NCBI GenBank assembly: GCA_943331105.2
Contig: CALQKH020000013.1
Span: 38,591 to 102,590 of the forward strand
Length of the DNA stretch: 64,000 bases
Reading direction: 5' to 3'
Source: Akkermansia muciniphila
GTDB taxonomy: Bacteria > Pseudomonadota > Gammaproteobacteria > Burkholderiales > Burkholderiaceae_C
In this document: positions 1-64,000 of the stretch, piece after piece
Layout: every line of letters starts with the position of its first letter
How positions within the stretch are numbered: the first letter of the stretch is position 1
Translations under genes and position numbers: made by a program
Notes under the pieces: model-generated
The model's input: the letters and a program-made list of their open reading frames with translations, nothing else
Told to the model about the DNA's origin: nothing
The model's database searches: none

Positions 1-180
1 TTGTTCGGCCCAGAGCAGGTAGTTCGGCTCTTGACTGACTTGAGCGCCCCCAGTCCATGGGCCTGTGCGGGCCATGGCGTAACCGATGCGCACAGGCTTG
101 GCCTGCGCACGCAGGGCGGGCGCCAGCGAAGCAGCACCCAAGGCTGCGGCACCTTGAATCATTTGTCGACGTGTCGTCAT
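1..180 (-). CDS. ABC-type substrate-binding protein, N-terminal fragment (cut by window edge)
   Basis: An open frame of 60 codons runs leftward off the window edge and is absent from the ORF track because it has no stop here. It begins with a twin-arginine-type signal (TTRRQM, then an alanine-rich stretch ending ALRAQA), followed by VRIGYAMARTGPWTGGAQ. That mature start resembles periplasmic ligand-binding proteins of the branched-chain amino acid/amide (LivK) type. The start is supported by AGGAGA eight bases upstream. It is divergent from the AraC regulator, so that regulator may control it. Ligand unknown. Confidence 0.75.
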   Translation of the reverse strand, partial: MTTRRQMIQGAAALGAASLAPALRAQAKPVRIGYAMARTGPWTGGAQVSQEPNYLLWAEQ

Positions 181-267
181 GTTTTGTCTCCTGATGATGG
201 ATCTGCTCAGACCCTGTTGAGTGAAAGAAAACCACGCCGTAACTTACAGGTTTAATCCCAAGCGTGC

Positions 268-344
268 TGTGCAATTTGTGCACTGTTTTCATCTGGGCAA
301 GCGCACGGATATACGGGTAATCCCTCAATCTTGGGCTTTGAGGG
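268..344. promoter_or_regulatory. Divergent promoter region with direct repeat and hairpin before the AraC gene
   Basis: The gap between the ABC binding-protein gene and the AraC gene holds a direct repeat TGTGCA-att-TGTGCA (268-282) and a perfect 7-bp inverted repeat CCCTCAA/TTGAGGG with a 9-base loop (322-344). The direct repeat could be a regulator half-site pair and the hairpin could lie in the AraC leader. Both are visible in the sequence; their roles are inference. Confidence 0.3.
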
Positions 345-387
345 GAATTTCGTGCTTGTCCATAATGGTTTTTTGAGCCAAAACCCC

Positions 388-1356
388 ATGTCCAAAACCC
401 TGTCCATGTCCACCGACGCATTGCCTGTCAAAGACAGGATGGGCCAGTGGTCGGAATGGATCACGCAGCAATTCGGGGGCTTGCAATCCGACCTTTACGG
501 CGACACGGTTTTCGATGGGCACATGCACACCTCCCGTGCGGGTCAAGTCATTTTGACCAAGCTGGAGGCTTCCAGGCACCGGGTGGTCAGAACCCCACAG
601 ATGGCCCGAACCAGTGAGGTGCCCTATTTGAAAATCGTGGCCCCCTGGCAGGGCCACGCGCAGGTGCATCAAATGCAGCGCGAAGCCAAGGCCGACGTGG
701 GCGGCTGGGTGATCTACGACACCACCACCGCCTATGAAGTGGCCAATCCCAGCCGCGTTGAGCATTTGATTGTCATGGTCCCCAAAGACCAAGCGGCCCA
801 AAGAGGTTTGCGCTTGGACGGTTTGATGGCCCGGCGTCTGGGCTCAGGCGGGATATCGCGCGTGGCCTTGGAGGCGATGCGCAACACCTACTTAGAGCTG
901 CCCTACATGAGTGACAGCGCCGCGCAAGGTGCGGGCGACTTGATCATTGACTTGGTCAAACTCTCCTTGTCTGAATTGGCGGGTCAAGAAACCGCCATGA
1001 CCCAGCGCGAGGCTTTGCGCGACAGGATCAGACAGCATGTTCACAAGTACCTCAGAGATCCTGACTTGAGTGTGGACGGCATAGCGCGAGCCCTCAATTG
1101 CAGCCGCAGGCACTTGTACAACGCCTTTGAGGGCGAGGGCGAATCGGTGGCGGCTTACATCCAGCGCATGCGCCTGGAGGCTTGCATCAAAGACCTTCAA
1201 GCCAGCACACCCAAGGCCCGCCCCATCACCGACATCGCGGTCTCATGGGGGTTTGGCAACCCCTCCCACTTCAGCCGATTGTTCAAAGAGCACACCGGTG
1301 CCAGCCCCAGCGATTTTCGCAATCAAAGCCTGGAAAAGCTGAGTGGCCATTTTTAG
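388..1356 (+). CDS. AraC-family transcriptional regulator
   Basis: A 322-residue protein. The last ~100 residues form a two-helix-turn-helix AraC domain: LSVDGIARALNCSRRHLYNAF for the first HTH, and ITDIAVSWGFGNPSHFSRLFKEHTG for the second with the family signature. The N-terminal ~200 residues resemble the cupin-like AraC_binding_2 domain. The track begins at an upstream TTG inside a hairpin; the ATG at 388 is preferred because its product starts near the usual family N-terminus. It is divergent from an ABC substrate-binding protein gene, a usual arrangement for a local activator. Effector unknown. Confidence 0.88.
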   Translation: MSKTLSMSTDALPVKDRMGQWSEWITQQFGGLQSDLYGDTVFDGHMHTSRAGQVILTKLEASRHRVVRTPQMARTSEVPYLKIVAPWQGHAQVHQMQREAKADVGGWVIYDTTTAYEVANPSRVEHLIVMVPKDQAAQRGLRLDGLMARRLGSGGISRVALEAMRNTYLELPYMSDSAAQGAGDLIIDLVKLSLSELAGQETAMTQREALRDRIRQHVHKYLRDPDLSVDGIARALNCSRRHLYNAFEGEGESVAAYIQRMRLEACIKDLQASTPKARPITDIAVSWGFGNPSHFSRLFKEHTGASPSDFRNQSLEKLSGHF

Positions 1357-1405
1357 ACCAGCCCGTTGTCGCTTGGATGGGGCTTGTCGTCCAAAACTTC
1401 AAGCC

Positions 1406-2011
1406 TCAGTCTGAGTTTGTCGGTTTGGTGTTGCCCATCCAGGCCGTCAATGAAGAGCGCATCGCCTCTTCCACCGACATGTCCAGCACTTGCACCCATT
1501 CACGCGGCACAAACACGGTGTAGCCACCAATCATGTAGCCCATGGGCAAGTAAACGGCCACGTGTTGGCGGGTGTGTGCGTCCAGTGGCAGGTCCGTCAG
1601 GTTTTGGCGTGTGACCAGACCGATGATCGACATGTCGCTGTCCGGCTTTTTCAGCAGCACCACCTGTTGTGCATCGCGCTCGTGTGGCGAAAAATAATCG
1701 GCAAAGCTTTTGAGCGAGGAGTAAATGCTTTTGACCAGCGGCAAGTTGGTGAAGGGCAGTTCCACCCAACCCAGCACCAGCTTCATGAAAGGCTGCGACA
1801 CCAAAAACCCCAGCACTAAAATCAACCCGGTGCCCAGCACAATACCCAAGCCGGGCAGGTAAAACTCACCCGTGAACGGGCGCAGCATCTGCATGGCCAA
1901 ACCCTCGACCCAGGTCACGAACAAAAAAAGCACGTAGACCGTGAGCCCGACCGGCAAGAAAGTGATCAGGCCGCGGAAAAAATAGGCGTAAAGGCGTTTC
2001 ATGCGGTCCAT
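1406..2011 (-). CDS. DUF502 family inner-membrane protein
   Basis: A 201-residue protein with two strong hydrophobic segments: near residues 10-35 (YFFRGLITFLPVGLTVYVLF) and near 50-75 (GLGIVLGTGLILVLGFLVS). These are followed by a soluble domain containing LPLVKSIYSSLKSFADYF and a beta-rich part ending in VFVPREWVQVLDMSVEEAM. This layout matches DUF502, membrane proteins of unknown function widespread in Proteobacteria. A second in-frame ATG three codons in (2002) is an equally possible start. It lies tail-to-tail with the AraC gene and head-to-head with the DAHP synthase gene. Confidence 0.85.
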   Translation of the reverse strand: MDRMKRLYAYFFRGLITFLPVGLTVYVLFLFVTWVEGLAMQMLRPFTGEFYLPGLGIVLGTGLILVLGFLVSQPFMKLVLGWVELPFTNLPLVKSIYSSLKSFADYFSPHERDAQQVVLLKKPDSDMSIIGLVTRQNLTDLPLDAHTRQHVAVYLPMGYMIGGYTVFVPREWVQVLDMSVEEAMRSSLTAWMGNTKPTNSD

Positions 2012-2159
2012 TGTGACCGCACACCAAAGGGCCCAAATGAGCGGGGGAAAGTGACGAGTGAAAGTGGGCTTGCCGGCCCGTGGGGGCCGAGAAAGCGTGC
2101 CTGCGTTTTAATACGGGCTTGTTTTTCTGGCCCACCAAATTTTGCGCTGACTCAAACCC

Positions 2160-3236
2160 ATGCTTCCCACCCAAGACAAAACCCGCATCGACGACACCCG
2201 AATTGCCTCGGTGCGCCCCCTCATGACCCCCGCCCTCCTGGAGGAGCGTCTGCCCGCATTGCCTGCGCACTTGGCCTTGGTGGAGCGTTCACGCTTGGAT
2301 ATTTCAAAGGTGTTGCAGGGTCAAGACGACCGCTTGGTCGTGGTGGTCGGACCGTGCTCTATCCATGACCACGACCAGGCCATCGCTTACGCTAAGCTGC
2401 TCAAGGTCGAAGCCGACAAGCACGCCCAAGATCTGCAGATCGTGATGCGCGTTTACTTTGAAAAGCCGCGCACCACCGTAGGCTGGAAGGGCTACATCAA
2501 CGACCCGCACCTGGACGGCAGTTTTGCCATGAACCAGGGGCTGGAGATGGCGCGCCAATTGTTGCTGGACATCCTCGACGTCGGCCTGCCCGTGGCCACC
2601 GAATTCTTGGACTTGCTGAGCCCGCAGTTCATCAGTGATCTGGTGACTTGGGGCGCGATTGGTGCCCGCACCACCGAAAGCCAAAGCCACCGCCAACTGG
2701 CCAGCGGCCTGTCGTGCCCGGTGGGCTTCAAGAATGGCACCGACGGCGGCATCAAAGTGGCCGCAGATGCGGTGGTGGCGGCCAAAGCCTCGCACGCCTT
2801 CATGGGCATGACCAAAATGGGCCAAGCTGCGATCTTTGAGACACGCGGCAACCAAGACGTGCACATCATCTTGCGCGGCGGCAAAGCGCCCAACTATTCA
2901 GCTGCCGATGTGGATGCCGCGTGCAAGGCGCTGGAGGCCTCAGGCATTGCGCCGCAAGTCATGGTGGACGTGTCGCACGCCAACAGCAGCAAACAGCACG
3001 CCAAACAAATTGAGGTGGCGCAGGATGTGGCCGCTCAAGTGGCAGGCGGGGACCGCCGCATCATGGGTTTGATGATCGAAAGCCACTTGAACGAAGGCCG
3101 ACAAGATCTGAAAGAAGGCCAGCCGCTGGCCCACGGCGTGTCCATCACCGACGCCTGCATCAGCTTTGCGCAGACCGTACCGGTGCTGGACGTGCTGGCG
3201 CTGGCCGTGCAAAAGAGACGGCTTGTTTGTGACTGA
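2160..3236 (+). CDS. aroG: 3-deoxy-7-phosphoheptulonate (DAHP) synthase, class I
   Basis: A 358-residue enzyme for the first step of the shikimate pathway, condensing phosphoenolpyruvate with erythrose 4-phosphate. Characteristic segments are VVVVGPCSIHD, KPRTTVGWKGYINDP, the phosphate-binding GARTTESQSHRQLASG, GFKNGTDG and the metal-ligand region DVSHANS. Length and the long N-terminal extension match the AroF/AroG/AroH type of feedback-regulated enzyme. Which aromatic amino acid inhibits it cannot be read with certainty. The gene stands alone, upstream of a toxin-antitoxin pair. Confidence 0.95.
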   Translation: MLPTQDKTRIDDTRIASVRPLMTPALLEERLPALPAHLALVERSRLDISKVLQGQDDRLVVVVGPCSIHDHDQAIAYAKLLKVEADKHAQDLQIVMRVYFEKPRTTVGWKGYINDPHLDGSFAMNQGLEMARQLLLDILDVGLPVATEFLDLLSPQFISDLVTWGAIGARTTESQSHRQLASGLSCPVGFKNGTDGGIKVAADAVVAAKASHAFMGMTKMGQAAIFETRGNQDVHIILRGGKAPNYSAADVDAACKALEASGIAPQVMVDVSHANSSKQHAKQIEVAQDVAAQVAGGDRRIMGLMIESHLNEGRQDLKEGQPLAHGVSITDACISFAQTVPVLDVLALAVQKRRLVCD

Positions 3237-3290
3237 TGACGCTTTAACTCGCTGCGCGTGCGGCGCCACCGCCACACAGTGAATGGACTG

Positions 3291-3306
3291 GCTATACTTG
3301 TATAGC
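3291..3306. promoter_or_regulatory. Perfect palindrome in the promoter of the toxin-antitoxin pair (likely autoregulatory operator)
   Basis: GCTATACTTGTATAGC is a perfect 16-bp inverted repeat 23 bp before the antitoxin start codon, and TATACT within it can serve as a -10 box. Ribbon-helix-helix antitoxins typically bind such palindromes to repress their own operon. An AAAGGG Shine-Dalgarno follows before the ATG. Confidence 0.65.
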
Positions 3307-3328
3307 AACCAATCAAAGGGAAAAAGTC

Positions 3329-3541
3329 ATGCTTGCCATCCGCCTGCCCGAAAACATCGAAGCACGCTTGGGTCAATTGGCCCAAGAGACCGGAATGACC
3401 AAAACCGCTCTGGTGCGAGAAGCCATCCTCGAACACATCGACGACCTCGAAGACTATTTCTTGGCCGAGGCCCGCGCCCGCCAGAACCGCAACACCATTT
3501 CGCTGGAAGACGTGGAGCGCGAGCTTGGCCTGGCAAATTGA
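3329..3541 (+). CDS. RHH/RelB-type antitoxin
   Basis: A 70-residue protein starting MLAIRLPENIEARLGQLA, with GMTKTALVREAILEHI next: the beta-strand plus two helices of a ribbon-helix-helix (CopG/MetJ) DNA-binding domain. The acidic C-terminal half (DDLEDYFLAEARARQ...VERELGL) is the usual toxin-wrapping tail. It overlaps the downstream toxin start by 17 bases, so the two are translationally coupled. Expected to neutralise the toxin and, with it, repress the operon at the adjacent palindrome. Confidence 0.9.
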   Translation: MLAIRLPENIEARLGQLAQETGMTKTALVREAILEHIDDLEDYFLAEARARQNRNTISLEDVERELGLAN

Positions 3542-3794
3542 GTTTGACCCGGACGCTCTCAAAGACCTGCGCAAAATTGACAAGCCCATCCAAATCCGGC
3601 TGGTGGGTTTTCTGCGCACACGTGTCAGCAGCTTGACCAATCCACGCGACATCGGTGAGGCCCTCTCGGGTCAGCGCTTGGGCAATTATTGGAAATACCG
3701 CGTGGGCGACTGGCGGATCATCTGCGACATCCAAGACCAAAAAATCTTGGTGCGCGTGCTGCGCATCGGTAATCGGCGTGAGGTTTACCGTTAG
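3525..3794 (+). CDS. RelE/ParE-superfamily toxin
   Basis: An 89-residue protein beginning from TTG within the antitoxin gene (MAWQIEFDPDALKDLRKID). It has RelE-fold features: an N-terminal beta-strand plus helix, LSGQRLGNYWKYRVGDWRIICDI in the middle, and a C-terminal VLRIGNRREVY. RelE members cleave ribosome-bound mRNA. The spaced basic residues (K, R, R) are compatible with that, but RelE-type and ParE-type action cannot be told apart here. An ATG start is not available in this frame near the antitoxin end. Confidence 0.9.
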   Translation: MAWQIEFDPDALKDLRKIDKPIQIRLVGFLRTRVSSLTNPRDIGEALSGQRLGNYWKYRVGDWRIICDIQDQKILVRVLRIGNRREVYR

Positions 3795-3914
3795 GGGCGG
3801 AAGCGTCAATCCCTGAAAGGTTTGGCCTCAGGACAATCTGTAATTGCACGACTGGGCCAGCGCCGCCTGTGGCCATGGCCACTGCAAAACAAATGAGCGT
3901 CTACCCCGCAGGCG

Positions 3915-4181
3915 TCAAGCCTTATTGCTTGAAGTCCCATTGGTCGTGCGCCAGATTGACGGGTTGCCAGATTTGTCGTTGATCCAGTTGGCATACATAT
4001 TCATGGCTGGGTAAAACAGTTCGCCTTTGACATCATTCCAGATAATGGTGTCATAACTGCCATCGAAGAGAATACGGCCTTGAATAGGAGGGAAGTTGTG
4101 ATTTGTATAGAGTGCACCATTCCAGTCATTCCGAGGGTGCTGATCAAGCTTGATGGAGTACGCTGGTGCGTGTGCACCCAT
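3915..4181 (-). pseudogene. AT-rich orphan ORF, probable remnant of a foreign gene
   Basis: An 88-residue frame rich in Asn, Tyr and Trp (for example NDWNGALYTNHNFPPIQGR and MYANWINDKSGNPSIW), a composition typical of a real folded domain but unlike its neighbours. The DNA here (about 3950-4180) is visibly poorer in G+C than the flanks. The frame stays open upstream almost to the stop of the neighbouring Bug gene, so the N-terminus may be missing. I do not recognise the family. With the toxin-antitoxin pair beside it, it looks like a small acquired patch. The rest of 3795-4239 shows nothing further. Confidence 0.35.
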
Positions 4182-4239
4182 GACCTGGCAACGCGGGCCA
4201 TGGACCGCTGTAACGAGAGCGGCCCTGACCCCGCCCGGT

Positions 4240-5217
4240 TCAGTCCAGACTCAACCCGATCTTGCGCGACACGGCGCCCCATTTGGCAAAGTCCTTGGCC
4301 ACTTTGACGACCGCCTGCTCGGGCGTGCTGCCAATCACGATCTGGTCGGAGGCCTTGAGCCGCTCGGTGGCCTCTGGGTTGCGCAGCGCGTCGACCACTG
4401 CTTGGCGGAATTTGGCCACGATGTCATCGGGCACTTGTTTGGGGGCGATCAAGATCAGGCTGAAGTCGGCCTCGTAACCTTTCACCCCGGCTTCCTCGAT
4501 GGTGGGCACTTCTGGCAAAGAGGGCGAGCGCGCCTGGCCCGACACCGCCAGCGCCGTTAACTTGCCCGAACGCACATGGGGCAGCACCGTGGGCCCGGCC
4601 AGCAAACCGCAAGGCACCTGGTTGGCCAGCACGTCTTGCATGGCGGGGGCTGGGCCTTTGTAGGGGATGTGCGTCATCTGCATGCCGGTCATGCTCAGAA
4701 GCAACTCGGTGGACAAATGCCCCGGCACACCGGCGCCGCCCGAGGCATAGCTCAAGGGCGAGGTTTTGGATTTGGCGATCAGCTCGGACACTGTTTTGAC
4801 ACCCAACGAAGGGTTGCACACCAAGGTTTGGCTGAACGAAGACAACACGCTGATGGGCTTCAAATCGTCGAGCTTGAAGGGCATGGATTTGTACACATGC
4901 GGGTTCACGGTGAGCAGGGTGTCGGTTGCGAACAAAAAGGTGTAGCCATCGGGCGCGGCACGCGCCACGTTGGCCGCGCCGATGTTGCCACCCGCGCCGG
5001 GTTGGTTCTCGATCACGATGGGTTGCTTGAGGTTGGCCAAAATCCTTTCGGCCGCTGTGCGCATGACCAGGTCACTGGGCCCACCGGGTGGGAAGGGAAT
5101 CACGACTTTGATCGGGCGCTGTGGCCAGGCTTGGGCCAGGGCGGTGCTGCTGGCGGCCACAGCCACCATGACAGATGCGGTCAAGCCCACGCGGCGAAAA
5201 CTCAGGGATGAAAACAT
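4240..5217 (-). CDS. Tripartite tricarboxylate transporter (Bug/TctC) substrate-binding protein
   Basis: A 325-residue periplasmic binding protein with a Sec signal (SFRRVGLTASVMVAVAASSTALAQA). The Bug core is clear: RPIKVVIPFPPGGPSDLVMR, then VIENQPGAGGNIGAANVARAAPDGYT, and THIPYKGPAPAMQDVLANQ. The ATG at 5217 follows AGGAG; the track's longer frame starts upstream of that site. No TctA/TctB genes are nearby, so membrane components must be shared from elsewhere. It lies 28 bp downstream of the yebC-family gene, probably only loosely linked. Ligand, probably a small carboxylate, is not predictable. Confidence 0.93.
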   Translation of the reverse strand: MFSSLSFRRVGLTASVMVAVAASSTALAQAWPQRPIKVVIPFPPGGPSDLVMRTAAERILANLKQPIVIENQPGAGGNIGAANVARAAPDGYTFLFATDTLLTVNPHVYKSMPFKLDDLKPISVLSSFSQTLVCNPSLGVKTVSELIAKSKTSPLSYASGGAGVPGHLSTELLLSMTGMQMTHIPYKGPAPAMQDVLANQVPCGLLAGPTVLPHVRSGKLTALAVSGQARSPSLPEVPTIEEAGVKGYEADFSLILIAPKQVPDDIVAKFRQAVVDALRNPEATERLKASDQIVIGSTPEQAVVKVAKDFAKWGAVSRKIGLSLD

Positions 5218-5245
5218 GCAGAACTCCTGAAAAAATGGAAAGGCA

Positions 5246-5959
5246 TCAGCCCAGCAAACCCACAAACACGTTTTGCACATCGTCGTTGTTGTCGACCGCG
5301 CCCAAAAAAGCTTCGACTTCTTCGAGTTGTTCGGCGCTCAGGTTGGCCGGGTCGACCGGGTTCTTGGGTTTGTAGCCCAGCTTGGCAGACACCACGGTGA
5401 AGCCGTGTTCGGGCAGGGCGCGGCTGACCAGGTCCAGGTCGGTGGCTTCGGTGATGAACACCGTCACGCCGTCTTCGTCGGCGGGCTCAAAATCTTGCGC
5501 GCCCGCTTCGATGGCGGCCAGTTCAGGGTCAGCCCCGGCTTGGGTGGGTTCGGCTTCGATCATGCCCACATGGTCAAAGTCCCACGACACCGAGCCCGAA
5601 GTGCCTTGCTGGCCCTTGCGAAACAGCACGCGCATTTCAGAGGCGCTGCGGTTCACGTTGTCGGTCAGCACCTCGATCATCACCGGCACTTGGTGCGGCG
5701 CGAAGCCTTCGTAAATCACGCGGTCAAAGCTCACGGCATCACCCAGCAGACCCGCGCCCTTCTTGATGGCGCGCTCCAGCGTTTCCTTGGGCATGGACAC
5801 CTTGCGGGCTTGTTCAACCACCAGGCGCAGGCGCGAGTTGGCTGCCGGGTCAGCGCCGTTGCGGGCGGCGATCATGATGTCTTTGGCCAAGCGGCCAAAC
5901 AATTTACCTCTGGCGTCTGCGGCTTGTGCTTTGCCTTTGGCTTTCCATTGCGCGCCCAT
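5246..5959 (-). CDS. YebC/TACO1 family protein
   Basis: A 237-residue YebC-family protein: [21 protein letters not shown] at the N-terminus, then [23 protein letters not shown] in the central domain and the acidic, DNNDDVQNV-containing C-terminus. The family was long annotated as transcriptional regulators; more recent work on YebC/TACO1 proteins supports a role in helping ribosomes through difficult (proline-rich) sequences. The N-terminus departs from the classic MAGHSKWANIKH form and is closer to the YeeN-type branch. A second, classic paralogue may exist elsewhere in the genome. Confidence 0.9.
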
Positions 5960-6097
5960 GGGGTCTTCCTTGTGTTGGGATCAAAGTTGGAAGTTTAAGC
6001 GCTCGCCCGTCCCAGCTTTCGTCCAATGTGGGTCTCACAGGTCACAGGCGACAGGCCCTCACAGGGCAATAATGGCCTTCAGGAAAAAATACTGCCC

Positions 6098-7009
6098 ATG
6101 AATCACCCCGCCTTGCCTTTGTTTCCCGGTTTTGCCCACCACCTGCTGGAGGTCAGCCCCGGCATTTCGATGTCAGCCATGGTCGGTGGACAGGGGCCCG
6201 GCCTGCTCTTGCTGCACGGCCACCCCCAAACCTTGGCCATTTGGCACAAAGTGGCCCCCACGCTGGCGCAACACTTCACCGTCGTGGCGGCCGATTTGCG
6301 TGGCTACGGTGATTCGTCCAAGCCCGAAGGCGGGCCAGACCACGCCGCCTATGCCAAGCGCAGCATGGCGCAAGACATGGTGGGTCTGATGCAGCGCTTG
6401 GGTTTTGCGCGCTTTGCGCTGCTGGCCCACGACCGGGGCGCCCGGGTGGCGCATCGGCTGGCCATGGACCACCCGCAAGTGGTCAGCCGCATGGCCCTGC
6501 TCGACATCGCGCCCACATTGGCCATGTACGAACAGACCACCGAGGCCTTTGCACGCGCCTATTGGCATTGGTTCTTTTTGATCCAGCCACAGCCCCTGCC
6601 CGAACGTTTGATCATGGCCAACCCAGCGGCTTATGTCACCGATGTGATGGGCAAGCGCAGCGCTGGGCTCGCTCCGTTTGATCCGCGGGCCCTGGCCGAA
6701 TACCAGCGCTGCTTGGCCCTGCCGGGCGCAGCCCATGGGTTGTGCGAAGACTACAGGGCTGCTGCCGGCATTGACCTGGTCCACGATCGGGAGGACATCG
6801 GGCAGGGGCGACGGCTTCAGATGCCTATTCAGGTACTGTGGGGCGCGCAAGGCGTGGTGCAGCGCTGCTTTGATCCGATCAAGGAATGGCAGAAAGTGGC
6901 CCATCATGTCAGCGGCGAGGCCTTGCCCTGCGGCCATTACATCGCCGAAGAGGCACCTGAAACCTTATTGGCCAAGGCCTTGCCGTTTCTGCAAGGGCTG
7001 GCGGCATGA
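6098..7009 (+). CDS. Alpha/beta hydrolase, haloacetate-dehalogenase/epoxide-hydrolase type
   Basis: A 303-residue alpha/beta-hydrolase. GPGLLLLHGHPQT holds the oxyanion-hole HG motif, and the nucleophile elbow is AHDRGARV, so the nucleophile is Asp rather than Ser, as in haloacetate dehalogenases and epoxide hydrolases. The candidate catalytic His is in ALPCGHYIAEEAPE near the C-terminus. The track begins 24 codons upstream; the ATG at 6098 follows AGGAAAAA. It overlaps the next gene (ATGA), so hydrolase and DMT transporter form an operon. Substrate unknown. Confidence 0.88.
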   Translation: MNHPALPLFPGFAHHLLEVSPGISMSAMVGGQGPGLLLLHGHPQTLAIWHKVAPTLAQHFTVVAADLRGYGDSSKPEGGPDHAAYAKRSMAQDMVGLMQRLGFARFALLAHDRGARVAHRLAMDHPQVVSRMALLDIAPTLAMYEQTTEAFARAYWHWFFLIQPQPLPERLIMANPAAYVTDVMGKRSAGLAPFDPRALAEYQRCLALPGAAHGLCEDYRAAAGIDLVHDREDIGQGRRLQMPIQVLWGAQGVVQRCFDPIKEWQKVAHHVSGEALPCGHYIAEEAPETLLAKALPFLQGLAA

Positions 7010-7884
7010 GCCAGCACAACCGGCGTGGCATCGTCACCATGACCGGTGCGATGGTGTTTTTTGTGGTGAATGATGCCTTGGTCAAATGGGTCAGCGCCGA
7101 CCTGTCCACACCGCAACTGATCTTCGTGCGCGGCGTGATGACCACCGCGCTGTTGCTGACTTTGGCTGGGTGGATGGGTCAGCTGCAACACTGGCGCACC
7201 ACATTGACGCGCTCGGTGCCTGCCCGCGCCGTGCTCGACAGCCTGGCGTCCTTCACCTACCTCACTGCGGTGTTTCACATCCCTTTGGGCAACGCCACGG
7301 CCATCAATCTCGCGGGGCCCTTGTTCCTGACCCTGATGGCGGTGTTCTTTTTGCACGAACGGGTCACGCTGGGCCGCTGGGGGCTGATCTTGCTGGGCTT
7401 TGCGGGTGTGCTTTTGGTGGTGCAGCCGCGCATGGGGGACTTCAATGCCTATGCCGTGCTGTGCTTGTTTGCGGCGGCGCTGCACGCGGGGCGTGATTTT
7501 CTGACGCGCCTGGTGCCCGCGCAAGTGCCTTCGCTTTTGATCACCTTGTCGACGGCGATCATGGTCACTGTGTTGGCCGGTGTGTGGAGTCTGTTTGAGC
7601 CCTGGAAGCCGATGGCGACGCGGCACATGTGGCAGCTGTTTGGCGCGTCGCTGTGTCTGGCTGCGGGTTACCACTTGCTCACGCTCAGCATGCGTTGGGG
7701 CGACATGAGCGTGATCGGGCCATTTCGCTACAGCGGCCTGTTGGTGGCGCTGGTGCTGGGTTACTTGATGTGGGGCGATGTGCCCAACCTGTTGGCTTGG
7801 TGCGGCATTGCCTTGGTGGTGGCTGCCGGATTGGGTTTGCTCCAGGCCGAGCGCATGCGCAAGCAGGCTGCGGCTGGTCTGTAG
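7006..7884 (+). CDS. EamA/DMT-family transporter
   Basis: A 292-residue integral membrane protein with about ten hydrophobic segments in two EamA repeats. Repeat one includes FVVNDALVKWVSADLS and FIRG-like FVRGVMTTALLLTLAG, closing with GRWGLILLGFAGVLLVVQP; repeat two closes with LLAWCGIALVVAAGLGLL. DMT proteins usually export metabolites or amino acids. The start overlaps the stop of the hydrolase gene by four bases, implying co-translation and perhaps export of a product of that enzyme. Confidence 0.9.
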   Translation: MSQHNRRGIVTMTGAMVFFVVNDALVKWVSADLSTPQLIFVRGVMTTALLLTLAGWMGQLQHWRTTLTRSVPARAVLDSLASFTYLTAVFHIPLGNATAINLAGPLFLTLMAVFFLHERVTLGRWGLILLGFAGVLLVVQPRMGDFNAYAVLCLFAAALHAGRDFLTRLVPAQVPSLLITLSTAIMVTVLAGVWSLFEPWKPMATRHMWQLFGASLCLAAGYHLLTLSMRWGDMSVIGPFRYSGLLVALVLGYLMWGDVPNLLAWCGIALVVAAGLGLLQAERMRKQAAAGL

Positions 7885-7914
7885 GTCGGCGGCCTCAGCC
7901 CCGACAACAAGCAT

Positions 7915-9198
7915 TCACGAGCTCGCTTTGTCCAGCGACTGGTCGATGTCCCACAGGATGTCGTTGAGGTTCTCGAGGCCGACCGAGATGCGCACCATGT
8001 CCGGCGGCACCCCTGCGGCCAGTTGCTGGGCCTCGTCGAGCTGGCGGTGTGTGGTGCTGGCCGGGTGGCTGATCAGGGTGCGGGTATCGCCGATGTTGAC
8101 CAAGTGGCTCATGAACTGGGCCGATTCGATGAACTTCACGCCCTGGTCCAGACCACCTTTGACGCCAAACGACAGCAGGCCCGAGGCACCGCGCATCTGG
8201 CGTTGCATCAGGGCGTGTTGTGGGTGGTCGCTCAGGCCGGGGTAGTTGACCCAGGCCACTCGCGGGTCGGCTTGCAAAAATTTGGCCACGCCCAAAGCGT
8301 TGTCGCAGTGCTTTTGCATGCGCAGTGGCAGGGTCTCGACGCCCTGCAAAATTTGCCAAGCGCTCATCGGGCTGAGTGATGCGCCAAACACGCGCAGGCT
8401 TTCCATCCGGCAGCGCATGGAAAAACCAAAGTCACCAAAGGTCTCGTAAAACTTCACCCCGTGGTAGCCCTTGGATGGTTCCGTCATGCCCGGGAACTTG
8501 CCGTTGTCCCAGGGAAATTTACCGCCTTCAACCACCACGCCACCCAGCGTGGTGCCGTGGCCCGCGAGGTATTTGGTGGCCGAATGCACCACGATGTCGG
8601 CGCCCAATGCAAGCGGGTTGCATAGCAAGGGGCTGGGCACGGTGTTGTCGATGATGAGCGGCACGCCATGTGCGTGGGCCACCTCGGCCACGGCAGCGAT
8701 GTCCAGCACCACCATGCTCGGGTTGCCCAGACTCTCGGCATACACCGCCCGGGTGTTGGGGCGCATGGCAGCGGCAAAGGCCTCGGGTTTTGTCGCATCC
8801 ACAAAGGTGGTCTCGATGCCGAACTTGACCAGACTCACGGCCAGCAGGGTGACCGAGCCACCATACAAAGCCCCAGCGGCCACCACATGGTCCCCCGCTT
8901 GCAAGATGGTCATCAGCGCCATGGTCTCGGCCGCCATGCCCGAGGCACAGGCCACCGCTGCGCGTCCGCCTTCGAGTGCGGCCACCCGCTCTTCGAGCAC
9001 CGCCACCGTGGGGTTGCTCAAGCGCGAATACACATTGCCAAAGGTCTGCAGGTTGAAGAGCGATGCCGCGTGCTCGGCGCTGTCAAACACGAAGCTGCTG
9101 GTTTGGTAGATGGGCAAGGCGCGTGCGCCGGTGGCCGCATCGGGAATTTGCCCGGCGTGGATGGCCAGGGTCTCAGGGTGGAATGTGCGATCGGTCAT
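7915..9198 (-). CDS. metY: O-acetylhomoserine sulfhydrylase (PLP-dependent, MetY type)
   Basis: A 427-residue Cys/Met-metabolism PLP enzyme that makes homocysteine from O-acetylhomoserine and sulfide. FHPETLAIHAGQIPD at the N-terminus, YSRLSNPTVAVLEERVAALEGG, and the PLP-lysine motif VVHSATKYLAGHGTTLGG are typical of MetY rather than of the shorter MetB/MetC. The C-terminal LISHPASTTHRQLDEAQQ is also characteristic. It sits 7 bp after a CoA-binding-domain gene in the same direction, a common pairing in beta-proteobacteria. Confidence 0.94.
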   Translation of the reverse strand: MTDRTFHPETLAIHAGQIPDAATGARALPIYQTSSFVFDSAEHAASLFNLQTFGNVYSRLSNPTVAVLEERVAALEGGRAAVACASGMAAETMALMTILQAGDHVVAAGALYGGSVTLLAVSLVKFGIETTFVDATKPEAFAAAMRPNTRAVYAESLGNPSMVVLDIAAVAEVAHAHGVPLIIDNTVPSPLLCNPLALGADIVVHSATKYLAGHGTTLGGVVVEGGKFPWDNGKFPGMTEPSKGYHGVKFYETFGDFGFSMRCRMESLRVFGASLSPMSAWQILQGVETLPLRMQKHCDNALGVAKFLQADPRVAWVNYPGLSDHPQHALMQRQMRGASGLLSFGVKGGLDQGVKFIESAQFMSHLVNIGDTRTLISHPASTTHRQLDEAQQLAAGVPPDMVRISVGLENLNDILWDIDQSLDKASS

Positions 9199-9205
9199 GG
9201 TCTTT

Positions 9206-9673
9206 TTATACCAGCCGTCGCGCCGAGATGATGCCGGTGTTCACGCCCACCCAGTTCAGACCCCCAAACAGTCGGGCGTGTTCGATCTTGACGCAGCGGT
9301 TGGTGACCGAATCCATGCCAGCCTGCCGAGCCAAGGCGTCGGCCTCGGGGTTGGCGACGCCCAGTTGCTGCCACAGGCACTTCGCACCGACTTGCACCGC
9401 CTGCTCAGCAATCGGCAGCACGTCTTCGCTGCGGCGAAAAACATCGACCATGTCCACTTTGAAGGGGATGTCGCCCAAGCTGGCGAAGCAGGTTTCACCA
9501 AGGATCTCACCGCCCGCATAACGCGGGTTGACCGGCACGATCTTGAAGCCGTGAGACTGCATGTACTTGGCCGCGAAATAGCTGGGCCGATGCCACTCGG
9601 CCGACAAGCCCACCACGGCGAGGGTGCGGTAACTTTTGAGGATGCGCCGCAGCGCGTGCAAATCGTTGTGCAT
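9206..9673 (-). CDS. CoA-binding domain protein (YccU-like)
   Basis: A 155-residue single-domain Rossmann-like protein. The N-terminal RTLAVVGLSAEWHRPSYFAAKYM, GFKIVPVNPRYAGGEILGE and the later VQVGAKCLWQQLGVANPEA match the CoA_binding_2 family. It ends KIEHARLFGGLNWVGVNTGII. Members bind CoA but most lack a proven reaction. The gene is seven bases upstream of metY and probably co-transcribed with it, which hints at a link to methionine or acyl-CoA metabolism. Confidence 0.88.
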   Translation of the reverse strand: MHNDLHALRRILKSYRTLAVVGLSAEWHRPSYFAAKYMQSHGFKIVPVNPRYAGGEILGETCFASLGDIPFKVDMVDVFRRSEDVLPIAEQAVQVGAKCLWQQLGVANPEADALARQAGMDSVTNRCVKIEHARLFGGLNWVGVNTGIISARRLV

Positions 9674-9691
9674 GTGGTCCTTCTTTTTTGC

Positions 9692-10891
9692 TCAATACCG
9701 GGCCTGCCCGCTGCGCTGCATCTGCCATGAGGCCCAGGTGGCCATCAGTGACAACACGCCGCACACGGCCATCACGCCCAGGTAATGCCCGCTGCTGTCA
9801 AATGCGGCCCCGGCCAGCACAGGCCCCAACAGGTTACCCAGGGCCGCGCCACTGTAGAGCGTTCCCACCACGCTGGCCACCGATTTGCCGCCAAAGTAAT
9901 CCATGCAAATGGCGGGCAGCAGCGACACGATGCTGCCATAACTCAGGCCAAACCACAGGGCAAAAATCACCAGCATGCCCTGCCCGCCCGCCGCGCCCCA
10001 CAGCGCATAAGTCGCTCCCATGGACAGCTGCATCAGCACCAGCGTCTGCGCCCGGCCCAGCCTGTCGGCCAGCAAGCCAATGGCAAAGCGCCCGATCAGG
10101 CTGCCTACACCGATCAAGCCCACCAGCCCCACGGCAAAAGCCTCGCCCAGGCCCAGATCGCGCGCCGAAGCCGACACGTGCGCGAACGGAATGAACATCA
10201 CCGGCGAGGCCAGCACCGTGGCCAGATACAGCCAGCGAAACGTGGGGCTGCGCAAGGTTTCGCGCAAACTCAGGCCCGTGGCCGAGCCGCCTGCACCCGT
10301 GCTACCTGAAGCCGTTGCCGGTGCTGCAGGTGCAAGCCGCAGCAAGGCCGCTGCCAACAAGCCCAGCACCAACACACCCAAGGCCAGCAGCTGCATGGCT
10401 TCGCGCCAAGGCATGGGGCCAATCGCCATGGCCACCAGCACCGGCACCAGCAAGGTGCCCGCACCCACGCCCGAGCTGGCAATGCCCCCGGCCAGCCCCC
10501 GACGGGTGGTGAACCAGGGCTGCACGCTGGCAATGGAAGGCGTGTACACCAGCGCGATGCCCAGGCCCACCAACAAGCCATAGCTCACATACACCGCCAG
10601 CAAAGACGTGGCCCAACTGGTGGCCAGCAAGCCCAGCGCAATGAGGGCCATGCCCGCCGAGCACACGATGCGCGGCCCAAAGCGGTCGGCCAGCATGCCG
10701 CCGCCTGCGCCCAGAACAAAATAAACAAAGCCCGAGAGGCCAAAAATCCAGGACACATCCGCCCGCTGCGCCGAGAACTCGACGGCGAACGATTCAAAAA
10801 ACGCCGCGAACGAATACGACACCCCAAAGATCACAGCCAGACACACAAATGTGGCCCAAACCACCACCCAGGCGTAGGGGGTTTCTTTCAT
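9692..10891 (-). CDS. MFS transporter (oxalate/formate-antiporter-like)
   Basis: A 399-residue protein with twelve predicted membrane segments in two halves. The loop 2-3 motif GGGMLADRFGPRIVC and the related GRFAIGLLADRLGRAQ in the second half are MFS signatures. The N-terminus (YAWVVVWATFVCLAVIFGVSYSFAAFF) resembles the OFA monocarboxylate/oxalate-formate group. The ATG at 10891 follows GGAGACACC; the 23 extra residues in the track lack a good ribosome site. It is divergent from the TPR-methyltransferase gene. Substrate unknown. Confidence 0.88.
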   Translation of the reverse strand: MKETPYAWVVVWATFVCLAVIFGVSYSFAAFFESFAVEFSAQRADVSWIFGLSGFVYFVLGAGGGMLADRFGPRIVCSAGMALIALGLLATSWATSLLAVYVSYGLLVGLGIALVYTPSIASVQPWFTTRRGLAGGIASSGVGAGTLLVPVLVAMAIGPMPWREAMQLLALGVLVLGLLAAALLRLAPAAPATASGSTGAGGSATGLSLRETLRSPTFRWLYLATVLASPVMFIPFAHVSASARDLGLGEAFAVGLVGLIGVGSLIGRFAIGLLADRLGRAQTLVLMQLSMGATYALWGAAGGQGMLVIFALWFGLSYGSIVSLLPAICMDYFGGKSVASVVGTLYSGAALGNLLGPVLAGAAFDSSGHYLGVMAVCGVLSLMATWASWQMQRSGQARY

Positions 10892-10984
10892 GGTGTCTCC
10901 GGTGTTCGCATGTTGCAAAGCATTGTGCCTTGCACGGGATGGGCACACCCCTGAGGTCAAAAAGCCTGTGTCACACTGGCGCGC

Positions 10985-12184
10985 ATGGACACCTCACTCG
11001 AACAAGCCCGCCAGGCCTTTCTGGATGGCGTTGAACAGTTTGAACGCCACCAATTTGAGGCGGCGGCATCCCTCTTTGAACGGGCATTGCAGCTGGCACC
11101 GGGCAGGCCGTCGGTGTTGATGAACCTGGGTGCCAGCTGCGTGCAGTTGGGTCGCTTTGAGCGGGCCGATGAATGCCTGCGCCAATCCTTGGCGGCCGAT
11201 GGCCAGCAGAGCGATGCCTGGGTGGCTTGGGGGGTCACGCAGATGGCGTTGGGCCAATGGCCACAAGCCCTGCACAGCCATGAGAAAGCCCGTGCTTTGG
11301 GCGCGGATGGCGCCGAGTTTTGTTTGCGCTGGGGTCAATGCCTGGCTTATGCCGGGCAGCTGCCTCAAGCCGTGCAGGCGTTTGACCAAGCGCTGGCGCA
11401 CGACCCCAACTTGGCCGAGGCTTTTAGCCAGCGTGCCCATGCCCAGCGTGACATGGGGCAAACCGAGGCAGCGATCGCGGACTACCAACGTGCGCTGGCG
11501 CTGGGGGCCGACCCTGAATTGCACCGCTATTACTTGGCCGCCCTGAGCCCGGATCAGCCCTCGGTGAACGCGCCCGCGGCCTATGTCGAAAAACTCTTTG
11601 ACCAATACGCCGACGACTTCGAGGCGCACCTGGTCGGGCAACTGGGTTACCAAGGCCACAGCGTGCTGTTGCAGCACCTGCCCGCGGACTCGGCGGCCCG
11701 TTTTGAACGGGTATGGGACTTGGGCTGCGGCACCGGTTTGTGCGGCACCTTGATCCGCCCCCGCGCCCAGCATTTGACCGGTGTGGACCTGTCTTCGGTC
11801 ATGGTGGCCAAGGCGCGTGCGCTGGGGGTTTACGACAGCCTGCATGCGCAAGAGTTGGTGGCCTTCATGCAGCACACCACAGAGCCAGCCGATTTGGTGC
11901 TGGCGGCCGATGTGTTCATTTATGTGGGCTGGCTGGAGGCGGTTTTTGAAGCCCTGAGCCCACGCGTGCGTTCGGGCGGCTGGCTGGCCCTGACCGTTGA
12001 AGAGGCCGATCCGGGTTTTGAAGTGCAACTGCACAGCAGCTTGCGTTATGCGCACGCCTTGACCTATTTGCAAAAGCTGGCCGCAGAGTACGGCTGGGAA
12101 TGGGCCAAGGTGCACCGCGCGCCCTTGCGACTGGACCAAGCCCAGCCCCTCATGGGTGCTTATGTTTATTTGCAAAAAACCTGA
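10985..12184 (+). CDS. TPR-repeat protein fused to a class I SAM-dependent methyltransferase
   Basis: A 399-residue two-part protein. Residues ~1-190 contain five or so tetratricopeptide repeats (for example FEAAASLFERALQLAPGRPSVLMNLG and LPQAVQAFDQALAHDPNLAEAF). Residues ~225-399 are a Rossmann methyltransferase with motif I VWDLGCGTGLCG, then LTGVDLSSVMVAKAR and ADLVLAADVFIYVG. The TPR part probably recruits a protein or other substrate for methylation; the target is unknown. It is followed 45 bp later by the DUF2076 gene. Confidence 0.88.
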   Translation: MDTSLEQARQAFLDGVEQFERHQFEAAASLFERALQLAPGRPSVLMNLGASCVQLGRFERADECLRQSLAADGQQSDAWVAWGVTQMALGQWPQALHSHEKARALGADGAEFCLRWGQCLAYAGQLPQAVQAFDQALAHDPNLAEAFSQRAHAQRDMGQTEAAIADYQRALALGADPELHRYYLAALSPDQPSVNAPAAYVEKLFDQYADDFEAHLVGQLGYQGHSVLLQHLPADSAARFERVWDLGCGTGLCGTLIRPRAQHLTGVDLSSVMVAKARALGVYDSLHAQELVAFMQHTTEPADLVLAADVFIYVGWLEAVFEALSPRVRSGGWLALTVEEADPGFEVQLHSSLRYAHALTYLQKLAAEYGWEWAKVHRAPLRLDQAQPLMGAYVYLQKT

Positions 12185-12229
12185 CAATGCTGAATCCTTA
12201 GTTATGACCCAGCCAGGAGAACCTCGCTC

Positions 12230-12784
12230 ATGAACGCTCAGGAACGCGACCAGCTTCAGCAATTCTTGGCCACCTTGCGGCAGCAGCGTGTTCAGCCCAA
12301 AGATCCTGTGGCCGATGGCCTCATCCGGGATGCCTTGGCCTCACAAACCGATGCCACTTACCTTTTGGTGCAACGGACCATGGCGTTGACCTTGGCACTT
12401 CAAGCCATGCAAAACCGAGTACAGCAATTGCAAGCCTCATCGGCTGCGGCACTGCAAGCCTCAAACCCGCAGCCAGCATCGGACGCATCCAACGCTGTCG
12501 CCAGTGCCGTGCCCTCTCAGGCGCCATTGTCCCTGCCGGTTAGCGGCGTCAATGCGGCGCAACCCAGTCTGTGGATGCGCGGCTTGGTCGGGCAAGTGGG
12601 CGGTACGGCGCTTGGCGTGGCCACGGGCGTGGTGGCGGGCGGTGCCCTGTTGCAAGGCCTTCAAGCCTTGTGGGGAGTAGACGCGGCTTCGCCTGATTTC
12701 GCCCAAGGCTCCGTTGGGGGCTTGTCTACCGCTGAACCGGATGCGGGCGACGGCCTGTGGGACTTGGGCGACGACTGGGCCTGA
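12230..12784 (+). CDS. DUF2076 family protein
   Basis: A 184-residue protein with the DUF2076 layout. An N-terminal helical coiled-coil segment (QERDQLQQFLATLRQQ...ALTLALQAMQNRVQQLQA) is followed by an Ala/Ser-rich linker, a glycine-rich hydrophobic stretch (GQVGGTALGVATGVVAGGALLQGLQ) that may contact membrane, and an acidic tail. Function is not established for the family. An AGGAGAACCTC site precedes the start. It is downstream of, and probably co-transcribed with, the TPR-methyltransferase. Confidence 0.8.
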   Translation: MNAQERDQLQQFLATLRQQRVQPKDPVADGLIRDALASQTDATYLLVQRTMALTLALQAMQNRVQQLQASSAAALQASNPQPASDASNAVASAVPSQAPLSLPVSGVNAAQPSLWMRGLVGQVGGTALGVATGVVAGGALLQGLQALWGVDAASPDFAQGSVGGLSTAEPDAGDGLWDLGDDWA

Positions 12785-12811
12785 GTTCAAGCGCCTCCTT
12801 CAGCGGCAGAT

Positions 12812-14065
12812 TCAGCGGCTATAGGCCAAGCCCAGCGCCACGCCGCCAAACAAATCGCCCTCCACCACAGGCACTCCCACAAATGCGGCTTGCAGGGTCT
12901 GCTGGAACGTGCTCAAAGCCGACGATCCCCCCGTCAGGTAAATCGCATCCAGTGAAGCGTTCGTCAGGCCTGCGCGTTTCACGCACTCGCGTGCGCACCT
13001 CACGGTGCGGTCTAGTAAATCTTGCAGTTGCGCTTGCATGTCGCTCACGCTGAGCTCTGCTTGTAATCCGCGCTCGATCACCGACAGGTCAATGCCTGTG
13101 CTGGCACTGTTCACCGAGCAACGGATTTTGGCCTGCTCGACCTCATGGGCCATCAAATGGCCATACCGTTCGGTCAGCACGCACATCAGACGATCGTGCA
13201 GGCAGGGATCGCTGTAATTGCTGCGCAGGTTTTTGGCTTGGCTGATGGCTTTGGCTTGGTATTGCCAGTGGATCAAATGCCAAGTGGCCAAATCAAAAAA
13301 CACACCACTGGGCACCTCGCGTTGTTCGGGGCCCATGTGTTTGTAGCCCAGCAGAGGCATCACCTGCGCCAAATTCAGTTGCCGGTCGTAGTCGGTGCCG
13401 CCAATGTGCACACCTGTGGTGGCCAAAATGTCTCGGCTGCGGTCGGCGTGACGCATGCGCTCTGGCCCCAAGCGCACCACCGTGAAGTCCGAGGTGCCGC
13501 CTCCCAAGTCCACCACCAACACCGTGCTTTCTTGGGTCAGGCGTTGCTCGTAATCCAGCGCGGCGGCGATGGGTTCGAGCTGAAACGACACCTCGTCAAA
13601 GCCCACCGACTTCACCGCTTGGCGCAGTGAGGCTTCGGCCTGCGCATCGCGCTCGGGATCGTCGTCCACAAAATGCACTGGCCGGCCCATCACCACGCGG
13701 CGCGGGGCACTGCCCAAGCTTTGGGTGGCGCGCTCGCGCAGGGCGGCTAAAAAGGTGGCAATGATGTCCTGAAAGCTGATTTGCTGATGGCCGATCTGCG
13801 TGGTCTCCAGCAGCAGTGGGCTGCCCAGCAGGCTTTTGAGCGAGCGCATCAAGCGGCCCTCTGTGCCCTCCAGGTAATGCCCGATGGCATCGCGCCCGAA
13901 GTGCGTGCTGTTGTCCTCAGCGTTGTAAAACACCGCTGTTGGCATGGCCAAGGCCTCGCCCTCAAGGGCCATCAGGCGGGCGTCGCCTTGGGGGCCGAGC
14001 CAAGCCATGGCCGAGTTGGAGGTGCCGAAATCAATGCCAAGCGTGCCGGCAGGAAAAAAGTTCAT
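12812..14065 (-). CDS. yegD: Hsp70-family ATPase, YegD-like
   Basis: A 417-residue actin-fold ATPase: LGIDFGTSNSAMAW (phosphate 1), VLVVDLGGGTSDFTVVRLG (phosphate 2) and AIYLTGGSSALSTF (adenosine motif). It has the nucleotide-binding half of Hsp70 but stops before a normal substrate-binding domain, as in YegD chaperone-like proteins. The track starts at TTG 14080; the ATG at 14065 is preferred. No DnaJ/GrpE partner is adjacent. Clients are unknown. Confidence 0.88.
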   Translation of the reverse strand: MNFFPAGTLGIDFGTSNSAMAWLGPQGDARLMALEGEALAMPTAVFYNAEDNSTHFGRDAIGHYLEGTEGRLMRSLKSLLGSPLLLETTQIGHQQISFQDIIATFLAALRERATQSLGSAPRRVVMGRPVHFVDDDPERDAQAEASLRQAVKSVGFDEVSFQLEPIAAALDYEQRLTQESTVLVVDLGGGTSDFTVVRLGPERMRHADRSRDILATTGVHIGGTDYDRQLNLAQVMPLLGYKHMGPEQREVPSGVFFDLATWHLIHWQYQAKAISQAKNLRSNYSDPCLHDRLMCVLTERYGHLMAHEVEQAKIRCSVNSASTGIDLSVIERGLQAELSVSDMQAQLQDLLDRTVRCARECVKRAGLTNASLDAIYLTGGSSALSTFQQTLQAAFVGVPVVEGDLFGGVALGLAYSR

Positions 14066-14252
14066 GGGGAGGGTAGACAAAAGCCGACAGTCACAGTGCA
14101 GGTGCCTGCCAAAGCGGGCAGGCCTTAAGGACCGGGCATTTTGCCACCAAGCGCTACACTGAGGCAGACACTAGTTACGCGCTCATTTATGAGTTGCTCT
14201 GAGCCTCTGTGGACAGCTTGGCAACGGTGCATTCATTGACGTCTTATCGCGG

Positions 14253-14531
14253 TCAGCGGCGGTTGAAATACTGCCGCATTTCAGCGAGAGTTTGAGACTC
14301 CTTGTACTTGACTGGAACGACTTTGGCCGTGCTGCTGGGAAAAACGTCCTCTTGCGTCAAGTTGTACTTTTCCATCACCGCCATGATCTGAGCGGTGCCC
14401 TGGTCCACCTCTTCTTGCCGCAATCGCGCTTTCTCCAAATCAGCGTCCATCTTTTTCAAGATTTCCAGCGACTGCGTGATTTTGAAATCAAGCTCTGCTT
14501 TTTGCTGCTCAAGCTGTTTCAGTGAAGGCAT
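14253..14531 (-). CDS. Short H-NS-like protein, apparently lacking the DNA-binding tail
   Basis: A 92-residue protein beginning MPSLKQLEQQKAELDFKITQ with a long charged coiled coil (EILKKMDADLEKARLRQEEVDQGTAQIM) and VMEKYNLTQEDVF, matching the H-NS N-terminal oligomerisation helix and the E-x-Y-x-L-T/D linker found in beta-proteobacterial H-NS. Where the family normally has a Y-R-D-P...W-S-G-R-G DNA-binding motif, this one ends VKYKESQTLAEMRQYFNRR. It may therefore act by co-oligomerising with full H-NS. The ATG at 14531 is used because upstream residues are not H-NS-like. The assignment is a recognition by eye. Confidence 0.55.
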   Translation of the reverse strand: MPSLKQLEQQKAELDFKITQSLEILKKMDADLEKARLRQEEVDQGTAQIMAVMEKYNLTQEDVFPSSTAKVVPVKYKESQTLAEMRQYFNRR

Positions 14532-14760
14532 GGTGAGGTCCCGAAGAGTGAGTGAATAAGACGGTGGCAATCTAACAGTCACGCTGGTGTGACCGCACAC
14601 CAAAAATCATGAAAACACACAGATGCTCACAGCTGAGGGGTTAAATGTTGTGCAGGGGCTGCATAAGCTCACAGTTGCTCTCACTTTCAACACATCATTT
14701 CGCTTGTATTCACATCCCTATGGTTTATGGCACCTCAAACTTCTATGATTTGAGACATCC

Positions 14761-16632
14761 ATGAAACGCTTGTGTTGTCTGCTGTTGCTCTTGTTGTTCC
14801 AACTGTCCTTGTATGCAGGACAGGAGCGCTATGAAGTCGACACAGCTTTTTTCCACGACGATCAGCAAACGCACACACTGGAGAGCATCCAAGCGCAGGC
14901 ATTTCAACCCTATCGGGGGCAACTTCGCCTTGGATTTACTCGGGGTGAAACCTGGATTCGGATTCAACTGAAGGACCTCCCAGCCAGTGCGGCTCCAGAC
15001 CCGGGCCTTTCTTTGGTTTTAAGGGTGGATCCCTACACGCTGGACAAATTGGATTTTTACCAACAAACCTTCGGAAACTGGACGCACCAACTTGGGGGTG
15101 AGTTGCAGTTGGAAAAGAAAAATATTTGCATCGAGCTACAGCACTGTTTCGAATTCAATGCATCAAACGCGCGCAATCAGTTTGCATATTTGAAGGTGCA
15201 AACGACCGGTGTTCGCATAGTGCGCATGGATGTGATGGCTCCTGATCAGGTTTTCGAGTCATCGATTGGAGTGATCAAAAGCGTCAACACCGCTTTGAAC
15301 CTTTCCGTCGCATTGTTGGTTCTTTCGGTGACGTTTCTGTTTTTTGAACGTTCACGCTTGCTGCTGGTATTTTGTGGATTTCAAACGACGGTTGTGCTGT
15401 CGATTTGCGCTTTTTCAGGTGCCTTGCAGGAATGGTGGGGTGTCATGCTGGAGGTTCAACCCAACACCATGACAAGCTTGGCGTTGGTGATGCGCATGGC
15501 AATGACGGTCCTTTTGGCATGGGCGGTTGTTTCTGATTACAAGCCCAGTTCGACCTACCACAAATGGGTCGCTGCTGTTCTGATGGCATGCGGTTTCAAT
15601 CTTCTGCTTGTTTTATCTGGGTACGAAACCGAGGCAGGCTTGGTGAATTACGGACTTGGCTTTTTAATCCCTTATATCCAGATATGGGGTGCGCGCACGG
15701 TCAGCACACCCATGTCTGGTCGATGGATTTTTACAGCAGGATGGTTGGTCTTTCTACTATTCATTGTCTTGGGGTTTCCCTACAGTTTCGGCTACGAGGA
15801 TTGGCGGGATCAATTTAAGCTGGTGCAAACCAGCGGGGACCTGCGGCTCAACGGCATCCCGATTGGCATCGTGATTTTTTGGTTGGTCGCTACAGAAAAG
15901 GCCAGCCGAAATCGGAAAAAATTCTTGGAACTGCAGGCCTTGAAAATTCAAGCCGCCGAATCCAAAGCTCATGAAGACGGTTTGAAAGAACGCCGAGATC
16001 TGATTGACATGCTGACCCATGAATTGAAGACGCCTTTGAGCACCATCAAGTTTGCGATGGCATCGCTCAAAAGAACCGTGTTGGTGCAGGGTGAGTCATC
16101 CGATAGGATGATGCACATCAATGCCTCGGTAGAGCGCATGGACGCCATGATTGAGCATGTTGCGCTCTCCAACAAAATTGAACGGATGGAGGCCCTCGGC
16201 ACAGAGGAGACCGTCTCAGCACTCGAACTGATGAACGTGGTGATGCAGGAGTACCGTGAGCCTGAACGCTTTGAGCTTGACATTCAGGATGGGGTGGTTT
16301 TCCGAGCTGCCCCACATTTCCTGGCTTTGATCATCGAGAACTTGGTGAGTAATGCTGTTAAATATGCCCAAGACGGCAAAGTCAGGATCAGCATTCAAGA
16401 CGAAGCTTCGAACATGACTTGTTTTCGCATCAGCAATCGTGTGGCGGATGATCACCATCCAGACGAGGCGCGTTTGTTTGAGCGCTACTACCGCCATCCC
16501 AGTTTCCAAGACAGCCCGGGCATGGGCATTGGCTTGAGTTTGGTCAATTCCGCGGCACAAAAAATGGGTGCGCATGTGCACTACCAAAAAATCGACCAAG
16601 ACGTGGTCTTTGAAGTGAGATTTCCCCGTTGA
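14761..16632 (+). CDS. Sensor histidine kinase with 7TMR-DISM sensory and membrane domains
   Basis: A 623-residue kinase. A signal-like N-terminus (RLCCLLLLLLFQLSLYAG) leads into an extracytoplasmic domain (~25-170; RGETWIRIQLKDLP...LVLRVDPYTLDKLDFYQ) of the 7TMR-DISMED2 type, then about seven membrane helices (~175-370). The cytoplasmic kinase has the H-box IDMLTHELKTPLSTIKFA with phospho-accepting His, N-box LIIENLVSNAVKYAQ and G-box GMGIGLSLVNSAAQKMGA. Ligands of DISM sensors are probably small carbohydrates or carboxylates. It is coupled to the downstream response regulator through a TTGA overlap. Confidence 0.92.
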   Translation: MKRLCCLLLLLLFQLSLYAGQERYEVDTAFFHDDQQTHTLESIQAQAFQPYRGQLRLGFTRGETWIRIQLKDLPASAAPDPGLSLVLRVDPYTLDKLDFYQQTFGNWTHQLGGELQLEKKNICIELQHCFEFNASNARNQFAYLKVQTTGVRIVRMDVMAPDQVFESSIGVIKSVNTALNLSVALLVLSVTFLFFERSRLLLVFCGFQTTVVLSICAFSGALQEWWGVMLEVQPNTMTSLALVMRMAMTVLLAWAVVSDYKPSSTYHKWVAAVLMACGFNLLLVLSGYETEAGLVNYGLGFLIPYIQIWGARTVSTPMSGRWIFTAGWLVFLLFIVLGFPYSFGYEDWRDQFKLVQTSGDLRLNGIPIGIVIFWLVATEKASRNRKKFLELQALKIQAAESKAHEDGLKERRDLIDMLTHELKTPLSTIKFAMASLKRTVLVQGESSDRMMHINASVERMDAMIEHVALSNKIERMEALGTEETVSALELMNVVMQEYREPERFELDIQDGVVFRAAPHFLALIIENLVSNAVKYAQDGKVRISIQDEASNMTCFRISNRVADDHHPDEARLFERYYRHPSFQDSPGMGIGLSLVNSAAQKMGAHVHYQKIDQDVVFEVRFPR

Positions 16633-17369
16633 ACGACTTGCACCGTGACGCCAAAGAATCATCCGCGCCATTGGTGTTGGCCTTGGTGGAGGACGACCGC
16701 TTGCTGCGGGAAGAAATCGAGGTGCATTTGGAGGCGCATGGCTTTGAGGTGCATGCGGCCAACAGCGCATCGGGTTTGGATGAACTCAATGCCCGCATTG
16801 CCTTTGACCTGTATCTGATTGACTTGAATCTACCAGGGGAAAATGGTCTGAGCCTTTGCCGGCGTGTGCGGCAATCGCGTCCCGATGCGGGTATTGTGAT
16901 CATGACCGCCCGAGTGGCGCTGCACGACCGCATTGCGGGCTACAAACAGGGCGGCGCAGACGTTTACCTGACCAAGCCAGTGTCGCCGGATGAGTTGGTT
17001 TTGGTGTTGCTGAGTTTGGGGCGGCGCCTGAAGCATTCGCAAGCGTCCAACCAGTGGTCGCTGAGTTTGCGCGATCGCACCTTGTTGGGGCCGGACCAAA
17101 CCCTCAAACTTCGGCTAACGAGCAAGGAAAAAATCATTTTGTTGGCGCTTGTTCAGGCCAAGGACAACACGTTGGAGTCTGGTGTGCTCTGCGATTTGTT
17201 TGCCGAAGAGGACAACGATGCCTTGATGAGCAAGCATGCCTTGGAAGAGTTGATTGCCCGTTTGCGCAAAAAATTCAAAAGCGCACAGGCCGATGGCGAT
17301 GAGCCAGCGATCAAGTCGGTTTGGGGTGTGGGTTACCAGCTGTGTGTGCGGATCCAATTTGTCCATTGA
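16629..17369 (+). CDS. OmpR/PhoB-type response regulator
   Basis: A 246-residue regulator. The receiver domain has acidic EDD near residue 22, phospho-acceptor Asp in LYLIDLNLPGENG and the conserved Lys in VYLTKPVS. The C-terminal half is a winged-helix Trans_reg_C domain (LRLTSKEKIILLALVQ...ALEELIARLRKKF...IKSVWGVGYQL). Translation appears to begin at TTG that shares bases with the stop of the kinase gene, so the partners are stoichiometrically coupled. No target operon can be assigned from context. Confidence 0.9.
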   Translation: MNDLHRDAKESSAPLVLALVEDDRLLREEIEVHLEAHGFEVHAANSASGLDELNARIAFDLYLIDLNLPGENGLSLCRRVRQSRPDAGIVIMTARVALHDRIAGYKQGGADVYLTKPVSPDELVLVLLSLGRRLKHSQASNQWSLSLRDRTLLGPDQTLKLRLTSKEKIILLALVQAKDNTLESGVLCDLFAEEDNDALMSKHALEELIARLRKKFKSAQADGDEPAIKSVWGVGYQLCVRIQFVH

Positions 17370-17458
17370 AGGCGTACCCTGCACATGGGGATCACGGAAA
17401 CAGAAATGTCCCTCGGGTTTTGGTATAGATTCGGTAGCTTGTTCACAAGTTCAAAGCC

Positions 17459-17719
17459 ATGACCGATATCTCTAAAGACGCAGCATCTCGTCCAGCACTT
17501 CCTGACCGCCTGGCTATCGACACCCGCAGCCCGCACCATGTGCGCGCCGTGTTCGAGCACGACATTGGCATCCGCTTCAATGGCAAGGACCGCAACGACG
17601 TTGAGGAATACTGCATCAGCGAAGGCTGGGTGCGCGTGCCTGCGGGCAAGACGCTGGACCGCAAAGGCCAGCCCTTGCTGATCAAGCTCAAGGGCAAGGT
17701 CGAAGCGTTTTACCGCTGA
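17459..17719 (+). CDS. DUF3297 family protein
   Basis: An 86-residue basic protein of the DUF3297 family: PDRLAIDTRSPHHVRAVFEHDIGIRF, DRNDVEEYCISEGWVRVPAGK and LLIKLKGKVEAFYR. The whole length matches the family. Function is not known. Likely a free-standing gene, convergent with the aconitase-family gene 15 bp away. Confidence 0.85.
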   Translation: MTDISKDAASRPALPDRLAIDTRSPHHVRAVFEHDIGIRFNGKDRNDVEEYCISEGWVRVPAGKTLDRKGQPLLIKLKGKVEAFYR

Positions 17720-17734
17720 CACCTCCGGTGGCGC

Positions 17735-19735
17735 TTAGCCGCTGATGCGCCGCCGCAATGTTTCAAAAGAGATCAACTCCCCGGCCAGCGCACTGGCCAT
17801 CACGGTGGGTGGGCTGGCCAGCCAGACTTGGCCCGGGCCTGAGCGGCCCGGAAAATTGCGGTTGATGGCGCTCACCGTGACCTGCGCCGAGTCGGTCGAC
17901 GAACCCGGTCCGCAGTTGGCACAAGCCCCGCAAGAGGGCTGCAGGATGCGCACACCCAAAGCGGCGAATGTCTTGTCGTAACCCTGCGCTGCACAGTAAT
18001 CACGCACCGCAGTCGTGCCGTATTGCAAAAACACCTGCACACCCTCGGGCAGCTTGAGATTGTTGTTCAGACCCCAGGCCAACACCGCGTGGTAATGGTC
18101 AAAGTCTTCGCGCTTGCCTGCTGTACAGGAGCCGCCATAGGCGATGTCGATGCGCACGCGTTCTTGCAGCTCAGACAGCGCCAGTCCCAGACCCGGGTCA
18201 CCGGGTCTGGCCACCATGGGGCAGAGGGTGTTCAGATGGACCGTCATGTTGTGGGCGTAATGCGCGCCATCGTCGCTGTGCATCCAGTCATCGATCACCG
18301 CGTCCACGCCCCGGCGTTCACGGATAAAGCGCAAGGTTTCGGCATCGGGTGCCACGATGCCCGTGAGCCCGCCCAACTCGGCGCACATGTTGGTGAGCGT
18401 CGCGCGTTCGTCGGTACTCAGGTGGGCGATGCCTTCACCCGCAAACTCAAACACCTTGCCCACGCCGCTGCCGCTGCGGATGTAAGGTGTGGCCAGCAGG
18501 TGCAGCATCAGGTCTTTGGCGGTCACGCCTGCAGGCAGCTTGCCTTGCAGCTCGACGCGCACACACTCGGGCAGCGTCACGCGCACTGCGCCAGTCACAA
18601 AGGCATTGGCCATGTCGGTGGTGCCTACGCCAAAGGCCACACAACCCAAAGCGCCACTGTGCGGTGTGTGCGAATCGGTGCCCACCACCACCTGCCCGGG
18701 CAGGGCGTAGTGTTCGGCCACCATGGCGTGCGAGATACCGGCCACATTGCTGCCGTCGTCTTGCAGCACTTCGGCATCGGTCAGGGTGCGGTGCATGCGC
18801 AGGCCGTGGCGTGCGGCAAAGTTGCGCTGTGCTTGGCTCATGGCGTGCATGTTGGCGATCAAGCCCCCCTGCACATGGGCGGGGCTTTCTTCGACGTAGG
18901 AGGTATGGTCTTCAAACACCACAATCTGCGCTGGGCTTTGTAAGGTGAAATCTTGCCCCAGTGCATTTTTCATCAAGGTATCGGCCATGCCGGTGTAGTA
19001 CTCGTGAATAAAACGCCAGTCGGCCCGCACGAACAGACCATCGCCGGTGTGCGGCTGATCGGGTGTGTGCGGGGCTGTCAGGTGGTGGCGCTTCAGGATT
19101 TTTTCAAACAGCGTTTGAGGGCCGTTTGCTTTGATGGCGACCGTTCGCCTGCGGTCTTTCTCGTAGGAGCCCACCCCCGTGGGCGAATCCACGCTCGACA
19201 AAAACCGCCGTCCCCAGCGCAGCAACCCCCCCGCCCCCAAAATCGAAGCAGCCAGCGGCTCGCGTCCTTGCAACAGGTCCTCCAGCGTCAAAGCCTCACC
19301 GCGTTCCATGCGGTCCAACAAACCAAAATCGGTCGAGGTGAACAAGCCAATGTTGTCGGCGTTCTGGCGGTAGATGCGCTCAAAACTTTCGGCAATCACC
19401 AGTTGCACGCCCGCCAGCTTTTCGGCAGTGGGGCTGTGCTCGCGCGAAGAGCCCTTGCCATAGCGGCGGCCCGCCACCAGCACCTGAAAACCGGCTTGAC
19501 GCAGGGCTTGGCGAGCGATGGGATTTTCTCCTTGGCAGCGCAGCCCAGTGTGGGCAAATTCGCCCAAGGTGTTGTCGTAATGGCTCAGGATGTGCACCGG
19601 CGTGATCTCGTCGGTCGAGACATCGTCGCGCAGCGGCCCGGCCTGCGCGCGGGTGATCGGCTCCCCTGAAAGTTGGCGGCTGATCAGGCCAGGGTCTTGG
19701 CTGAGGTAAAGAATCTTCCAGTCGGAGCTGTTCAT
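17735..19735 (-). CDS. Aconitase-superfamily hydratase with N-terminal swivel domain
   Basis: A 666-residue enzyme with reversed domain order. The swivel (LeuD-like) domain comes first, with the substrate-loop motif RRYGKGSSREHSP near residues 90-102. The [4Fe-4S] catalytic (LeuC-like) part follows, with VVVGTDSHTPHSGALGC, then GGSCTAGKREDF (Cys ~537) and PSCGACANC (~600-608) as likely cluster ligands. Canonical aconitase A and LeuC/LeuD do not have this order, and AcnB has an extra HEAT domain that is absent here. It could act on isopropylmalate-, citramalate- or aconitate-like acids. It is divergent from a lyase/CoA-transferase operon (112 bp gap). Confidence 0.85.
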   Translation of the reverse strand: MNSSDWKILYLSQDPGLISRQLSGEPITRAQAGPLRDDVSTDEITPVHILSHYDNTLGEFAHTGLRCQGENPIARQALRQAGFQVLVAGRRYGKGSSREHSPTAEKLAGVQLVIAESFERIYRQNADNIGLFTSTDFGLLDRMERGEALTLEDLLQGREPLAASILGAGGLLRWGRRFLSSVDSPTGVGSYEKDRRRTVAIKANGPQTLFEKILKRHHLTAPHTPDQPHTGDGLFVRADWRFIHEYYTGMADTLMKNALGQDFTLQSPAQIVVFEDHTSYVEESPAHVQGGLIANMHAMSQAQRNFAARHGLRMHRTLTDAEVLQDDGSNVAGISHAMVAEHYALPGQVVVGTDSHTPHSGALGCVAFGVGTTDMANAFVTGAVRVTLPECVRVELQGKLPAGVTAKDLMLHLLATPYIRSGSGVGKVFEFAGEGIAHLSTDERATLTNMCAELGGLTGIVAPDAETLRFIRERRGVDAVIDDWMHSDDGAHYAHNMTVHLNTLCPMVARPGDPGLGLALSELQERVRIDIAYGGSCTAGKREDFDHYHAVLAWGLNNNLKLPEGVQVFLQYGTTAVRDYCAAQGYDKTFAALGVRILQPSCGACANCGPGSSTDSAQVTVSAINRNFPGRSGPGQVWLASPPTVMASALAGELISFETLRRRISG

Positions 19736-19847
19736 GTCAGGGCGTGTGCGTGAGGAATGCTTCGCCCCTTTGGCAGAGGTCCATCTCAATTCTATGAGCG
19801 ATCCGAGCCTTTAAACTCCTCGCACACCCCAGCAAAGGACATTGGAC

Positions 19848-20792
19848 ATGAGCACATTTCATTGGCCCCAGCGCGTGACGGTCCGCGAAGTGGGCCTGCG
19901 CGACGGGCTGCAAAGCATCGCCCGCACCTTGCCCACTGCGCAAAAATTGCAATGGATTCAGAGTGCTTACGATGCGGGCATCCGTGAGATCGAAGTCGGC
20001 TCCTTTGTACCGCCCAAACTCTTGCCCCAGCTGGCCGACACTGCCGAGCTGGTGGCCTTTGCCCAAACCCTGCCGGGCCTGATCGTGTCGGTGTTGGTGC
20101 CCAACCTCAAGGGGGCCGAGCGCGCCATGGACAGCGGTGCCGACTGGATGCTGCTGCCCTTGTCAGCCAGTCACGCACACAGCTTGGCTAACCTGCGCAA
20201 AGCGCCCGACGACGTGGTGGCCGAAATAGCTGCCATGGTGGAGGCCCGCCGGGCCCGGGGTTCGGCCATCCGCATCGAGGTTGGCATGAGCACCGCGTTC
20301 GGCTGCACGATTCAGGGTGAGGTCGCCGTCGATGAAGTGCTGCGCTTGCTCCAGTCGGTTGTCGCTCTGGGTGTGGACCGCGTGGGCTTGGCTGACACGG
20401 TGGGCTACGCCGACCCGCGCCAAGTGGGTGAGCTGTTTGCCAAGGCCCGCGAAGTGGCAGGTGACAAGCTTGGCTGCGGGCACTTTCACGACACCCGTGG
20501 TCTTGGCTTGGCCAACGTCATGGCTGCCCTGCAAGCCGGTGAAACCCGGTTTGACGCCTGCTTGGCCGGCATCGGCGGCTGCCCGCATGCCCCGGGGGCC
20601 AGTGGCAACGTGGCCACCGAAGACCTGACGTATTTGATGGCCAGCATGGGCATCAAAACCGGTATCGATTTCGGTAAGCTCATGGCTTTGCGCACCCAAG
20701 TGGCGCAGTGGCTCGCAGGCGAATGCCTGCATGGTTCGATCGCGCAGGCGGGCTTGCCCAAAATCCTGCAAATGCCAGAGATGACTGCATGA
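19848..20792 (+). CDS. HMG-CoA lyase-family enzyme (hydroxymethylglutaryl-CoA or citramalyl-CoA lyase)
   Basis: A 314-residue TIM-barrel lyase. VTVREVGLRDGLQSI holds the catalytic Arg-Asp pair, GHFHDTRGLGLANV contains the metal-binding HxH-type motif, and GIGGCPHAPGASGNVATEDL carries the active-site Cys loop and metal ligand. The reaction is cleavage of a 3-hydroxyacyl-CoA to acetyl-CoA and a keto acid. With a CoA-transferase next to it and no leucine-degradation genes nearby, a citramalyl-CoA-type substrate is as likely as HMG-CoA. AAAGGA precedes the ATG at 19848. Confidence 0.88.
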   Translation: MSTFHWPQRVTVREVGLRDGLQSIARTLPTAQKLQWIQSAYDAGIREIEVGSFVPPKLLPQLADTAELVAFAQTLPGLIVSVLVPNLKGAERAMDSGADWMLLPLSASHAHSLANLRKAPDDVVAEIAAMVEARRARGSAIRIEVGMSTAFGCTIQGEVAVDEVLRLLQSVVALGVDRVGLADTVGYADPRQVGELFAKAREVAGDKLGCGHFHDTRGLGLANVMAALQAGETRFDACLAGIGGCPHAPGASGNVATEDLTYLMASMGIKTGIDFGKLMALRTQVAQWLAGECLHGSIAQAGLPKILQMPEMTA

Positions 20793-21988
20793 ACACGTCC
20801 GACAAGAAACTCCCGCTCGAAGGCCTGCGCGTCGTCGAGTTCACCCACATGGTGATGGGCCCCACCTGCGGCATGGTGCTGGCCGACATGGGGGCCGAGG
20901 TCATCAAGGTCGAGCCCATCGAGGGCGACCGCACGCGGCATTTGTTGGGTTCGGGCGCGGGTTTTTTCCCCATGTTCAACCGCAACAAGAAGAGCATCCA
21001 ACTCAACCTGCAAAGCCCCGAAGGCGCGGAGATAGCGCGGCGCCTGTGCGCCACGGCCGATGTGGTGGCCGAGAACTTCAAGCCCGGCTCCATGGCCAAG
21101 TACGGCTTGGACTACGCCAGTCTGTCGGCCCAAAACCCCAAGATCATTTACGCCAGTCTCAAGGGCTTTTTGCCGGGTCCGTATGACCACCGCACCGCGC
21201 TTGATGAAGTGGTGCAGATGATGGGTGGCTTGGCCTACATGACGGGGCGCCCGGGCGACCCGCTGCGTGCAGGCACCAGCGTGAACGACATCATGGGCGG
21301 CATGTTCGGCGCCATTGGCGTGCTGGGCGCGCTGATCCAGCGCGGCATCACCGGGCGCGGGCAAGAGATTCAGTCGGCCCTGTTTGAGAACAACGTTTTT
21401 CTGGTGGGCCAGCACATGCTGCAGTACGCCATCACGGGCAAGGCCGCCGAGCCCATGCCCAACCGCATCTCGGCCTGGGCGGTGTACGACGTGTTCACCG
21501 TCAAGGATGGCGAGCAGATTTTTTTGGCAGCGGTCAGCGACGCACAGTGGGTCACCTTTTGCGATGTGCTGGGCTTTGCCGACCTCAAGGCCGACCCGCG
21601 TTACAGCGACAACAACGCCCGTGTCTCGCGGCGTGATGTCATGATGCCCGAGCTGCGCAGCCGCCTTCAGGCCTTCACCGCCGCCGAGCTGACCGCGATT
21701 TTTGAGAAAGCCGGTTTGCCCTTTGCGCCCATCGTCAAGCCCGAAGAGCTGTTTGACGACCCGCACCTGAATGCCACCGGCGGTTTGGCCGATGTGCGCC
21801 TCACCGATGGCCCCAAAGCCGGGCAGACGGCCCGCGCCGCGCTTTTCCCCTTCACCATGGACGGGCAGCGACTGGGCGTGCGCCACCAGCCGCCCAAGCA
21901 AGGCGAAAATACCCATGAATTGCTGCAAGGGCTTGGGTTGAGCCTTGCGGAAATTGAAAACTTGCGTGCGCTCAAGGCGGTGGCCTGA
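20789..21988 (+). CDS. CaiB/BaiF (family III) CoA-transferase
   Basis: A 399-residue family III CoA-transferase: LEGLRVVEFTHMVMGPTCGMVLADMGAEVIKVEP at the start, NRNKKSIQLNLQSPEG and KYGLDYASLSAQNPKIIYASL. A candidate catalytic Asp is in AGTSVNDIMGGMFG. The start overlaps the lyase stop (ATGA); the extra 27 residues of the track lie inside the lyase gene. It probably moves CoA from a donor such as succinyl-CoA to the acid that the lyase then cleaves. Confidence 0.9.
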   Translation: MNTSDKKLPLEGLRVVEFTHMVMGPTCGMVLADMGAEVIKVEPIEGDRTRHLLGSGAGFFPMFNRNKKSIQLNLQSPEGAEIARRLCATADVVAENFKPGSMAKYGLDYASLSAQNPKIIYASLKGFLPGPYDHRTALDEVVQMMGGLAYMTGRPGDPLRAGTSVNDIMGGMFGAIGVLGALIQRGITGRGQEIQSALFENNVFLVGQHMLQYAITGKAAEPMPNRISAWAVYDVFTVKDGEQIFLAAVSDAQWVTFCDVLGFADLKADPRYSDNNARVSRRDVMMPELRSRLQAFTAAELTAIFEKAGLPFAPIVKPEELFDDPHLNATGGLADVRLTDGPKAGQTARAALFPFTMDGQRLGVRHQPPKQGENTHELLQGLGLSLAEIENLRALKAVA

Positions 21989-22046
21989 GCCCATCCGGTG
22001 CCCTGTTGTAAATTAACCATCCATCTGAAAAGAAAGAGACAAAACC

Positions 22047-23027
22047 ATGAAATCCCACTTCACTCGCCGCGCCGCCTTGGCCGCTTTGACATCGGCTGCC
22101 GCATCGGCCTTGCCAGGCATGGCGCTTGCTCAAGCGGACCGTCCCGTCAAATTCATTCTGCCCAATGCCACCGGTTCGGGTGTGGACGCCATCACACGCG
22201 CAGCAGCGCCTGCGATTGGCAAGGCTTTGGGTGCCAACGTGGTGGTGGAAAACCAAGCCGGCGCCAGTGGCGTGATTGGTTTGCAGGCCATGGCCAAGAA
22301 CCCGCCCGATGGTTTCACCTTGTCGGTGGTCTCCAACAACGTGGTGATCTTCCCCAGCGTCATCAAAGGCCTGCCTTTTGAAATGCCCGGTGACTTCACG
22401 CCCATCGCGGTGTTGGGCAGCACCCCCTTGGTGTTGGTGGCAAACCCCCAAAAAGTGCCCTCAAACAATAGCCGTGAATTCATTGCCGCCCTGCGTGCCA
22501 AGCCGGACGGTTACAACTTTGGCTCGGGTGGCACGGGAACGATCTTGCACCTGGCCGCCGAGATGTTTGTGGACGAAGCCGGTGTCAAGGCGCGCCATAT
22601 CCCCTACAAAGGCGTAGGCCCCATGGTCACTGACTTGTTGGGGGGTCAAATTGACTTTGCCGTTTTGGCTTTGCCCAGCGTACAGCAGCACATCCGAAGT
22701 GGTGCGCTCAAGGCCGTGGGCATGTGTGGCGACAAGCGAAGCGCCGCTGCGCCAGACATTCCTACTTTTGTGGAGCAGGGCTTGCCCACTTACGTGATCG
22801 ATGCCTGGTTTGGTGTGCTCGGCCCCAAGGGCATGAGCGCTGCCAATGTGAAGAGGGTCAACGATGCCCTGGTGCAGGCCTTCAACGATCCGGCCGTCAA
22901 GGAAGTCATGGCCAAGCAAGGCAACACGATCGCCATCAGCACGCCCGAGCAAGCTCAGCGCGTCTTCCGAAGTGAAATGGAGCGCTTTGCTGCGCTGGTC
23001 AAGAAGGCGGGCATCGAGCCGCAATAA
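22047..23027 (+). CDS. Bug/TctC substrate-binding protein
   Basis: A 326-residue periplasmic binding protein with an RR-containing signal (SHFTRRAALAALTSAAASALPGMALAQA), then PVKFILPNATGSGVDAITR, VVVENQAGASGVIGLQAMAKNPPDGFT and RHIPYKGVGPMVTDLLGGQ. The first motif has ATGSG in place of the usual PPGG, so ligand contacts differ slightly. It follows the CoA-transferase gene by 58 bp and probably captures the substrate of that pathway. Confidence 0.92.
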   Translation: MKSHFTRRAALAALTSAAASALPGMALAQADRPVKFILPNATGSGVDAITRAAAPAIGKALGANVVVENQAGASGVIGLQAMAKNPPDGFTLSVVSNNVVIFPSVIKGLPFEMPGDFTPIAVLGSTPLVLVANPQKVPSNNSREFIAALRAKPDGYNFGSGGTGTILHLAAEMFVDEAGVKARHIPYKGVGPMVTDLLGGQIDFAVLALPSVQQHIRSGALKAVGMCGDKRSAAAPDIPTFVEQGLPTYVIDAWFGVLGPKGMSAANVKRVNDALVQAFNDPAVKEVMAKQGNTIAISTPEQAQRVFRSEMERFAALVKKAGIEPQ

Positions 23028-23045
23028 GGCCCATCGCCCATCCCT

Positions 23046-23075
23046 CGTCGCTTGACATTTGGCAGTCAGGCGACG
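23046..23075. terminator. Hairpin after the lyase/CoA-transferase/Bug operon
   Basis: Arms CGTCGCTTGAC and GTCAGGCGACG pair at ten of eleven positions plus one G-T, around an 8-base loop. No T-run follows, so it would be a factor-dependent or stabilising 3' structure rather than a classical intrinsic terminator. Confidence 0.45.
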
Positions 23076-23254
23076 ACCATCGGCGCATGTCCATCCAGGT
23101 ATTGATTTTCGGCATCCACCTCGCGCGCAGCACGCGGGGCAAGCCTTGCGCACCGCCGCAGGGCTTTTAAACATTCCCCCTGTTTCGTTTGACCGATTTC
23201 AATTCGGGCCGTGCTCACTTTGCAGCGCGGCCCTGCTTTTCACTGGAGACTTTC

Positions 23255-24337
23255 ATGGCCGATTTGTTTGACAACCCCATGGGCCTGTGCGGCTTCGAGT
23301 TCGTCGAGTTCGCATCCCCCACCCCCAACACCTTGGAGCCGCTGTTCGAGCAGATGGGCTTCTCGCTGGTGGCCAAACACCGATCCAAAGACGTGGTGCT
23401 GTACCGCCAAGGCGACATCAATTTCATCGTCAACCGCGAGCCCAAAAGCCTGGCCGGTTACTTCGCAGCCGAGCACGGCCCTTGCGCTTGCGCGCTGGCG
23501 TTTCGGGTGAAGGATTCGCACAAGGCTTATGCGCGGGCGCTGGAACTCGGAGCCCAACCGGTGGATGTGCCCACCGGCCCCATGGAGTTGCGCCTGCCAG
23601 CCATCAAGGGCATTGGCGGCGCGCCTTTGTATTTGATCGACCGTTTTGAAGACGGCAAAAGCATTTACGACATCGACTTTGAATTCATCGACGGCGTGGA
23701 CCGCCACCCGCCGGGCCACGGCCTCAAGCTCATCGACCACATGACGCACAACGTCTACAAAGGCCGCATGGCGTATTGGAGTGGTTTTTACGAAAAGCTC
23801 TTTAACTTTCAGGAGATTCGTTACTTCGACATCAAGGGCGAATACACGGGCCTCACCAGCCAAGCCATGATGGCCCCAGACGGTTTGATCCGCATCCCGC
23901 TGAATGAAGAGTCGGGCAAGACCGGTGGCCAGATCGAAGAATTCTTGATGCAGTTCAACGGCGAGGGCATCCAACACATCGCGCTCTTAACCGACGACCT
24001 CTTAAAAAGCGTGGACGCGCTGCAGATGGCCGGCATCCCGCTCATGACTGCCCCCAACGACATTTATTACGAGATGCTTGAAGAGCGCCTGACAGGCCAT
24101 GGCGAACCGGTGCCCGAGTTGCAGGCACGCGGCATCCTGATGGACGGCTCAACCGCCAACGGCGAGAAGCGTTTGCTGCTGCAAATCTTCAGCCAAACCC
24201 TGTTGGGCCCGGTGTTCTTTGAATTCATCCAGCGCAAAGCCGACGAGGGCTTTGGCGAAGGCAATTTCAAGGCGCTGTTTGAAAGCCTGGAGCGGGATCA
24301 GATTCGGCGTGGGGCGATTCAGGTGGATATGCGCTGA
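23255..24337 (+). CDS. hppD: 4-hydroxyphenylpyruvate dioxygenase
   Basis: A 360-residue Fe(II) dioxygenase of tyrosine degradation that forms homogentisate. The N-terminal pseudo-domain is [28 protein letters not shown]; the catalytic half has the three metal ligands in LIDHMTHNV (His), [12 protein letters not shown] (His) and [17 protein letters not shown] (Glu). The start at 23255 follows CTGGAGAC. The last codons ([15 protein letters not shown]...) recur as a relic at 29261-29320, showing the region has been rearranged. Confidence 0.95.
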
Positions 24338-24511
24338 GTCGTTTTCAGCCTTTGTGGGAGGCCTGCCCTCGCCAAGAAGGGCCCTTAGTGAGGGTCGCGC
24401 ATGTGACTTTCGAGAGGAAATCGACGGCACTGTCGGTTGTTACCCGGTTGCACAAAAGGGGTCTTCTCGCCACAGTTGAAAGCTGTTGCTTTGAACAAAG
24501 GGTCCCCCGTC

Positions 24512-24970
24512 ATGAAACTGAACGTCAACGGTAAAAACCGCAGCCTCGATGTCGAGCCCGAGATGCCCCTGCTTTGGGCCTTGCGCGATGAGCTTGACAT
24601 CAAAGGCCCCAAGTTCGGTTGCGGCATTGCCCAGTGCGGTTCGTGCACGGTTTTGTTGAACGGTGAGCCTGTGCGCTCGTGTGTTTATCCCGTGTCGGGT
24701 GCCTCTGGACAAAAAGTCATCACCATCGAAGGCTTGGCCGACAAGGGCCGCTTGCATGCTGTGCAGCAAGCCTGGATCGACCACCAGGTGCCTCAGTGCG
24801 GTTATTGCCAAGGCGGGCAGATGCTCGCGGCCGTGGCCTTGCTCAAGAAAAAGCCCAAGCCGACCGACGAAGACATCGATGCCGCCATGACCAACATTTG
24901 CCGTTGCGGCACCTATGCACGCATCCGCACCGCCATCCACGCCGCCGCCAAGAAAGGGGCCCGCGCATGA
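24512..24970 (+). CDS. iorA: Isoquinoline 1-oxidoreductase-type small subunit, 2Fe-2S protein
   Basis: A 152-residue two-[2Fe-2S] subunit of the xanthine-oxidase family. The plant-type cluster is in [15 protein letters not shown] (Cys ~43, 48, 51) with the fourth Cys in VRSCVYP; the second cluster uses QCGYCQGGQ and [11 protein letters not shown]. It passes electrons from the molybdenum subunit to an acceptor. The ATG at 24512 is preferred over the 25-residue extension. Its stop overlaps iorB (ATGA). No signal peptide, so it would be exported by riding with the Tat-targeted IorB. Confidence 0.93.
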
Positions 24971-27135
24971 GCACCCCAGATCTGACTTCCGGCATGGATC
25001 GCCGCCACTTCTTGAAGATCTCCAGCACCGCCACGGCGGGTTTGTCGATGGGATTTTTCGTTCCACAAAGCGCGCAAGCTGCCAACACGCCTCAGCTGAA
25101 TGTGTGGGTCGAAATCGAACCCAACGACACGATTGTCATCCGCTACGCCCGTGCAGAAATGGGCCAAGGCAGTATGACTTCTGCGCCCATGATGATTGCC
25201 GAGGAGTTGGAGGCCGATTGGAAGAAGGTGCGCGTCGAGTACGCCACGGCGCATGAAAACCTGCGCACCAAACGCGCCTATGGCGACATGGCTTCGGTGG
25301 GCAGCCGCACCATCCGCAATTCGCAGGAATACCTGCGCAAAGCCGGTGCTACCGGGCGTGAGATGCTGATTGCCGCGGCTGCCCAGCAGTGGGGCGTGCC
25401 GGCCAGCGAGTGCAAAGCAGCGCTGAGCAAAGTCACCCATGTGCCCAGCAAGCGGGTGCTCAGTTACGGCAAGCTGGCGGCCACGGCTGCCAAGCTGGAA
25501 GCCCCCAAAGACGTCAAGCTCAAAGACCCCAAAGCCTGGACATTGATCGGCAAGTCCATCCCGCGTGTGGACATTCCCGACATCGTGACCGGCCGTGTGA
25601 AATACGGTATCGACGCACAAGTGCCTGGCATGTTGCACGCGGCCATTGCGGCTTGCCCTGTGTTCAACGGCACCATCAAAACCATGGACGCCTCTAAGGT
25701 GGAAAACCGCAGGGGCATCGTCAAGGTGTTGAACATGGGCACCTTTGTGGCCGTGGTGGCCGACAACTGGTGGCGCGCCAAAGAAGCGCTGCGCGATGTG
25801 GCGGTGGACTGGGATGTGGGCGAGCACGGCACCCTGAGCAGCGCCGCCATCATGTCCCACTTCAAAGCGGGTATGGAGCAACCAGAACTGGCGGTGGCCC
25901 GCAACGACGGCAACACGGCAGACGCGCTGAGCAAAGCGGCCAAGGTGGTGGAGGCCGAGTACTTCACGCCCTATTTGGCGCACGCCACCATGGAGCCCAT
26001 GGTCTGCACCGCTTGGTTGCAGGGCGAACAACTCGATGTGTGGTGCTCGACGCAAAACCCCGAAGCCACTTTGGCCGTGGCGGCTGCGACTGCGGGCGTG
26101 CCACAGGCCAACGTGAAAGTGCACCCGATGCAATTGGGCGGAGGACTCGGGCGCAAAAGCCCGCAAGACTTCACGCGCCAAGCTGTCGCGATTGCCAAGG
26201 CCATGCCCGGCAAGCCCGTCAAAATGCTGTGGTCTCGCGAAGAGGAAATTCAGCACGGCTTGTACCGCCCAGCCAGCTTGATGCGTTTCAAAGCGGGTTT
26301 GAGTGCCACGGGCAAAGCCGAGGCGCTGCACATCCGTGTGAGTGCCCCATCCATCTTGGCCACTTTGCTGAAACTGCCCTTGCCCAGAGGCGTGGACGGT
26401 CAGGCGGTGGCCAGCTTCAACGACCACCCCTATGACATCCCCAACACCTTGGTGGACTATGCCCAGCGCAACACCAATGTGCCGGTGGGTTTTTGGCGCA
26501 CCGTGGGGCATTCACAAAACCCGTTTGGGCGTGAGTGTTTCATTGACGAGATGGCCCAGGCGGCAGCGCAAGACCCGGTTCAATACCGCTTGGCCATGCT
26601 GCCTAACAATGAAAAAGCCAACCGCGACCGTGCCATTTTGTTGGCCGTGACCCAAGCGGCCGGGTGGGACAAAAAGCCTGCCCCGGGTGTGTTCCGGGGC
26701 GTGGCTGCCACCGACGGTTATGGCAGTTGGACGGCCTGCGTGTGCGATGTCTCCATCAATGCCAAAAACGAGGTCAAGATCCACCGCATCGTGATTGGCA
26801 TTGACCCCGGCTATGCCGTCAACCCCGACAACATCGTTGCCCAGTTCCAGGGCAGCGTGGTGCACGGTTTGACTGCCATCTTCTGGGGTGAAAACACCAT
26901 CAAGGACGGGCGTGTGGAGCAATCCAACTTCCACGATTACCGCATGATGCGTTTGAACGAAATGCCCAAGGTGGAGGTGGTGATTGCCCCCACGGGTGGC
27001 TTCTGGGGCGGTGTGGGCGAGCCGGCCCAGGCGCCTTTGGCACCCGCTGTGGCCAACGCCATTTCGGCCGCTTTGGGCAAACGCATCCGCAGCTTGCCTT
27101 TGAAAAACCATGGTTTGACTTTGGCACGGGCATGA
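24967..27135 (+). CDS. iorB: Isoquinoline 1-oxidoreductase-type molybdopterin subunit (Tat-exported)
   Basis: A 722-residue molybdenum hydroxylase large subunit of the IorB/aldehyde-dehydrogenase branch of the xanthine-oxidase family. It starts with a Tat signal ([19 protein letters not shown]...AQAANT), placing it in the periplasm. Molybdopterin-binding stretches include [35 protein letters not shown] and the C-terminal [18 protein letters not shown], whose Glu is the conserved active-site base. It overlaps iorA upstream and soxX downstream by four bases each. Substrate unknown; the Sox genes behind it are the unusual context. Confidence 0.92.
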
Positions 27136-27542
27136 CGGTGCTGGGCTTTGCGCGGGTGTGGGCCTTGGTGTTCAGCGCTGGCTGTGTCGCAGCGCAAACG
27201 CCTGAGGCTCCCCAAGCCGGCTCGCCCGAGCGGGGCAAAGCCCTGCTCTTGCAAAGGCAAGACAGCGGCTGTGTGCTCTGCCATCAAGTGCAGGGTTTGC
27301 CTGTGGGTGGCGCACTCGGCCCGTCTTTGGTCGGTTTGGCCGAGCGCAGCACCAAGACCCAAGCCCGCGAGCGCATCGCCGATGCCCGGCGCTTTAACCC
27401 GCAAACCATCATGCCGGCCTATCTCAGCACCGAGGGTTTGAACAAGGTGGCGAGCCCCTACAAGGGTCAAACCATTTTGACGGCGCAGGGGCTTGAAGAC
27501 ATCTTGAGTTACCTGTTCTTGCCCAGCAAGGCCACGCCATGA
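27132..27542 (+). CDS. soxX: SoxX-type monoheme cytochrome c
   Basis: A 136-residue exported cytochrome. After a signal (VWALVFSAGCVAAQ) come GKALLLQRQDSGCVLCHQV (CxxCH heme site), GALGPSLVGL and FNPQTIMPAYLST, where the Met is the likely heme axial ligand. Order and spacing match SoxX, the electron-accepting half of SoxXA, which joins a sulfur substrate oxidatively to the cysteine of SoxY. Four-base overlaps link it to iorB and soxY. Confidence 0.85.
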   Translation: MTVLGFARVWALVFSAGCVAAQTPEAPQAGSPERGKALLLQRQDSGCVLCHQVQGLPVGGALGPSLVGLAERSTKTQARERIADARRFNPQTIMPAYLSTEGLNKVASPYKGQTILTAQGLEDILSYLFLPSKATP

Positions 27543-28024
27543 AGTGGCCCACATTGACCCGTCGCGAGGGCTTGCGGCAAGCGCTGCGGGGCGGTCTTTA
27601 TGGGCTGGCAGTTCAGCTGTGGCCCAGCCGCGCCCAAGACATGGCATCGGGCAAGTTGTTGAGCTTGGCGCAAATGACCGAGCCCCTGACCCAAGGCGCC
27701 CGTTTGTTGCAGCAAGACGTGAAGATCGTGGCCCCCGTACTGGCCGACAACGGCACTTTGGTGCCTGTCACGGTGCAGGTGCAAAGCCCCATGACGGCGC
27801 AAGACCATGTGACGCATTTGTACCTGTTGTCTCAGCGCAATCCGGTGACCCAAATGGCGGTTTTCCGTTTGGGGCCGTGGAACGGACGGGCCGAAGTCAG
27901 CACGCGCCTGCGCTTGGCGGGCACCCAGCAAGTGGTCGCGTTGGCGCGCCTGTCCAATGGCGAGTTTCGTTATGGCCAGATGGAAATCATCATCACCGAG
28001 TCGGCTTGCGTCGACGCCTCATGA
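27539..28024 (+). CDS. soxY: SoxY-type sulfur carrier protein with atypical C-terminus
   Basis: A 161-residue protein with a Tat-like start (LTRREGLRQALRGGLYGLAVQLWPSRAQ) and the SoxY immunoglobulin-like domain (VKIVAPVLADNGTLVPVTVQVQSP...VTQMAVFRLGPWNGRAEVSTRLRLAGTQQVVALA). SoxY normally ends in the swinging arm GGCGG, whose Cys carries the sulfur intermediate. Here the end is EIIITESACVDAS: a Cys is kept four residues from the end but the glycines are not. Overlaps soxX and soxZ by four bases each. Confidence 0.83.
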   Translation: MKWPTLTRREGLRQALRGGLYGLAVQLWPSRAQDMASGKLLSLAQMTEPLTQGARLLQQDVKIVAPVLADNGTLVPVTVQVQSPMTAQDHVTHLYLLSQRNPVTQMAVFRLGPWNGRAEVSTRLRLAGTQQVVALARLSNGEFRYGQMEIIITESACVDAS

Positions 28025-28362
28025 CCATGGCATTTGCACGCATCCAATGGCCTGAACGCGTCTTGGCGGGGGATGTGGTCAAAGTCCGTCTGCTGGTGCA
28101 ACACCCCATGGACACGGGTTATCTGCAAGACCTGTTGGGCAAATTGGTGCCACGCAATGTGATCCGGTCATTGACTTGCACTTGGGGCCAGCAAGAGGTG
28201 TTCCGTGTGGAGCCTTCGTCGGGAATTTCGGCCAATCCCTTGTTCGAATTTTTTGTCCGAGCAGAACAAACGGCCGAGATGCATGTGGCGTGGATCGATG
28301 ACCGGGGTGTCAAAGGCCACTTGCGGCAAACGCTGCCGGTCTTGCCCAAGAGCAACCCCTGA
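28021..28362 (+). CDS. soxZ: SoxZ-type carrier partner
   Basis: A 113-residue protein without signal peptide that pairs with SoxY and is normally co-exported with it. FARIQWPERVLAGDVVKVRLLVQHPMDTGY, LVPRNVIRSLTCTWGQQEVFRVEPSSGISANPLFEFF and HVAWIDDRGV are all SoxZ hallmarks. ATG at 28021 overlaps the soxY stop; a second ATG two codons later is possible. SoxZ stabilises SoxY and presents its arm to partner enzymes. Confidence 0.88.
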   Translation: MTMAFARIQWPERVLAGDVVKVRLLVQHPMDTGYLQDLLGKLVPRNVIRSLTCTWGQQEVFRVEPSSGISANPLFEFFVRAEQTAEMHVAWIDDRGVKGHLRQTLPVLPKSNP

Positions 28363-28366
28363 GCGC

Positions 28367-29224
28367 ATGAGCAGCAGAGCGTTCGCATCGATGCCCGCAG
28401 CTGGGTGTGTGCGCACCGTGCTCAAGACGTTCTGGTTGGTTTTCATGCTGATCGCGTTGTGGTCGGTGAGTGGCTACGCCGCTGCGCAAACGGCAGCGCC
28501 ACCCGCGCGCAGCTTGCCTTTGTCGCAGCTCAAATCGGGCCTGCATTATTCGGGCAAGGATGTGCAAGCCTTGCAAGCCGATGAGTTTGCCAACCCAGCG
28601 CAACTCTGGCTGAGCCAAGGGGCGCAAGCTTGGAGCCAAGCCAGTGCTGTTAACGGCAAATCGTGCGTCAGTTGTCACGGTGCAGTGGCCACCAGCATGA
28701 AAGGCGTCGCCTCGCGTTACCCCGCCATCGATGCCGCCAGTGGGCGATTGTTCAATCTGGAAGACCGCATCAACCAATGCACCATGCGCCACCAACAAGC
28801 GGCGGCCATGCCCCCTGAATCAGATGCCTTGCTTGGCTTGAGTTTGCTGGTGACGCAGGCCTCCAAAGGCATGCCCTTGCGGGTGGACATTGGCGGTGCG
28901 GCGCGCGGACACTGGCAAGCGGGGGCCACCTTGTATGCACAACGCCAAGGCCAAATGAATTTGTCGTGCGCCCAGTGCCATGACCAAAATTTTGGGCAAC
29001 GCCTGTACACCGACCCGCTGAGTCAAGGGCAGCCCAATGGCTACCCGGTGTACCGTCTGGAATGGCAAAAACCTGGATCGCTGGAGCGGCGTTTTCGCAG
29101 TTGTTATGCCGGTGTCCGCGCCGAAGTTCCGCTTTGGGGTGCCCTGGAGATGCGGCAACTGGCGCTGTACCTGATGTGGCGCGGTGAGGGCTTGCCCATC
29201 GAGGTGCCGGCAGTGCGCAAGTGA
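28367..29224 (+). CDS. soxA: SoxA-type diheme cytochrome c
   Basis: A 285-residue exported protein with a hydrophobic signal (VLKTFWLVFMLIALWSVSGYAAAQ). Two heme sites, GKSCVSCHGAVATSMKGVA and LSCAQCHDQNFGQRL, and between them FNLEDRINQCTMRHQQ, a SoxA marker. The likely cysteine-persulfide active-site residue is in FRSCYAGVRAEVP. SoxA with SoxX loads the SoxY cysteine. The start lies four bases after soxZ. Its stop abuts a recQ tail relic. No soxB, soxCD or soxVW is present in the window. Confidence 0.87.
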   Translation: MSSRAFASMPAAGCVRTVLKTFWLVFMLIALWSVSGYAAAQTAAPPARSLPLSQLKSGLHYSGKDVQALQADEFANPAQLWLSQGAQAWSQASAVNGKSCVSCHGAVATSMKGVASRYPAIDAASGRLFNLEDRINQCTMRHQQAAAMPPESDALLGLSLLVTQASKGMPLRVDIGGAARGHWQAGATLYAQRQGQMNLSCAQCHDQNFGQRLYTDPLSQGQPNGYPVYRLEWQKPGSLERRFRSCYAGVRAEVPLWGALEMRQLALYLMWRGEGLPIEVPAVRK

Positions 29225-29260
29225 TCAAGCCGCCCCGTTGCATATGCGCCGCACTTGCCG
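29225..29260 (-). pseudogene. Relic of a recQ 3' end
   Basis: Read on the minus strand this encodes RQVRRICNGAA-stop, matching the end of the intact recQ ([11 protein letters not shown]-stop at 30366-30401). About 29 of 36 bases are identical, including an unbroken CAACGGGGC core. It lies immediately after the soxA stop and has no helicase body to its right; the match breaks where an hppD-like tail begins. Confidence 0.7.
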
Positions 29261-29320
29261 CTTTTTGAAAGCCTGGAGCGTGACCAGATTCGGCGGGGGG
29301 CGATTGCGGTGGATGCCTGA
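29261..29320 (+). pseudogene. Relic of an hppD 3' end
   Basis: Twenty in-frame codons ending in a stop, [19 protein letters not shown], match the last codons of the intact hppD ([20 protein letters not shown]). About 48 of the first 54 bases are identical and most changes are silent, so this is a diverged homologue rather than a recent copy. The body of the gene is missing to its left. It marks the border of the inserted ior-sox cluster. Confidence 0.75.
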
Positions 29321-29431
29321 AAAATGCCTGCACAGTCGGCGCGATGGTTGCTCGCTGAGCACGCAGGTGACAGCCGCTTGTTGGCGAGCGTTCCAGAATA
29401 ATCCACCCCCTTCACTAAAGCAGAGGCTCAC

Positions 29432-30334
29432 ATGCAGCACATCGGATTTGTCGGCGCTTCGGGTTTGATGGGCCATGGCATGGCCAAAAACATCCGGGCC
29501 AAGGGCTTTGATTTGTCGATCTCGGTCCATCAGCGCACCACGCCTGTACAAGACCTGTTAGCCGCAGGTGCACGTCAGGTGGGCACTCATGTCGATTTGG
29601 CCGCCTGCGATGCGGTGCTCATTTGTGTGACCGGCTCGCCCCAGGTCGAGGCGGTGGTGGCCGGGCCGGGCGGCTTGCTGTCCAAGGCTCGCTCGGGTCT
29701 GGTCATCATCGACACATCCACCAGCGAGCCCGACTCCACTCGGCGCCTGGCCGCCCTGTGCGCTGAGCATGGCGTGATTTATGTAGATGCGCCGCTTGCG
29801 CGCACGCCCATCGAGGCAGAGGCGGGCAAGCTCAACTCCATGGTGGGCGCATCGCCCGAGGTGTTCGCGCGCATTGAGCCGGTCATCCGGGCCTACAGCG
29901 AAAACGTGTTTCATGTGGGCGACATGGGTTCTGCCCACGTCATCAAACTGCTGAACAACTTTGTGGCGCAGGCCATTTGCACCGCCACGGCCGAGGCTTT
30001 TGCGGTGGGGGCCAAGTCGGGCGTGGACCTGGACCAACTGGTGCAGGTCATTTCGGCTGGCGGGGTCAATTCGGGACTGTTCCAGTTGATGGCCAAAACC
30101 TTGCAAGGTGATTACGGCGCGATGAAGTTTGAGCTGAACAATGCGGCCAAGGATTTGCGTTACTACTCGCACCTGACGGAAAGCGTGAAGGTGCCCTCCA
30201 TCATCGGCACCAGCGTGCACCAGGCCTTGAACACCGCTGTGGCATTGGGCTACGGCAGTGAGATGGTCCCCTCTCTGGTCAAGGCTCAGGCCCAGCTGAA
30301 CCAAGTGAACATCACCGGGACCACCCAAGGTTGA
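29432..30334 (+). CDS. NAD(P)-dependent 3-hydroxyisobutyrate-dehydrogenase-family oxidoreductase
   Basis: A 300-residue beta-hydroxyacid dehydrogenase. The N-terminal Rossmann fold has IGFVGASGLMGHGMAKNI (one substitution from GxGxMGxxMA), the substrate-binding signature is IYVDAPLARTPIEAEAGKL, and the catalytic Lys is in HVIKLLNNFV. Members oxidise short hydroxyacids. The gene sits between the hppD relic and recQ, so it may once have followed hppD directly. Substrate unknown. Confidence 0.87.
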   Translation: MQHIGFVGASGLMGHGMAKNIRAKGFDLSISVHQRTTPVQDLLAAGARQVGTHVDLAACDAVLICVTGSPQVEAVVAGPGGLLSKARSGLVIIDTSTSEPDSTRRLAALCAEHGVIYVDAPLARTPIEAEAGKLNSMVGASPEVFARIEPVIRAYSENVFHVGDMGSAHVIKLLNNFVAQAICTATAEAFAVGAKSGVDLDQLVQVISAGGVNSGLFQLMAKTLQGDYGAMKFELNNAAKDLRYYSHLTESVKVPSIIGTSVHQALNTAVALGYGSEMVPSLVKAQAQLNQVNITGTTQG

Positions 30335-30365
30335 CGGGTGACGGTGACGGCATTCACCCTGGTCA

Positions 30366-32249
30366 TCAAGCTGCCCCGTTGCACACCCGCAGCACCTGCG
30401 GGCCGTAGGCTTCAAGCTTTTTCACGCCCAGTCCGCTGATGCCTTGCAGCTGCGCCAGGCTTTGGGGTGCGGCTTCGGCAATCGCGGCCAGCGTCGCGTC
30501 ATGAAAGATCACATATGCGGGCAGGTTGTGCTCTTTGGCCACTTCGGCGCGCCAGGCCTTGAGGTTGATGTAGCGCACCATCGCGTCTTGCCCCAGGTTG
30601 GCGGCGGCGGGTGATGGGGCGCTGCGGCTGCGTGTGCGCTTGTCGGCACGTTGGCTGGTGCTCTCGCGCAGCTGCACCGGCACATCGCCCTTCAGCACGG
30701 CGCGGGAGGCTTCGGTCAGGTGCAGGGTGCTGAAGCCTTCTTCGGTGTGCACATGCAGCGCGCCAATGGCGATGAGCTGGCGCATCACGGCGCGCAGTTG
30801 CTGCTCGCTGTACTCGGCCCCCACACCAAAGGTGCTGATGCTCTCGTGGCCGCGTTGCGCCACTTTTTCGGTTTTTTTGCCGCGCACGATGTCCATGGTG
30901 TGCGCCGCGCCAAAGCTGTGGCCGCTGGCTTGGTGGCAGCGGTACACGGTGGACAGCAGTTTGCGCGCCGCGTCGGTGCCGTCCCACACTTCGGGCGGGT
31001 TCAGGCAGTTGTCGCAATTGCCGCAATACGGCATGTACACGCCCTGGCTGCTCTCGGTTTGGCCTTGGTAGGTTTCGTCAAAATAGCTCAGCAAGCGCAC
31101 GCGGCGGCAGTCGGTGGCTTCGGCCAGGGCCAGCAGCGCGTCGAGCTTGCCGCGCATCACTTGCTTGAATTCTTCGCCCGCCGGGCTTTCGTCGATCATG
31201 CGGCGCTGGTTCACCACGTCTTGCAGGCCATAGGCCATCCACGCGTCCGACGCCAAGCCATCGCGCCCGGCGCGCCCGGTCTCTTGGTAATAGCCTTCGA
31301 TGTTTTTAGGCATGTCCAGGTGTGCCACAAAACGCACATCGGGTTTGTCGATGCCCATGCCGAAAGCGATGGTGGCCACCATCACCACGCCTTCTTCGCG
31401 CAAAAACTCGTTCTGGTGGCGCTGGCGCATCTCGGGGGGCAGCCCCGCGTGATAAGGGAGCGCATGGACGCCCGCCTCGCACAACATGGCGGCGATTTCT
31501 TCTACCCGTTTGCGCGATTGGCAATACACCACGCCCGCGGCTTCGGGGTGGTCGCGCTCAATGAAGCGCAGCAGCTGGGTACTGGCTTCTTTTTTCTCAA
31601 CGATGGTGTAGCGGATGTTGGGCCTGTCAAAGCTGCTGATGAACAGCTCGGCGCTTTCCAGCTGCAGCCGCTCGATGATGTCGGCACGCGTGAGCGCATC
31701 GGCCGTGGCGGTCAGCGCCACGCGCGGCACGCCGGGGTAGCGTTCGTGCAGCACCGTGAGGCCCCGGTATTCGGGCCTAAAGTCGTGGCCCCACTGGCTC
31801 ACGCAATGCGCTTCGTCGATGGCAAACAGGCTGAGCAGGCCGCGCTCTTGCAGCGAATCCATTTGCGCCAGAAAGCGGCCGTTGGTCACGCGTTCGGGCG
31901 CCGCGTAAAGCAAAGTGATTTTGCCGCGCAGCAAGCGGCGTTCAATGTCAGATGCTTCTTCGCTCGTCAGGGTTGAGTTCAAAAAAGCGGCGTTCACACC
32001 CGCTTCGTGCAGTGCGCCCACTTGGTCGTGCATCAGCGCGATCAGCGGCGACACCACCACCGTGATGCCGTGGCCAGCCCGCTGGCGTGCAATGGCCGGA
32101 ATTTGGTAACACAGCGATTTGCCCCCGCCTGTGGGCATGAGCACCAGCGCATCGCCCCCGGCCGCCACATGGTCGATGATGGCCTGCTGCGGTCCGCGAA
32201 AGGCGTCGTAGCCAAAAACTTCGCGCAGGATGGGGAGGTGGGGGGACAC
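30366..32249 (-). CDS. recQ: ATP-dependent DNA helicase RecQ
   Basis: A 627-residue RecQ helicase. Walker A is [15 protein letters not shown], Walker B/DEAH box is [20 protein letters not shown], and motif VI is [12 protein letters not shown]. The zinc-binding RQC region follows ([12 protein letters not shown]...[10 protein letters not shown]) and a C-terminal HRDC domain ends [17 protein letters not shown]. The start is GTG at 32249. It acts in recombination and replication-fork repair. Its 3' end is duplicated as a relic at 29225-29260. Confidence 0.95.
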
Positions 32250-32318
32250 TGGGGTTGGACGGCTGGTTAAGTGGGTGATTGTCCCCTATGGCGAGTGTCA
32301 ATTTCTGGCGGGTGTGGT

Positions 32319-32404
32319 GTGGGTGGGCGAGGGCGTGCACAGGGTTCCTCATACGGCGGGGGTACGCCAAAATCGTCACCCTCTGCCCGCCCTCACCCAC
32401 CCAC
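32319..32404. repeat. Palindromic element 1 with conserved loop
   Basis: Arms at 32319-32345 and 32378-32404 are complementary at 24 of 27 positions (left arm begins GTGGGTGGGCGAGGGCG). The 32-base loop between them contains GGCGGGGGTACGCC, itself a small inverted repeat. The same loop, 30 of 32 bases, is found inverted in element 2 but with unrelated arms. The recQ-queC gap (32250-32695) contains these two elements and a tandem repeat; no gene was seen in it. Confidence 0.75.
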
Positions 32405-32503
32405 AGCAGACCATGGGCTGCGCGGCATGCACACCCAGGGCCGTTGTTCATCACCCGTAAGGTTCGCGCGCTCTTCCAGCAAGGCTGACGACCACCACCA
32501 GCG

Positions 32504-32581
32504 TTTGGAAGGGGGCGGCGGCGGGCGACGATTTTGGCGTACCCCCGCCTCATGAGGAGCCCGCCGCCGGCCCCTTCCAAA
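32504..32581. repeat. Palindromic element 2 with the same loop, inverted
   Basis: Arms at 32504-32526 and 32559-32581 are complementary at 22 of 23 positions (TTTGGAAGGGGGCGGCGG on the left). The loop 32527-32558 is the reverse complement of element 1's loop with two mismatches. Together the two loops also form a long-range inverted repeat (32347-32377 with 32527-32557). Confidence 0.78.
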
Positions 32582-32650
32582 TGCGCCCAGCCGCGCCCAG
32601 CCGCGCCCAGCCGCGCCCAGCCGCGCCCAGCTGCGCCCAGCCGCGCCCAG
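32581..32650. repeat. Seven-unit 10-bp tandem repeat (CCGCGCCCAG)
   Basis: Seven consecutive 10-mers, five identical and two with one change, begin at the right arm of element 2 and end 45 bp before queC. Ten bases is not a multiple of three, and the unit equals one helical turn. It lies in the queC leader or promoter region and may vary in copy number. Confidence 0.9.
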
Positions 32651-32695
32651 ACTCTGACAGCTCCCCCTGCATGGACAGCGTTACCATCCTTCCCC

Positions 32696-33415
32696 ATGCA
32701 CAAATCTGCCCTTGTTCTGTTTTCTGGTGGCCAAGACTCCACCACCTGCCTGGCCCATGCTTTGAGCCGTTACGAACGGGTCGAAACCCTGGCGTTTGAC
32801 TATGGCCAGCGCCACAAGGTCGAGCTGGACGCCCGCCTGAACGTGCTGGCTGCGATCAAGGCGCGGTTTCCGGCTTGGGCCCCCAAGATGGGTGAGGACC
32901 ACCTGCTGGACGCGGGCATCCTGGGGCAGATCAGCGAAACGTCTTTGACCCGCGACACGGCGATTGAGATGGAAAGCTCGGGCCTGCCCAACACCTTTGT
33001 GCCGGGGCGTAACCTGCTGTTCCTCACGTTGGCCGCCGCTTTGGCCTACCGCCGGGGCTTGCAGGTCATCGTCACCGGCGTGTGCGAGACCGATTTTTCG
33101 GGCTATCCGGATTGCCGCGATGACACCATGAAGGCCATGCAGGTGGCACTGTCCTTGGGCATGGACCGCAAGCTGTTGATCGAAACGCCCCTCATGTGGA
33201 TAGACAAAGCGCAAACTTGGCAACTGGCGCACGACTTGGGCCAACAAGCCGACCCGGCGCAAGGCGGGCAGGCGCTGGTGGACTTGATCGTGGAGCACAC
33301 CCACACTTGCTATTTGGGCGACCGCACGCAGCGCCACGATTGGGGCTATGGCTGTGGACAGTGTCCGGCATGCCAGTTGCGGGCAGCGGGCTTTGCGCGG
33401 TATGTGCAGCCCTGA
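32696..33415 (+). CDS. queC: 7-cyano-7-deazaguanine synthase
   Basis: A 239-residue enzyme making preQ0 for queuosine tRNA modification. The ATP-pyrophosphatase P-loop is [34 protein letters not shown] and [18 protein letters not shown] are QueC motifs, and the zinc site is [17 protein letters not shown]. The ATG at 32696 is used; the track's 54 extra residues are translated 10-bp repeats (AQPRPAAPS). No other queuosine genes are adjacent. Confidence 0.95.
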
Positions 33416-33446
33416 GTTGGGCTTGCTTGTCAACTCCTTCAGGGCT
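33408..33446. terminator. Bidirectional hairpin between queC and the MarR gene
   Basis: AGCCCTG/CAGGGCT arms enclose an inner AGTTG/CAACT stem with a small bulge, overlapping the ends of both convergent genes. No T-run is obvious, so it may end transcription only with help from Rho or act as a 3' barrier. Confidence 0.45.
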
Positions 33447-33966
33447 CCTGATTCATGAAGGGAGTTTGTGCTTCGATGCGTCTGAGCAGAGACCAGAGTT
33501 GCTCGATTTCGGCCTCTGAAAACGTGGCCAACAGCCGTTCTTGCCGGGCCATGGCCGACTGGCAGAGTTCTTCATAAATCTTCAGGCCCTGCGGAGTGAG
33601 ATGGGCCATGGCCGCACGGCCTCGGCTACGGGTTTGTTCCACCTCGACCAAACCTTGCAGCGTCAAAACCTTCAGACTTTTGCTGGCTGCAGCGTAATCC
33701 AGATCGGCCATTTCAGCGACTTCACGCACGATGCGGTGAGAACTTTCGCCAATCGCCATCATCGTGCGCCACTCGGCCATGCCCAGATTGTGTTGTTTGC
33801 GGTAATGGTTGGACGCACCGTTGGCCAGCCGATTGGCCACCCCCATGATGTAAGCCGCAATGAACCGGTTGACCACAGCCTTATGGCCCGCTACAGGCGG
33901 CGGCTTGCGCGCGGCACGTGCGGGTGCCGCGTCGGTTTCCGTCAAAGGGAGTGGTTTTTGGGGCAT
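33439..33966 (-). CDS. MarR-family transcriptional regulator
   Basis: A 175-residue MarR protein. The N-terminal tail is Pro/Ala-rich; then GVANRLANGASNHYRKQHNLGMAEWRTMMAI and the winged HTH SSHRIVREVAEMADLDYAAASKSLKVLTLQGLVEVEQ, ending with the dimerisation helix FSEAEIEQLWSLLRRIEAQ. The ATG at 33966 is chosen; a start at 34005 is also open. It is divergent from the dehydratase/FAD/AcnX operon and most likely represses it in the absence of substrate. Confidence 0.88.
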   Translation of the reverse strand: MPQKPLPLTETDAAPARAARKPPPVAGHKAVVNRFIAAYIMGVANRLANGASNHYRKQHNLGMAEWRTMMAIGESSHRIVREVAEMADLDYAAASKSLKVLTLQGLVEVEQTRSRGRAAMAHLTPQGLKIYEELCQSAMARQERLLATFSEAEIEQLWSLLRRIEAQTPFMNQEP

Positions 33967-34027
33967 GTCGAGTTTTATAACCAATGACAACCGATTGTGA
34001 AGCATGTCGCGCAGGTGAAATTGATCA

Positions 34028-34054
34028 TTGACAGTTCATTTATGGACATGTCAA
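34028..34054. promoter_or_regulatory. Inverted repeat TTGACA-N15-TGTCAA in the marR/dehydratase divergent region
   Basis: A perfect 6-bp inverted repeat with a 15-base spacer lies 22 bp before the dehydratase start. TTGACA may double as a -35 box. A second partial palindrome, ACAACCGATTGT, lies at the MarR start. One or both could be the MarR operator. Confidence 0.4.
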
Positions 34055-34075
34055 GATAAACAGCATCCATGCACC

Positions 34076-34768
34076 ATGCCCGCCATTTCAAGAATTTCAA
34101 TGTCTCGCCCATTGCGCAGTAATTTTCCAAGAGGCTCGTATTTGTGGGCCGTTCGAAATGCCCAGTGGCAGGTGTTGGGTATTCCTGAAGAGGACTGCGA
34201 AAAACCCAAGATCGCCATCGTCAACAGCTCCTCGGGCTTGGCCGCCTGTTTTTCTCATCTGGATGGCATCGTGCCCGTGCTCAAAGAGGCGATTCGGGCG
34301 GCTGGTGGTGTTCCTTTTGAAATCCGTACCGCGGCCCCCAGCGACTTTGTCGTCGCGCCAGGGGCCAAAGGCGCTTACATGCTGGTGTCGCGGGATTTGG
34401 TGACCAACGACATCGATGGCGCCGGCCTGGGTTCCGAGGTGGCCTTGATCACCGATGGCCATTTGTCCGGGTTGGTCTGCAAAGGCCTGGTGGTGGCCGA
34501 GGTGTCACCCGAAGGTGCGGTGTGTGGCCCATTGGCCTTAGTCGAAGATGGCGACATGATCAGCATCGACCTGGACTCACAGCGTTGCGACTTGCTCGTG
34601 GACGAGGCCGTGCTGGCAGAAAGAAAGCGGCATTGGATACCACCTCCAAAACAGTTCGACAAGGGCTGGCTGCAGATTTACCGTCGCAACGTCAGTTCAC
34701 TGGCCCATGGCGCGGTGCTCATTGAGCCCCATGCTTCAAGCCGCAAACAGGAAAGACAAGGCGTATGA
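34076..34768 (+). CDS. IlvD/Edd-family dehydratase with large in-frame internal deletion
   Basis: A 230-residue protein made of the two ends of a dihydroxy-acid dehydratase. Residues ~9-105 match the N-terminus (RSNFPRGSYLWAVRNAQW, PKIAIVNSSSGLAACFSHLDG, SRDLVTND); from there it jumps to the C-terminal domain (GSEVALITDGHLSGLVCKG, VSPEGAVCGPLALVEDGD, DLLVDEAVLAERK). Full enzymes are about 560-600 residues; roughly 330 residues with two of three Fe-S cysteines are missing. The frame and the ATGA overlap with the next gene are intact, so it is translated. Probably not a dehydratase on its own. Start 34100 is possible. Confidence 0.75.
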   Translation: MPAISRISMSRPLRSNFPRGSYLWAVRNAQWQVLGIPEEDCEKPKIAIVNSSSGLAACFSHLDGIVPVLKEAIRAAGGVPFEIRTAAPSDFVVAPGAKGAYMLVSRDLVTNDIDGAGLGSEVALITDGHLSGLVCKGLVVAEVSPEGAVCGPLALVEDGDMISIDLDSQRCDLLVDEAVLAERKRHWIPPPKQFDKGWLQIYRRNVSSLAHGAVLIEPHASSRKQERQGV

Positions 34769-36240
34769 AAGACAGCAAAGTCATCACCACCGAGCGCACG
34801 GCAGAGCGGATTTTGGTGTCCGACATTTTTGGCCGCGATGGCCAAAAGACGCAACGCCCGGATCACGGATTCTGGGAAGAAAAAGGGCGCCGCATCCCGA
34901 TCTATCACCACTGCGATGTGCTGGTCGTCGGTGGAGGCCCTTCGGGCACAGCCGCTGCCGCAGCAGCGGCACGGGAAGGGGCGGATGTGACTTTGCTGGA
35001 GCGCTACAACCACTTGGGCGGCTTGTCCACGGGTGGGCTGGTGATTTGGATCGACCGCATGAGTGATTGGACAGGTCAGCTGGTCATCCGCGGTTTTGCC
35101 GAAGAATTGTTTGACCGTTTGCCTGCTGATGCTGTAGCCGGGCCAGGCCCGAGTGAATGGGGCTCGACCGACAGCAGCAAAACCGCGCATTGGTCGCAGC
35201 GCACCGCGTCTTACCACGGCGTGGTCACCTGGTCGCCCACCGTGGACCCCGAGCGTCTGAAGCTGCTGAGTCAGCAGATCATTCTGGAGCGCGGCGTCAA
35301 ACTGGTCTACCACTCCTGGGCCGCATTGCCCATCGTGGAAGATGGCGCTGTTAAAGGCGTGGTGTTCGAGAGCAAGGAAGGCCGCATGGCGATCATGGCC
35401 AAGGTGGTGGTCGACGCCACGGGTGACGGCGATTTGTTTGGCCGTGCAGGTGCCGAGTTTGACACCGACATCGAAGAAGCCGATGTGCACCACAGCATGA
35501 ACACTGCCTTCATGCTGGGCGGCGTGGACATGAACCGCTGGATTGCGTTCAAGGCCGGGCAGCCCGAGGCCTTCACCGCTTTCATGGCCAAAGGGCGTGC
35601 GCAATGCGGTTTGTTCGAGCGACCCTTTGTGTCCTGGCGCAACGATGTGGCCTTGTTCATGGGTCCTCGACAAACCGGCTATTCGGCACTCGATGTGGAT
35701 GACCTGACCACGGTCGAAGTTCGCTCGCACCAGGCCATGGAGCAGCATCTGAATTACTACAAGCAATATGCGCCAGGCTTTGAAAATGCCTTCATGATGC
35801 TCAGCGCTCCGCAGATTGGGGTGCGCCACACGCGTCGCCTCAAAGGAGTGGGCGCGGTGCTGCGTTCGCAGTGGCCCGCTGGCGTGGCTCTGCCCGACGA
35901 GGTGGGCGTGTCGCCCGCCGTGTCGCCCGCATTTCCGAATATTTCCATTCCATATGGCGCCTTGGTGCCTGCCTCTTTGGACGGTTTGCTGGCCCCTGGA
36001 CGGCATTTGTCATGCGATAAGAATTCGCATGGCTTCATGCGCGAAATTCCCCAGTGCTGGATCACCGGCCAGGCTGCCGGCGTTGCCGCTGCCTTGGCGG
36101 TGGCGCAGGGTGTGGCGCCGCGCGCGGTGGACATTGCGCAGCTGCAAGCGCGTTTGCAAAAGCAAGGCGTGTATCTGCGGCCACAAGCACCAACCAACGT
36201 GCGCCCAGATACCACCACGGCCACCGAAAGCGCCGCATGA
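34765..36240 (+). CDS. FAD-dependent oxidoreductase (FAD_oxidored family)
   Basis: A 491-residue flavoprotein with the dinucleotide motif CDVLVVGGGPSGTAAAAAAAREGADVTLLER near residues 51-81, GGLSTGGLVIW beside it, VVVDATGDGDLFGRAGAEF in the middle, and a C-terminal FAD contact around SHGFMREIPQCWITGQAAGVAAALA. This matches the FAD_oxidored (PF12831-like) group. No signal peptide. Overlaps both neighbours by four bases (ATGA), so it belongs to the AcnX operon and probably oxidises the substrate or an intermediate. Confidence 0.88.
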   Translation: MKDSKVITTERTAERILVSDIFGRDGQKTQRPDHGFWEEKGRRIPIYHHCDVLVVGGGPSGTAAAAAAAREGADVTLLERYNHLGGLSTGGLVIWIDRMSDWTGQLVIRGFAEELFDRLPADAVAGPGPSEWGSTDSSKTAHWSQRTASYHGVVTWSPTVDPERLKLLSQQIILERGVKLVYHSWAALPIVEDGAVKGVVFESKEGRMAIMAKVVVDATGDGDLFGRAGAEFDTDIEEADVHHSMNTAFMLGGVDMNRWIAFKAGQPEAFTAFMAKGRAQCGLFERPFVSWRNDVALFMGPRQTGYSALDVDDLTTVEVRSHQAMEQHLNYYKQYAPGFENAFMMLSAPQIGVRHTRRLKGVGAVLRSQWPAGVALPDEVGVSPAVSPAFPNISIPYGALVPASLDGLLAPGRHLSCDKNSHGFMREIPQCWITGQAAGVAAALAVAQGVAPRAVDIAQLQARLQKQGVYLRPQAPTNVRPDTTTATESAA

Positions 36241-37520
36241 AACTCTCGTCGCAAGAGCAAGCCATGTTCGATGGTGCGCAAGGACCGGCAGTTCAAAAAG
36301 CCATGGACTTGCTGGTGCGCTATGGCCGTGCCTTGGGTGCCGAGCGCCTGGTGGAAACGAACAACGTCGTGGCTTCGGTCAGTGCCACAACGCCCTTCAT
36401 GCGTGACTTTGCCCGTCAGAACGGGGGCATGGACGCGGTGTTCTCGCAGTTCAGCTTGGACAGCGACGAGGTGGTGAAGATCCCCAAGATCAAGGCCTTC
36501 ACCACCCACACGCAACTGGGCTTTGATCCGGAACAGGCCCCCCGCATGGGCGTGGACGAAGAGGCGGTGCATTTCTTTCGCAAAGGCGAGGCCTTCACCA
36601 CGGGTCTGGGCATTCAGGCCACCAACACCTGCACGCCTTATCAGGTGGGCAACATCCCCACGCGAGGCGAGCACTGCGCTTGGATGGAGTCATCGGCAGT
36701 GGTCTATTGCAACTCGGTGCTGGGCGCGCGCACCAACACCGAAGGCCGGGAAAGCGTAGGCGCTGCCATGCTCACGGGCCGCATTCCGTATTGGGGTTAT
36801 CACCTCGACGAAAATCGATTGGGCACTCACCTGATCGAGGTGGCCACGCCCATTGAATCCACCGCAGACTGGGGTTTGCTGGGTTACTGGATCGGCGACA
36901 AGTTGCAAGAAAAAGTGCCGGTGGTCACCGGCATTGGCAAAACGCCCAACTTGGCCCGGCTCAAACATTTTGGGGCGTCGGCTTCGTCTTCGGGGGGCGT
37001 GGAGATGTACCACATCGTGGGCATCACACCCGAGGCGATGACCCTGGAGCAGGCCTTAGGCCAGCGCAAGCCGACAGAGGTTTTGCGCTTTGATGCGCGT
37101 GAAAAACAAGTTATTTTGGACAAGCTCAACAGCACCGGAAAAGACACAAAAGTGGACTATGTGATGCTGGGTTGCCCGCACTACAGCATGGAGCAGTTGT
37201 GGGAGCTGACACAACTGATCGAGGGCCGAAAGGTCCACCCTGATTGCGAGTTGTGGATTTTCACGCCGCGCAGCACCAAGGCTTTGTGTGATCAAAACGG
37301 CTTCACCCACATCATTGAAGCAGCCGGTGGGCACATCCTCTCGGACAGTTGCTCAGCCATGAGCCGGGCCATGCCCAAAGGCACGCGCGTGGTGGCCATG
37401 GACTCGGCCAAACAAACCCATTACTTGCCCGCCATCTTGGGCGTACAGGCCTGGTTTGGCAGCACCGCAGATTGCGTGGAAGCCGCTTGCACGGGACGCT
37501 GGCAAGGGGGTCTGACATGA
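36237..37520 (+). CDS. Aconitase X, large (catalytic) subunit
   Basis: A 427-residue protein of the AcnX/DUF521 family. LSSQEQAMFDGAQGPAVQKAMDLLVRYG at the N-terminus, then ATNTCTPYQVGNIPTRGEH with a probable cluster Cys, VVYCNSVLGARTN, VMLGCPHYSMEQLWEL and HILSDSCSAM supply conserved cysteines for an Fe-S cluster. Known bacterial members dehydrate cis-3-hydroxy-L-proline and archaeal ones mevalonate 5-phosphate. The gene starts inside the stop of the FAD gene; 61 extra residues in the track are not real. Confidence 0.9.
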   Translation: MKLSSQEQAMFDGAQGPAVQKAMDLLVRYGRALGAERLVETNNVVASVSATTPFMRDFARQNGGMDAVFSQFSLDSDEVVKIPKIKAFTTHTQLGFDPEQAPRMGVDEEAVHFFRKGEAFTTGLGIQATNTCTPYQVGNIPTRGEHCAWMESSAVVYCNSVLGARTNTEGRESVGAAMLTGRIPYWGYHLDENRLGTHLIEVATPIESTADWGLLGYWIGDKLQEKVPVVTGIGKTPNLARLKHFGASASSSGGVEMYHIVGITPEAMTLEQALGQRKPTEVLRFDAREKQVILDKLNSTGKDTKVDYVMLGCPHYSMEQLWELTQLIEGRKVHPDCELWIFTPRSTKALCDQNGFTHIIEAAGGHILSDSCSAMSRAMPKGTRVVAMDSAKQTHYLPAILGVQAWFGSTADCVEAACTGRWQGGLT

Positions 37521-37957
37521 GTGAAATCTTGACCAAAATCATCTTGCGTGGTCGCTGCGTGGTCCCCGGCGTGAGCGAAGGCGAGGCGCTGGTTACCGGT
37601 CAGCAGATTTCGGGTTGGGGGGGCATTGACTCTCGCACCGGCACGATCGTGGAGACGCGCCACGAATTGCGAGACATCAGTTTTGCCGGCAAGGTGCTGG
37701 TTTTTCCTGGCGCCAAAGGTTCCTCGGGTTGGTCCAATGCTTTTCATTTGACGCGTACCTTTGGCGTCGCCCCCGCAGCCATGTTGTTCAATGAAATGAC
37801 CACCAAAGTGGCGCTGGGCGCGGTGGTCACCCGTGCGCCGTGCATGACCGATTTTGACCAGAATCCGCTGGATGTGATCGAGACCGGCGATTGGGTTCGG
37901 GTCGACGCGGATCAAGGCGTGGTGGAAATCACCAAACGTCCATCTTCTCAACCCTAG
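37517..37957 (+). CDS. Aconitase X, small swivel subunit (DUF126)
   Basis: A 146-residue swivel-domain protein (VSEGEALVTGQQISGWGGIDSRTGTIVE, DISFAGKVLVFPGAKGSSGWSNAFHL, GAVVTRAPCMTDFDQNPLDVIETGDWV). The G-S-S motif after PGAKG is the substrate-phosphate or carboxylate loop of AcnX small subunits. It completes the catalytic unit with the large subunit, which it overlaps by four bases. Confidence 0.9.
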   Translation: MSEILTKIILRGRCVVPGVSEGEALVTGQQISGWGGIDSRTGTIVETRHELRDISFAGKVLVFPGAKGSSGWSNAFHLTRTFGVAPAAMLFNEMTTKVALGAVVTRAPCMTDFDQNPLDVIETGDWVRVDADQGVVEITKRPSSQP

Positions 37958-37967
37958 GAGTTTTTGC

Positions 37968-38930
37968 ATGCGTTTATTTCTTCGTTTTGCACCGTTGGTG
38001 TTGATGGGTAGTTGCTTGAGTTGGGGTCCTGCGATGGGTGCCGATTTCCCCTCCAAAACCGTGCGTCTGGTGGTGCCCTTTCCGCCAGGCGGTGCCACAG
38101 ATGCCTTGGCTCGCCTGATGGCCGAAAAGCTCAGCGACAAGTGGAAGCAGCCGGTCATCGTGGACAACAAGCCCGGAGCCAACACGGCCATCGGGACCGA
38201 TGTGGTGGCCAAATCTGCGCCCGACGGTCATGTGGTGGGCATCGTCACCGGATCGCATGTGACCAACCCCTTGTTGGGTGCCAAATTGCCATACGACACG
38301 CTCAAGGACTTGACGGGTGTGATGATGCTGACCCGGTTTCACATGGGCATTTATGCACATCCTTCCTTGCCTGCCAACACGCCGGCAGAATTGATCGAAC
38401 TGGCCAAGCAAAAACCGCCATTGGCCTACGCCGCAGCCACCACCCAGTCGTATTTGGGCATGAGCCTGCTCAACATGATGACCAAATCTCCCATGGAGTA
38501 CGTCGCCTACAAGGGCAGTGCGCAAGCCATCAATGATGTTTTGGGTGGTCACATCAAACTGATGATTGATCCCGTCCTGCACAGCACGTTGCAGCACGTG
38601 CAATCGGGCAAGCTCAAACTGATCGGCACGCTCAGCACCAAGCCCGCAGATTTGACGCCCAACATCCCGGCTTTTGGCAAGCTGGTGCCAGGGTATGACT
38701 TTTCGGGTGTCTTTGGTCTGGTCGCGCGCGCGGGCACGCCCCCGGCCTTGGTCAGGCAAATACGCCAAGACTTTGCCAGTGTGATGCAGCAGCCCGAGGT
38801 GGCCGAGCGCATTCGATCCATCGGCCAAGAGGCAATCGCCTCTACCCCTGAGGAATACAACGCCTACATTCTTGAAGAAATGAAGAAATGGGCGCCTGTG
38901 GTCCAAGCCACTGGCGCCAAGATTGATTGA
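37968..38930 (+). CDS. Bug/TctC substrate-binding protein (first of tandem pair)
   Basis: A 320-residue exported binding protein (signal LRFAPLVLMGSCLSWGPAMGADF). The Bug motifs are VRLVVPFPPGGATDALARLM, VIVDNKPGANTAIGTDVVAKSAPDGH and EYVAYKGSAQAINDVLGGH. Ten bases after the AcnX small-subunit gene, so it is in the operon and probably binds its substrate in the periplasm. Confidence 0.93.
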   Translation: MRLFLRFAPLVLMGSCLSWGPAMGADFPSKTVRLVVPFPPGGATDALARLMAEKLSDKWKQPVIVDNKPGANTAIGTDVVAKSAPDGHVVGIVTGSHVTNPLLGAKLPYDTLKDLTGVMMLTRFHMGIYAHPSLPANTPAELIELAKQKPPLAYAAATTQSYLGMSLLNMMTKSPMEYVAYKGSAQAINDVLGGHIKLMIDPVLHSTLQHVQSGKLKLIGTLSTKPADLTPNIPAFGKLVPGYDFSGVFGLVARAGTPPALVRQIRQDFASVMQQPEVAERIRSIGQEAIASTPEEYNAYILEEMKKWAPVVQATGAKID

Positions 38931-38960
38931 CCTTAATCCCCTTGCACATCAGGAGACCCC

Positions 38961-39941
38961 ATGACACACCCTATTTCTCGTCGTTCTTTTGGTTTGAGTG
39001 TGACGGCTGCAGCGGCAACGGCTGTCGCGCCGCAAGTGTTTGCGCAGCCCAGCTTTCCCAGCAAGCCCGTGACCTTGATCGTGCCCAACGCGCCGGGTGG
39101 CGCCATTGATATCCTGGCACGCTCGCTGCAACAGCACCTGCAGTCTGTGTGGGGCCAGTCCGTCATTGTGGAGTACAAACCAGGCGCTGGCACCGCCTTG
39201 GGCACTGACTTCGCAGCCAAGGCGACGCCCGATGGGCACACGCTGTGTTTGGTGGCCACCCCGCATGTGATCAATCCGGCTTTGCGTCAATTGCCGTTTG
39301 ACACCGTCAAAGATCTCTCAGGCATCACCATTTTGGGAACGTCCAATGTCCTCATTTCAGCCACGCCCGCTTATGCGGCCAACAACCTCAAGGATGTGAT
39401 GGAGCTGGTCAAGAAAAACCCGACCAAGTTCGCTTATGCAAGCCCGGGCAGTGGCAGCTCCATGCACTTTGCGATGGAGTTGCTCAAGCAACGCGCGGGA
39501 ATCGAGTTGTTGCATGCCCCCTTCAAAGGCAGTGGCCCGGCTTACCCGGAGGTTTTTTCCGGGCGCATCGACTTTTTGGTGGATCCCTTGTTCTCCAGCT
39601 TGCCGCATGTTAAGTCGGGCAGGCTCAAACCGATCGCAGTGACAGGGCCGCGCCGTTCACCCTTGGCCCCCGAAATTCCCACAGTGGCCGAGCTTTATCC
39701 GGGCTTCAATGTGCAAAGTATGTTTGGCATGGTGGTGGCCAGTGGCACGCCGCGCAACGTGGTCCAAAAAATCTATGCCGATTTGATCACCGTCTTGAAA
39801 AAGCCCGAAGTGATTGAAAAAATGGCCTCTTTGGGTTTGGAGCCCAATCCCATCACACCTGAGCAGTTCGATGTGACCATCAAGGAAGACATCGAGCGCT
39901 GGACCAAGCTGGTCAAGAGTGCGAACATCAAACTGGATTGA
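38961..39941 (+). CDS. Bug/TctC substrate-binding protein (second of tandem pair)
   Basis: A 326-residue exported binding protein with an RR signal (HPISRRSFGLSVTAAAATAV). Motifs are VTLIVPNAPGGAIDILARSL, VIVEYKPGAGTALGTDFAAKATPDGH and APFKGSGPAYPEVFSGRIDFLVDP. It differs clearly from the preceding Bug, so the pair may serve two ligands, or a substrate and a related compound, of the same pathway. Confidence 0.93.
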   Translation: MTHPISRRSFGLSVTAAAATAVAPQVFAQPSFPSKPVTLIVPNAPGGAIDILARSLQQHLQSVWGQSVIVEYKPGAGTALGTDFAAKATPDGHTLCLVATPHVINPALRQLPFDTVKDLSGITILGTSNVLISATPAYAANNLKDVMELVKKNPTKFAYASPGSGSSMHFAMELLKQRAGIELLHAPFKGSGPAYPEVFSGRIDFLVDPLFSSLPHVKSGRLKPIAVTGPRRSPLAPEIPTVAELYPGFNVQSMFGMVVASGTPRNVVQKIYADLITVLKKPEVIEKMASLGLEPNPITPEQFDVTIKEDIERWTKLVKSANIKLD

Positions 39942-39975
39942 CCCCCAGCCCACCAGCAGATAGACAGGTCACAGC

Positions 39976-40851
39976 ATGCACATTGAAAAACTCTCACCTT
40001 TTGCTGGGCGTGTCACCGGAATCGATTTGGCGCAGGTGTCATCTGCCCTGGCAGATGACATCCGGTCCGCGATGGACCAGCACGGTGTTCTGGTGTTTCC
40101 GGCGCAGCACTTGAGTCAGGATGCGCAAATCGCATTCGCGCAGGCCATGGGCCCACTGGAGCTGGGTTTTCGCAAAATCAAGACGGGTGCGCACCGCTTG
40201 AAATACAACGAGCTGGCCGATATTTCCAACGTCACGCCCGATGGCGAAATAGCAGCTCGCGAGCACACCAAGATCGTCAGCAACTTGGCCAATCAGTTGT
40301 GGCACAGCGACAGCTCTTTTCAGAAGCCGCGTGCCAAGTACTCCATGCTGTCAGCTTCGGTGGTTCCCGCATTTGGGGGGGAGACCGAGTTTGCTGATTT
40401 GCGCCTGGCCTATGACGCGCTACCGGACTGGCGTAAAGCTCAGGTGTCCGGATTGAACGCGGTTCATTCGGCCCTGCATTCGCGCTTCATACTGGGCGAT
40501 ACACAGTACACACCAGAACAAATCGCCATGTTCCCGCCAGTGGTCTGGCCCCTGGTGCAAACCGATCCAAGCACAGGGAGAAAGATCCTGTTTGTCGGCG
40601 CTCACATCCGTGAAATCCAAGGCATGGTCTTGGCCGAAAGTCGATTGTTGGTCATGGACTTGCTGGAGCACGCCACACAGCGGGCCTTCGTTTATTCCCA
40701 CCAATGGCAAGTGGGTGACCTGGTGATGTGGGACAACACTGCCACCGTGCACCGTGGTCGTTACTTTGATTTGAGTGAGCGCCGTGAATTGCGACGCGCC
40801 ACCACCCAAGAGGTACAAGCCTCGCCTGAGGCTCAGGCTTTACCCGGCTGA
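39976..40851 (+). CDS. TauD/TfdA-family Fe(II)/2-oxoglutarate dioxygenase
   Basis: A 291-residue dioxygenase. The iron ligands are in LWHSDSSFQ (HxD) and [11 protein letters not shown] (His), and the 2-oxoglutarate Arg is in LRRATT. The substrate channel segment [34 protein letters not shown] is typical of the TfdA/TauD group. Last gene of the AcnX operon, 34 bp after the second Bug. It probably hydroxylates the imported compound, supplying a hydroxylated substrate for the dehydratase step. Confidence 0.9.
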
Positions 40852-40886
40852 AAGTGGGCACGTTCAGAGGTTTTTACAATAGGGGC

Positions 40887-41926
<1,040 letters not shown>

Positions 41927-41933
<7 letters not shown>

Positions 41934-41950
41934 GCGGTCACGCTCAGGCC
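41927..41950. terminator. Hairpin between the convergent metH and otnK genes
   Basis: GGCCTGAGCG and CGCTCAGGCC are perfect 10-bp arms around GTCA, and include the metH stop codon. No T-run on either side, so probably a strong 3' hairpin acting for both convergent transcripts. Confidence 0.6.
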
Positions 41951-41961
41951 GTTCAGGTCAT

Positions 41962-43230
41962 TCAGGCCAGCGCGCCGAAAGCTTTGCTGAAAAAGTCTTC
42001 GGTGCCGAAGTTGCCCGACTTGAGGGTGATGTGAATCCCGCCAGTGGCTGATGGTGCATGGCACCACGGCACGCCGGGGTCGATCTGCGGGCCAATTTGC
42101 AGCTGCGCAATGCCCAGTGCCTGCACGCAAGCGCCCGAGGTTTCGCCACCGGCGACCACCAATTGACGCACGCCCAAACCCAGCAGGCCACGCGCCACGG
42201 CGGCCAGTGCGTGTTCGACCAAAGCCCCAGCTTCTGCCACGCCCAGTTGTGCCTGCACGGCTTTGACGGCATCGGGCTCGGCGGTGGAGTACACCAGCAC
42301 CGGGCCGTCTTTCAAAAGCGGCGTGGCCCAGGCCAGCACCTGCTGCACCACGGCATCGCTTTGGCCATGCATCAGACTGGCGGGGGCGATGGCCATGGCG
42401 GGTCGCCCCGTGGCTTTGAAGTGCGCCACTTGCGCGTTGGTGGCCACCGAGCAGCTGCCCGACACCACCGCTTGTAGGCCTGATGCCGCAGGTAACTGGC
42501 TGGCTTGCAGCGAAGGCTTGAGGCCAAAGTTGGCGGGCAGGCCAATGGCCACGCCCGAACCCGCAGTGACCAGCGGCATGCCTTTCAAGGCAGGCCCGAG
42601 CAGGTGCAGGTCGGCGTTGCTGGTCGCGTCCACGACGGCCACGCCCACACCTTCGGCACGCAGCTCGGCCATGCGTTCGCGGATGGCCGCTTCGCCTTGC
42701 CCCACGGTTTTGTGGTCGATCAGGCCCACTTTGCGCTTCGTTTGCGCCTGCATCACGCGCACCAAATTCGGGTCCGTCATGGGCGTGAGCGGGTGGTTTT
42801 GCATGCCCGATTCGTTGAGCAGTACGTTGCCTGCGAACAGGTAACCCTTGAATACGGTGCGGCCGTTGTCCGGAAAGGCCGGGGTCGCGATGGTGAAGTC
42901 GGTGCCCAGCGCGTCCATCAGTGCTTCGGTCACCGGGCCGATGTTGCCTTCGGGCGTGCTGTCAAAGGTGGAGCAGTATTTGAAATAGATTTGCTGCGCA
43001 CCTTGGGCTTGCAACCACTTCAAGGCTTCCAGCGATTGCGCGATGGCCTCGGCAGCTGGGTTGGTCCGCGACTTGAGCGCCACCACCACCGCGTCAACCT
43101 CAGCCACCAAAGGGGCTGTGGGCACGCCAATGGTTTGCACCACCCGCATGCCCGAGCGGACCAGGTTGTTGGCCAGATCGGTCGCGCCGGTAGAGTCGTC
43201 TGCAATGCATCCGAGTTTCAGTTTGCTCAT
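41962..43230 (-). CDS. otnK: 3-oxo-tetronate kinase (DUF1537 four-carbon acid sugar kinase)
   Basis: A 422-residue DUF1537 kinase. The N-terminal substrate domain has LGCIADDSTGATDLANNLVRSGM and FKYCSTFDSTPEGNIGPV; the C-terminal nucleotide domain has VVSGSCSVATNAQV, LVVAGGETSGACVQALG and LKSGNFGTEDFFSKA. In the L-threonate pathway OtnK phosphorylates 3-oxo-tetronate. It overlaps ltnD by four bases. The aldolase OtnC and isomerase OtnI are not in this window. Related to the second DUF1537 kinase at 52 kb. Confidence 0.9.
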   Translation of the reverse strand: MSKLKLGCIADDSTGATDLANNLVRSGMRVVQTIGVPTAPLVAEVDAVVVALKSRTNPAAEAIAQSLEALKWLQAQGAQQIYFKYCSTFDSTPEGNIGPVTEALMDALGTDFTIATPAFPDNGRTVFKGYLFAGNVLLNESGMQNHPLTPMTDPNLVRVMQAQTKRKVGLIDHKTVGQGEAAIRERMAELRAEGVGVAVVDATSNADLHLLGPALKGMPLVTAGSGVAIGLPANFGLKPSLQASQLPAASGLQAVVSGSCSVATNAQVAHFKATGRPAMAIAPASLMHGQSDAVVQQVLAWATPLLKDGPVLVYSTAEPDAVKAVQAQLGVAEAGALVEHALAAVARGLLGLGVRQLVVAGGETSGACVQALGIAQLQIGPQIDPGVPWCHAPSATGGIHITLKSGNFGTEDFFSKAFGALA

Positions 43231-44126
43231 GCTTTGCCCTTCGGCAACTCAATGCCCGGGAAAATTTTGATGACCGCGCTGTCGTCTTCTTTGGCAAAGC
43301 CTGCGGTGCTGGCTTGCATGAACATCTGGTGCGCGGTGCTGGACAGTGGCAGTGGGAACTTGCTGGCGCGCGCCATGTCGAGCACCAGCCCCAAATCCTT
43401 CACAAAAATGTCCACCGCCGACAGAGGCGTGTAGTCGGCCGCCAGCACATGGGCCATGCGGTTTTCAAACATCCAGCTGTTGCCGGCGCTGTGGGTGATC
43501 ACCTCGTACAAAGCGGCGGCGTCCACGCCCTCGCGCAAGCCCAGCGCCATGGCCTCAGCCGCAGCGGCAATGTGCACGCCCGCCAACAATTGGTTGATGA
43601 TCTTGACCTTGCTGCCCGCGCCCGCGCTGTCGCCCAGCTTGTAAACCTTGGCGGCCATGGCGTTCAAGAACGGCTCGGCCAGGGCATAGGCCTCGGGCTT
43701 GGCGGCGGTCATCATGGTCATCTGGCCACTGGCGGCTTTGGCCGCACCGCCTGAGATGGGCGCATCCACATAGCGCAAACCCATGGCTTCGAGCCGTGCC
43801 TCCAAGGCCACCGACCAGTTCGGGTCGACGGTGGAGCACATCACGAACACGCTGCCGGGCTTCATGCTGGCGGCGCAACCTGGGGCGGTGCCATCGCCAA
43901 ACAACACGGTTTCGGTCTGTGCGGCATTCACCACCACCGACACGACCACATCACACGCCGCACCCAAAGAGGCCAGCGTGTCGTGCGCTGTGCCGCCCGC
44001 GTTCGTGAACGCCTCGGCCACTTCGCGGCGCACATCAAACACCTGCACGCTGTGCCCGGCGCGGCGCAACGAAGCGGCCATGCCCGAGCCCATGGCCCCC
44101 AAACCAATCAAACCGACTGTTGTCAT
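43227..44126 (-). CDS. ltnD: L-threonate dehydrogenase-like enzyme
   Basis: A 299-residue beta-hydroxyacid dehydrogenase: VGLIGLGAMGSGMAASLRRAGH (NAD site), YVDAPISGGAAKAASGQMTMM (substrate signature) and catalytic Lys in GSKVKIINQLLAGVHI. LtnD oxidises L-threonate to 2-oxo-tetronate; the overlap with otnK supports this role over other hydroxyacids. It lies 52 bp after a Bug gene in the same operon. Confidence 0.87.
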   Translation of the reverse strand: MTTVGLIGLGAMGSGMAASLRRAGHSVQVFDVRREVAEAFTNAGGTAHDTLASLGAACDVVVSVVVNAAQTETVLFGDGTAPGCAASMKPGSVFVMCSTVDPNWSVALEARLEAMGLRYVDAPISGGAAKAASGQMTMMTAAKPEAYALAEPFLNAMAAKVYKLGDSAGAGSKVKIINQLLAGVHIAAAAEAMALGLREGVDAAALYEVITHSAGNSWMFENRMAHVLAADYTPLSAVDIFVKDLGLVLDMARASKFPLPLSSTAHQMFMQASTAGFAKEDDSAVIKIFPGIELPKGKA

Positions 44127-44178
44127 CTCACGTCTCCATTTTCAATCGATGCAATTTAAATTTTGCAAACCGCGAGGC

Positions 44179-45153
44179 TCAATCCAAAGTGATCTTGGCA
44201 AAAGCGGCCACTTTTTTCCATTGCGCTGCATCTGCCTGCATGAAGTTGCCCAATCCTTGGGCATTGGCCCACGCGGGTTCGGCGCCAGCTTTGAGCATGG
44301 CGGTTTTGACCTCGGGCTGACTGGCTACGCGTTCCAATGCTTGTTCCAGTTTTTGCAGCACGGGGGCAGGCAAGCCTGCAGGCGCCGCGACACCAAACCA
44401 AGCGAACACCTGGTAGCCCTTCATGCCTGCTTCTTCCATGGTGGGCACGCCGGGCAAAGCGCTGCTGCGCTGGGGCGTGGTGACGGCCAAGGCTTTGAGC
44501 TTGCCGCCGTTGATCAGGCCCAGCGCCGAGGGCAGGTTGTCAAACATCATGTTCACTTCGCCCGCCATCAGGCCCGTCAGGCCCGCTGCTGCACCCCGGT
44601 AAGGGATGTGCGTGACGAACGCGCCCGACTGGCTTTTGTACAGTTCGGCGCTCAGGTGCAAAGAGGTGCCCTGTCCGTTGGATGCGTAGTTGAGCTGGCC
44701 CGGCTTGGATTTGGCCAGCGCCGTGAGGTCAGCCAAGGTGTTGATGCCTGCGCTTGGATTGACCATGAGCACATTGGGCACGCGGCCCAGCAGGGCCACC
44801 GGGGCAATTTGCTCAGGCTTGTAGGGCAGTTTGCTGTACAGCGCGGGGCTGATCGTCAGCGGGGGCGAGGCCATGAGCAAGGTGAAGCCATCGGCCGCTG
44901 CGCGCGCCGCCTCGGCCGCCCCTAGGTTGCCACCGGCACCCGGTTTGTTGTCAATGACGATGGGCTGGCCCAGCTCCAGCGCCAGTTTGGGTGCCACCAA
45001 GCGGGCCATGTTGTCGATCAGGCCGCCGGGTGGAAAAGGCACCACCAGCTTGATAGGCCGTGAGGGCCAAGCTTGGGCCACAGCGGTGGAGGCCAAAAAG
45101 GGCGTGACGGCCAGCCAAACGGCAGCGACCGTGGTCCAAGTTCTACGTTGCAT
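44179..45153 (-). CDS. Bug/TctC substrate-binding protein of the threonate-like operon
   Basis: A 324-residue exported protein (signal RTWTTVAAVWLAVTPFLASTAVAQA). Motifs are IKLVVPFPPGGLIDNMARLV, VIDNKPGAGGNLGAAEAARAAADGFT and THIPYRGAAAGLTGLMAGE. The ATG at 45153 replaces the track's 51-residue extension. Between a lactonase-like gene and ltnD, it is a candidate binding protein for threonate or its lactone. Confidence 0.92.
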   Translation of the reverse strand: MQRRTWTTVAAVWLAVTPFLASTAVAQAWPSRPIKLVVPFPPGGLIDNMARLVAPKLALELGQPIVIDNKPGAGGNLGAAEAARAAADGFTLLMASPPLTISPALYSKLPYKPEQIAPVALLGRVPNVLMVNPSAGINTLADLTALAKSKPGQLNYASNGQGTSLHLSAELYKSQSGAFVTHIPYRGAAAGLTGLMAGEVNMMFDNLPSALGLINGGKLKALAVTTPQRSSALPGVPTMEEAGMKGYQVFAWFGVAAPAGLPAPVLQKLEQALERVASQPEVKTAMLKAGAEPAWANAQGLGNFMQADAAQWKKVAAFAKITLD

Positions 45154-45223
45154 GGGATCTGATTCCTGATTTGAATTGATCAGGTCATCATACAAATTTT
45201 GAGTGGGCTTGGTATCAGGGTGA

Positions 45224-46063
45224 TCACGGCGGTGGCTGCTGATGACGCTGTGATTGGCCACCACCCCAATAAACGCGGGTTGGGTTGTGAACCATGATCT
45301 GCTCAAAGGATTCGATACCTATCCACTCATGGGCTTGGGCGATGAGTGTTTCAAAATTCGCAAATTCCTCATGGTTGGTGCAGGGCCAGTCGCTTCCCCA
45401 CAGCAATGCACCAGCGCCCAGTTCGCTCAACAAAAGAGAAGACAAAGCTTCTGGATGGACGCCGCCCAATCGGTAAGCGCCACTCAATTTCACGTAGACC
45501 GGTGCAAGGCTGGCGTGCTTTTTTAATGCCATCAAAGTGGGGTCAGAGGCGTGGGCTTCCCAGGGTTTGGCCATGTGGTCCACCACAAGGGGTGTGTCAG
45601 AGGGTATTTGGCGCAACACTTGGGGCAGTTTCCCTTGATCGGTGTGGATCTCAAGATGCCAACCCAGTGTGTGGATGGCTTCCCAAATGTTGTCAGACAG
45701 CGTCCATTCTGGGATGTCATGGGCGATGCCCGACAAATTCAAGCGGATGCCCCGCACGCCAGATCGGTGCAGGGTCTTTAAAGTTTCGATGTCCACATCC
45801 GGGTTCACCACAGCAATACCGCGCAGCATGTCGGGGTGAGACTTCAGAGCATCGATCATCAGACGGTTGTCTGTGCCCAGAAAGCTCGGTTGCACCCAAA
45901 CACCGCGCGTCACCCCCACATTTCGGGCCTGGTGCGTCCAATCGGCCAGCAAAGCGCTGTATTGCGGAACGTATCGGGCGCCTTCAACTGCAACCCCTGC
46001 GTTGAAAACATGGAAATGGGTATCGACCGCATTTTTTGACATGGCTGAATTCATGAGATACAT
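45224..46063 (-). CDS. Amidohydrolase-2 family hydrolase, possible sugar-acid lactonase
   Basis: A 279-residue metal-dependent TIM-barrel hydrolase: VDTHFHVFN (HxH metal ligands), VRGIRLNLSGIAH, HLEIHTD (His), LVVDHMAKPW (His) and LLWGSDWPCTNHE (Asp). The family includes 2-pyrone-4,6-dicarboxylate, L-fucono- and L-rhamnonolactonases, so with ltnD/otnK downstream, opening a tetronolactone is a reasonable inference. AGAGGA lies 5 bases before the ATG at 46063, which overlaps the GntR operator. Confidence 0.8.
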   Translation of the reverse strand: MYLMNSAMSKNAVDTHFHVFNAGVAVEGARYVPQYSALLADWTHQARNVGVTRGVWVQPSFLGTDNRLMIDALKSHPDMLRGIAVVNPDVDIETLKTLHRSGVRGIRLNLSGIAHDIPEWTLSDNIWEAIHTLGWHLEIHTDQGKLPQVLRQIPSDTPLVVDHMAKPWEAHASDPTLMALKKHASLAPVYVKLSGAYRLGGVHPEALSSLLLSELGAGALLWGSDWPCTNHEEFANFETLIAQAHEWIGIESFEQIMVHNPTRVYWGGGQSQRHQQPPP

Positions 46064-46087
46064 TCTAGTCCTCTAGATGTCTAGAAT
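46062..46087. promoter_or_regulatory. GntR-type operator between the lactonase and GntR genes
   Basis: ATTCTAG and CTAGAAT form a perfect inverted repeat around a 12-base spacer that holds a third CTAG, so CTAG occurs three times at exact 8-bp spacing. It covers the start of the leftward operon and lies 7 bp before the GntR gene, fitting autorepression and repression of the divergent operon. Confidence 0.65.
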
Positions 46088-46093
46088 CAATTC

Positions 46094-46834
46094 ATGACAA
46101 CACCCATAAAAACCTATTCACTTGGACAAAGTCGATACGGTAATTTAGCGACTGCTTTGCGCGATCGAATCCTGCAAGGTGAATGGGTTCCGGGTGAGGT
46201 CATTCCTGCCGAATCGGCTTTGGCGCAAAGCTATGGTGTGGCATTGGGCACCATCCGGCAAGCTTTGTCACTGCTGGTTCAAGATGGCGTGTTGCAACGA
46301 CGGCATGGCAAAGGCACCTTTGTGACCAAGGGTGTTGATGGCGCCTCCATGATGCGATTTTTCAGATTTCGCGGCACAGACGGTGTTGCCAGCATGACCC
46401 CTCATTCCCAAATTTTGGGCAGTCGTTTGCGCAGTGCCAGCGTGCAAGAAATTCAAGCCTTCGGTATGGCCAAGGGTGCTCAAGTCCTCCAAATTGAACG
46501 CCTTCGAAGCCTGGAGTCTGAACCCTGCTTGCTTGAAACCATCGTTTTGCCACTGCCCCTCTTTGGCGCTTTGGCCGATTCCGACACCGGTGCATGGGAC
46601 GACTTGCTCTACCCCATGTACCAGCAACGCTGCGGGGTTGTGATTCAAAAAACACAAGACAGTCTGAGCTTTTCACAACTCAATGCCAGACAAGCCAAGC
46701 GTCTCAAACTGGCTGCGTCACACCCCTGCGTTCTGGTGGAGCGTCAGGCTTTTGATATGGCGGGCCGCTGTGTCGAACTGCGCACCACACGTGGCGACGC
46801 GTTTTCTTTCAAGTACACCGCACAGGTGCAATAA
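46094..46834 (+). CDS. GntR-family regulator, HutC/UTRA subfamily
   Basis: A 246-residue regulator. The winged HTH is near residues 15-80 (LATALRDRILQGEWVPGEVIPAESALAQSYGVALGTIRQALSLLVQDGVLQRRHGKGTFV). The effector domain is UTRA-type (~100-246; VLQIERLRSLESEPCLLETIVLP...LKLAASHPCVLVERQAFD). It is divergent from the lactonase-Bug-ltnD-otnK operon and followed by another Bug gene. The effector is probably the imported acid sugar or a phosphorylated intermediate. Confidence 0.9.
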   Translation: MTTPIKTYSLGQSRYGNLATALRDRILQGEWVPGEVIPAESALAQSYGVALGTIRQALSLLVQDGVLQRRHGKGTFVTKGVDGASMMRFFRFRGTDGVASMTPHSQILGSRLRSASVQEIQAFGMAKGAQVLQIERLRSLESEPCLLETIVLPLPLFGALADSDTGAWDDLLYPMYQQRCGVVIQKTQDSLSFSQLNARQAKRLKLAASHPCVLVERQAFDMAGRCVELRTTRGDAFSFKYTAQVQ

Positions 46835-46855
46835 CAACTTCCTAGGAGATATTTC

Positions 46856-47845
46856 ATGATTGGTGCTTCTCGACTCAAATCCATTGGCTGTATTGCATTC
46901 GTCACCTCTGCTCTGTGCGGAACAGTGACATCTGGTTTTGCACAAACGGCTTACCCCACCAAGCCGATCACTTTGGTGGTGACTTACCCGCCAGGGGGTG
47001 GCGCAGATGCCATGGCCAGACTGATTGCGCCCAAAATGGGTGAAGCACTGGGTCAGACGGTCGTCGTTGAAAACAGGGCAGGCGCAAGCGGACAAATTGG
47101 CGCAGCAGCTGTTGCCAAAGCCAACCCGGATGGGTACACCTTGATGCTGGATGCCTCCTCTTTTTCCGTCAACCCTTCGCTGTATCCCAAGCTGCCTTAT
47201 GACAGTCTGAAAGCTTTTCAGCCTGTAGGCGTGGTGGCCTTGTTCCCGAATGTGGTCTTGGTCAACGCCAATTTCCCGGCGAAGAACATGGCAGAACTCA
47301 CGGCAGCTGCCCGTAAAAGTAAGGATGCCGTGTCCTATGCGTCATCGGGCAATGGCTCGGCACAACATTTGGCGGGCGCATTGTTTGAATCTGCTGCCAA
47401 AGTGGACATGATTCATGTCCCTTACAAGGGTGGCGGCCCAGCACTCAACGATGTGATCGGCGGACAAGTGCCACTTTTCTTCGGCAATTTGGCGTCCACT
47501 TTGCAGCATGTTCAATCTGGCAAATTGAAAGCCTTGGCCGTGACGTCCGATAAACGTTCTCCCATCCTGCCCGATGTACCCACTCTGGGTGAGTCTGGCC
47601 TGAAAGGCACAGAAATTTACGAATGGAATGCGGTATTTGCCCCTGCCAACACACCTGAACCTGTGATGAAAAAACTGGCAGCTGCGTTTCAACAAGCGTT
47701 GGATGCGCCTGAGGTGAAAGCTCGCGTGGCTCAGCTGGGTGGCGAGTTGCAAAAAAGTTCCCCCGAGCAGGCCAGGACATTCATTGAGCAACAAATCAAC
47801 CTCTGGGGTCGCGTGGTCAAAGAACGAAAAATCACCATTGAATAA
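46856..47845 (+). CDS. Bug/TctC substrate-binding protein next to GntR
   Basis: A 329-residue exported protein (signal GCIAFVTSALCGTVTSGFAQ), with ITLVVTYPPGGGADAMARLI, VVVENRAGASGQIGAAAVAKANPDGYT and IHVPYKGGGPALNDVIGGQ. CCTAGGAGATATTTC precedes the ATG, and only 21 bp separate it from the GntR gene, so both are under the same promoter. A second binding protein for this regulon. Confidence 0.93.
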   Translation: MIGASRLKSIGCIAFVTSALCGTVTSGFAQTAYPTKPITLVVTYPPGGGADAMARLIAPKMGEALGQTVVVENRAGASGQIGAAAVAKANPDGYTLMLDASSFSVNPSLYPKLPYDSLKAFQPVGVVALFPNVVLVNANFPAKNMAELTAAARKSKDAVSYASSGNGSAQHLAGALFESAAKVDMIHVPYKGGGPALNDVIGGQVPLFFGNLASTLQHVQSGKLKALAVTSDKRSPILPDVPTLGESGLKGTEIYEWNAVFAPANTPEPVMKKLAAAFQQALDAPEVKARVAQLGGELQKSSPEQARTFIEQQINLWGRVVKERKITIE

Positions 47846-47937
47846 GTGAGTGAAAGGGTTGGGCAACCACTGTGCGCGAGCCACGGGCCCATCCCAAAAC
47901 GTGGCATGCTCGCTGTTTTTGGGGATGGTCCTTCGTG

Positions 47938-48795
47938 ATGCAGTTATTGGCCCGCTGGTTCAGCCTTTTTGGCTTGTTGCTGCTGTCAGCTTGCAGCAGT
48001 GTTCCTGTTTCAACTTACGCCCCCAAGCTGGGCCAAATGGGCAAAGACGTGATGTGGCTGCCCACGCGCGACGAACTGGTGACCCAAATGCTCACCGCCG
48101 CGCAGGTGTCACCCGATGACGAGGTGGTGGACTTGGGTGCCGGTGACGGCAAGATCGCGATCGCGGCCGCACGGCAATTTGGGGCGCGTGCTTGGGGCAT
48201 TGAGTACAACAAAGACCTCGCCGCTTTGGCGCAGCGCAATGCCGAAAAAGCCGGTTTGGCTGGCCGGGTGAGGATTGTGCAGGGCGACATCTTTAAAGAG
48301 GATTTTTCCAGAGCCAGTGTGGTCACGCTGTATTTGCTGGAAGAGTTGAACGAACAACTTCGCCCCACCTTGCTGGGCATGCGGCCAGGCACGCGCGTGG
48401 TGTCCAACACTTTTGGCATGGGCGATTGGGAGCCCGATCAGGTGATCCGGGTGGGCAGCAACACCGGGTATTTCTGGAAAGTACCCGCCCAGCTGGCGGG
48501 TCAGTGGTCGGTGCAAGGACTGGACCGCCGTGGACCAGTGCGGTTGGCCTTGACCCAGCGGCACCAGCGTGTGGGCGGCACGCTGGCCTGGGGTGACAAA
48601 GTGCAGCCCTTGTTGGGCGCCCGCATGGACGGTGCCGACCTGCACTTCAGTTTTGTCAAAGAAGACGGGCAATTGCAGGCGGTTCAAGTCCGGGTGCAAG
48701 GGGCCACCATGGCGGGCGAGTGGGTGGCGCCTTACGGCATGCTGGAGATTCAGCCCGCGGTGGTGAAAGTCAGCGCCCAGCGCTTGGGCAACTGA
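47938..48795 (+). CDS. Class I methyltransferase-fold protein with lipoprotein signal
   Basis: A 285-residue protein. It starts with a lipoprotein signal (WFSLFGLLLLSACSSV, lipobox LSAC). Residues ~45-180 are a SAM-methyltransferase fold: EVVDLGAGDGKIAIAAARQFG, GIEYNKDLAALAQRNAEKAG, RIVQGDIFKEDFSRASVVTLYLLEELN. This resembles the FAM173/ATPSCKMT lysine methyltransferase group. The C-terminal ~100 residues are beta-rich. Export conflicts with a need for SAM, unless the cofactor site serves another purpose. The ATG at 47938 is chosen because it gives the signal sequence. Confidence 0.8.
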   Translation: MQLLARWFSLFGLLLLSACSSVPVSTYAPKLGQMGKDVMWLPTRDELVTQMLTAAQVSPDDEVVDLGAGDGKIAIAAARQFGARAWGIEYNKDLAALAQRNAEKAGLAGRVRIVQGDIFKEDFSRASVVTLYLLEELNEQLRPTLLGMRPGTRVVSNTFGMGDWEPDQVIRVGSNTGYFWKVPAQLAGQWSVQGLDRRGPVRLALTQRHQRVGGTLAWGDKVQPLLGARMDGADLHFSFVKEDGQLQAVQVRVQGATMAGEWVAPYGMLEIQPAVVKVSAQRLGN

Positions 48796-48841
48796 CTTTG
48801 GCTTGTCGCCCTGTGCGCAGGTGACCCACGCCTCGCCCTGC

Positions 48842-49159
48842 TCAGGGCTGGGGACCCCAGGGTGCCGACATCATGAGCTTGTTTTGCTGCTCGGCAATCA
48901 GCGGACGGATTTTGGCGGCAAAGGCCATGAAGTCCGCGTCGCCATAAACCCCGGCCCAAAAGGCACGGCGATCGGCATCGTCCTCAAACTTCCAGATGTG
49001 GATCAACTGGTTCAACGCGCCCACATCGCCCGTGAAATAACCCACCAGCTTGGGCGGGTGCTTGGACAGCACGGGCCAGCCTTCGTTTTTGTACAAGGCG
49101 ACGAGTTCAGACATTTTGCCGACGATGGCGTTGTAGGTCCGCAGTTCATAGATGGCCAT
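48842..49159 (-). CDS. NIPSNAP-family protein
   Basis: A 105-residue dimeric alpha-beta barrel protein: IYELRTYNAIVGKMSELVALY, LVGYFTGDVGALNQLIHIWKFEDDADRRAFWAGVY. This is a complete NIPSNAP domain. Function is not defined in bacteria. AGTCTCC... gives GGAGACTCC? a GGAGTCTCC site upstream of the ATG. Single gene between two unrelated neighbours. Confidence 0.87.
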   Translation of the reverse strand: MAIYELRTYNAIVGKMSELVALYKNEGWPVLSKHPPKLVGYFTGDVGALNQLIHIWKFEDDADRRAFWAGVYGDADFMAFAAKIRPLIAEQQNKLMMSAPWGPQP

Positions 49160-49262
49160 GGAGACTCCAAAGATGTGTGAGAAAGGAGCCTCACTTTAGG
49201 ATCTCAAGGCAAGCCGACGTGTCGGCAAGGTGACGCCTGGTGGTCACTGGGCCTGTAAGATC

Positions 49263-49287
49263 AAAAACGCCCTCAAAGGGCTTTTTT
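49263..49287 (+). terminator. Intrinsic terminator directly before argE
   Basis: AAAAAC then GCCCT-CAA-AGGGC then six T. This is a textbook short terminator, usable in both directions because of the A-run on the left. The argE ATG begins two bases after the T-run. A further palindrome GCCGACGTGTCGGC lies about 40 bases upstream. The layout suggests attenuation or a start site downstream of the hairpin. Confidence 0.6.
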
Positions 49288-49288
49288 G

Positions 49289-50530
49289 ATGGAATCGCCC
49301 ATGAACGCCCCAATCTCGCCCAACGCCCTGGCTCCAGCCGCCACTGTCCAAGCCGCAGACCTGGCCGCATTGCCCCTGATCGAAAAATGGATCGCCTTTG
49401 CCACCGTCTCGCGTGACAGCAACCTGGCTTTGCTGGACTGGACGGAAGCTTATTTGAAGGATTTGGGCATCAGCTGCAGCCGTACCTACGACGACAGCGG
49501 CCAAAAGGCCAACCTCTGGGCCACGCTGCCTGCGCACGACGGCGAAACCAAAATCGGCGGCTTGGTGCTCTCGGGTCACACCGACGTGGTGCCTGTGGAC
49601 GGCCAGCCTTGGGACACCGACCCCTTCAAGGTCGTGATCCAAGGCGACAAGATGTACGGCCGGGGCGTGACCGACATGAAGAGCTTTGGTGCCATCTGTT
49701 TGATGATGGTGCCCGAGCTGCTGAAAAGAAAACTCAAGCGTCCGATTCACTTGGCTTTCAGCTACGACGAAGAAGTGGGCTGCATCGGTGTGCGTCGCAT
49801 GATTGCCGGCATTCAGGCGCAGGGCTTCAAGCCTGCCGGCTGCATCGTGGGCGAACCTACCGGCATGCAGGTGGTCATTGCGCACAAGGGGAAGCATTCG
49901 TACAAAACCACGGTGCACGGTTTTGAGGCGCATTCTTCGCTCACGCCGCTGGGCGTGAACGCGGTCGAGATCGCTTGCGAATTTGTTGCCAATCTGAAAA
50001 GCATGCACCGCGAGCTGGTGCAAAACGGCCCGTTTGACCCGATTTACGACGTCCCGCACACCACCATCCACACGGGTGTGATCGCCGGTGGCACGGCGCT
50101 CAACATCATCCCGCGCCAATGCGAGGTGACTTGGGAAATCCGTCACCACCACATGAACACGCCCGAAGAGTTGTTTGCCCGGGCCAAAGCCTTTGGCGAG
50201 AGCCTGGTGCCCGCCATGCAAGCGGTTGCACCCGACACCGGCATCACGCATGAACTCAAATCGGTGCTGCCCGGTTTTGCCACCGCAGCCGACAGCGAGA
50301 TCGCGCAGTTGTGTTTTGACTGTGCCGAATTGGACCCTGCCAGCGGCGCGGGCAAAGTGTCGTTTGGCACGGAGGCGGCATTGTTCCACCAGGCCGGCGT
50401 GCCCACCATCGTGTGTGGCCCCGGCCACATCGCGCAAGCGCACCAGCCCAACGAATGGGTCACGCTGGAGCAACTGGCCTGGTGCGAGCGCTTCATGCGC
50501 CGCCTGGTTGACCGGGTCTGTGTGGGCTGA
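49289..50530 (+). CDS. argE: Acetylornithine deacetylase
   Basis: A 413-residue M20 metallopeptidase-fold enzyme releasing ornithine from N-acetylornithine. LVLSGHTDVVPVDGQPWDTDPF carries the first metal His and catalytic Asp, YGRGVTDMKSFGA the bridging Asp, SYDEEVGCIGVRR the Glu general base, IVGEPTGMQVV further metal contact, and GPGHIAQAHQPNEWV the last His. Start 49289 or 49301. A terminator lies immediately upstream. Confidence 0.9.
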   Translation: MESPMNAPISPNALAPAATVQAADLAALPLIEKWIAFATVSRDSNLALLDWTEAYLKDLGISCSRTYDDSGQKANLWATLPAHDGETKIGGLVLSGHTDVVPVDGQPWDTDPFKVVIQGDKMYGRGVTDMKSFGAICLMMVPELLKRKLKRPIHLAFSYDEEVGCIGVRRMIAGIQAQGFKPAGCIVGEPTGMQVVIAHKGKHSYKTTVHGFEAHSSLTPLGVNAVEIACEFVANLKSMHRELVQNGPFDPIYDVPHTTIHTGVIAGGTALNIIPRQCEVTWEIRHHHMNTPEELFARAKAFGESLVPAMQAVAPDTGITHELKSVLPGFATAADSEIAQLCFDCAELDPASGAGKVSFGTEAALFHQAGVPTIVCGPGHIAQAHQPNEWVTLEQLAWCERFMRRLVDRVCVG

Positions 50531-50550
50531 TTGAGGACAGGCCGTGTGCC

Positions 50551-51357
50551 TCAGTGAAACACGTAGCCATCCATGGCGATCACATGGTCGCTGATGCCCC
50601 GGAAAAAAGCGCCAGGCTGTGCATCAGCGCCTGCTGCGCCCCAAGCGGTGAACAGCGGCAACAAGTGTTCGTCTGTGGGGTGGGCGCGCTGACCTGAAAG
50701 CTGCTGGCGGTAGTCCAGCAAACCGGCCACATCGCGTTGCACCAAATGGGTGTGAACCCAGTCGGCAAAGGTCTGCACATAGCCGGGTGTGCCACCGCCG
50801 TGCATGCGAATCGCCATCAAGTCCCTCAGGTTGTGGGTGATGTTGCCCGAACCCACGATCAGGATATTGTGTTCAGCCAGTGAAGCGAGCGCTTGGCCGA
50901 CCCGGTAAGCGTGTGCAGGCCCCAAGTGGCTTTGTACCGACAGCGGCACGATTGGGATGTTGGCGCTTGGGAACATCTGACGCATCGGAATCCAGGTCCC
51001 GTGGTCCAGGCCGCGCTGGGCGTCTTGTGCGGCGGGCAAGCCCGCCTCTTGCAGGGCGGCCATGACCAGGGCGGCCACATCGGGGCTGCCAGGCGCAGGG
51101 TATTGCATCTCGTACAGCCGTGGGTCAAAACCACCAAAATCGTGAATGGTTTCGGGTCGGGTGGCAAAACCCACGGTGGCTATGGCCGTTTCCCAATGCG
51201 GACTGACCACCACGATGGCGCGGGGGTTGCCCAACTGCGGCACCAGCGCGCTCATGGCGGCGCCAGCCGCACCGGGGTGCAGGGCAAACATGGGCGAGCC
51301 GTGGGGGACAAACAAGACAGATTTTGGGGTGTGCATGGTCTTAACTGGACGATTCAT
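50551..51357 (-). CDS. ygiD: DODA-type extradiol dioxygenase (LigB/YgiD family)
   Basis: A 268-residue class III extradiol dioxygenase. VLFVPHGSPMFAL, VVVSPHWET and GLDHGTWIPMRQMFP contain the zinc/iron ligand histidines; NILIVGSGNITHNL and AWGAAG complete the DODA pattern. E. coli YgiD oxidises DOPA-like catechols. Start 51357 is used; 51336 is also in frame. Stands downstream of argE on the opposite strand. Confidence 0.87.
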   Translation of the reverse strand: MNRPVKTMHTPKSVLFVPHGSPMFALHPGAAGAAMSALVPQLGNPRAIVVVSPHWETAIATVGFATRPETIHDFGGFDPRLYEMQYPAPGSPDVAALVMAALQEAGLPAAQDAQRGLDHGTWIPMRQMFPSANIPIVPLSVQSHLGPAHAYRVGQALASLAEHNILIVGSGNITHNLRDLMAIRMHGGGTPGYVQTFADWVHTHLVQRDVAGLLDYRQQLSGQRAHPTDEHLLPLFTAWGAAGADAQPGAFFRGISDHVIAMDGYVFH

Positions 51358-51414
51358 GACGCCACTGTAGGGAAAAGCATCGGTCACCTGCTGCACAGCT
51401 CTCAATGTCAAGCT

Positions 51415-52119
51415 TCAAAGCCCCACTTGGCGGTACAGGTCGCTGGCGCGGGTCAAGTGGGCTGACATGGCTTGGGCTGCGCCTTGCGCATCGCCTTGCG
51501 CAATGGCGTCCACGATGCGTTGGTGCTCTGCCAGAGTGAGCGACTCGGCCCCCGGTGCCCGCACGATGTGGTGGTAGTACTCGCTGGCCCAGCCAAACAA
51601 GGCTTCCACGATGGCGGGGTAAATCGGGTTGCCACCAATGCGGGCGATCTCGCGGTGGAACTCCATGTCGCGTTTCAGAAACTGGTCGAGGGTGTTGAGC
51701 GAGTCTTGGTGTGCCGCCAGCCGCTCGCGCAGGCGCTGCACATCCTGTGGGGTGGCTTTTTCTGCCGCTTGCCGCACCATGCTGACTTCCAGAAACAGCC
51801 TCGCCTCTTTGAGGTGCACTAAGGTCTCGGGCTGCATCCGCAGTAAGTGGCGTGCACCTTCGGCAATTTGTGCAATCAGCAATTGGGCGGTGGGCACCAC
51901 CACTTTGGCGCGTTCGCCATGCGAGATTTCGACAATGCCCGAGCGGGCCAACTCTTGCAGGGCCTCGCGCACTGCAACGCGGCCTACGCCATAAAACGCC
52001 ATGAGCTCGCGTTCTGAGGGCAGTGGCTCGCCTGGTGCGATTTCGCCGGACGTGATGCGGGCCATCAGGCGGTCCAACACCTCTTGGTAGAGCTTGCGCC
52101 GCTGAATGTGTTCAGTCAT
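51415..52119 (-). CDS. FadR/GntR-family regulator of the apionate operon
   Basis: A 234-residue FadR-subfamily regulator. The N-terminal winged HTH is YQEVLDRLMARITSGEIAPGEPLPSERELMAFYGVGRVAVREALQELARSGIVEISHG, and the C-terminal FCD domain has FLEVSMVRQAAEKAT, DMEFHREIARIGGNP and HQRIVDAIAQGDAQGAAQAMSAHL with metal-binding His residues. Last gene of the apnO-RLP-oiaK set, 11 bp after oiaK, so regulated with it. Start 52119 follows AAGGG. Confidence 0.9.
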   Translation of the reverse strand: MTEHIQRRKLYQEVLDRLMARITSGEIAPGEPLPSERELMAFYGVGRVAVREALQELARSGIVEISHGERAKVVVPTAQLLIAQIAEGARHLLRMQPETLVHLKEARLFLEVSMVRQAAEKATPQDVQRLRERLAAHQDSLNTLDQFLKRDMEFHREIARIGGNPIYPAIVEALFGWASEYYHHIVRAPGAESLTLAEHQRIVDAIAQGDAQGAAQAMSAHLTRASDLYRQVGL

Positions 52120-52130
52120 CCCTTGGCCCT

Positions 52131-53513
52131 TCAAGCGACGCGGCCAGCACGCACATCACCATAAAAAGAGGGCTGGCCCAGCTGCCCGCCTTTGAGGGCG
52201 ATTTCCAGGCCATCGCGGCGCGCATCGTCGGACCAAGCCCGGCACAGCGGCACACCGGGTGCCATGCCTGCAGCCACCGTGAACGCCTGAATACCCAAGT
52301 GGCTGGCCACCGCACCCGAGCTGTCGCCTCCCGCCACCACCACACGGCGCAAAGGCGTGCGGTCCAACAAGCGCCGCATGACCTCTGCCAAGGCCATGCC
52401 GATGCGTTCACTGGCCTGCGTTTTGTCCAGTCCCAAGCGTTGTGCCACAGCGTCAAAGCCTTGCACCGCCGGGTCGTCTGGCCCCCGGGCCGAATAAATC
52501 ACAGGCGACACGCCTTGCCCAACGGCTTGGCTGGCCTGTTGGGCCAACCGTTCAATTTCTGCGTCGGCATGCACGGGGTCGAGGCACAGGGACACGCTCA
52601 TGCGCAAGGTCAAAAAGCCATGGGCTTCTGCCCAGTCAATTTGGGCGGCGCTCATGGGCGAACAACTGCCACTGACCACTCCAATGCAGTCGTGGGCTTG
52701 GGCGATGGGCAAGCCGGGCCATTCAGGCAACCAGCCCCGGCTGCGCCAGTACTCGGCCAAGGCGTATTGCAAGCCAGATGACGAAGCACTGAAGACCCCC
52801 TGCCCGCGTTGATCCCAGACCAGCCGCCCGGCTTCACGTTGCGTGGCGGTATCGGCCACATCGAGCATCAGCACAGGTTGGTCTGCGCCCTGCAGGCTTT
52901 GCCACAACGCGTCGGATTGGCCTTGCGCCATGTGGGCCAGGTTGATCAGCCCGGTGCGGCGTGGGGTTTGTTGGGCCAAGTGCAAACGCAAATCGCTCTC
53001 GTGCATGGGGGTGACCGGGTGGCGCGACATGGTCGGGTGCCGGTCGATGCGCCAGACCTCACCTTGGGCCGCGGCAAACAAGTGGCCAAACACCTGGTAG
53101 CGCTGCAGTCGGGGCGCGCCCACCACCATGGGCGACCAGGGCGCGCGGGTGCAGCGCACCCCTAAGTCAATGGCTTGGCCGATTGAGCCCACTTCGGGCG
53201 ACGAATCGAAGGTTGAGCAGACCTTGTATTGGACGATTGGGGCGCCCAAGCCCGAGAGGCTTTCAAACACCGCAGGCAGGTGGGCGCGCATCCAGGCAGG
53301 GCTTTTGCCCCGCGATTGCCCGGCTACGCCGACACAGCGCACGCCCGGAAAACGGGCCAAATCTTCGGCGCGGGGGGCTTGCAAAAACAGCACTGTGGGC
53401 ACGCCAGCGGCGGTGAAGGCTTCAAGCACATCGGTGGAGCCGGTGAAGTCATCGCCGTAATAGGCCAGCCACAGCCCTTCGGGCAAGCTGCCTGGTTCGC
53501 ACCTTGGGTTCAT
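52131..53513 (-). CDS. oiaK: DUF1537 acid-sugar kinase, probable 3-oxo-isoapionate kinase
   Basis: A 460-residue DUF1537 kinase with LAYYGDDFTGSTDVLEAFTAAG and QYKVCSTFDSSPEVGSIGQA in the substrate domain and GVVSGSCSPMSAAQIDW, VVVAGGDSSGAVASHLG and LKGGQLGQPSFYG in the nucleotide domain. The track's first 133 residues run into the neighbouring gene and are not real. Known OiaK phosphorylates 3-oxo-isoapionate; that identity rests on a RuBisCO-like gene 5 bp upstream and the apnO-like gene beyond it. Confidence 0.82.
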   Translation of the reverse strand: MNPRCEPGSLPEGLWLAYYGDDFTGSTDVLEAFTAAGVPTVLFLQAPRAEDLARFPGVRCVGVAGQSRGKSPAWMRAHLPAVFESLSGLGAPIVQYKVCSTFDSSPEVGSIGQAIDLGVRCTRAPWSPMVVGAPRLQRYQVFGHLFAAAQGEVWRIDRHPTMSRHPVTPMHESDLRLHLAQQTPRRTGLINLAHMAQGQSDALWQSLQGADQPVLMLDVADTATQREAGRLVWDQRGQGVFSASSSGLQYALAEYWRSRGWLPEWPGLPIAQAHDCIGVVSGSCSPMSAAQIDWAEAHGFLTLRMSVSLCLDPVHADAEIERLAQQASQAVGQGVSPVIYSARGPDDPAVQGFDAVAQRLGLDKTQASERIGMALAEVMRRLLDRTPLRRVVVAGGDSSGAVASHLGIQAFTVAAGMAPGVPLCRAWSDDARRDGLEIALKGGQLGQPSFYGDVRAGRVA

Positions 53514-53518
53514 CTCAG

Positions 53519-54760
53519 TCACCAAAAACCGAGGGCGCTTTGCAAAGCTGGGCGCGTGGCGGCATAGACCTTGAGGTCGATGCCCGCTTGGGCAGCGTCC
53601 CAGGCTTCGCGCAGCGCAGCCACACCCGCAGCCACGCCTTGGGGGTGACCAAAAATGCCGCCCCCAGCGGTGCACAGCAAGTCGGCGTGGCCCAGCGCCT
53701 TGAAGGTGTCGTGCGCCTGCAAGCCGGTTTGGGCTGAGCTGAACACCGGCATGGCGGCCATGGGCAGGTCTTGAAACAGGGGCCGTGTCACGGCCCGCGC
53801 CGAGGCGATGACGGTGTCGTCGCTTTCGCTGAATTTGTTGCGCAGGCCGTTGACGTGCAGGTGGTCCACGCCCACCAGACGCCACACCGATTGCCAAGCT
53901 GCAAAATCCCAACCCAGTGCTGGGCTGCGGCTGAGGTAGCCCCAGCCCGCACGGTGTCCGTGGATGGGCAAGGCGCTGTGGCGGCGCAAAGCGTTCAGGC
54001 CCACCAGCCCCACCGATTGGACGCAGGCCATCACGCAGGTGCCGCCATGTTTCAGCACCCAGTCGTGGCGGTGGCGCATTTGGTCGAGGTCACCCGTCAG
54101 GTTGAAAGCCACCATCACTTTGCGCCCGGTGCGATCTGCTGCGGCGTTGACCACGCGCATGACGGCGGTGACCCGTTCTTCAAAAGGGCAGTGCGGGCCA
54201 TCCGCTTGCAGTTCGTCATCTTTGATGAAGTCAATGCCACCGTCCACCAGCATCTTGACTTGCTCAGCGGTTTCATCGGGGCTCAGGCCGACGCTGGGCT
54301 TGATGATGGTGCCGATCAGTGGCCCTTGGCGCACGCCGCTCATGCGCCGGGTGCCGTCGATGCCAAAAGCCGGGCCCAAGTAGGCTTTGGCAAAGGCATC
54401 GGGCAGTTGCAGCGACAAAAGCCTGAGGCCCGAGACTTGGCGCAGTTCAAACAAATTGCCGGCCACGGTGGACATCAAGGTGGGCAAGCAAGGGCCCATG
54501 TTTTCAAGAGGCCACGACAAAGTGAGCAGGCAGCGTGTGTACCGCTCAGACACCATGCCGCCGGGCAGGCTGGGGCGGTCCACCACCTCGAGGATGTCCA
54601 AGGCCTCAATGCGTGCGCCTGAGCGCTCTTTGAGTTCAGGCGTTTCATTGGCCAGCTTCAAAAAAGTCCCGCTGGACTGCTCGCCTGCAATGGTCTCGGC
54701 GGCCCGCCAGGGATCGTCACCGGTTTCAAGCCAGTACTGGGCCACGATTCTGGAGGTCAT
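53519..54760 (-). CDS. oiaX: RuBisCO-like protein, probable 3-oxo-isoapionate-4-phosphate decarboxylase
   Basis: A 413-residue form-IV RuBisCO-like protein. GTIIKPSVGLSPDETAE holds the Lys of the first active-site loop, GGIDFIKDDELQADG keeps the carbamylation Lys and Asp/Glu pair, HGHRAGWGYL the next His, and TAGGGIFGHPQGVAAG the phosphate-binding Gly loop. Loop 6 (HVNGLRNKFSES) differs from CO2-fixing enzymes. With OiaK this suggests OiaX; the hydrolytic relative OiaT is the main alternative. Start 54760; the track extends 19 residues too far. Confidence 0.82.
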   Translation of the reverse strand: MTSRIVAQYWLETGDDPWRAAETIAGEQSSGTFLKLANETPELKERSGARIEALDILEVVDRPSLPGGMVSERYTRCLLTLSWPLENMGPCLPTLMSTVAGNLFELRQVSGLRLLSLQLPDAFAKAYLGPAFGIDGTRRMSGVRQGPLIGTIIKPSVGLSPDETAEQVKMLVDGGIDFIKDDELQADGPHCPFEERVTAVMRVVNAAADRTGRKVMVAFNLTGDLDQMRHRHDWVLKHGGTCVMACVQSVGLVGLNALRRHSALPIHGHRAGWGYLSRSPALGWDFAAWQSVWRLVGVDHLHVNGLRNKFSESDDTVIASARAVTRPLFQDLPMAAMPVFSSAQTGLQAHDTFKALGHADLLCTAGGGIFGHPQGVAAGVAALREAWDAAQAGIDLKVYAATRPALQSALGFW

Positions 54761-54773
54761 GGTTTGGCCTGTT

Positions 54774-55601
54774 TCAGGTGATGCGCTGGATGCTGTCAGC
54801 AATTTCTTGGCGGTCAAAAATCTTCTTCCAGTCGTCGCGCATCAAACGGGGTTTGCCATAGGTGATGGCCTTGTTGCATGCGTCAGAAAACTGGCCTGGC
54901 ACCTGCTTGAAGATAACGGCCGACAAAATCGTCATGTGGCCCAGCAAAAAGTCACGCGCAGCGTCTGGTGGCACGCCGCGTGCCACCACCTCATCCATGG
55001 CTTCGCGCATCACATCGAGCAAAGTGGCGCAGACCGTCTCGGACAAGCCGGGCTCCAGCAGCGCCATTTGTTCCACGGTGACCCGGTACGAGCGCTCGAT
55101 GGGTTGGTAAATCAAGCGGGCAATCGATTCGCCCAAGTCATAAGAGGCTTCGGGGCCTTGCATCAGGGCATTCACGATGGATTGCGAAGCCCGGATGCCG
55201 CCGAAATAGTCCGGAGCACCGGCCACATGGACTTCGGGGTTGAAGATGTTGGGGTGGCAGGGGTGGGTGACGAAGTAAACCAAATCGTCCCGCTTGGGCA
55301 GATGTCCGGCAAAGGGGGCTGCGGCATCCAGGGTGATGACCATGGTGCCGGGTGCCAGTTGGGGCGAAATCTCGGCTGCGATGCGCCCGATCAGGGTGTC
55401 AGGCACGGCCAAGATCACGGCGTCTACACCTCGCAGGGCGTCGTCCAAACTGCAGCAGGCTATGCCCAGCTCGTCTTTCAGGCGCTGTTGGCCTGCGGCG
55501 CTGACTTCGACGTGGCGAATTTCAAACGCCGAGCCTTGGAGGTTTTTGGCCAAACGGGCGCCCATCTTGCCGCCTGCACCCAACAATGCAATAGAAGTCA
55601 T
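54774..55601 (-). CDS. apnO: NAD-dependent dehydrogenase, probable D-apionate oxidoisomerase
   Basis: A 275-residue Rossmann oxidoreductase: IALLGAGGKMGARLAKNLQGSAFEIRHVE, a second motif VDAVILAVPDTLIGRIA, and VYFVTHPCHPNIFNPEV, followed by an all-helical phosphogluconate-dehydrogenase-like C-terminal domain. This size and layout fit ApnO, which turns D-apionate into 3-oxo-isoapionate. First gene of the operon, 13 bp before the RuBisCO-like gene. The 164 bp to the divergent aldehyde dehydrogenase contain the likely control region. Confidence 0.75.
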   Translation of the reverse strand: MTSIALLGAGGKMGARLAKNLQGSAFEIRHVEVSAAGQQRLKDELGIACCSLDDALRGVDAVILAVPDTLIGRIAAEISPQLAPGTMVITLDAAAPFAGHLPKRDDLVYFVTHPCHPNIFNPEVHVAGAPDYFGGIRASQSIVNALMQGPEASYDLGESIARLIYQPIERSYRVTVEQMALLEPGLSETVCATLLDVMREAMDEVVARGVPPDAARDFLLGHMTILSAVIFKQVPGQFSDACNKAITYGKPRLMRDDWKKIFDRQEIADSIQRIT

Positions 55602-55765
55602 GCTTTCTTTCTGAAAATGAACAAGACCGGCCGTGGCTGGTGAATGTGTTGGTCTGATGGTATGACGAGTTAATCGGGTGCTGGCCTACTGACTTACCCC
55701 AATACCGGCGTTTCAAGCCACAATCTGCCCACCTTTTGACCTCTGTTTTTCGACTGGAATCCGCC

Positions 55766-57202
55766 ATGACTTATCCCAATACTCAACTTTTCATCGATGG
55801 CCAATGGTGCGATGCCGAAGGCGGTCGCACTTTGGCCGTGTTCAATCCCGCCACTGGCAACGAAATTGGCCGATTGGCCCATGCGGGCATTCCCGATCTA
55901 GAGCGTGCAGCGCAAGCGGCGCAAAAGGGCTTTGAGATTTGGCGCGATACGCCGGCCAACGAGCGCAGCGTTGTGTTGCGCAAGGCCGCTGCCTTGATGC
56001 GCGAACGCGCCCCGCAAATTGCCGAGTTGCTCACCCAAGAGCAAGGCAAGCCCTTGGCCGAAGCCAAGGTCGAGGCCATGTCGGCGGCCGACATCATCGA
56101 GTGGTTTGCCGAAGAGGGCCGCCGTGTGTATGGACGCATCGTGCCGCCACGCAACATCAACGTGCAGCAGCAAGTGCTCAAACAGCCCTTGGGACCGGTC
56201 GCTGCCTTCACGCCTTGGAATTTTCCCGTCAACCAAGCGGTGCGCAAGATGTCGGCCGCACTGGCAACAGGTTGCTCGATCATCGTCAAGGCTCCGGAAG
56301 AAACCCCTGCCGCGCCCGCTGAGTTGATCCGCGCCTTTCACGATGCGGGCGTGCCTGCTGGCGTGATTGGCCTGGTGTATGGCACGCCCGCTGAGATTTC
56401 GAATTACCTGATCGCGCACCCGCTGATCCGCAAGATCACGTTCACGGGTTCTACGCCCGTGGGCAAGCAACTGGCCGCCTTGGCGGGTCAGCACATGAAG
56501 CGTGTGACCATGGAGCTGGGCGGCCACGCGCCGGTCATCCTGGCCGAAGACGCAGACATTGCGTTGGCCCTGAAAACCGCCGGTGCGGCCAAGTTCCGCA
56601 ACGCGGGCCAGGTCTGCATCTCGCCCACCCGCTTTTTGGTGCACCACAAAATTGCCGATGCCTTTGCTGAAGCATTTGCTGCGCAAGCGCAGGCGCTGAA
56701 GGTGGGCGATGGCATGATGGCAGGCACACAGATGGGGCCATTGGCCAACGAGCGCCGTTTGGCGGCCATGCAGTCCATCGTGCAGGACGCCCGCGCCAAA
56801 GGCGCCAAGGTGCTCACCGGCGGTGAGCGCATCGGCACACAAGGCAACTTCTTTGCGCCCACAGTGCTCTCGCATGTGCCGCTGGACGCCGATGTGGTGG
56901 TCAACGAGCCCTTTGGCCCCATCGCGGCCATCCGCAGTTTCGAAAACATCGAAGATGCGATGGCCGAAGCCAACCGCTTGCCTTTCGGCTTGGCCGGTTA
57001 TGCCTTCACCAACTCGATGAAAACCATGCACCAGCTCAGCCAGCGCCTGGACGTGGGCATGCTGTGGGTCAACCAGCCCGCGGCGCCATGGCCTGAGTTG
57101 CCCTTTGGCGGCGTCAAGGATTCAGGCTACGGCTCCGAAGGTGGCCCCGAGGCGTTGGAGGCTTACCTGAACACCAAGACGGTGTCGATCTTCAACGCCT
57201 GA
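55766..57202 (+). CDS. NAD(P)-dependent aldehyde dehydrogenase (succinate-semialdehyde type)
   Basis: A 478-residue [36 protein letters not shown] is the cofactor and oxyanion region, [11 protein letters not shown] the Rossmann loop, [16 protein letters not shown] carries the general-base Glu, and [10 protein letters not shown] the catalytic Cys. The group includes GabD-like semialdehyde dehydrogenases. Divergent from apnO, so it may oxidise an apiose- or tetrose-derived aldehyde, but this is not shown by the sequence. ATG at 55766. Confidence 0.9.
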
Positions 57203-57216
57203 CAGGCGCATCCTTG

Positions 57217-57882
57217 ATGCGCATCCTGCTCACCGGCTTCGAGCCCTTTGGCGGTCAAAGCCTCAACCCGTCTTGGGAGGTGGCGCGTGCCTTGCACGGT
57301 CTGCCATTGCCAGGTTCGCAAGGTGCTCAGGTTACCGCGGCTCAGCTGCCCTGCGTGTTTGACCAAGCCCTGCCCGCTTTGCAGCAAGCGCTGACGCAGC
57401 ACACACCCGACATCGTGCTGGCGCTGGGGCAGGCGGAGGGACGGTGTGATTTGTCGGTGGAGCGTGTGGCCATCAATGTGATGGATGCGCGCATCCCCGA
57501 CAACGCCGGGGCGCAGCCGATTGACATGCCGGTGATCGCAGGTAGCCCTGCGGCGTACTTCAGCACTTTGCCCATCAAGTCTCTGGTGGCCGGTTTGCGT
57601 GCGAGTGGTTTCCAGGCTTCGGTGTCCCAAACGGCAGGCACTTTTGTGTGCAACCAGGTGTTTTATGGTTTGCAACACGCTTTGGCGGGTCAAGGTGTAC
57701 ACAGCGGCTTCATGCACCTGCCCCTGTTACCAGAGCAGGCCGCCCACTGGCCTGGCCCGAGCTTACCCAGTTGGCCCGCGAGCCTGCAAGTGGCCGGGGT
57801 GCGGCAGGCCTTGACGCTTTTGGTGGCCCACCGACAGCAGGGCCTGAGCGACTTGAGGCAAACGGGCGGTACCCTGAATTGA
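57217..57882 (+). CDS. pcp: Pyroglutamyl-peptidase I
   Basis: A 221-residue cysteine peptidase removing N-terminal pyroglutamate. ILLTGFEPFGGQSLNPSWEVA, LGQAEGRCDLSVERVAIN (Glu), GTFVCNQVFYGL (Cys nucleophile) and SGFMHLPLLPEQAA (His) are the family's catalytic segments. ATG at 57217, 14 bp after the aldehyde dehydrogenase, possibly read from the same promoter. Confidence 0.93.
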   Translation: MRILLTGFEPFGGQSLNPSWEVARALHGLPLPGSQGAQVTAAQLPCVFDQALPALQQALTQHTPDIVLALGQAEGRCDLSVERVAINVMDARIPDNAGAQPIDMPVIAGSPAAYFSTLPIKSLVAGLRASGFQASVSQTAGTFVCNQVFYGLQHALAGQGVHSGFMHLPLLPEQAAHWPGPSLPSWPASLQVAGVRQALTLLVAHRQQGLSDLRQTGGTLN

Positions 57883-57998
57883 ACGGCCTAGACAGGGCTG
57901 GGGGATTTTGATTTTCAGACCCATTTGGTGCGCCATCGCACAGACTGAAACCCTGAGTTTTTGGATGATCTGGCTCTTGCAAAACAACAGGAGCCTGT

Positions 57999-58427
57999 AT
58001 GAACAAACAAAACATTTGTCACTGCGTCGTGGCCAGCTTGCTCAGCGTCACCGCATCGTCATGGGCACAAACATCGGTGGGTTTGGGCAGGGCCGATTTC
58101 AAAGACAACTGTGCCAGTTGCCATGGCCATTCTGGCCGAGGCGATGGTCCGGTGCAGTCTTTCCTGGTCAAGCCACCTTCAGATTTGACGACCATCACCC
58201 AAAGGCATGGCGGCAAGTTCCCGCAAGAGCTGATGTGGGAGGTGATCGATGGCCGTTGGTCGGGCGATGGCGGGCCCCACGGATCGCGTGAAATGCCGGT
58301 GTGGGGCCAAGAATTCAAGGCCCGCGCCATGACGCAACCGGGGGATTCGGCCACCATTGCCGAATGGTCGGCGCGCAACCGCATTGTGTCTTTGCTCAAA
58401 TACCTGGAGACGATTCAGCGCCCGTGA
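57999..58427 (+). CDS. Monoheme cytochrome c
   Basis: A 142-residue exported cytochrome. A signal (CHCVVASLLSVTASSWAQ) leads to FKDNCASCHGHSGRGDGPV with the heme-binding CxxCH; REMPVWGQEF offers the axial Met. Small class I cytochrome with unassigned partner. AACAGGAGCC is the ribosome site. Convergent with the MpaB-like gene. Confidence 0.88.
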   Translation: MNKQNICHCVVASLLSVTASSWAQTSVGLGRADFKDNCASCHGHSGRGDGPVQSFLVKPPSDLTTITQRHGGKFPQELMWEVIDGRWSGDGGPHGSREMPVWGQEFKARAMTQPGDSATIAEWSARNRIVSLLKYLETIQRP

Positions 58428-58468
58428 CGGTTGCATCGACCGCGGCTGTCCCAGTGTTAACCCGCGGC

Positions 58469-59464
58469 CTATGGCGGCGCCTGCATCCGTTGGTGGGCGC
58501 GAGCGGCCACACCCGTGTCGGCAAAGGCCCAGGCCAGCGAGGCGCCCATGCCTTGCAGGGCGGTGCGCACAGCGGTTTGTTCCAGTGAGCAGCGGCGTTC
58601 GCGCTCCAGCATGTCCAGCGCCCAGTCGGGCAGCATCTGCAAGGCGGCGCGCACGATCAGTGTGACCAAAGGTCGATCCAGGGGCTCGCAGGGGTAGTTC
58701 TCAATCAGGTGCAGTGTTTCGCGTGTGCGTTCGTCGGCCCGCAATTGCGGGCGAAAGTCTTGCAACTGCGTCAAGGCTTGGTGTCGGCTCATGGGCAAGC
58801 CATGTGCACCCAGGCGGTGACCCACCTGAGCCATTTCTGCAAAGTATTGGTCCTGCCGGTTTGCGCTCAGGGGCTGCAGCGACAGGTCTTGGTAGGCCCG
58901 CAAAAAACTGGTGGTTTCACCCAAGTGGACCCATCTGATCAGTTCGGGGTCGTTGGCCACGTAGGGCGTGCCGTCTGGCAACTGGCCACGAATTTGGGCG
59001 TGGATGCGGTTGACCCGCTCGATGCTTTGCAAAGCCGCAGCCGTGCCGCCATAGGTGGTGGTGGCCACAAACAAGGCTGTGCGTCCCAGCCGCGCCTGCA
59101 GTTGGGTGCGAAAACGCGAGTGGTCCCACACGGCGCCCAAAGCCTGCGGGTGCAGCGCTTGCAACATCAGCGATGACAAGCCTCCGGTCATCATGGCCAC
59201 AAAGTGCGCGTGCACCTGCCAAGCCGCCGAGTCCGGACCGAACAAGCCAGGGTCGCCTGCGGGCTCTAAAAAGTCCCGTGCATCCCCTGTGGCCCCGGTC
59301 ATGGACCGCACGCGCTGACCCAGCTGCTCTTTGAGCTGCGCCGACAGGTGCGCGCGCACCCGCTCAGCCATGTGAGAGCCTAAGCTGCACCGCGCTGGCG
59401 CCGGGTTGGCGGTTGAAGGCTGTACGGCCGTCAAGAGCGCCTGGATCAAAGAAGGTGGTGTCAT
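58469..59464 (-). CDS. Oxygenase MpaB family protein (DUF2236)
   Basis: A 331-residue protein with DUF2236/latex-clearing-like features: MMTGGLSSLMLQALHPQALGAVWDHSRFRTQLQARLGRTALFV, RVNRIHAQIRGQLPDGTPYVANDPELIRWVHLGET, both rich in the conserved His/Arg/Asp that bind heme in characterised relatives. Role unknown. TTG 59482 is an alternative start. Confidence 0.8.
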   Translation of the reverse strand: MTPPSLIQALLTAVQPSTANPAPARCSLGSHMAERVRAHLSAQLKEQLGQRVRSMTGATGDARDFLEPAGDPGLFGPDSAAWQVHAHFVAMMTGGLSSLMLQALHPQALGAVWDHSRFRTQLQARLGRTALFVATTTYGGTAAALQSIERVNRIHAQIRGQLPDGTPYVANDPELIRWVHLGETTSFLRAYQDLSLQPLSANRQDQYFAEMAQVGHRLGAHGLPMSRHQALTQLQDFRPQLRADERTRETLHLIENYPCEPLDRPLVTLIVRAALQMLPDWALDMLERERRCSLEQTAVRTALQGMGASLAWAFADTGVAARAHQRMQAPP

Positions 59465-59667
59465 GGGCCCATGGGTACTCAAAGAGCTGCCAGTGTGTGG
59501 TACTGCGCCATGGATTGCACGGCCACCCTGAAAGGCCGTGGGCTCAGGCTGGGTTTGGGTCTTTGGCGGTGACCAATAACCATGTGTCTATCAGGACCAT
59601 TCAGAGTGAACCCGGCTTGGATGTCGGGTCATGCACGAACATGCGCACCTTAATTTGGAGACACCCG

Positions 59668-60285
59668 ATGGCTTGGCTGGATTTTTTGAAGAATGGCAAT
59701 GAACTGAGCGAACTCTTGATCGAGGGTCAAAATCCTTATGGTTCTCAGTTGCTCAAGCAAGCCGATGTGGACCAAATGCGTGACCACATCCAGCCCACCG
59801 AGCGGGTTTTGGCGTATGTATTGGGCCGTGTCGTGCTGGCAGGGCGTGGCCTGTGGTTGTTGACCGATCAGCAGTTGTTGGTCTCAGAAAGCGACACGGG
59901 CAACTTGGTGCACCACTTTGCTTTGAAAGACATCACCGAGGCCGAATGCGTCAAGGGCAAGTATGGCTACACCCTGCGTGTCACGGCGGCAGGCCAGCTG
60001 CGCAGCGTGTACGGTGCATCGGCCCATTTGGCGGCGGTGTTTTACCGGGCGCTGGGCCAAAAGGTGCGTTGCACGCCGGTTTTCAAGCCTTCGGCGCTGG
60101 ACGCCAATGACGTGGCCGAAGTGGTGCACCACTTTTCAGATGCGGCTTTGCGCTTGCAACCCGTGGCCATGGTCAATGCAGACGCCCGCGCCTTGATCGC
60201 TCAACTGGCCCAAGATGCTGCGAGCCAAGGCTGGCTGCAAACCAGCGAGGCCAACCAGGTGCGCTTGGCCGAAGCGGCGCATTGA
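59668..60285 (+). CDS. Uncharacterised protein with bacterial PH-like domain
   Basis: A 205-residue cytosolic protein. The middle part (~35-120; PTERVLAYVLGRVVLAGRGLWLLTDQQLLVSES...LVHHFALKDITEAEC) has the alternating beta-strand pattern of bacterial pleckstrin-homology/YokE-type domains; the C-terminal third is helical. Not recognised beyond that. TTTGGAGACACC precedes the ATG at 59668, which is preferred to the upstream frame. Confidence 0.65.
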   Translation: MAWLDFLKNGNELSELLIEGQNPYGSQLLKQADVDQMRDHIQPTERVLAYVLGRVVLAGRGLWLLTDQQLLVSESDTGNLVHHFALKDITEAECVKGKYGYTLRVTAAGQLRSVYGASAHLAAVFYRALGQKVRCTPVFKPSALDANDVAEVVHHFSDAALRLQPVAMVNADARALIAQLAQDAASQGWLQTSEANQVRLAEAAH

Positions 60286-60307
60286 GCCCCATCCCAGCCA
60301 GACGTCC

Positions 60308-60856
60308 TCAAGGCTGGCTGGCTTCAATCCGTTTCAGGTCAAAGCCCAGCTTGTCCAGCTTGGCCAGCAAGCCTTGGTACGTGGCGGCAGGCATTTGGGG
60401 TGTGCGTGACAAGATCCACAAATAGTCGCGCTTGGGTTCGCTCACGACCACCCATTGGTAATCGGCGTCCAGATCGATGATCCAGTAATCGCCCCAGACC
60501 ATGGGAATGAAGGACAGCCACGCTGGGGCAAAACGCACCTTCAGCTGAGCCGATGTCGGCCCGCCGATTTGCCGTGCGGCCCCCAAGGCTTCGGTCCACT
60601 CGCCCTTGGCTGTTTTGCAGCGGTTGAGCACCTGAAGTTGACCTTGCGGCTGCAGGCTGTAGTTGGCCTGCGTGCTGCTGGCGCACTTTCTTTGAAACCA
60701 GTTGGGGTATTTGGCGATTTCGTGCCATGTGCCCATGTAGCGGGGCACATCCACCGCAGCCACGGTTTTCAGGGGAGGCAGCTCGGCTTGCGCCGGCATG
60801 CTGAGCACACAGGCCCATGCCAGTGCCAGGCTTCGGCTTGCGGTCAAAATTTTCAT
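60308..60856 (-). CDS. blc: Lipocalin (Blc-like)
   Basis: A 182-residue exported lipocalin (signal LALAWACVLSMPAQA). The first conserved region is VDVPRYMGTWHEIAKYPNWFQ, and later YWIIDLDADYQWVVVSEPKRDYLWILSRTP matches bacterial Blc. Such proteins bind lipids in the cell envelope; here no lipobox Cys is seen. ATG overlaps the stop of the SDR gene, so it is co-translated. The track's 424-residue frame is an artefact. Confidence 0.9.
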   Translation of the reverse strand: MKILTASRSLALAWACVLSMPAQAELPPLKTVAAVDVPRYMGTWHEIAKYPNWFQRKCASSTQANYSLQPQGQLQVLNRCKTAKGEWTEALGAARQIGGPTSAQLKVRFAPAWLSFIPMVWGDYWIIDLDADYQWVVVSEPKRDYLWILSRTPQMPAATYQGLLAKLDKLGFDLKRIEASQP

Positions 60857-61647
60857 ACAACCATCGGGTTCAAAGCCCCGTCCATGCTCATGCAAATGCC
60901 GGTGACATAGCTGGCTTTGCTGGATGCCAAAAACAGAACCGCGTTGGCGATTTCTTCGGGATCGGCCAGGCGGCCCAGCGGTATTTTGGCCACCGATTGC
61001 GCCATGACTTCGTCGGGACTCAGCCCCTTCAAGCGGGCATCGGCCGCAAAGCCTTCGTGCAGGCGGTCGGTCAAGGTCAGGCCTGGATTGACCGCGTTCA
61101 CTCGGATGCCTTGCGCGCCGTAGGCGGCGGCCAGACCGGCGCTCACCAGCATCAGCGCCGCATTGGCCGCGCCACCGGGCAGGTGGATCGGGCTGGCCAC
61201 TTTGCCGCCATTGCCCACCACGTTGACCACCGCGCCCTGACCGCGTGCAGCCATTCGGTGGATGGTCGGTGTGATCATGTGGACATAGGTGAAGTACTTG
61301 GCCTGCATCGCATCGGCATAAGCCTCGGGCGTGAGTTCGGGGGCTGGGGTGCGCTTGGCCGCGCCGGCCGAGTTGACCAACACGTCGACCGGACCGAATG
61401 CGGTTTCGGCTGAGTCCAGGGCCGCGAGTGCAGCCGATGCGTCGCGCAAATTGGCGGCCACGGTGTGGACGCGTGCGCCGGGGCAGGTTGCCAGCAGTTG
61501 CTGTTGTGCCCGCGCCAGGTTGGCGCTGTCGCGCGAGACCAAGCTCACGCGGGCGCCTTCGGCCAAAAAGCCCTGCGCACAAGCCAGGCCAATGCCTTTG
61601 CTGCCGCCGGTGATGAGGATGTGCTTGTCGCTTAGGTGCAGGTCCAT
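60853..61647 (-). CDS. Short-chain dehydrogenase/reductase with non-canonical active site
   Basis: A 264-residue SDR with cofactor motif LITGGSKGIGLACAQGF and VNSAG, plus the C-terminal VNPGLTLTD and ASSKASYVTG. The usual Ser...Tyr-x-x-x-Lys triad is absent: the region reads VNVVGNGGKVASPIHLPGGAANAAL. It may bind a nucleotide without normal catalysis or use other residues. Start 61647. Divergent from the isocitrate-lyase-type gene. Confidence 0.85.
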   Translation of the reverse strand: MDLHLSDKHILITGGSKGIGLACAQGFLAEGARVSLVSRDSANLARAQQQLLATCPGARVHTVAANLRDASAALAALDSAETAFGPVDVLVNSAGAAKRTPAPELTPEAYADAMQAKYFTYVHMITPTIHRMAARGQGAVVNVVGNGGKVASPIHLPGGAANAALMLVSAGLAAAYGAQGIRVNAVNPGLTLTDRLHEGFAADARLKGLSPDEVMAQSVAKIPLGRLADPEEIANAVLFLASSKASYVTGICMSMDGALNPMVV

Positions 61648-61717
61648 GAGGGGCTCTTCTGATGAAATCAATGTTCTGAATCTGTCCATTTAATCACTCT
61701 TGCAAGTGCCTGGTGTC

Positions 61718-62590
61718 ATGAACAATAAAACCTCTGCGCTGTGTGCGCGTTTGAAGCAACCTGGCCTGGTGGTCGCCCCCGGCGTGTTCGACATGGTGTC
61801 ATTGCGCCTGGCCGACAGTTTTGGCTTTGATGCGCTGTACATGACCGGCTACGGCACCGTGGCCTCGCACATGGGCTTGCCCGATGCAGGCTTGGCCACT
61901 TACAGCGACATGGTGGGGCGCGTCACGGCCATGGCGGGCATGGCCCGCACCCCGCTGATTGCCGACGCCGACACCGGCTACGGCGGCCTGCTCAACATGC
62001 GCCACACCATCCGGGGCTACGAAGCCGCAGGTGCTTGCGCTATCCAGCTCGAAGACCAGGAGTTCCCCAAAAAATGCGGTCACACGCCGGGCCGCCGTGT
62101 CATCCCCATGGCCGACATGGTGCGCAAAATTCAGGTGGCAGTGGACTCGCGCGAATCCAAAGATTTTTTGATCATCGCCCGCACCGACGCCCGCACCACA
62201 TTGGGCCTGGACGAAGCCCTGCGCCGCGCCGAGGCTTATGCCAAAGCGGGGGCTGACATTTTGTTTGTCGAGTCGCCCGAGTCCGAAGAAGAGATGCGCC
62301 GCATCGGCCAAAGCTTGGACGTGCCCTTGGTGGCCAACATGGTTGAAAAAGGCCGCACCCCGGTGCTGACCCGCCCCGAGTTGGAAGCCTTGGGCTACAA
62401 GTTGGCCATCTTTCCGGTGACGGCCTTGCTGGCCGGTGTGCAGGCCATGACGCAGGTTTACCAGCAGTTCAAGGACACGGGCTCATCGGCGAAGGGCAGC
62501 ACGCCTTTGTATGACTTTGCCGACCTGACCCAACTCATGGGTTTTGAAGACGTGTGGGCTTTTGAAAAGCGTTACGCTGAAAACGACTGA
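61718..62590 (+). CDS. Isocitrate lyase/PEP mutase superfamily enzyme
   Basis: A 290-residue TIM-barrel lyase. VAPGVFDMVSLRLADSFGFDALYMTGYG, PLIADADTGYGG with metal-binding Asp, and the catalytic-loop EDQEFPKKCGH are diagnostic. The KKCGH loop is typical of 2-methylisocitrate lyase, oxaloacetate decarboxylase and dimethylmalate lyase relatives. With a Bug gene 45 bp downstream it probably handles an imported C4-C6 acid. ATG at 61718. Confidence 0.9.
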   Translation: MNNKTSALCARLKQPGLVVAPGVFDMVSLRLADSFGFDALYMTGYGTVASHMGLPDAGLATYSDMVGRVTAMAGMARTPLIADADTGYGGLLNMRHTIRGYEAAGACAIQLEDQEFPKKCGHTPGRRVIPMADMVRKIQVAVDSRESKDFLIIARTDARTTLGLDEALRRAEAYAKAGADILFVESPESEEEMRRIGQSLDVPLVANMVEKGRTPVLTRPELEALGYKLAIFPVTALLAGVQAMTQVYQQFKDTGSSAKGSTPLYDFADLTQLMGFEDVWAFEKRYAEND

Positions 62591-62635
62591 ACGTCAGTCC
62601 CCAAAGCTATTTTTAAAAACGACCAGGAGACCTGC

Positions 62636-63655
62636 ATGAATAAAACTGTGACCCCACTTCGCCGTCAGTGGCTCAAAACCACGCTGAGCACGGCTTTGAT
62701 GGCGGCGACTTGCGGCGGCTTGGCGCTCAGCGTCACCACGGCCGCTGGCCAAGCGGCCTACCCCGCCAAACCGATTCGCTTGGTGGTGCCCTTTGCGGTC
62801 GGTGGTGTGACCGACACCAGCGGTCGCCTGATCGCTGAGCAGTTGTCAAAGCGGCTGGGCCAGCAGGTGGTGGTTGACAACAAGCCCGGTGCCTCGGGCA
62901 ACATCGGCACGCAAATGGTGGCCGCGGCCGAACCCGATGGATACACCTTGCTGCTGGGCTTTGATGGCACCATGGTGATCAACCCCCATGTGTTCCCCAA
63001 GGTGGGTTTTGACACGGCCAAAGATTTTGCCCCGATTGGCAAAATCGGCGATGCCATTTTGATTTTGGTGTCGCACCCCGGCGTGAAGGCCAAGACGCTG
63101 CAGGAAGTGATTGCCCTGTCCAAAACCCAGTCGGGTGGCTTGTCTTATGGCACTTCGGGCACCGGCGGCACGCCGCACATCGCGGGTGAATTGCTCAAGC
63201 AGCGCACCGGTGCCAACTTGGTCCATATTCCCTACAAAGGCGGTGGTCAGGCTTTGACAGATGTGCTGGGTGGCAACATTCCCTTGGTTTACACCGCCGT
63301 GGCAGGTGCTTTTCCGCACGTCAAGTCTGGCAAGCTGCATGCGGTGGCCGTGTCCAGCGCCCAGCGTGCACCGTCTTTGCCGGATGTGCCCACATTCATT
63401 GAAGCGGGCTTGACCGATTTCGACATCAACTCCTGGGTGGGCTTGCTGGCCCCAGCCAAAACACCTCGGGCCATCGTGGAGAGGCTCAACAACGAGTTGA
63501 ACGCGGTGCTGAACGATCCAGCCGTGCGTGAGCGTCTTGTGACCTTGGGCATCACCGCCAGCCCCGGTGGCCCTGAGAAGTTTGGCCGCGACATGTCGCG
63601 CGATTTGTCGCGCTATGCAGCGGTCGTCAAATCGGCCAACATCAAGGCCGAATGA
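62636..63655 (+). CDS. Bug/TctC substrate-binding protein with the PEP-mutase-type gene
   Basis: A 339-residue exported protein (signal STALMAATCGGLALSVTTAAG), with IRLVVPFAVGGVTDTSGRLI, VVVDNKPGASGNIGTQMVAAAEPDGYT and VHIPYKGGGQALTDVLGGN. AGGAGACCTGC precedes the ATG at 62636. Likely co-transcribed with the lyase gene and binding its substrate. Confidence 0.93.
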   Translation: MNKTVTPLRRQWLKTTLSTALMAATCGGLALSVTTAAGQAAYPAKPIRLVVPFAVGGVTDTSGRLIAEQLSKRLGQQVVVDNKPGASGNIGTQMVAAAEPDGYTLLLGFDGTMVINPHVFPKVGFDTAKDFAPIGKIGDAILILVSHPGVKAKTLQEVIALSKTQSGGLSYGTSGTGGTPHIAGELLKQRTGANLVHIPYKGGGQALTDVLGGNIPLVYTAVAGAFPHVKSGKLHAVAVSSAQRAPSLPDVPTFIEAGLTDFDINSWVGLLAPAKTPRAIVERLNNELNAVLNDPAVRERLVTLGITASPGGPEKFGRDMSRDLSRYAAVVKSANIKAE

Positions 63656-63674
63656 CCAGCCCGCCGGGCACTTG

Positions 63675-64000
63675 TCAGCCTGCCTGGTGGGGTAGCCACT
63701 CGGGCAATTGAAGACAGACTCTGGCCCCGCCGTCAGGGTCGTTGTCCATGTGCAAGCGGCCCCGGTGTTGTTTGGCAATCGATTGGGCGATGGACAGCCC
63801 CACCCCCAGGCCATCGGGTTTGGTGCTGAAAAACGGGGTCGCGACCTGCGCCAGCACGTCCGGCGTCATGCCGGGGCCGTTGTCCACCACCTCCAAGACG
63901 AGCGAGGTTTTCTCGCGCCGGACGGTGATGTGGATGCGCCGATCTGGCTGTCCATGCGTGGCCTGAATGGCGTTGCGCAAAACGTTCAACAAGATTTGGG
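63675..64000 (-). CDS. Sensor histidine kinase, C-terminal ATPase domain (cut by window edge)
   Basis: A 109-codon C-terminal fragment that continues beyond the right edge. N-box QILLNVLRNAIQATH, G1 DNGPGMTPDV, G2 DGLGVGLSIAQSIAKQH and the final beta-strand GGARVCLQLPEWLP identify a HATPase_c domain of a NtrB/FixL-like kinase. The H-box and sensor lie outside. The frame remains open to the edge. Confidence 0.9.
   Translation of the reverse strand, partial: QILLNVLRNAIQATHGQPDRRIHITVRREKTSLVLEVVDNGPGMTPDVLAQVATPFFSTKPDGLGVGLSIAQSIAKQHRGRLHMDNDPDGGARVCLQLPEWLPHQAG

Follow-up and report, generated by a model that had tools for sequence, protein, structure and literature searches.

The gap between the divergent genes recQ and queC raises the question of why two neighbouring palindromes should have nearly the same loop set between arms that are unrelated in sequence, and what kind of genetic element such an arrangement represents. 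In the window, by which we mean the whole analysed stretch of 64 kb, a search for inverted repeats whose arms measured 18 nt or more and stood no further than 120 nt from each other returned three pairs in total, two of which are these hairpins, here called elements E (32311-32412) and F (32501-32584). The third, at 2327-2385, is weaker, with 18-nt arms that are 83% complementary, and is unrelated to E and F. The features of the region are listed below.

30366 to 32249, minus strand: recQ, divergent neighbour (TIGR01389 above cut-off).
32311 to 32345, plus strand: left arm of element E, 35 nt, 86% complementary to the right arm.
32347 to 32375, plus strand: conserved core of element E, CCTCAT...AAATCG; the inferred folding strand is minus, 5'-CGATTTTGGCGTACCCCCGCCGTATGAGG-3'.
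32378 to 32412, plus strand: right arm of element E, 32 nt from the left arm.
32413 to 32500, no strand: spacer separating the convergent hairpins E and F.
32501 to 32526, minus strand: arm of element F, 26 nt, 92% complementary to its partner.
32529 to 32557, minus strand: conserved core of element F, CCTCAT...AAATCG on minus; the inferred folding strand is plus.
32559 to 32584, minus strand: other arm of element F, 32 nt from the first arm.
32699 to 33415, plus strand: queC, divergent neighbour (TIGR00364 above cut-off).

When both are read in one sense, the 32-nt loops (TCCTCATACGGCGGGGGTACGCCAAAATCGTC and TCCTCATGAGGCGGGGGTACGCCAAAATCGTC) are identical at 30 of 32 bases (94%), while the elements themselves are inverted relative to each other and face one another. 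A first-pass annotation had described just this, two palindromes with inverted and 94% identical 32-base loops; its claim that the arms are unrelated between the elements and yet each self-complementary agrees with the inverted-repeat search, the inner GGCG...CGCC repeat that it saw in the loop is present, and the arm lengths that it gave, 27 and 23 bp, are the better-paired portions of the 35-nt and 26-nt arms. Element F folds far better than its shuffled versions on either strand (z -5.6 and -4.4), and element E more weakly so (z -1.7 and -0.5, for a stretch in which its arms were truncated). A 10-bp tandem repeat, GCGCCCAGCC, with 6.8 copies (32583-32650), lies upstream of queC, directly next to element F; it was not seen in the other recQ-queC regions inspected.

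E and F are members of a larger, scattered family found in freshwater relatives of Burkholderia. The exact 14-base centre of the core occurs five times in the source genome, twice in the window and three times on contig C4, where every copy lies between a new pair of self-complementary arms. Of 60 relatives searched with a longer core pattern (at most 2 mismatches), 16 had a match, all of them from the same genus, and the pattern was also matched by 66 stretches of public genomes, which almost without exception carry the label Limnohabitans or Comamonadaceae/Burkholderiales; genome G020 carries a sister core with an altered inner stem in which pairing is kept. Generalised to CCTCAT-NN-[stem]-G(A/G)GTAC-[stem']-AAATCG, the core has nine copies in the source genome, three of them in frame in a double uvrA gene, and matches in 32 of 401 sampled genomes of the taxonomic family (16 of 141 genera; 0 to 56 per genome), among which a reversed control pattern had no match. 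The hairpins appear to be confined to the Burkholderiaceae in the GTDB sense, as a search of 369 class-wide genomes returned the source genome, one family member and a single stemless, chance-like match outside the family. Phage contigs gave six pattern matches, none with visible paired arms, and the unit of the window had no match among plasmids.

Each hairpin is built from arms of about 25 bp of almost free sequence, a fixed module that reads 5'-C-GA-TTT ... AT-GA-G-3' on the folded strand, and a short covarying inner stem with a GTAC loop. Covariation was assessed in 50 elements with different arms, which align without gaps over 70 columns. The structure pairs 91.5% of cells, against 57.9% (sd 0.9) with shuffled partners and 36-46% with slid partners, and has a covariation score of 0.822 against 0.172, where the shuffled and slid controls leave the relatedness among the elements partly in. 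RNAalifold, run unguided, predicted 26 pairs, 23 of which had both sides changed; the inner stem covaries, as do the outer arms, and the apical stem has four pairs that include invariant G-C pairs. As a rule, two different hairpins in convergent orientation make up the natural unit, and pairs are nearly always convergent. The first-pass proposal, a conserved core with covarying arms belonging to a structured RNA or a REP-like DNA hairpin, and its expectation of further copies in the genome and in relatives, are thus borne out by copies that were found together with their pairing and with arms that covary.

The copies on contig C4 provide a second context. All three lie in frame inside a gene of 2058 aa (locus L007, 8312-14488), the two halves of which match UvrA models, and an ordinary UvrA homologue of 989 aa is encoded elsewhere in the same genome. 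The copies encode (S)SYGGGTPKS(S/A)P and are situated in linker regions; relatives that lack the element have short linkers at these sites or, at one site, other palindromes, and many relatives have a fourth copy that faces the third. At these three sites (A, B and C) the strand that folds runs antisense to the uvrA gene. The site A linker, at about aa 1678, acts like a hotspot at which repeats lodge in frame, and other in-frame palindromes occupy it in relatives: CAATTGGGGTCAGATCCCAATTG in G013, a hairpin CCCTCACCCC...GGGGTGAGGG in G004 and a repeat GGAGCCAGCCCTGCTGGCG in G016.

Which of the two strands folds can be read from the imperfections of the arms. A strand-symmetric process would leave G.T and A.C mispairs equally frequent. 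On the CCTCAT strand 89 A.C and 18 G.T distinct mispair events were counted in 44 arm groups, and on its complement 61 G.T and 10 A.C mispairs in the 50 elements, an excess of A.C on the one strand being an excess of G.T on the other; these counts are partly dependent on phylogeny. Elements of either orientation show the bias, and so do the recQ-queC copies and the majority of the uvrA groups: at site A, 53 cells are G.T and 2 are A.C on the template strand, which is the folded strand, and double changes such as C-G to G-C occur, while site B has no bias (4 and 4). The fixed module provides a separate argument. On the folded strand the supposed loop aligns as C-G, G.A, A.G, T.T, T-A, invariant in 50 of 50 sequences, and a second tandem G.A/A.G lies just outside in 27 of 50, with states that contain a C-G pair elsewhere; on the CCTCAT strand the positions of the G.A module would be pyrimidine mismatches. 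Tandem G.A pairs of this kind are probably of the stable sheared type. Both arguments point to the complement of the CCTCAT strand as the one selected for folding, although a strand-biased mutational process inside the hairpins could mimic selection. The first-pass annotation was right that the core is conserved and had written the strand opposite to the one inferred to fold; its 32-base loop is conserved but is not open on the folded strand, where it reads as a helix that has tandem G.A pairs and a small apical hairpin.

The hairpins insert as whole units. In three genomes (G002, G011 and G013) the recQ-queC intergenic region is short and contains neither arm nor core, whereas G004 has one hairpin there and G017 has two. 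Site A of uvrA is empty in G011 (GTGGATGCTTCT/TTGCAATGGCTC), where others have about 96 extra bases. Genome G124 has five two-hairpin units of about 240 bp at dispersed sites, which are 83-91% identical inside and 39-57% identical in their flanks, i.e. unrelated (units with correctly normalised orientation, with L287 10369 left out). Empty sites that lack the arms, together with units that are alike inside and have unrelated flanks, indicate that the arms travel with the element. MITEs are characterised by terminal inverted repeats in common with an autonomous IS and by a target duplication; by eye, the ends of the G124 units (GTACGCAC... and ...TCGCCC) do not look like inverted copies of each other, and no target duplication was seen. 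Intergenic copies lie mostly between co-directional or convergent genes, according to a rough codon-based gene finder, and the distance from a stop codon to the core downstream of it is often 35-80 bp; by eye, several outer flanks resemble terminator ends. Insertion positions are often common across the genus, which argues that movement is mostly old. A gene between two same-strand elements was considered as an autonomous parent and rejected: by eye it reads like superoxide dismutase and lies beside an exonuclease VII (xseA)-like gene. Two loci of the recQ-queC region (L059 2341 and L010 1501) are chimeras in which the left arm of one hairpin continues, from the core or close to it, into the right side of a different one, and in these the common core or the arms seem to serve as recombination points.

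We propose, with a probability of roughly 0.6, that E and F together make up a convergent hetero-dimer belonging to a non-autonomous, REP/REPIN-like mobile family, the folded single strand of which is recognised by a putative enzyme. The strand would fold when it becomes single-stranded, during replication, repair or uptake, and a putative enzyme acting in trans would recognise the shape (a long helix, the tandem G.A module and the apical loop) and not the sequence of the arms. Such an enzyme would carry the unit to other positions, for the most part immediately downstream of stop codons, and selection or correction for pairing, with the arm sequence unconstrained, would let the arms diverge between sites. 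The strand bias is compatible with single-stranded recognition by an HUH transposase, as far as the sequences can tell.

A serious though unlikely alternative is a structured RNA: the GACGATTT...ATGAGG strand would be transcribed, and its hairpin would regulate or stabilise the transcripts or act as a protein-binding site. With two convergent hairpins, every read-through transcript would contain the second one in its folding sense. Tandem G.A pairs and a tolerance of G.U are what RNA typically shows, the copies lie close to genes, and at recQ-queC each hairpin lies in the 5' leader of the adjacent gene and has the right sense for it. However, at the three uvrA sites the folded strand is antisense to the gene, and in many single copies just past stop codons it is antisense to the upstream gene as well. 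Furthermore, by eye the hairpin is not terminator-like, as its folded strand has no T-run after it, and Rfam covariance models gave no family at threshold, with only sub-threshold matches to microRNA precursors. It is mainly the uvrA copies, and the single copies past stop codons in the same sense, that favour single-stranded DNA rather than RNA as the active molecule. As G.T and A.C mispairs record the folding strand, the long-standing question of a DNA or an RNA role for such repeats can be put to the test, and uvrA offers the most direct case, the messenger there being the other strand.

If the folded single strand of DNA is what an enzyme recognises, a resident candidate is the RAYT, a Y1 HUH transposase, for which the hairpins would be a second substrate and so an aberrant REP. 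A RAYT-like Y1 transposase gene is found in most relatives, usually as a single copy in the genus, and in 10 of 10 element-bearing genomes checked; furthermore, one arm group of G005 and G019 lies within longer palindromes that end in a RAYT-type sequence. These palindromes (L191-L193 in G019 and L185-L189 in G005), with arms of as much as 60 bp, terminate in GGGGTCAGA and look like one repeat sitting inside another. However, G008 and G011 also have RAYT genes and yet carry few or no elements, and in the loci read no element lies within 1.5 kb of the gene. It is flanked instead, on both sides and in inverted orientation, by TTAATTGGGGTCAGATCCCAATTAA (L248, G000:C8 around 66754-67086; also L241-L256 and L307-L316), a REP different from the studied hairpins that fits the GGGGWSAS type, and the hairpins have no GTAG foot. 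GGGGWSAS terminal repeats are a feature of 'TIRYT' genes (PMC3733652). The resident RAYT may act on both the TTAATTGGGGTCAGATCCCAATTAA-type repeat and the hairpins, but as the agent that mobilises the family we consider it rather improbable.

A double-stranded or cruciform site for a chromosome-organising protein, with arms that serve only to extrude the core, would account for the free arm sequence with its strict pairing and for the intergenic, often convergent placement. It predicts G.T and A.C mispairs in equal number, against the strong difference observed, and a copy number of 0 to 56 per genome, zero in most family genomes, is low and patchy for such a role; we regard it as quite improbable. 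Although the outermost 6 bp of one arm (GCTTCT) already exist in the empty uvrA site A of G011, arms made as an inverted target duplication are contradicted by empty sites that otherwise lack both arms and by the arm sequence common to the dispersed G124 units, and insertion of the core into existing palindromes such as terminators by unit flanks no more complementary than shuffled pairings (6.80 vs 7.07), so that this origin of the arms is largely refuted and very improbable.

For the preferred reading, a mobile hairpin recognised by its shape, a stronger version can be formulated, which we put forward tentatively and at well below even odds: the family could represent a new class of single-stranded DNA mobile element, on which a trans-acting enzyme other than RAYT reads the helix length, the tandem G.A module and the apical GTAC loop, and not the arm sequence. 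If so, the arms of every resident copy would be free to drift to a sequence of their own.

Comparison with known systems places the hairpins among the REPs, which are among the commonest bacterial repeats; the superfamilies described so far have an invariant foot and a short stem as their defining features. Palindromes that are dispersed, form dimers in opposite orientation and lie near 3' ends are general REP-like traits, and all are found here. Like the GTAG REPs, REPINs and BIMEs associated with RAYT, the hairpins form dimers, head to head or tail to tail, in which the two members frequently differ, and are placed past 3' ends between co-directional or convergent genes, with some copies inside genes (PMC3733652; PMC3116915). 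GTAG REPs have a stem of 5-13 bp that is conserved within each family, a GTAG or GTGG foot and a RAYT gene flanked by the repeat (PMC3733652; PMC3116915), whereas the hairpins have arms with a median of about 25 bp and of free sequence, a fixed tip and, in the loci read, no copy beside a RAYT gene. Among 63 distinct elements, within 12 nt of either 5' foot, GTAG was found in 1 and 3 and GTGG in 6 and 1. The CGTC REPs, which include Rickettsia RPE-4 and RPE-6 and Neisseria dRS3, are alike in having no dedicated transposase, in occurring mainly as dimers and in their in-frame copies in genes, DNA-repair genes included (PMC3733652). They have stems of 8-9 bp that start with A/T pairs, loops of 4-5 nt, a CGTC foot and a CCA tail (PMC3733652), while the conserved part of the hairpins is internal and their foot lacks CGTC (in the 63 distinct elements CGTC in 0 and 3, TGTC in 2 and 2, CCTC in none).

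Palindromic repeats in uvrA have been noted before as a recurrence that is unexplained (PMC3733652), and the copies described here are an independent case, in frame. The Burkholderiales-1 motif, an uncertain structured motif of Burkholderiales that has no Rfam number, is among the closest known motifs (PMC2864571), and among open-licence papers we found none that describes the hairpins. The Rickettsia palindromic elements are similarly translated in frame inside host proteins; their repeat sequence itself is conserved, whereas the arms of the hairpins differ at every site. Integron attC sites are hairpins of one (bottom) strand with a conserved structure and a variable sequence, but their conserved boxes stand at the outer ends and an attC site ends each gene cassette, while in the hairpins the conserved part is the tip. 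We call the family one of the REP kind, yet not a member of a described REP family: it inverts the REP plan, with a tip that is fixed and arms that are free.
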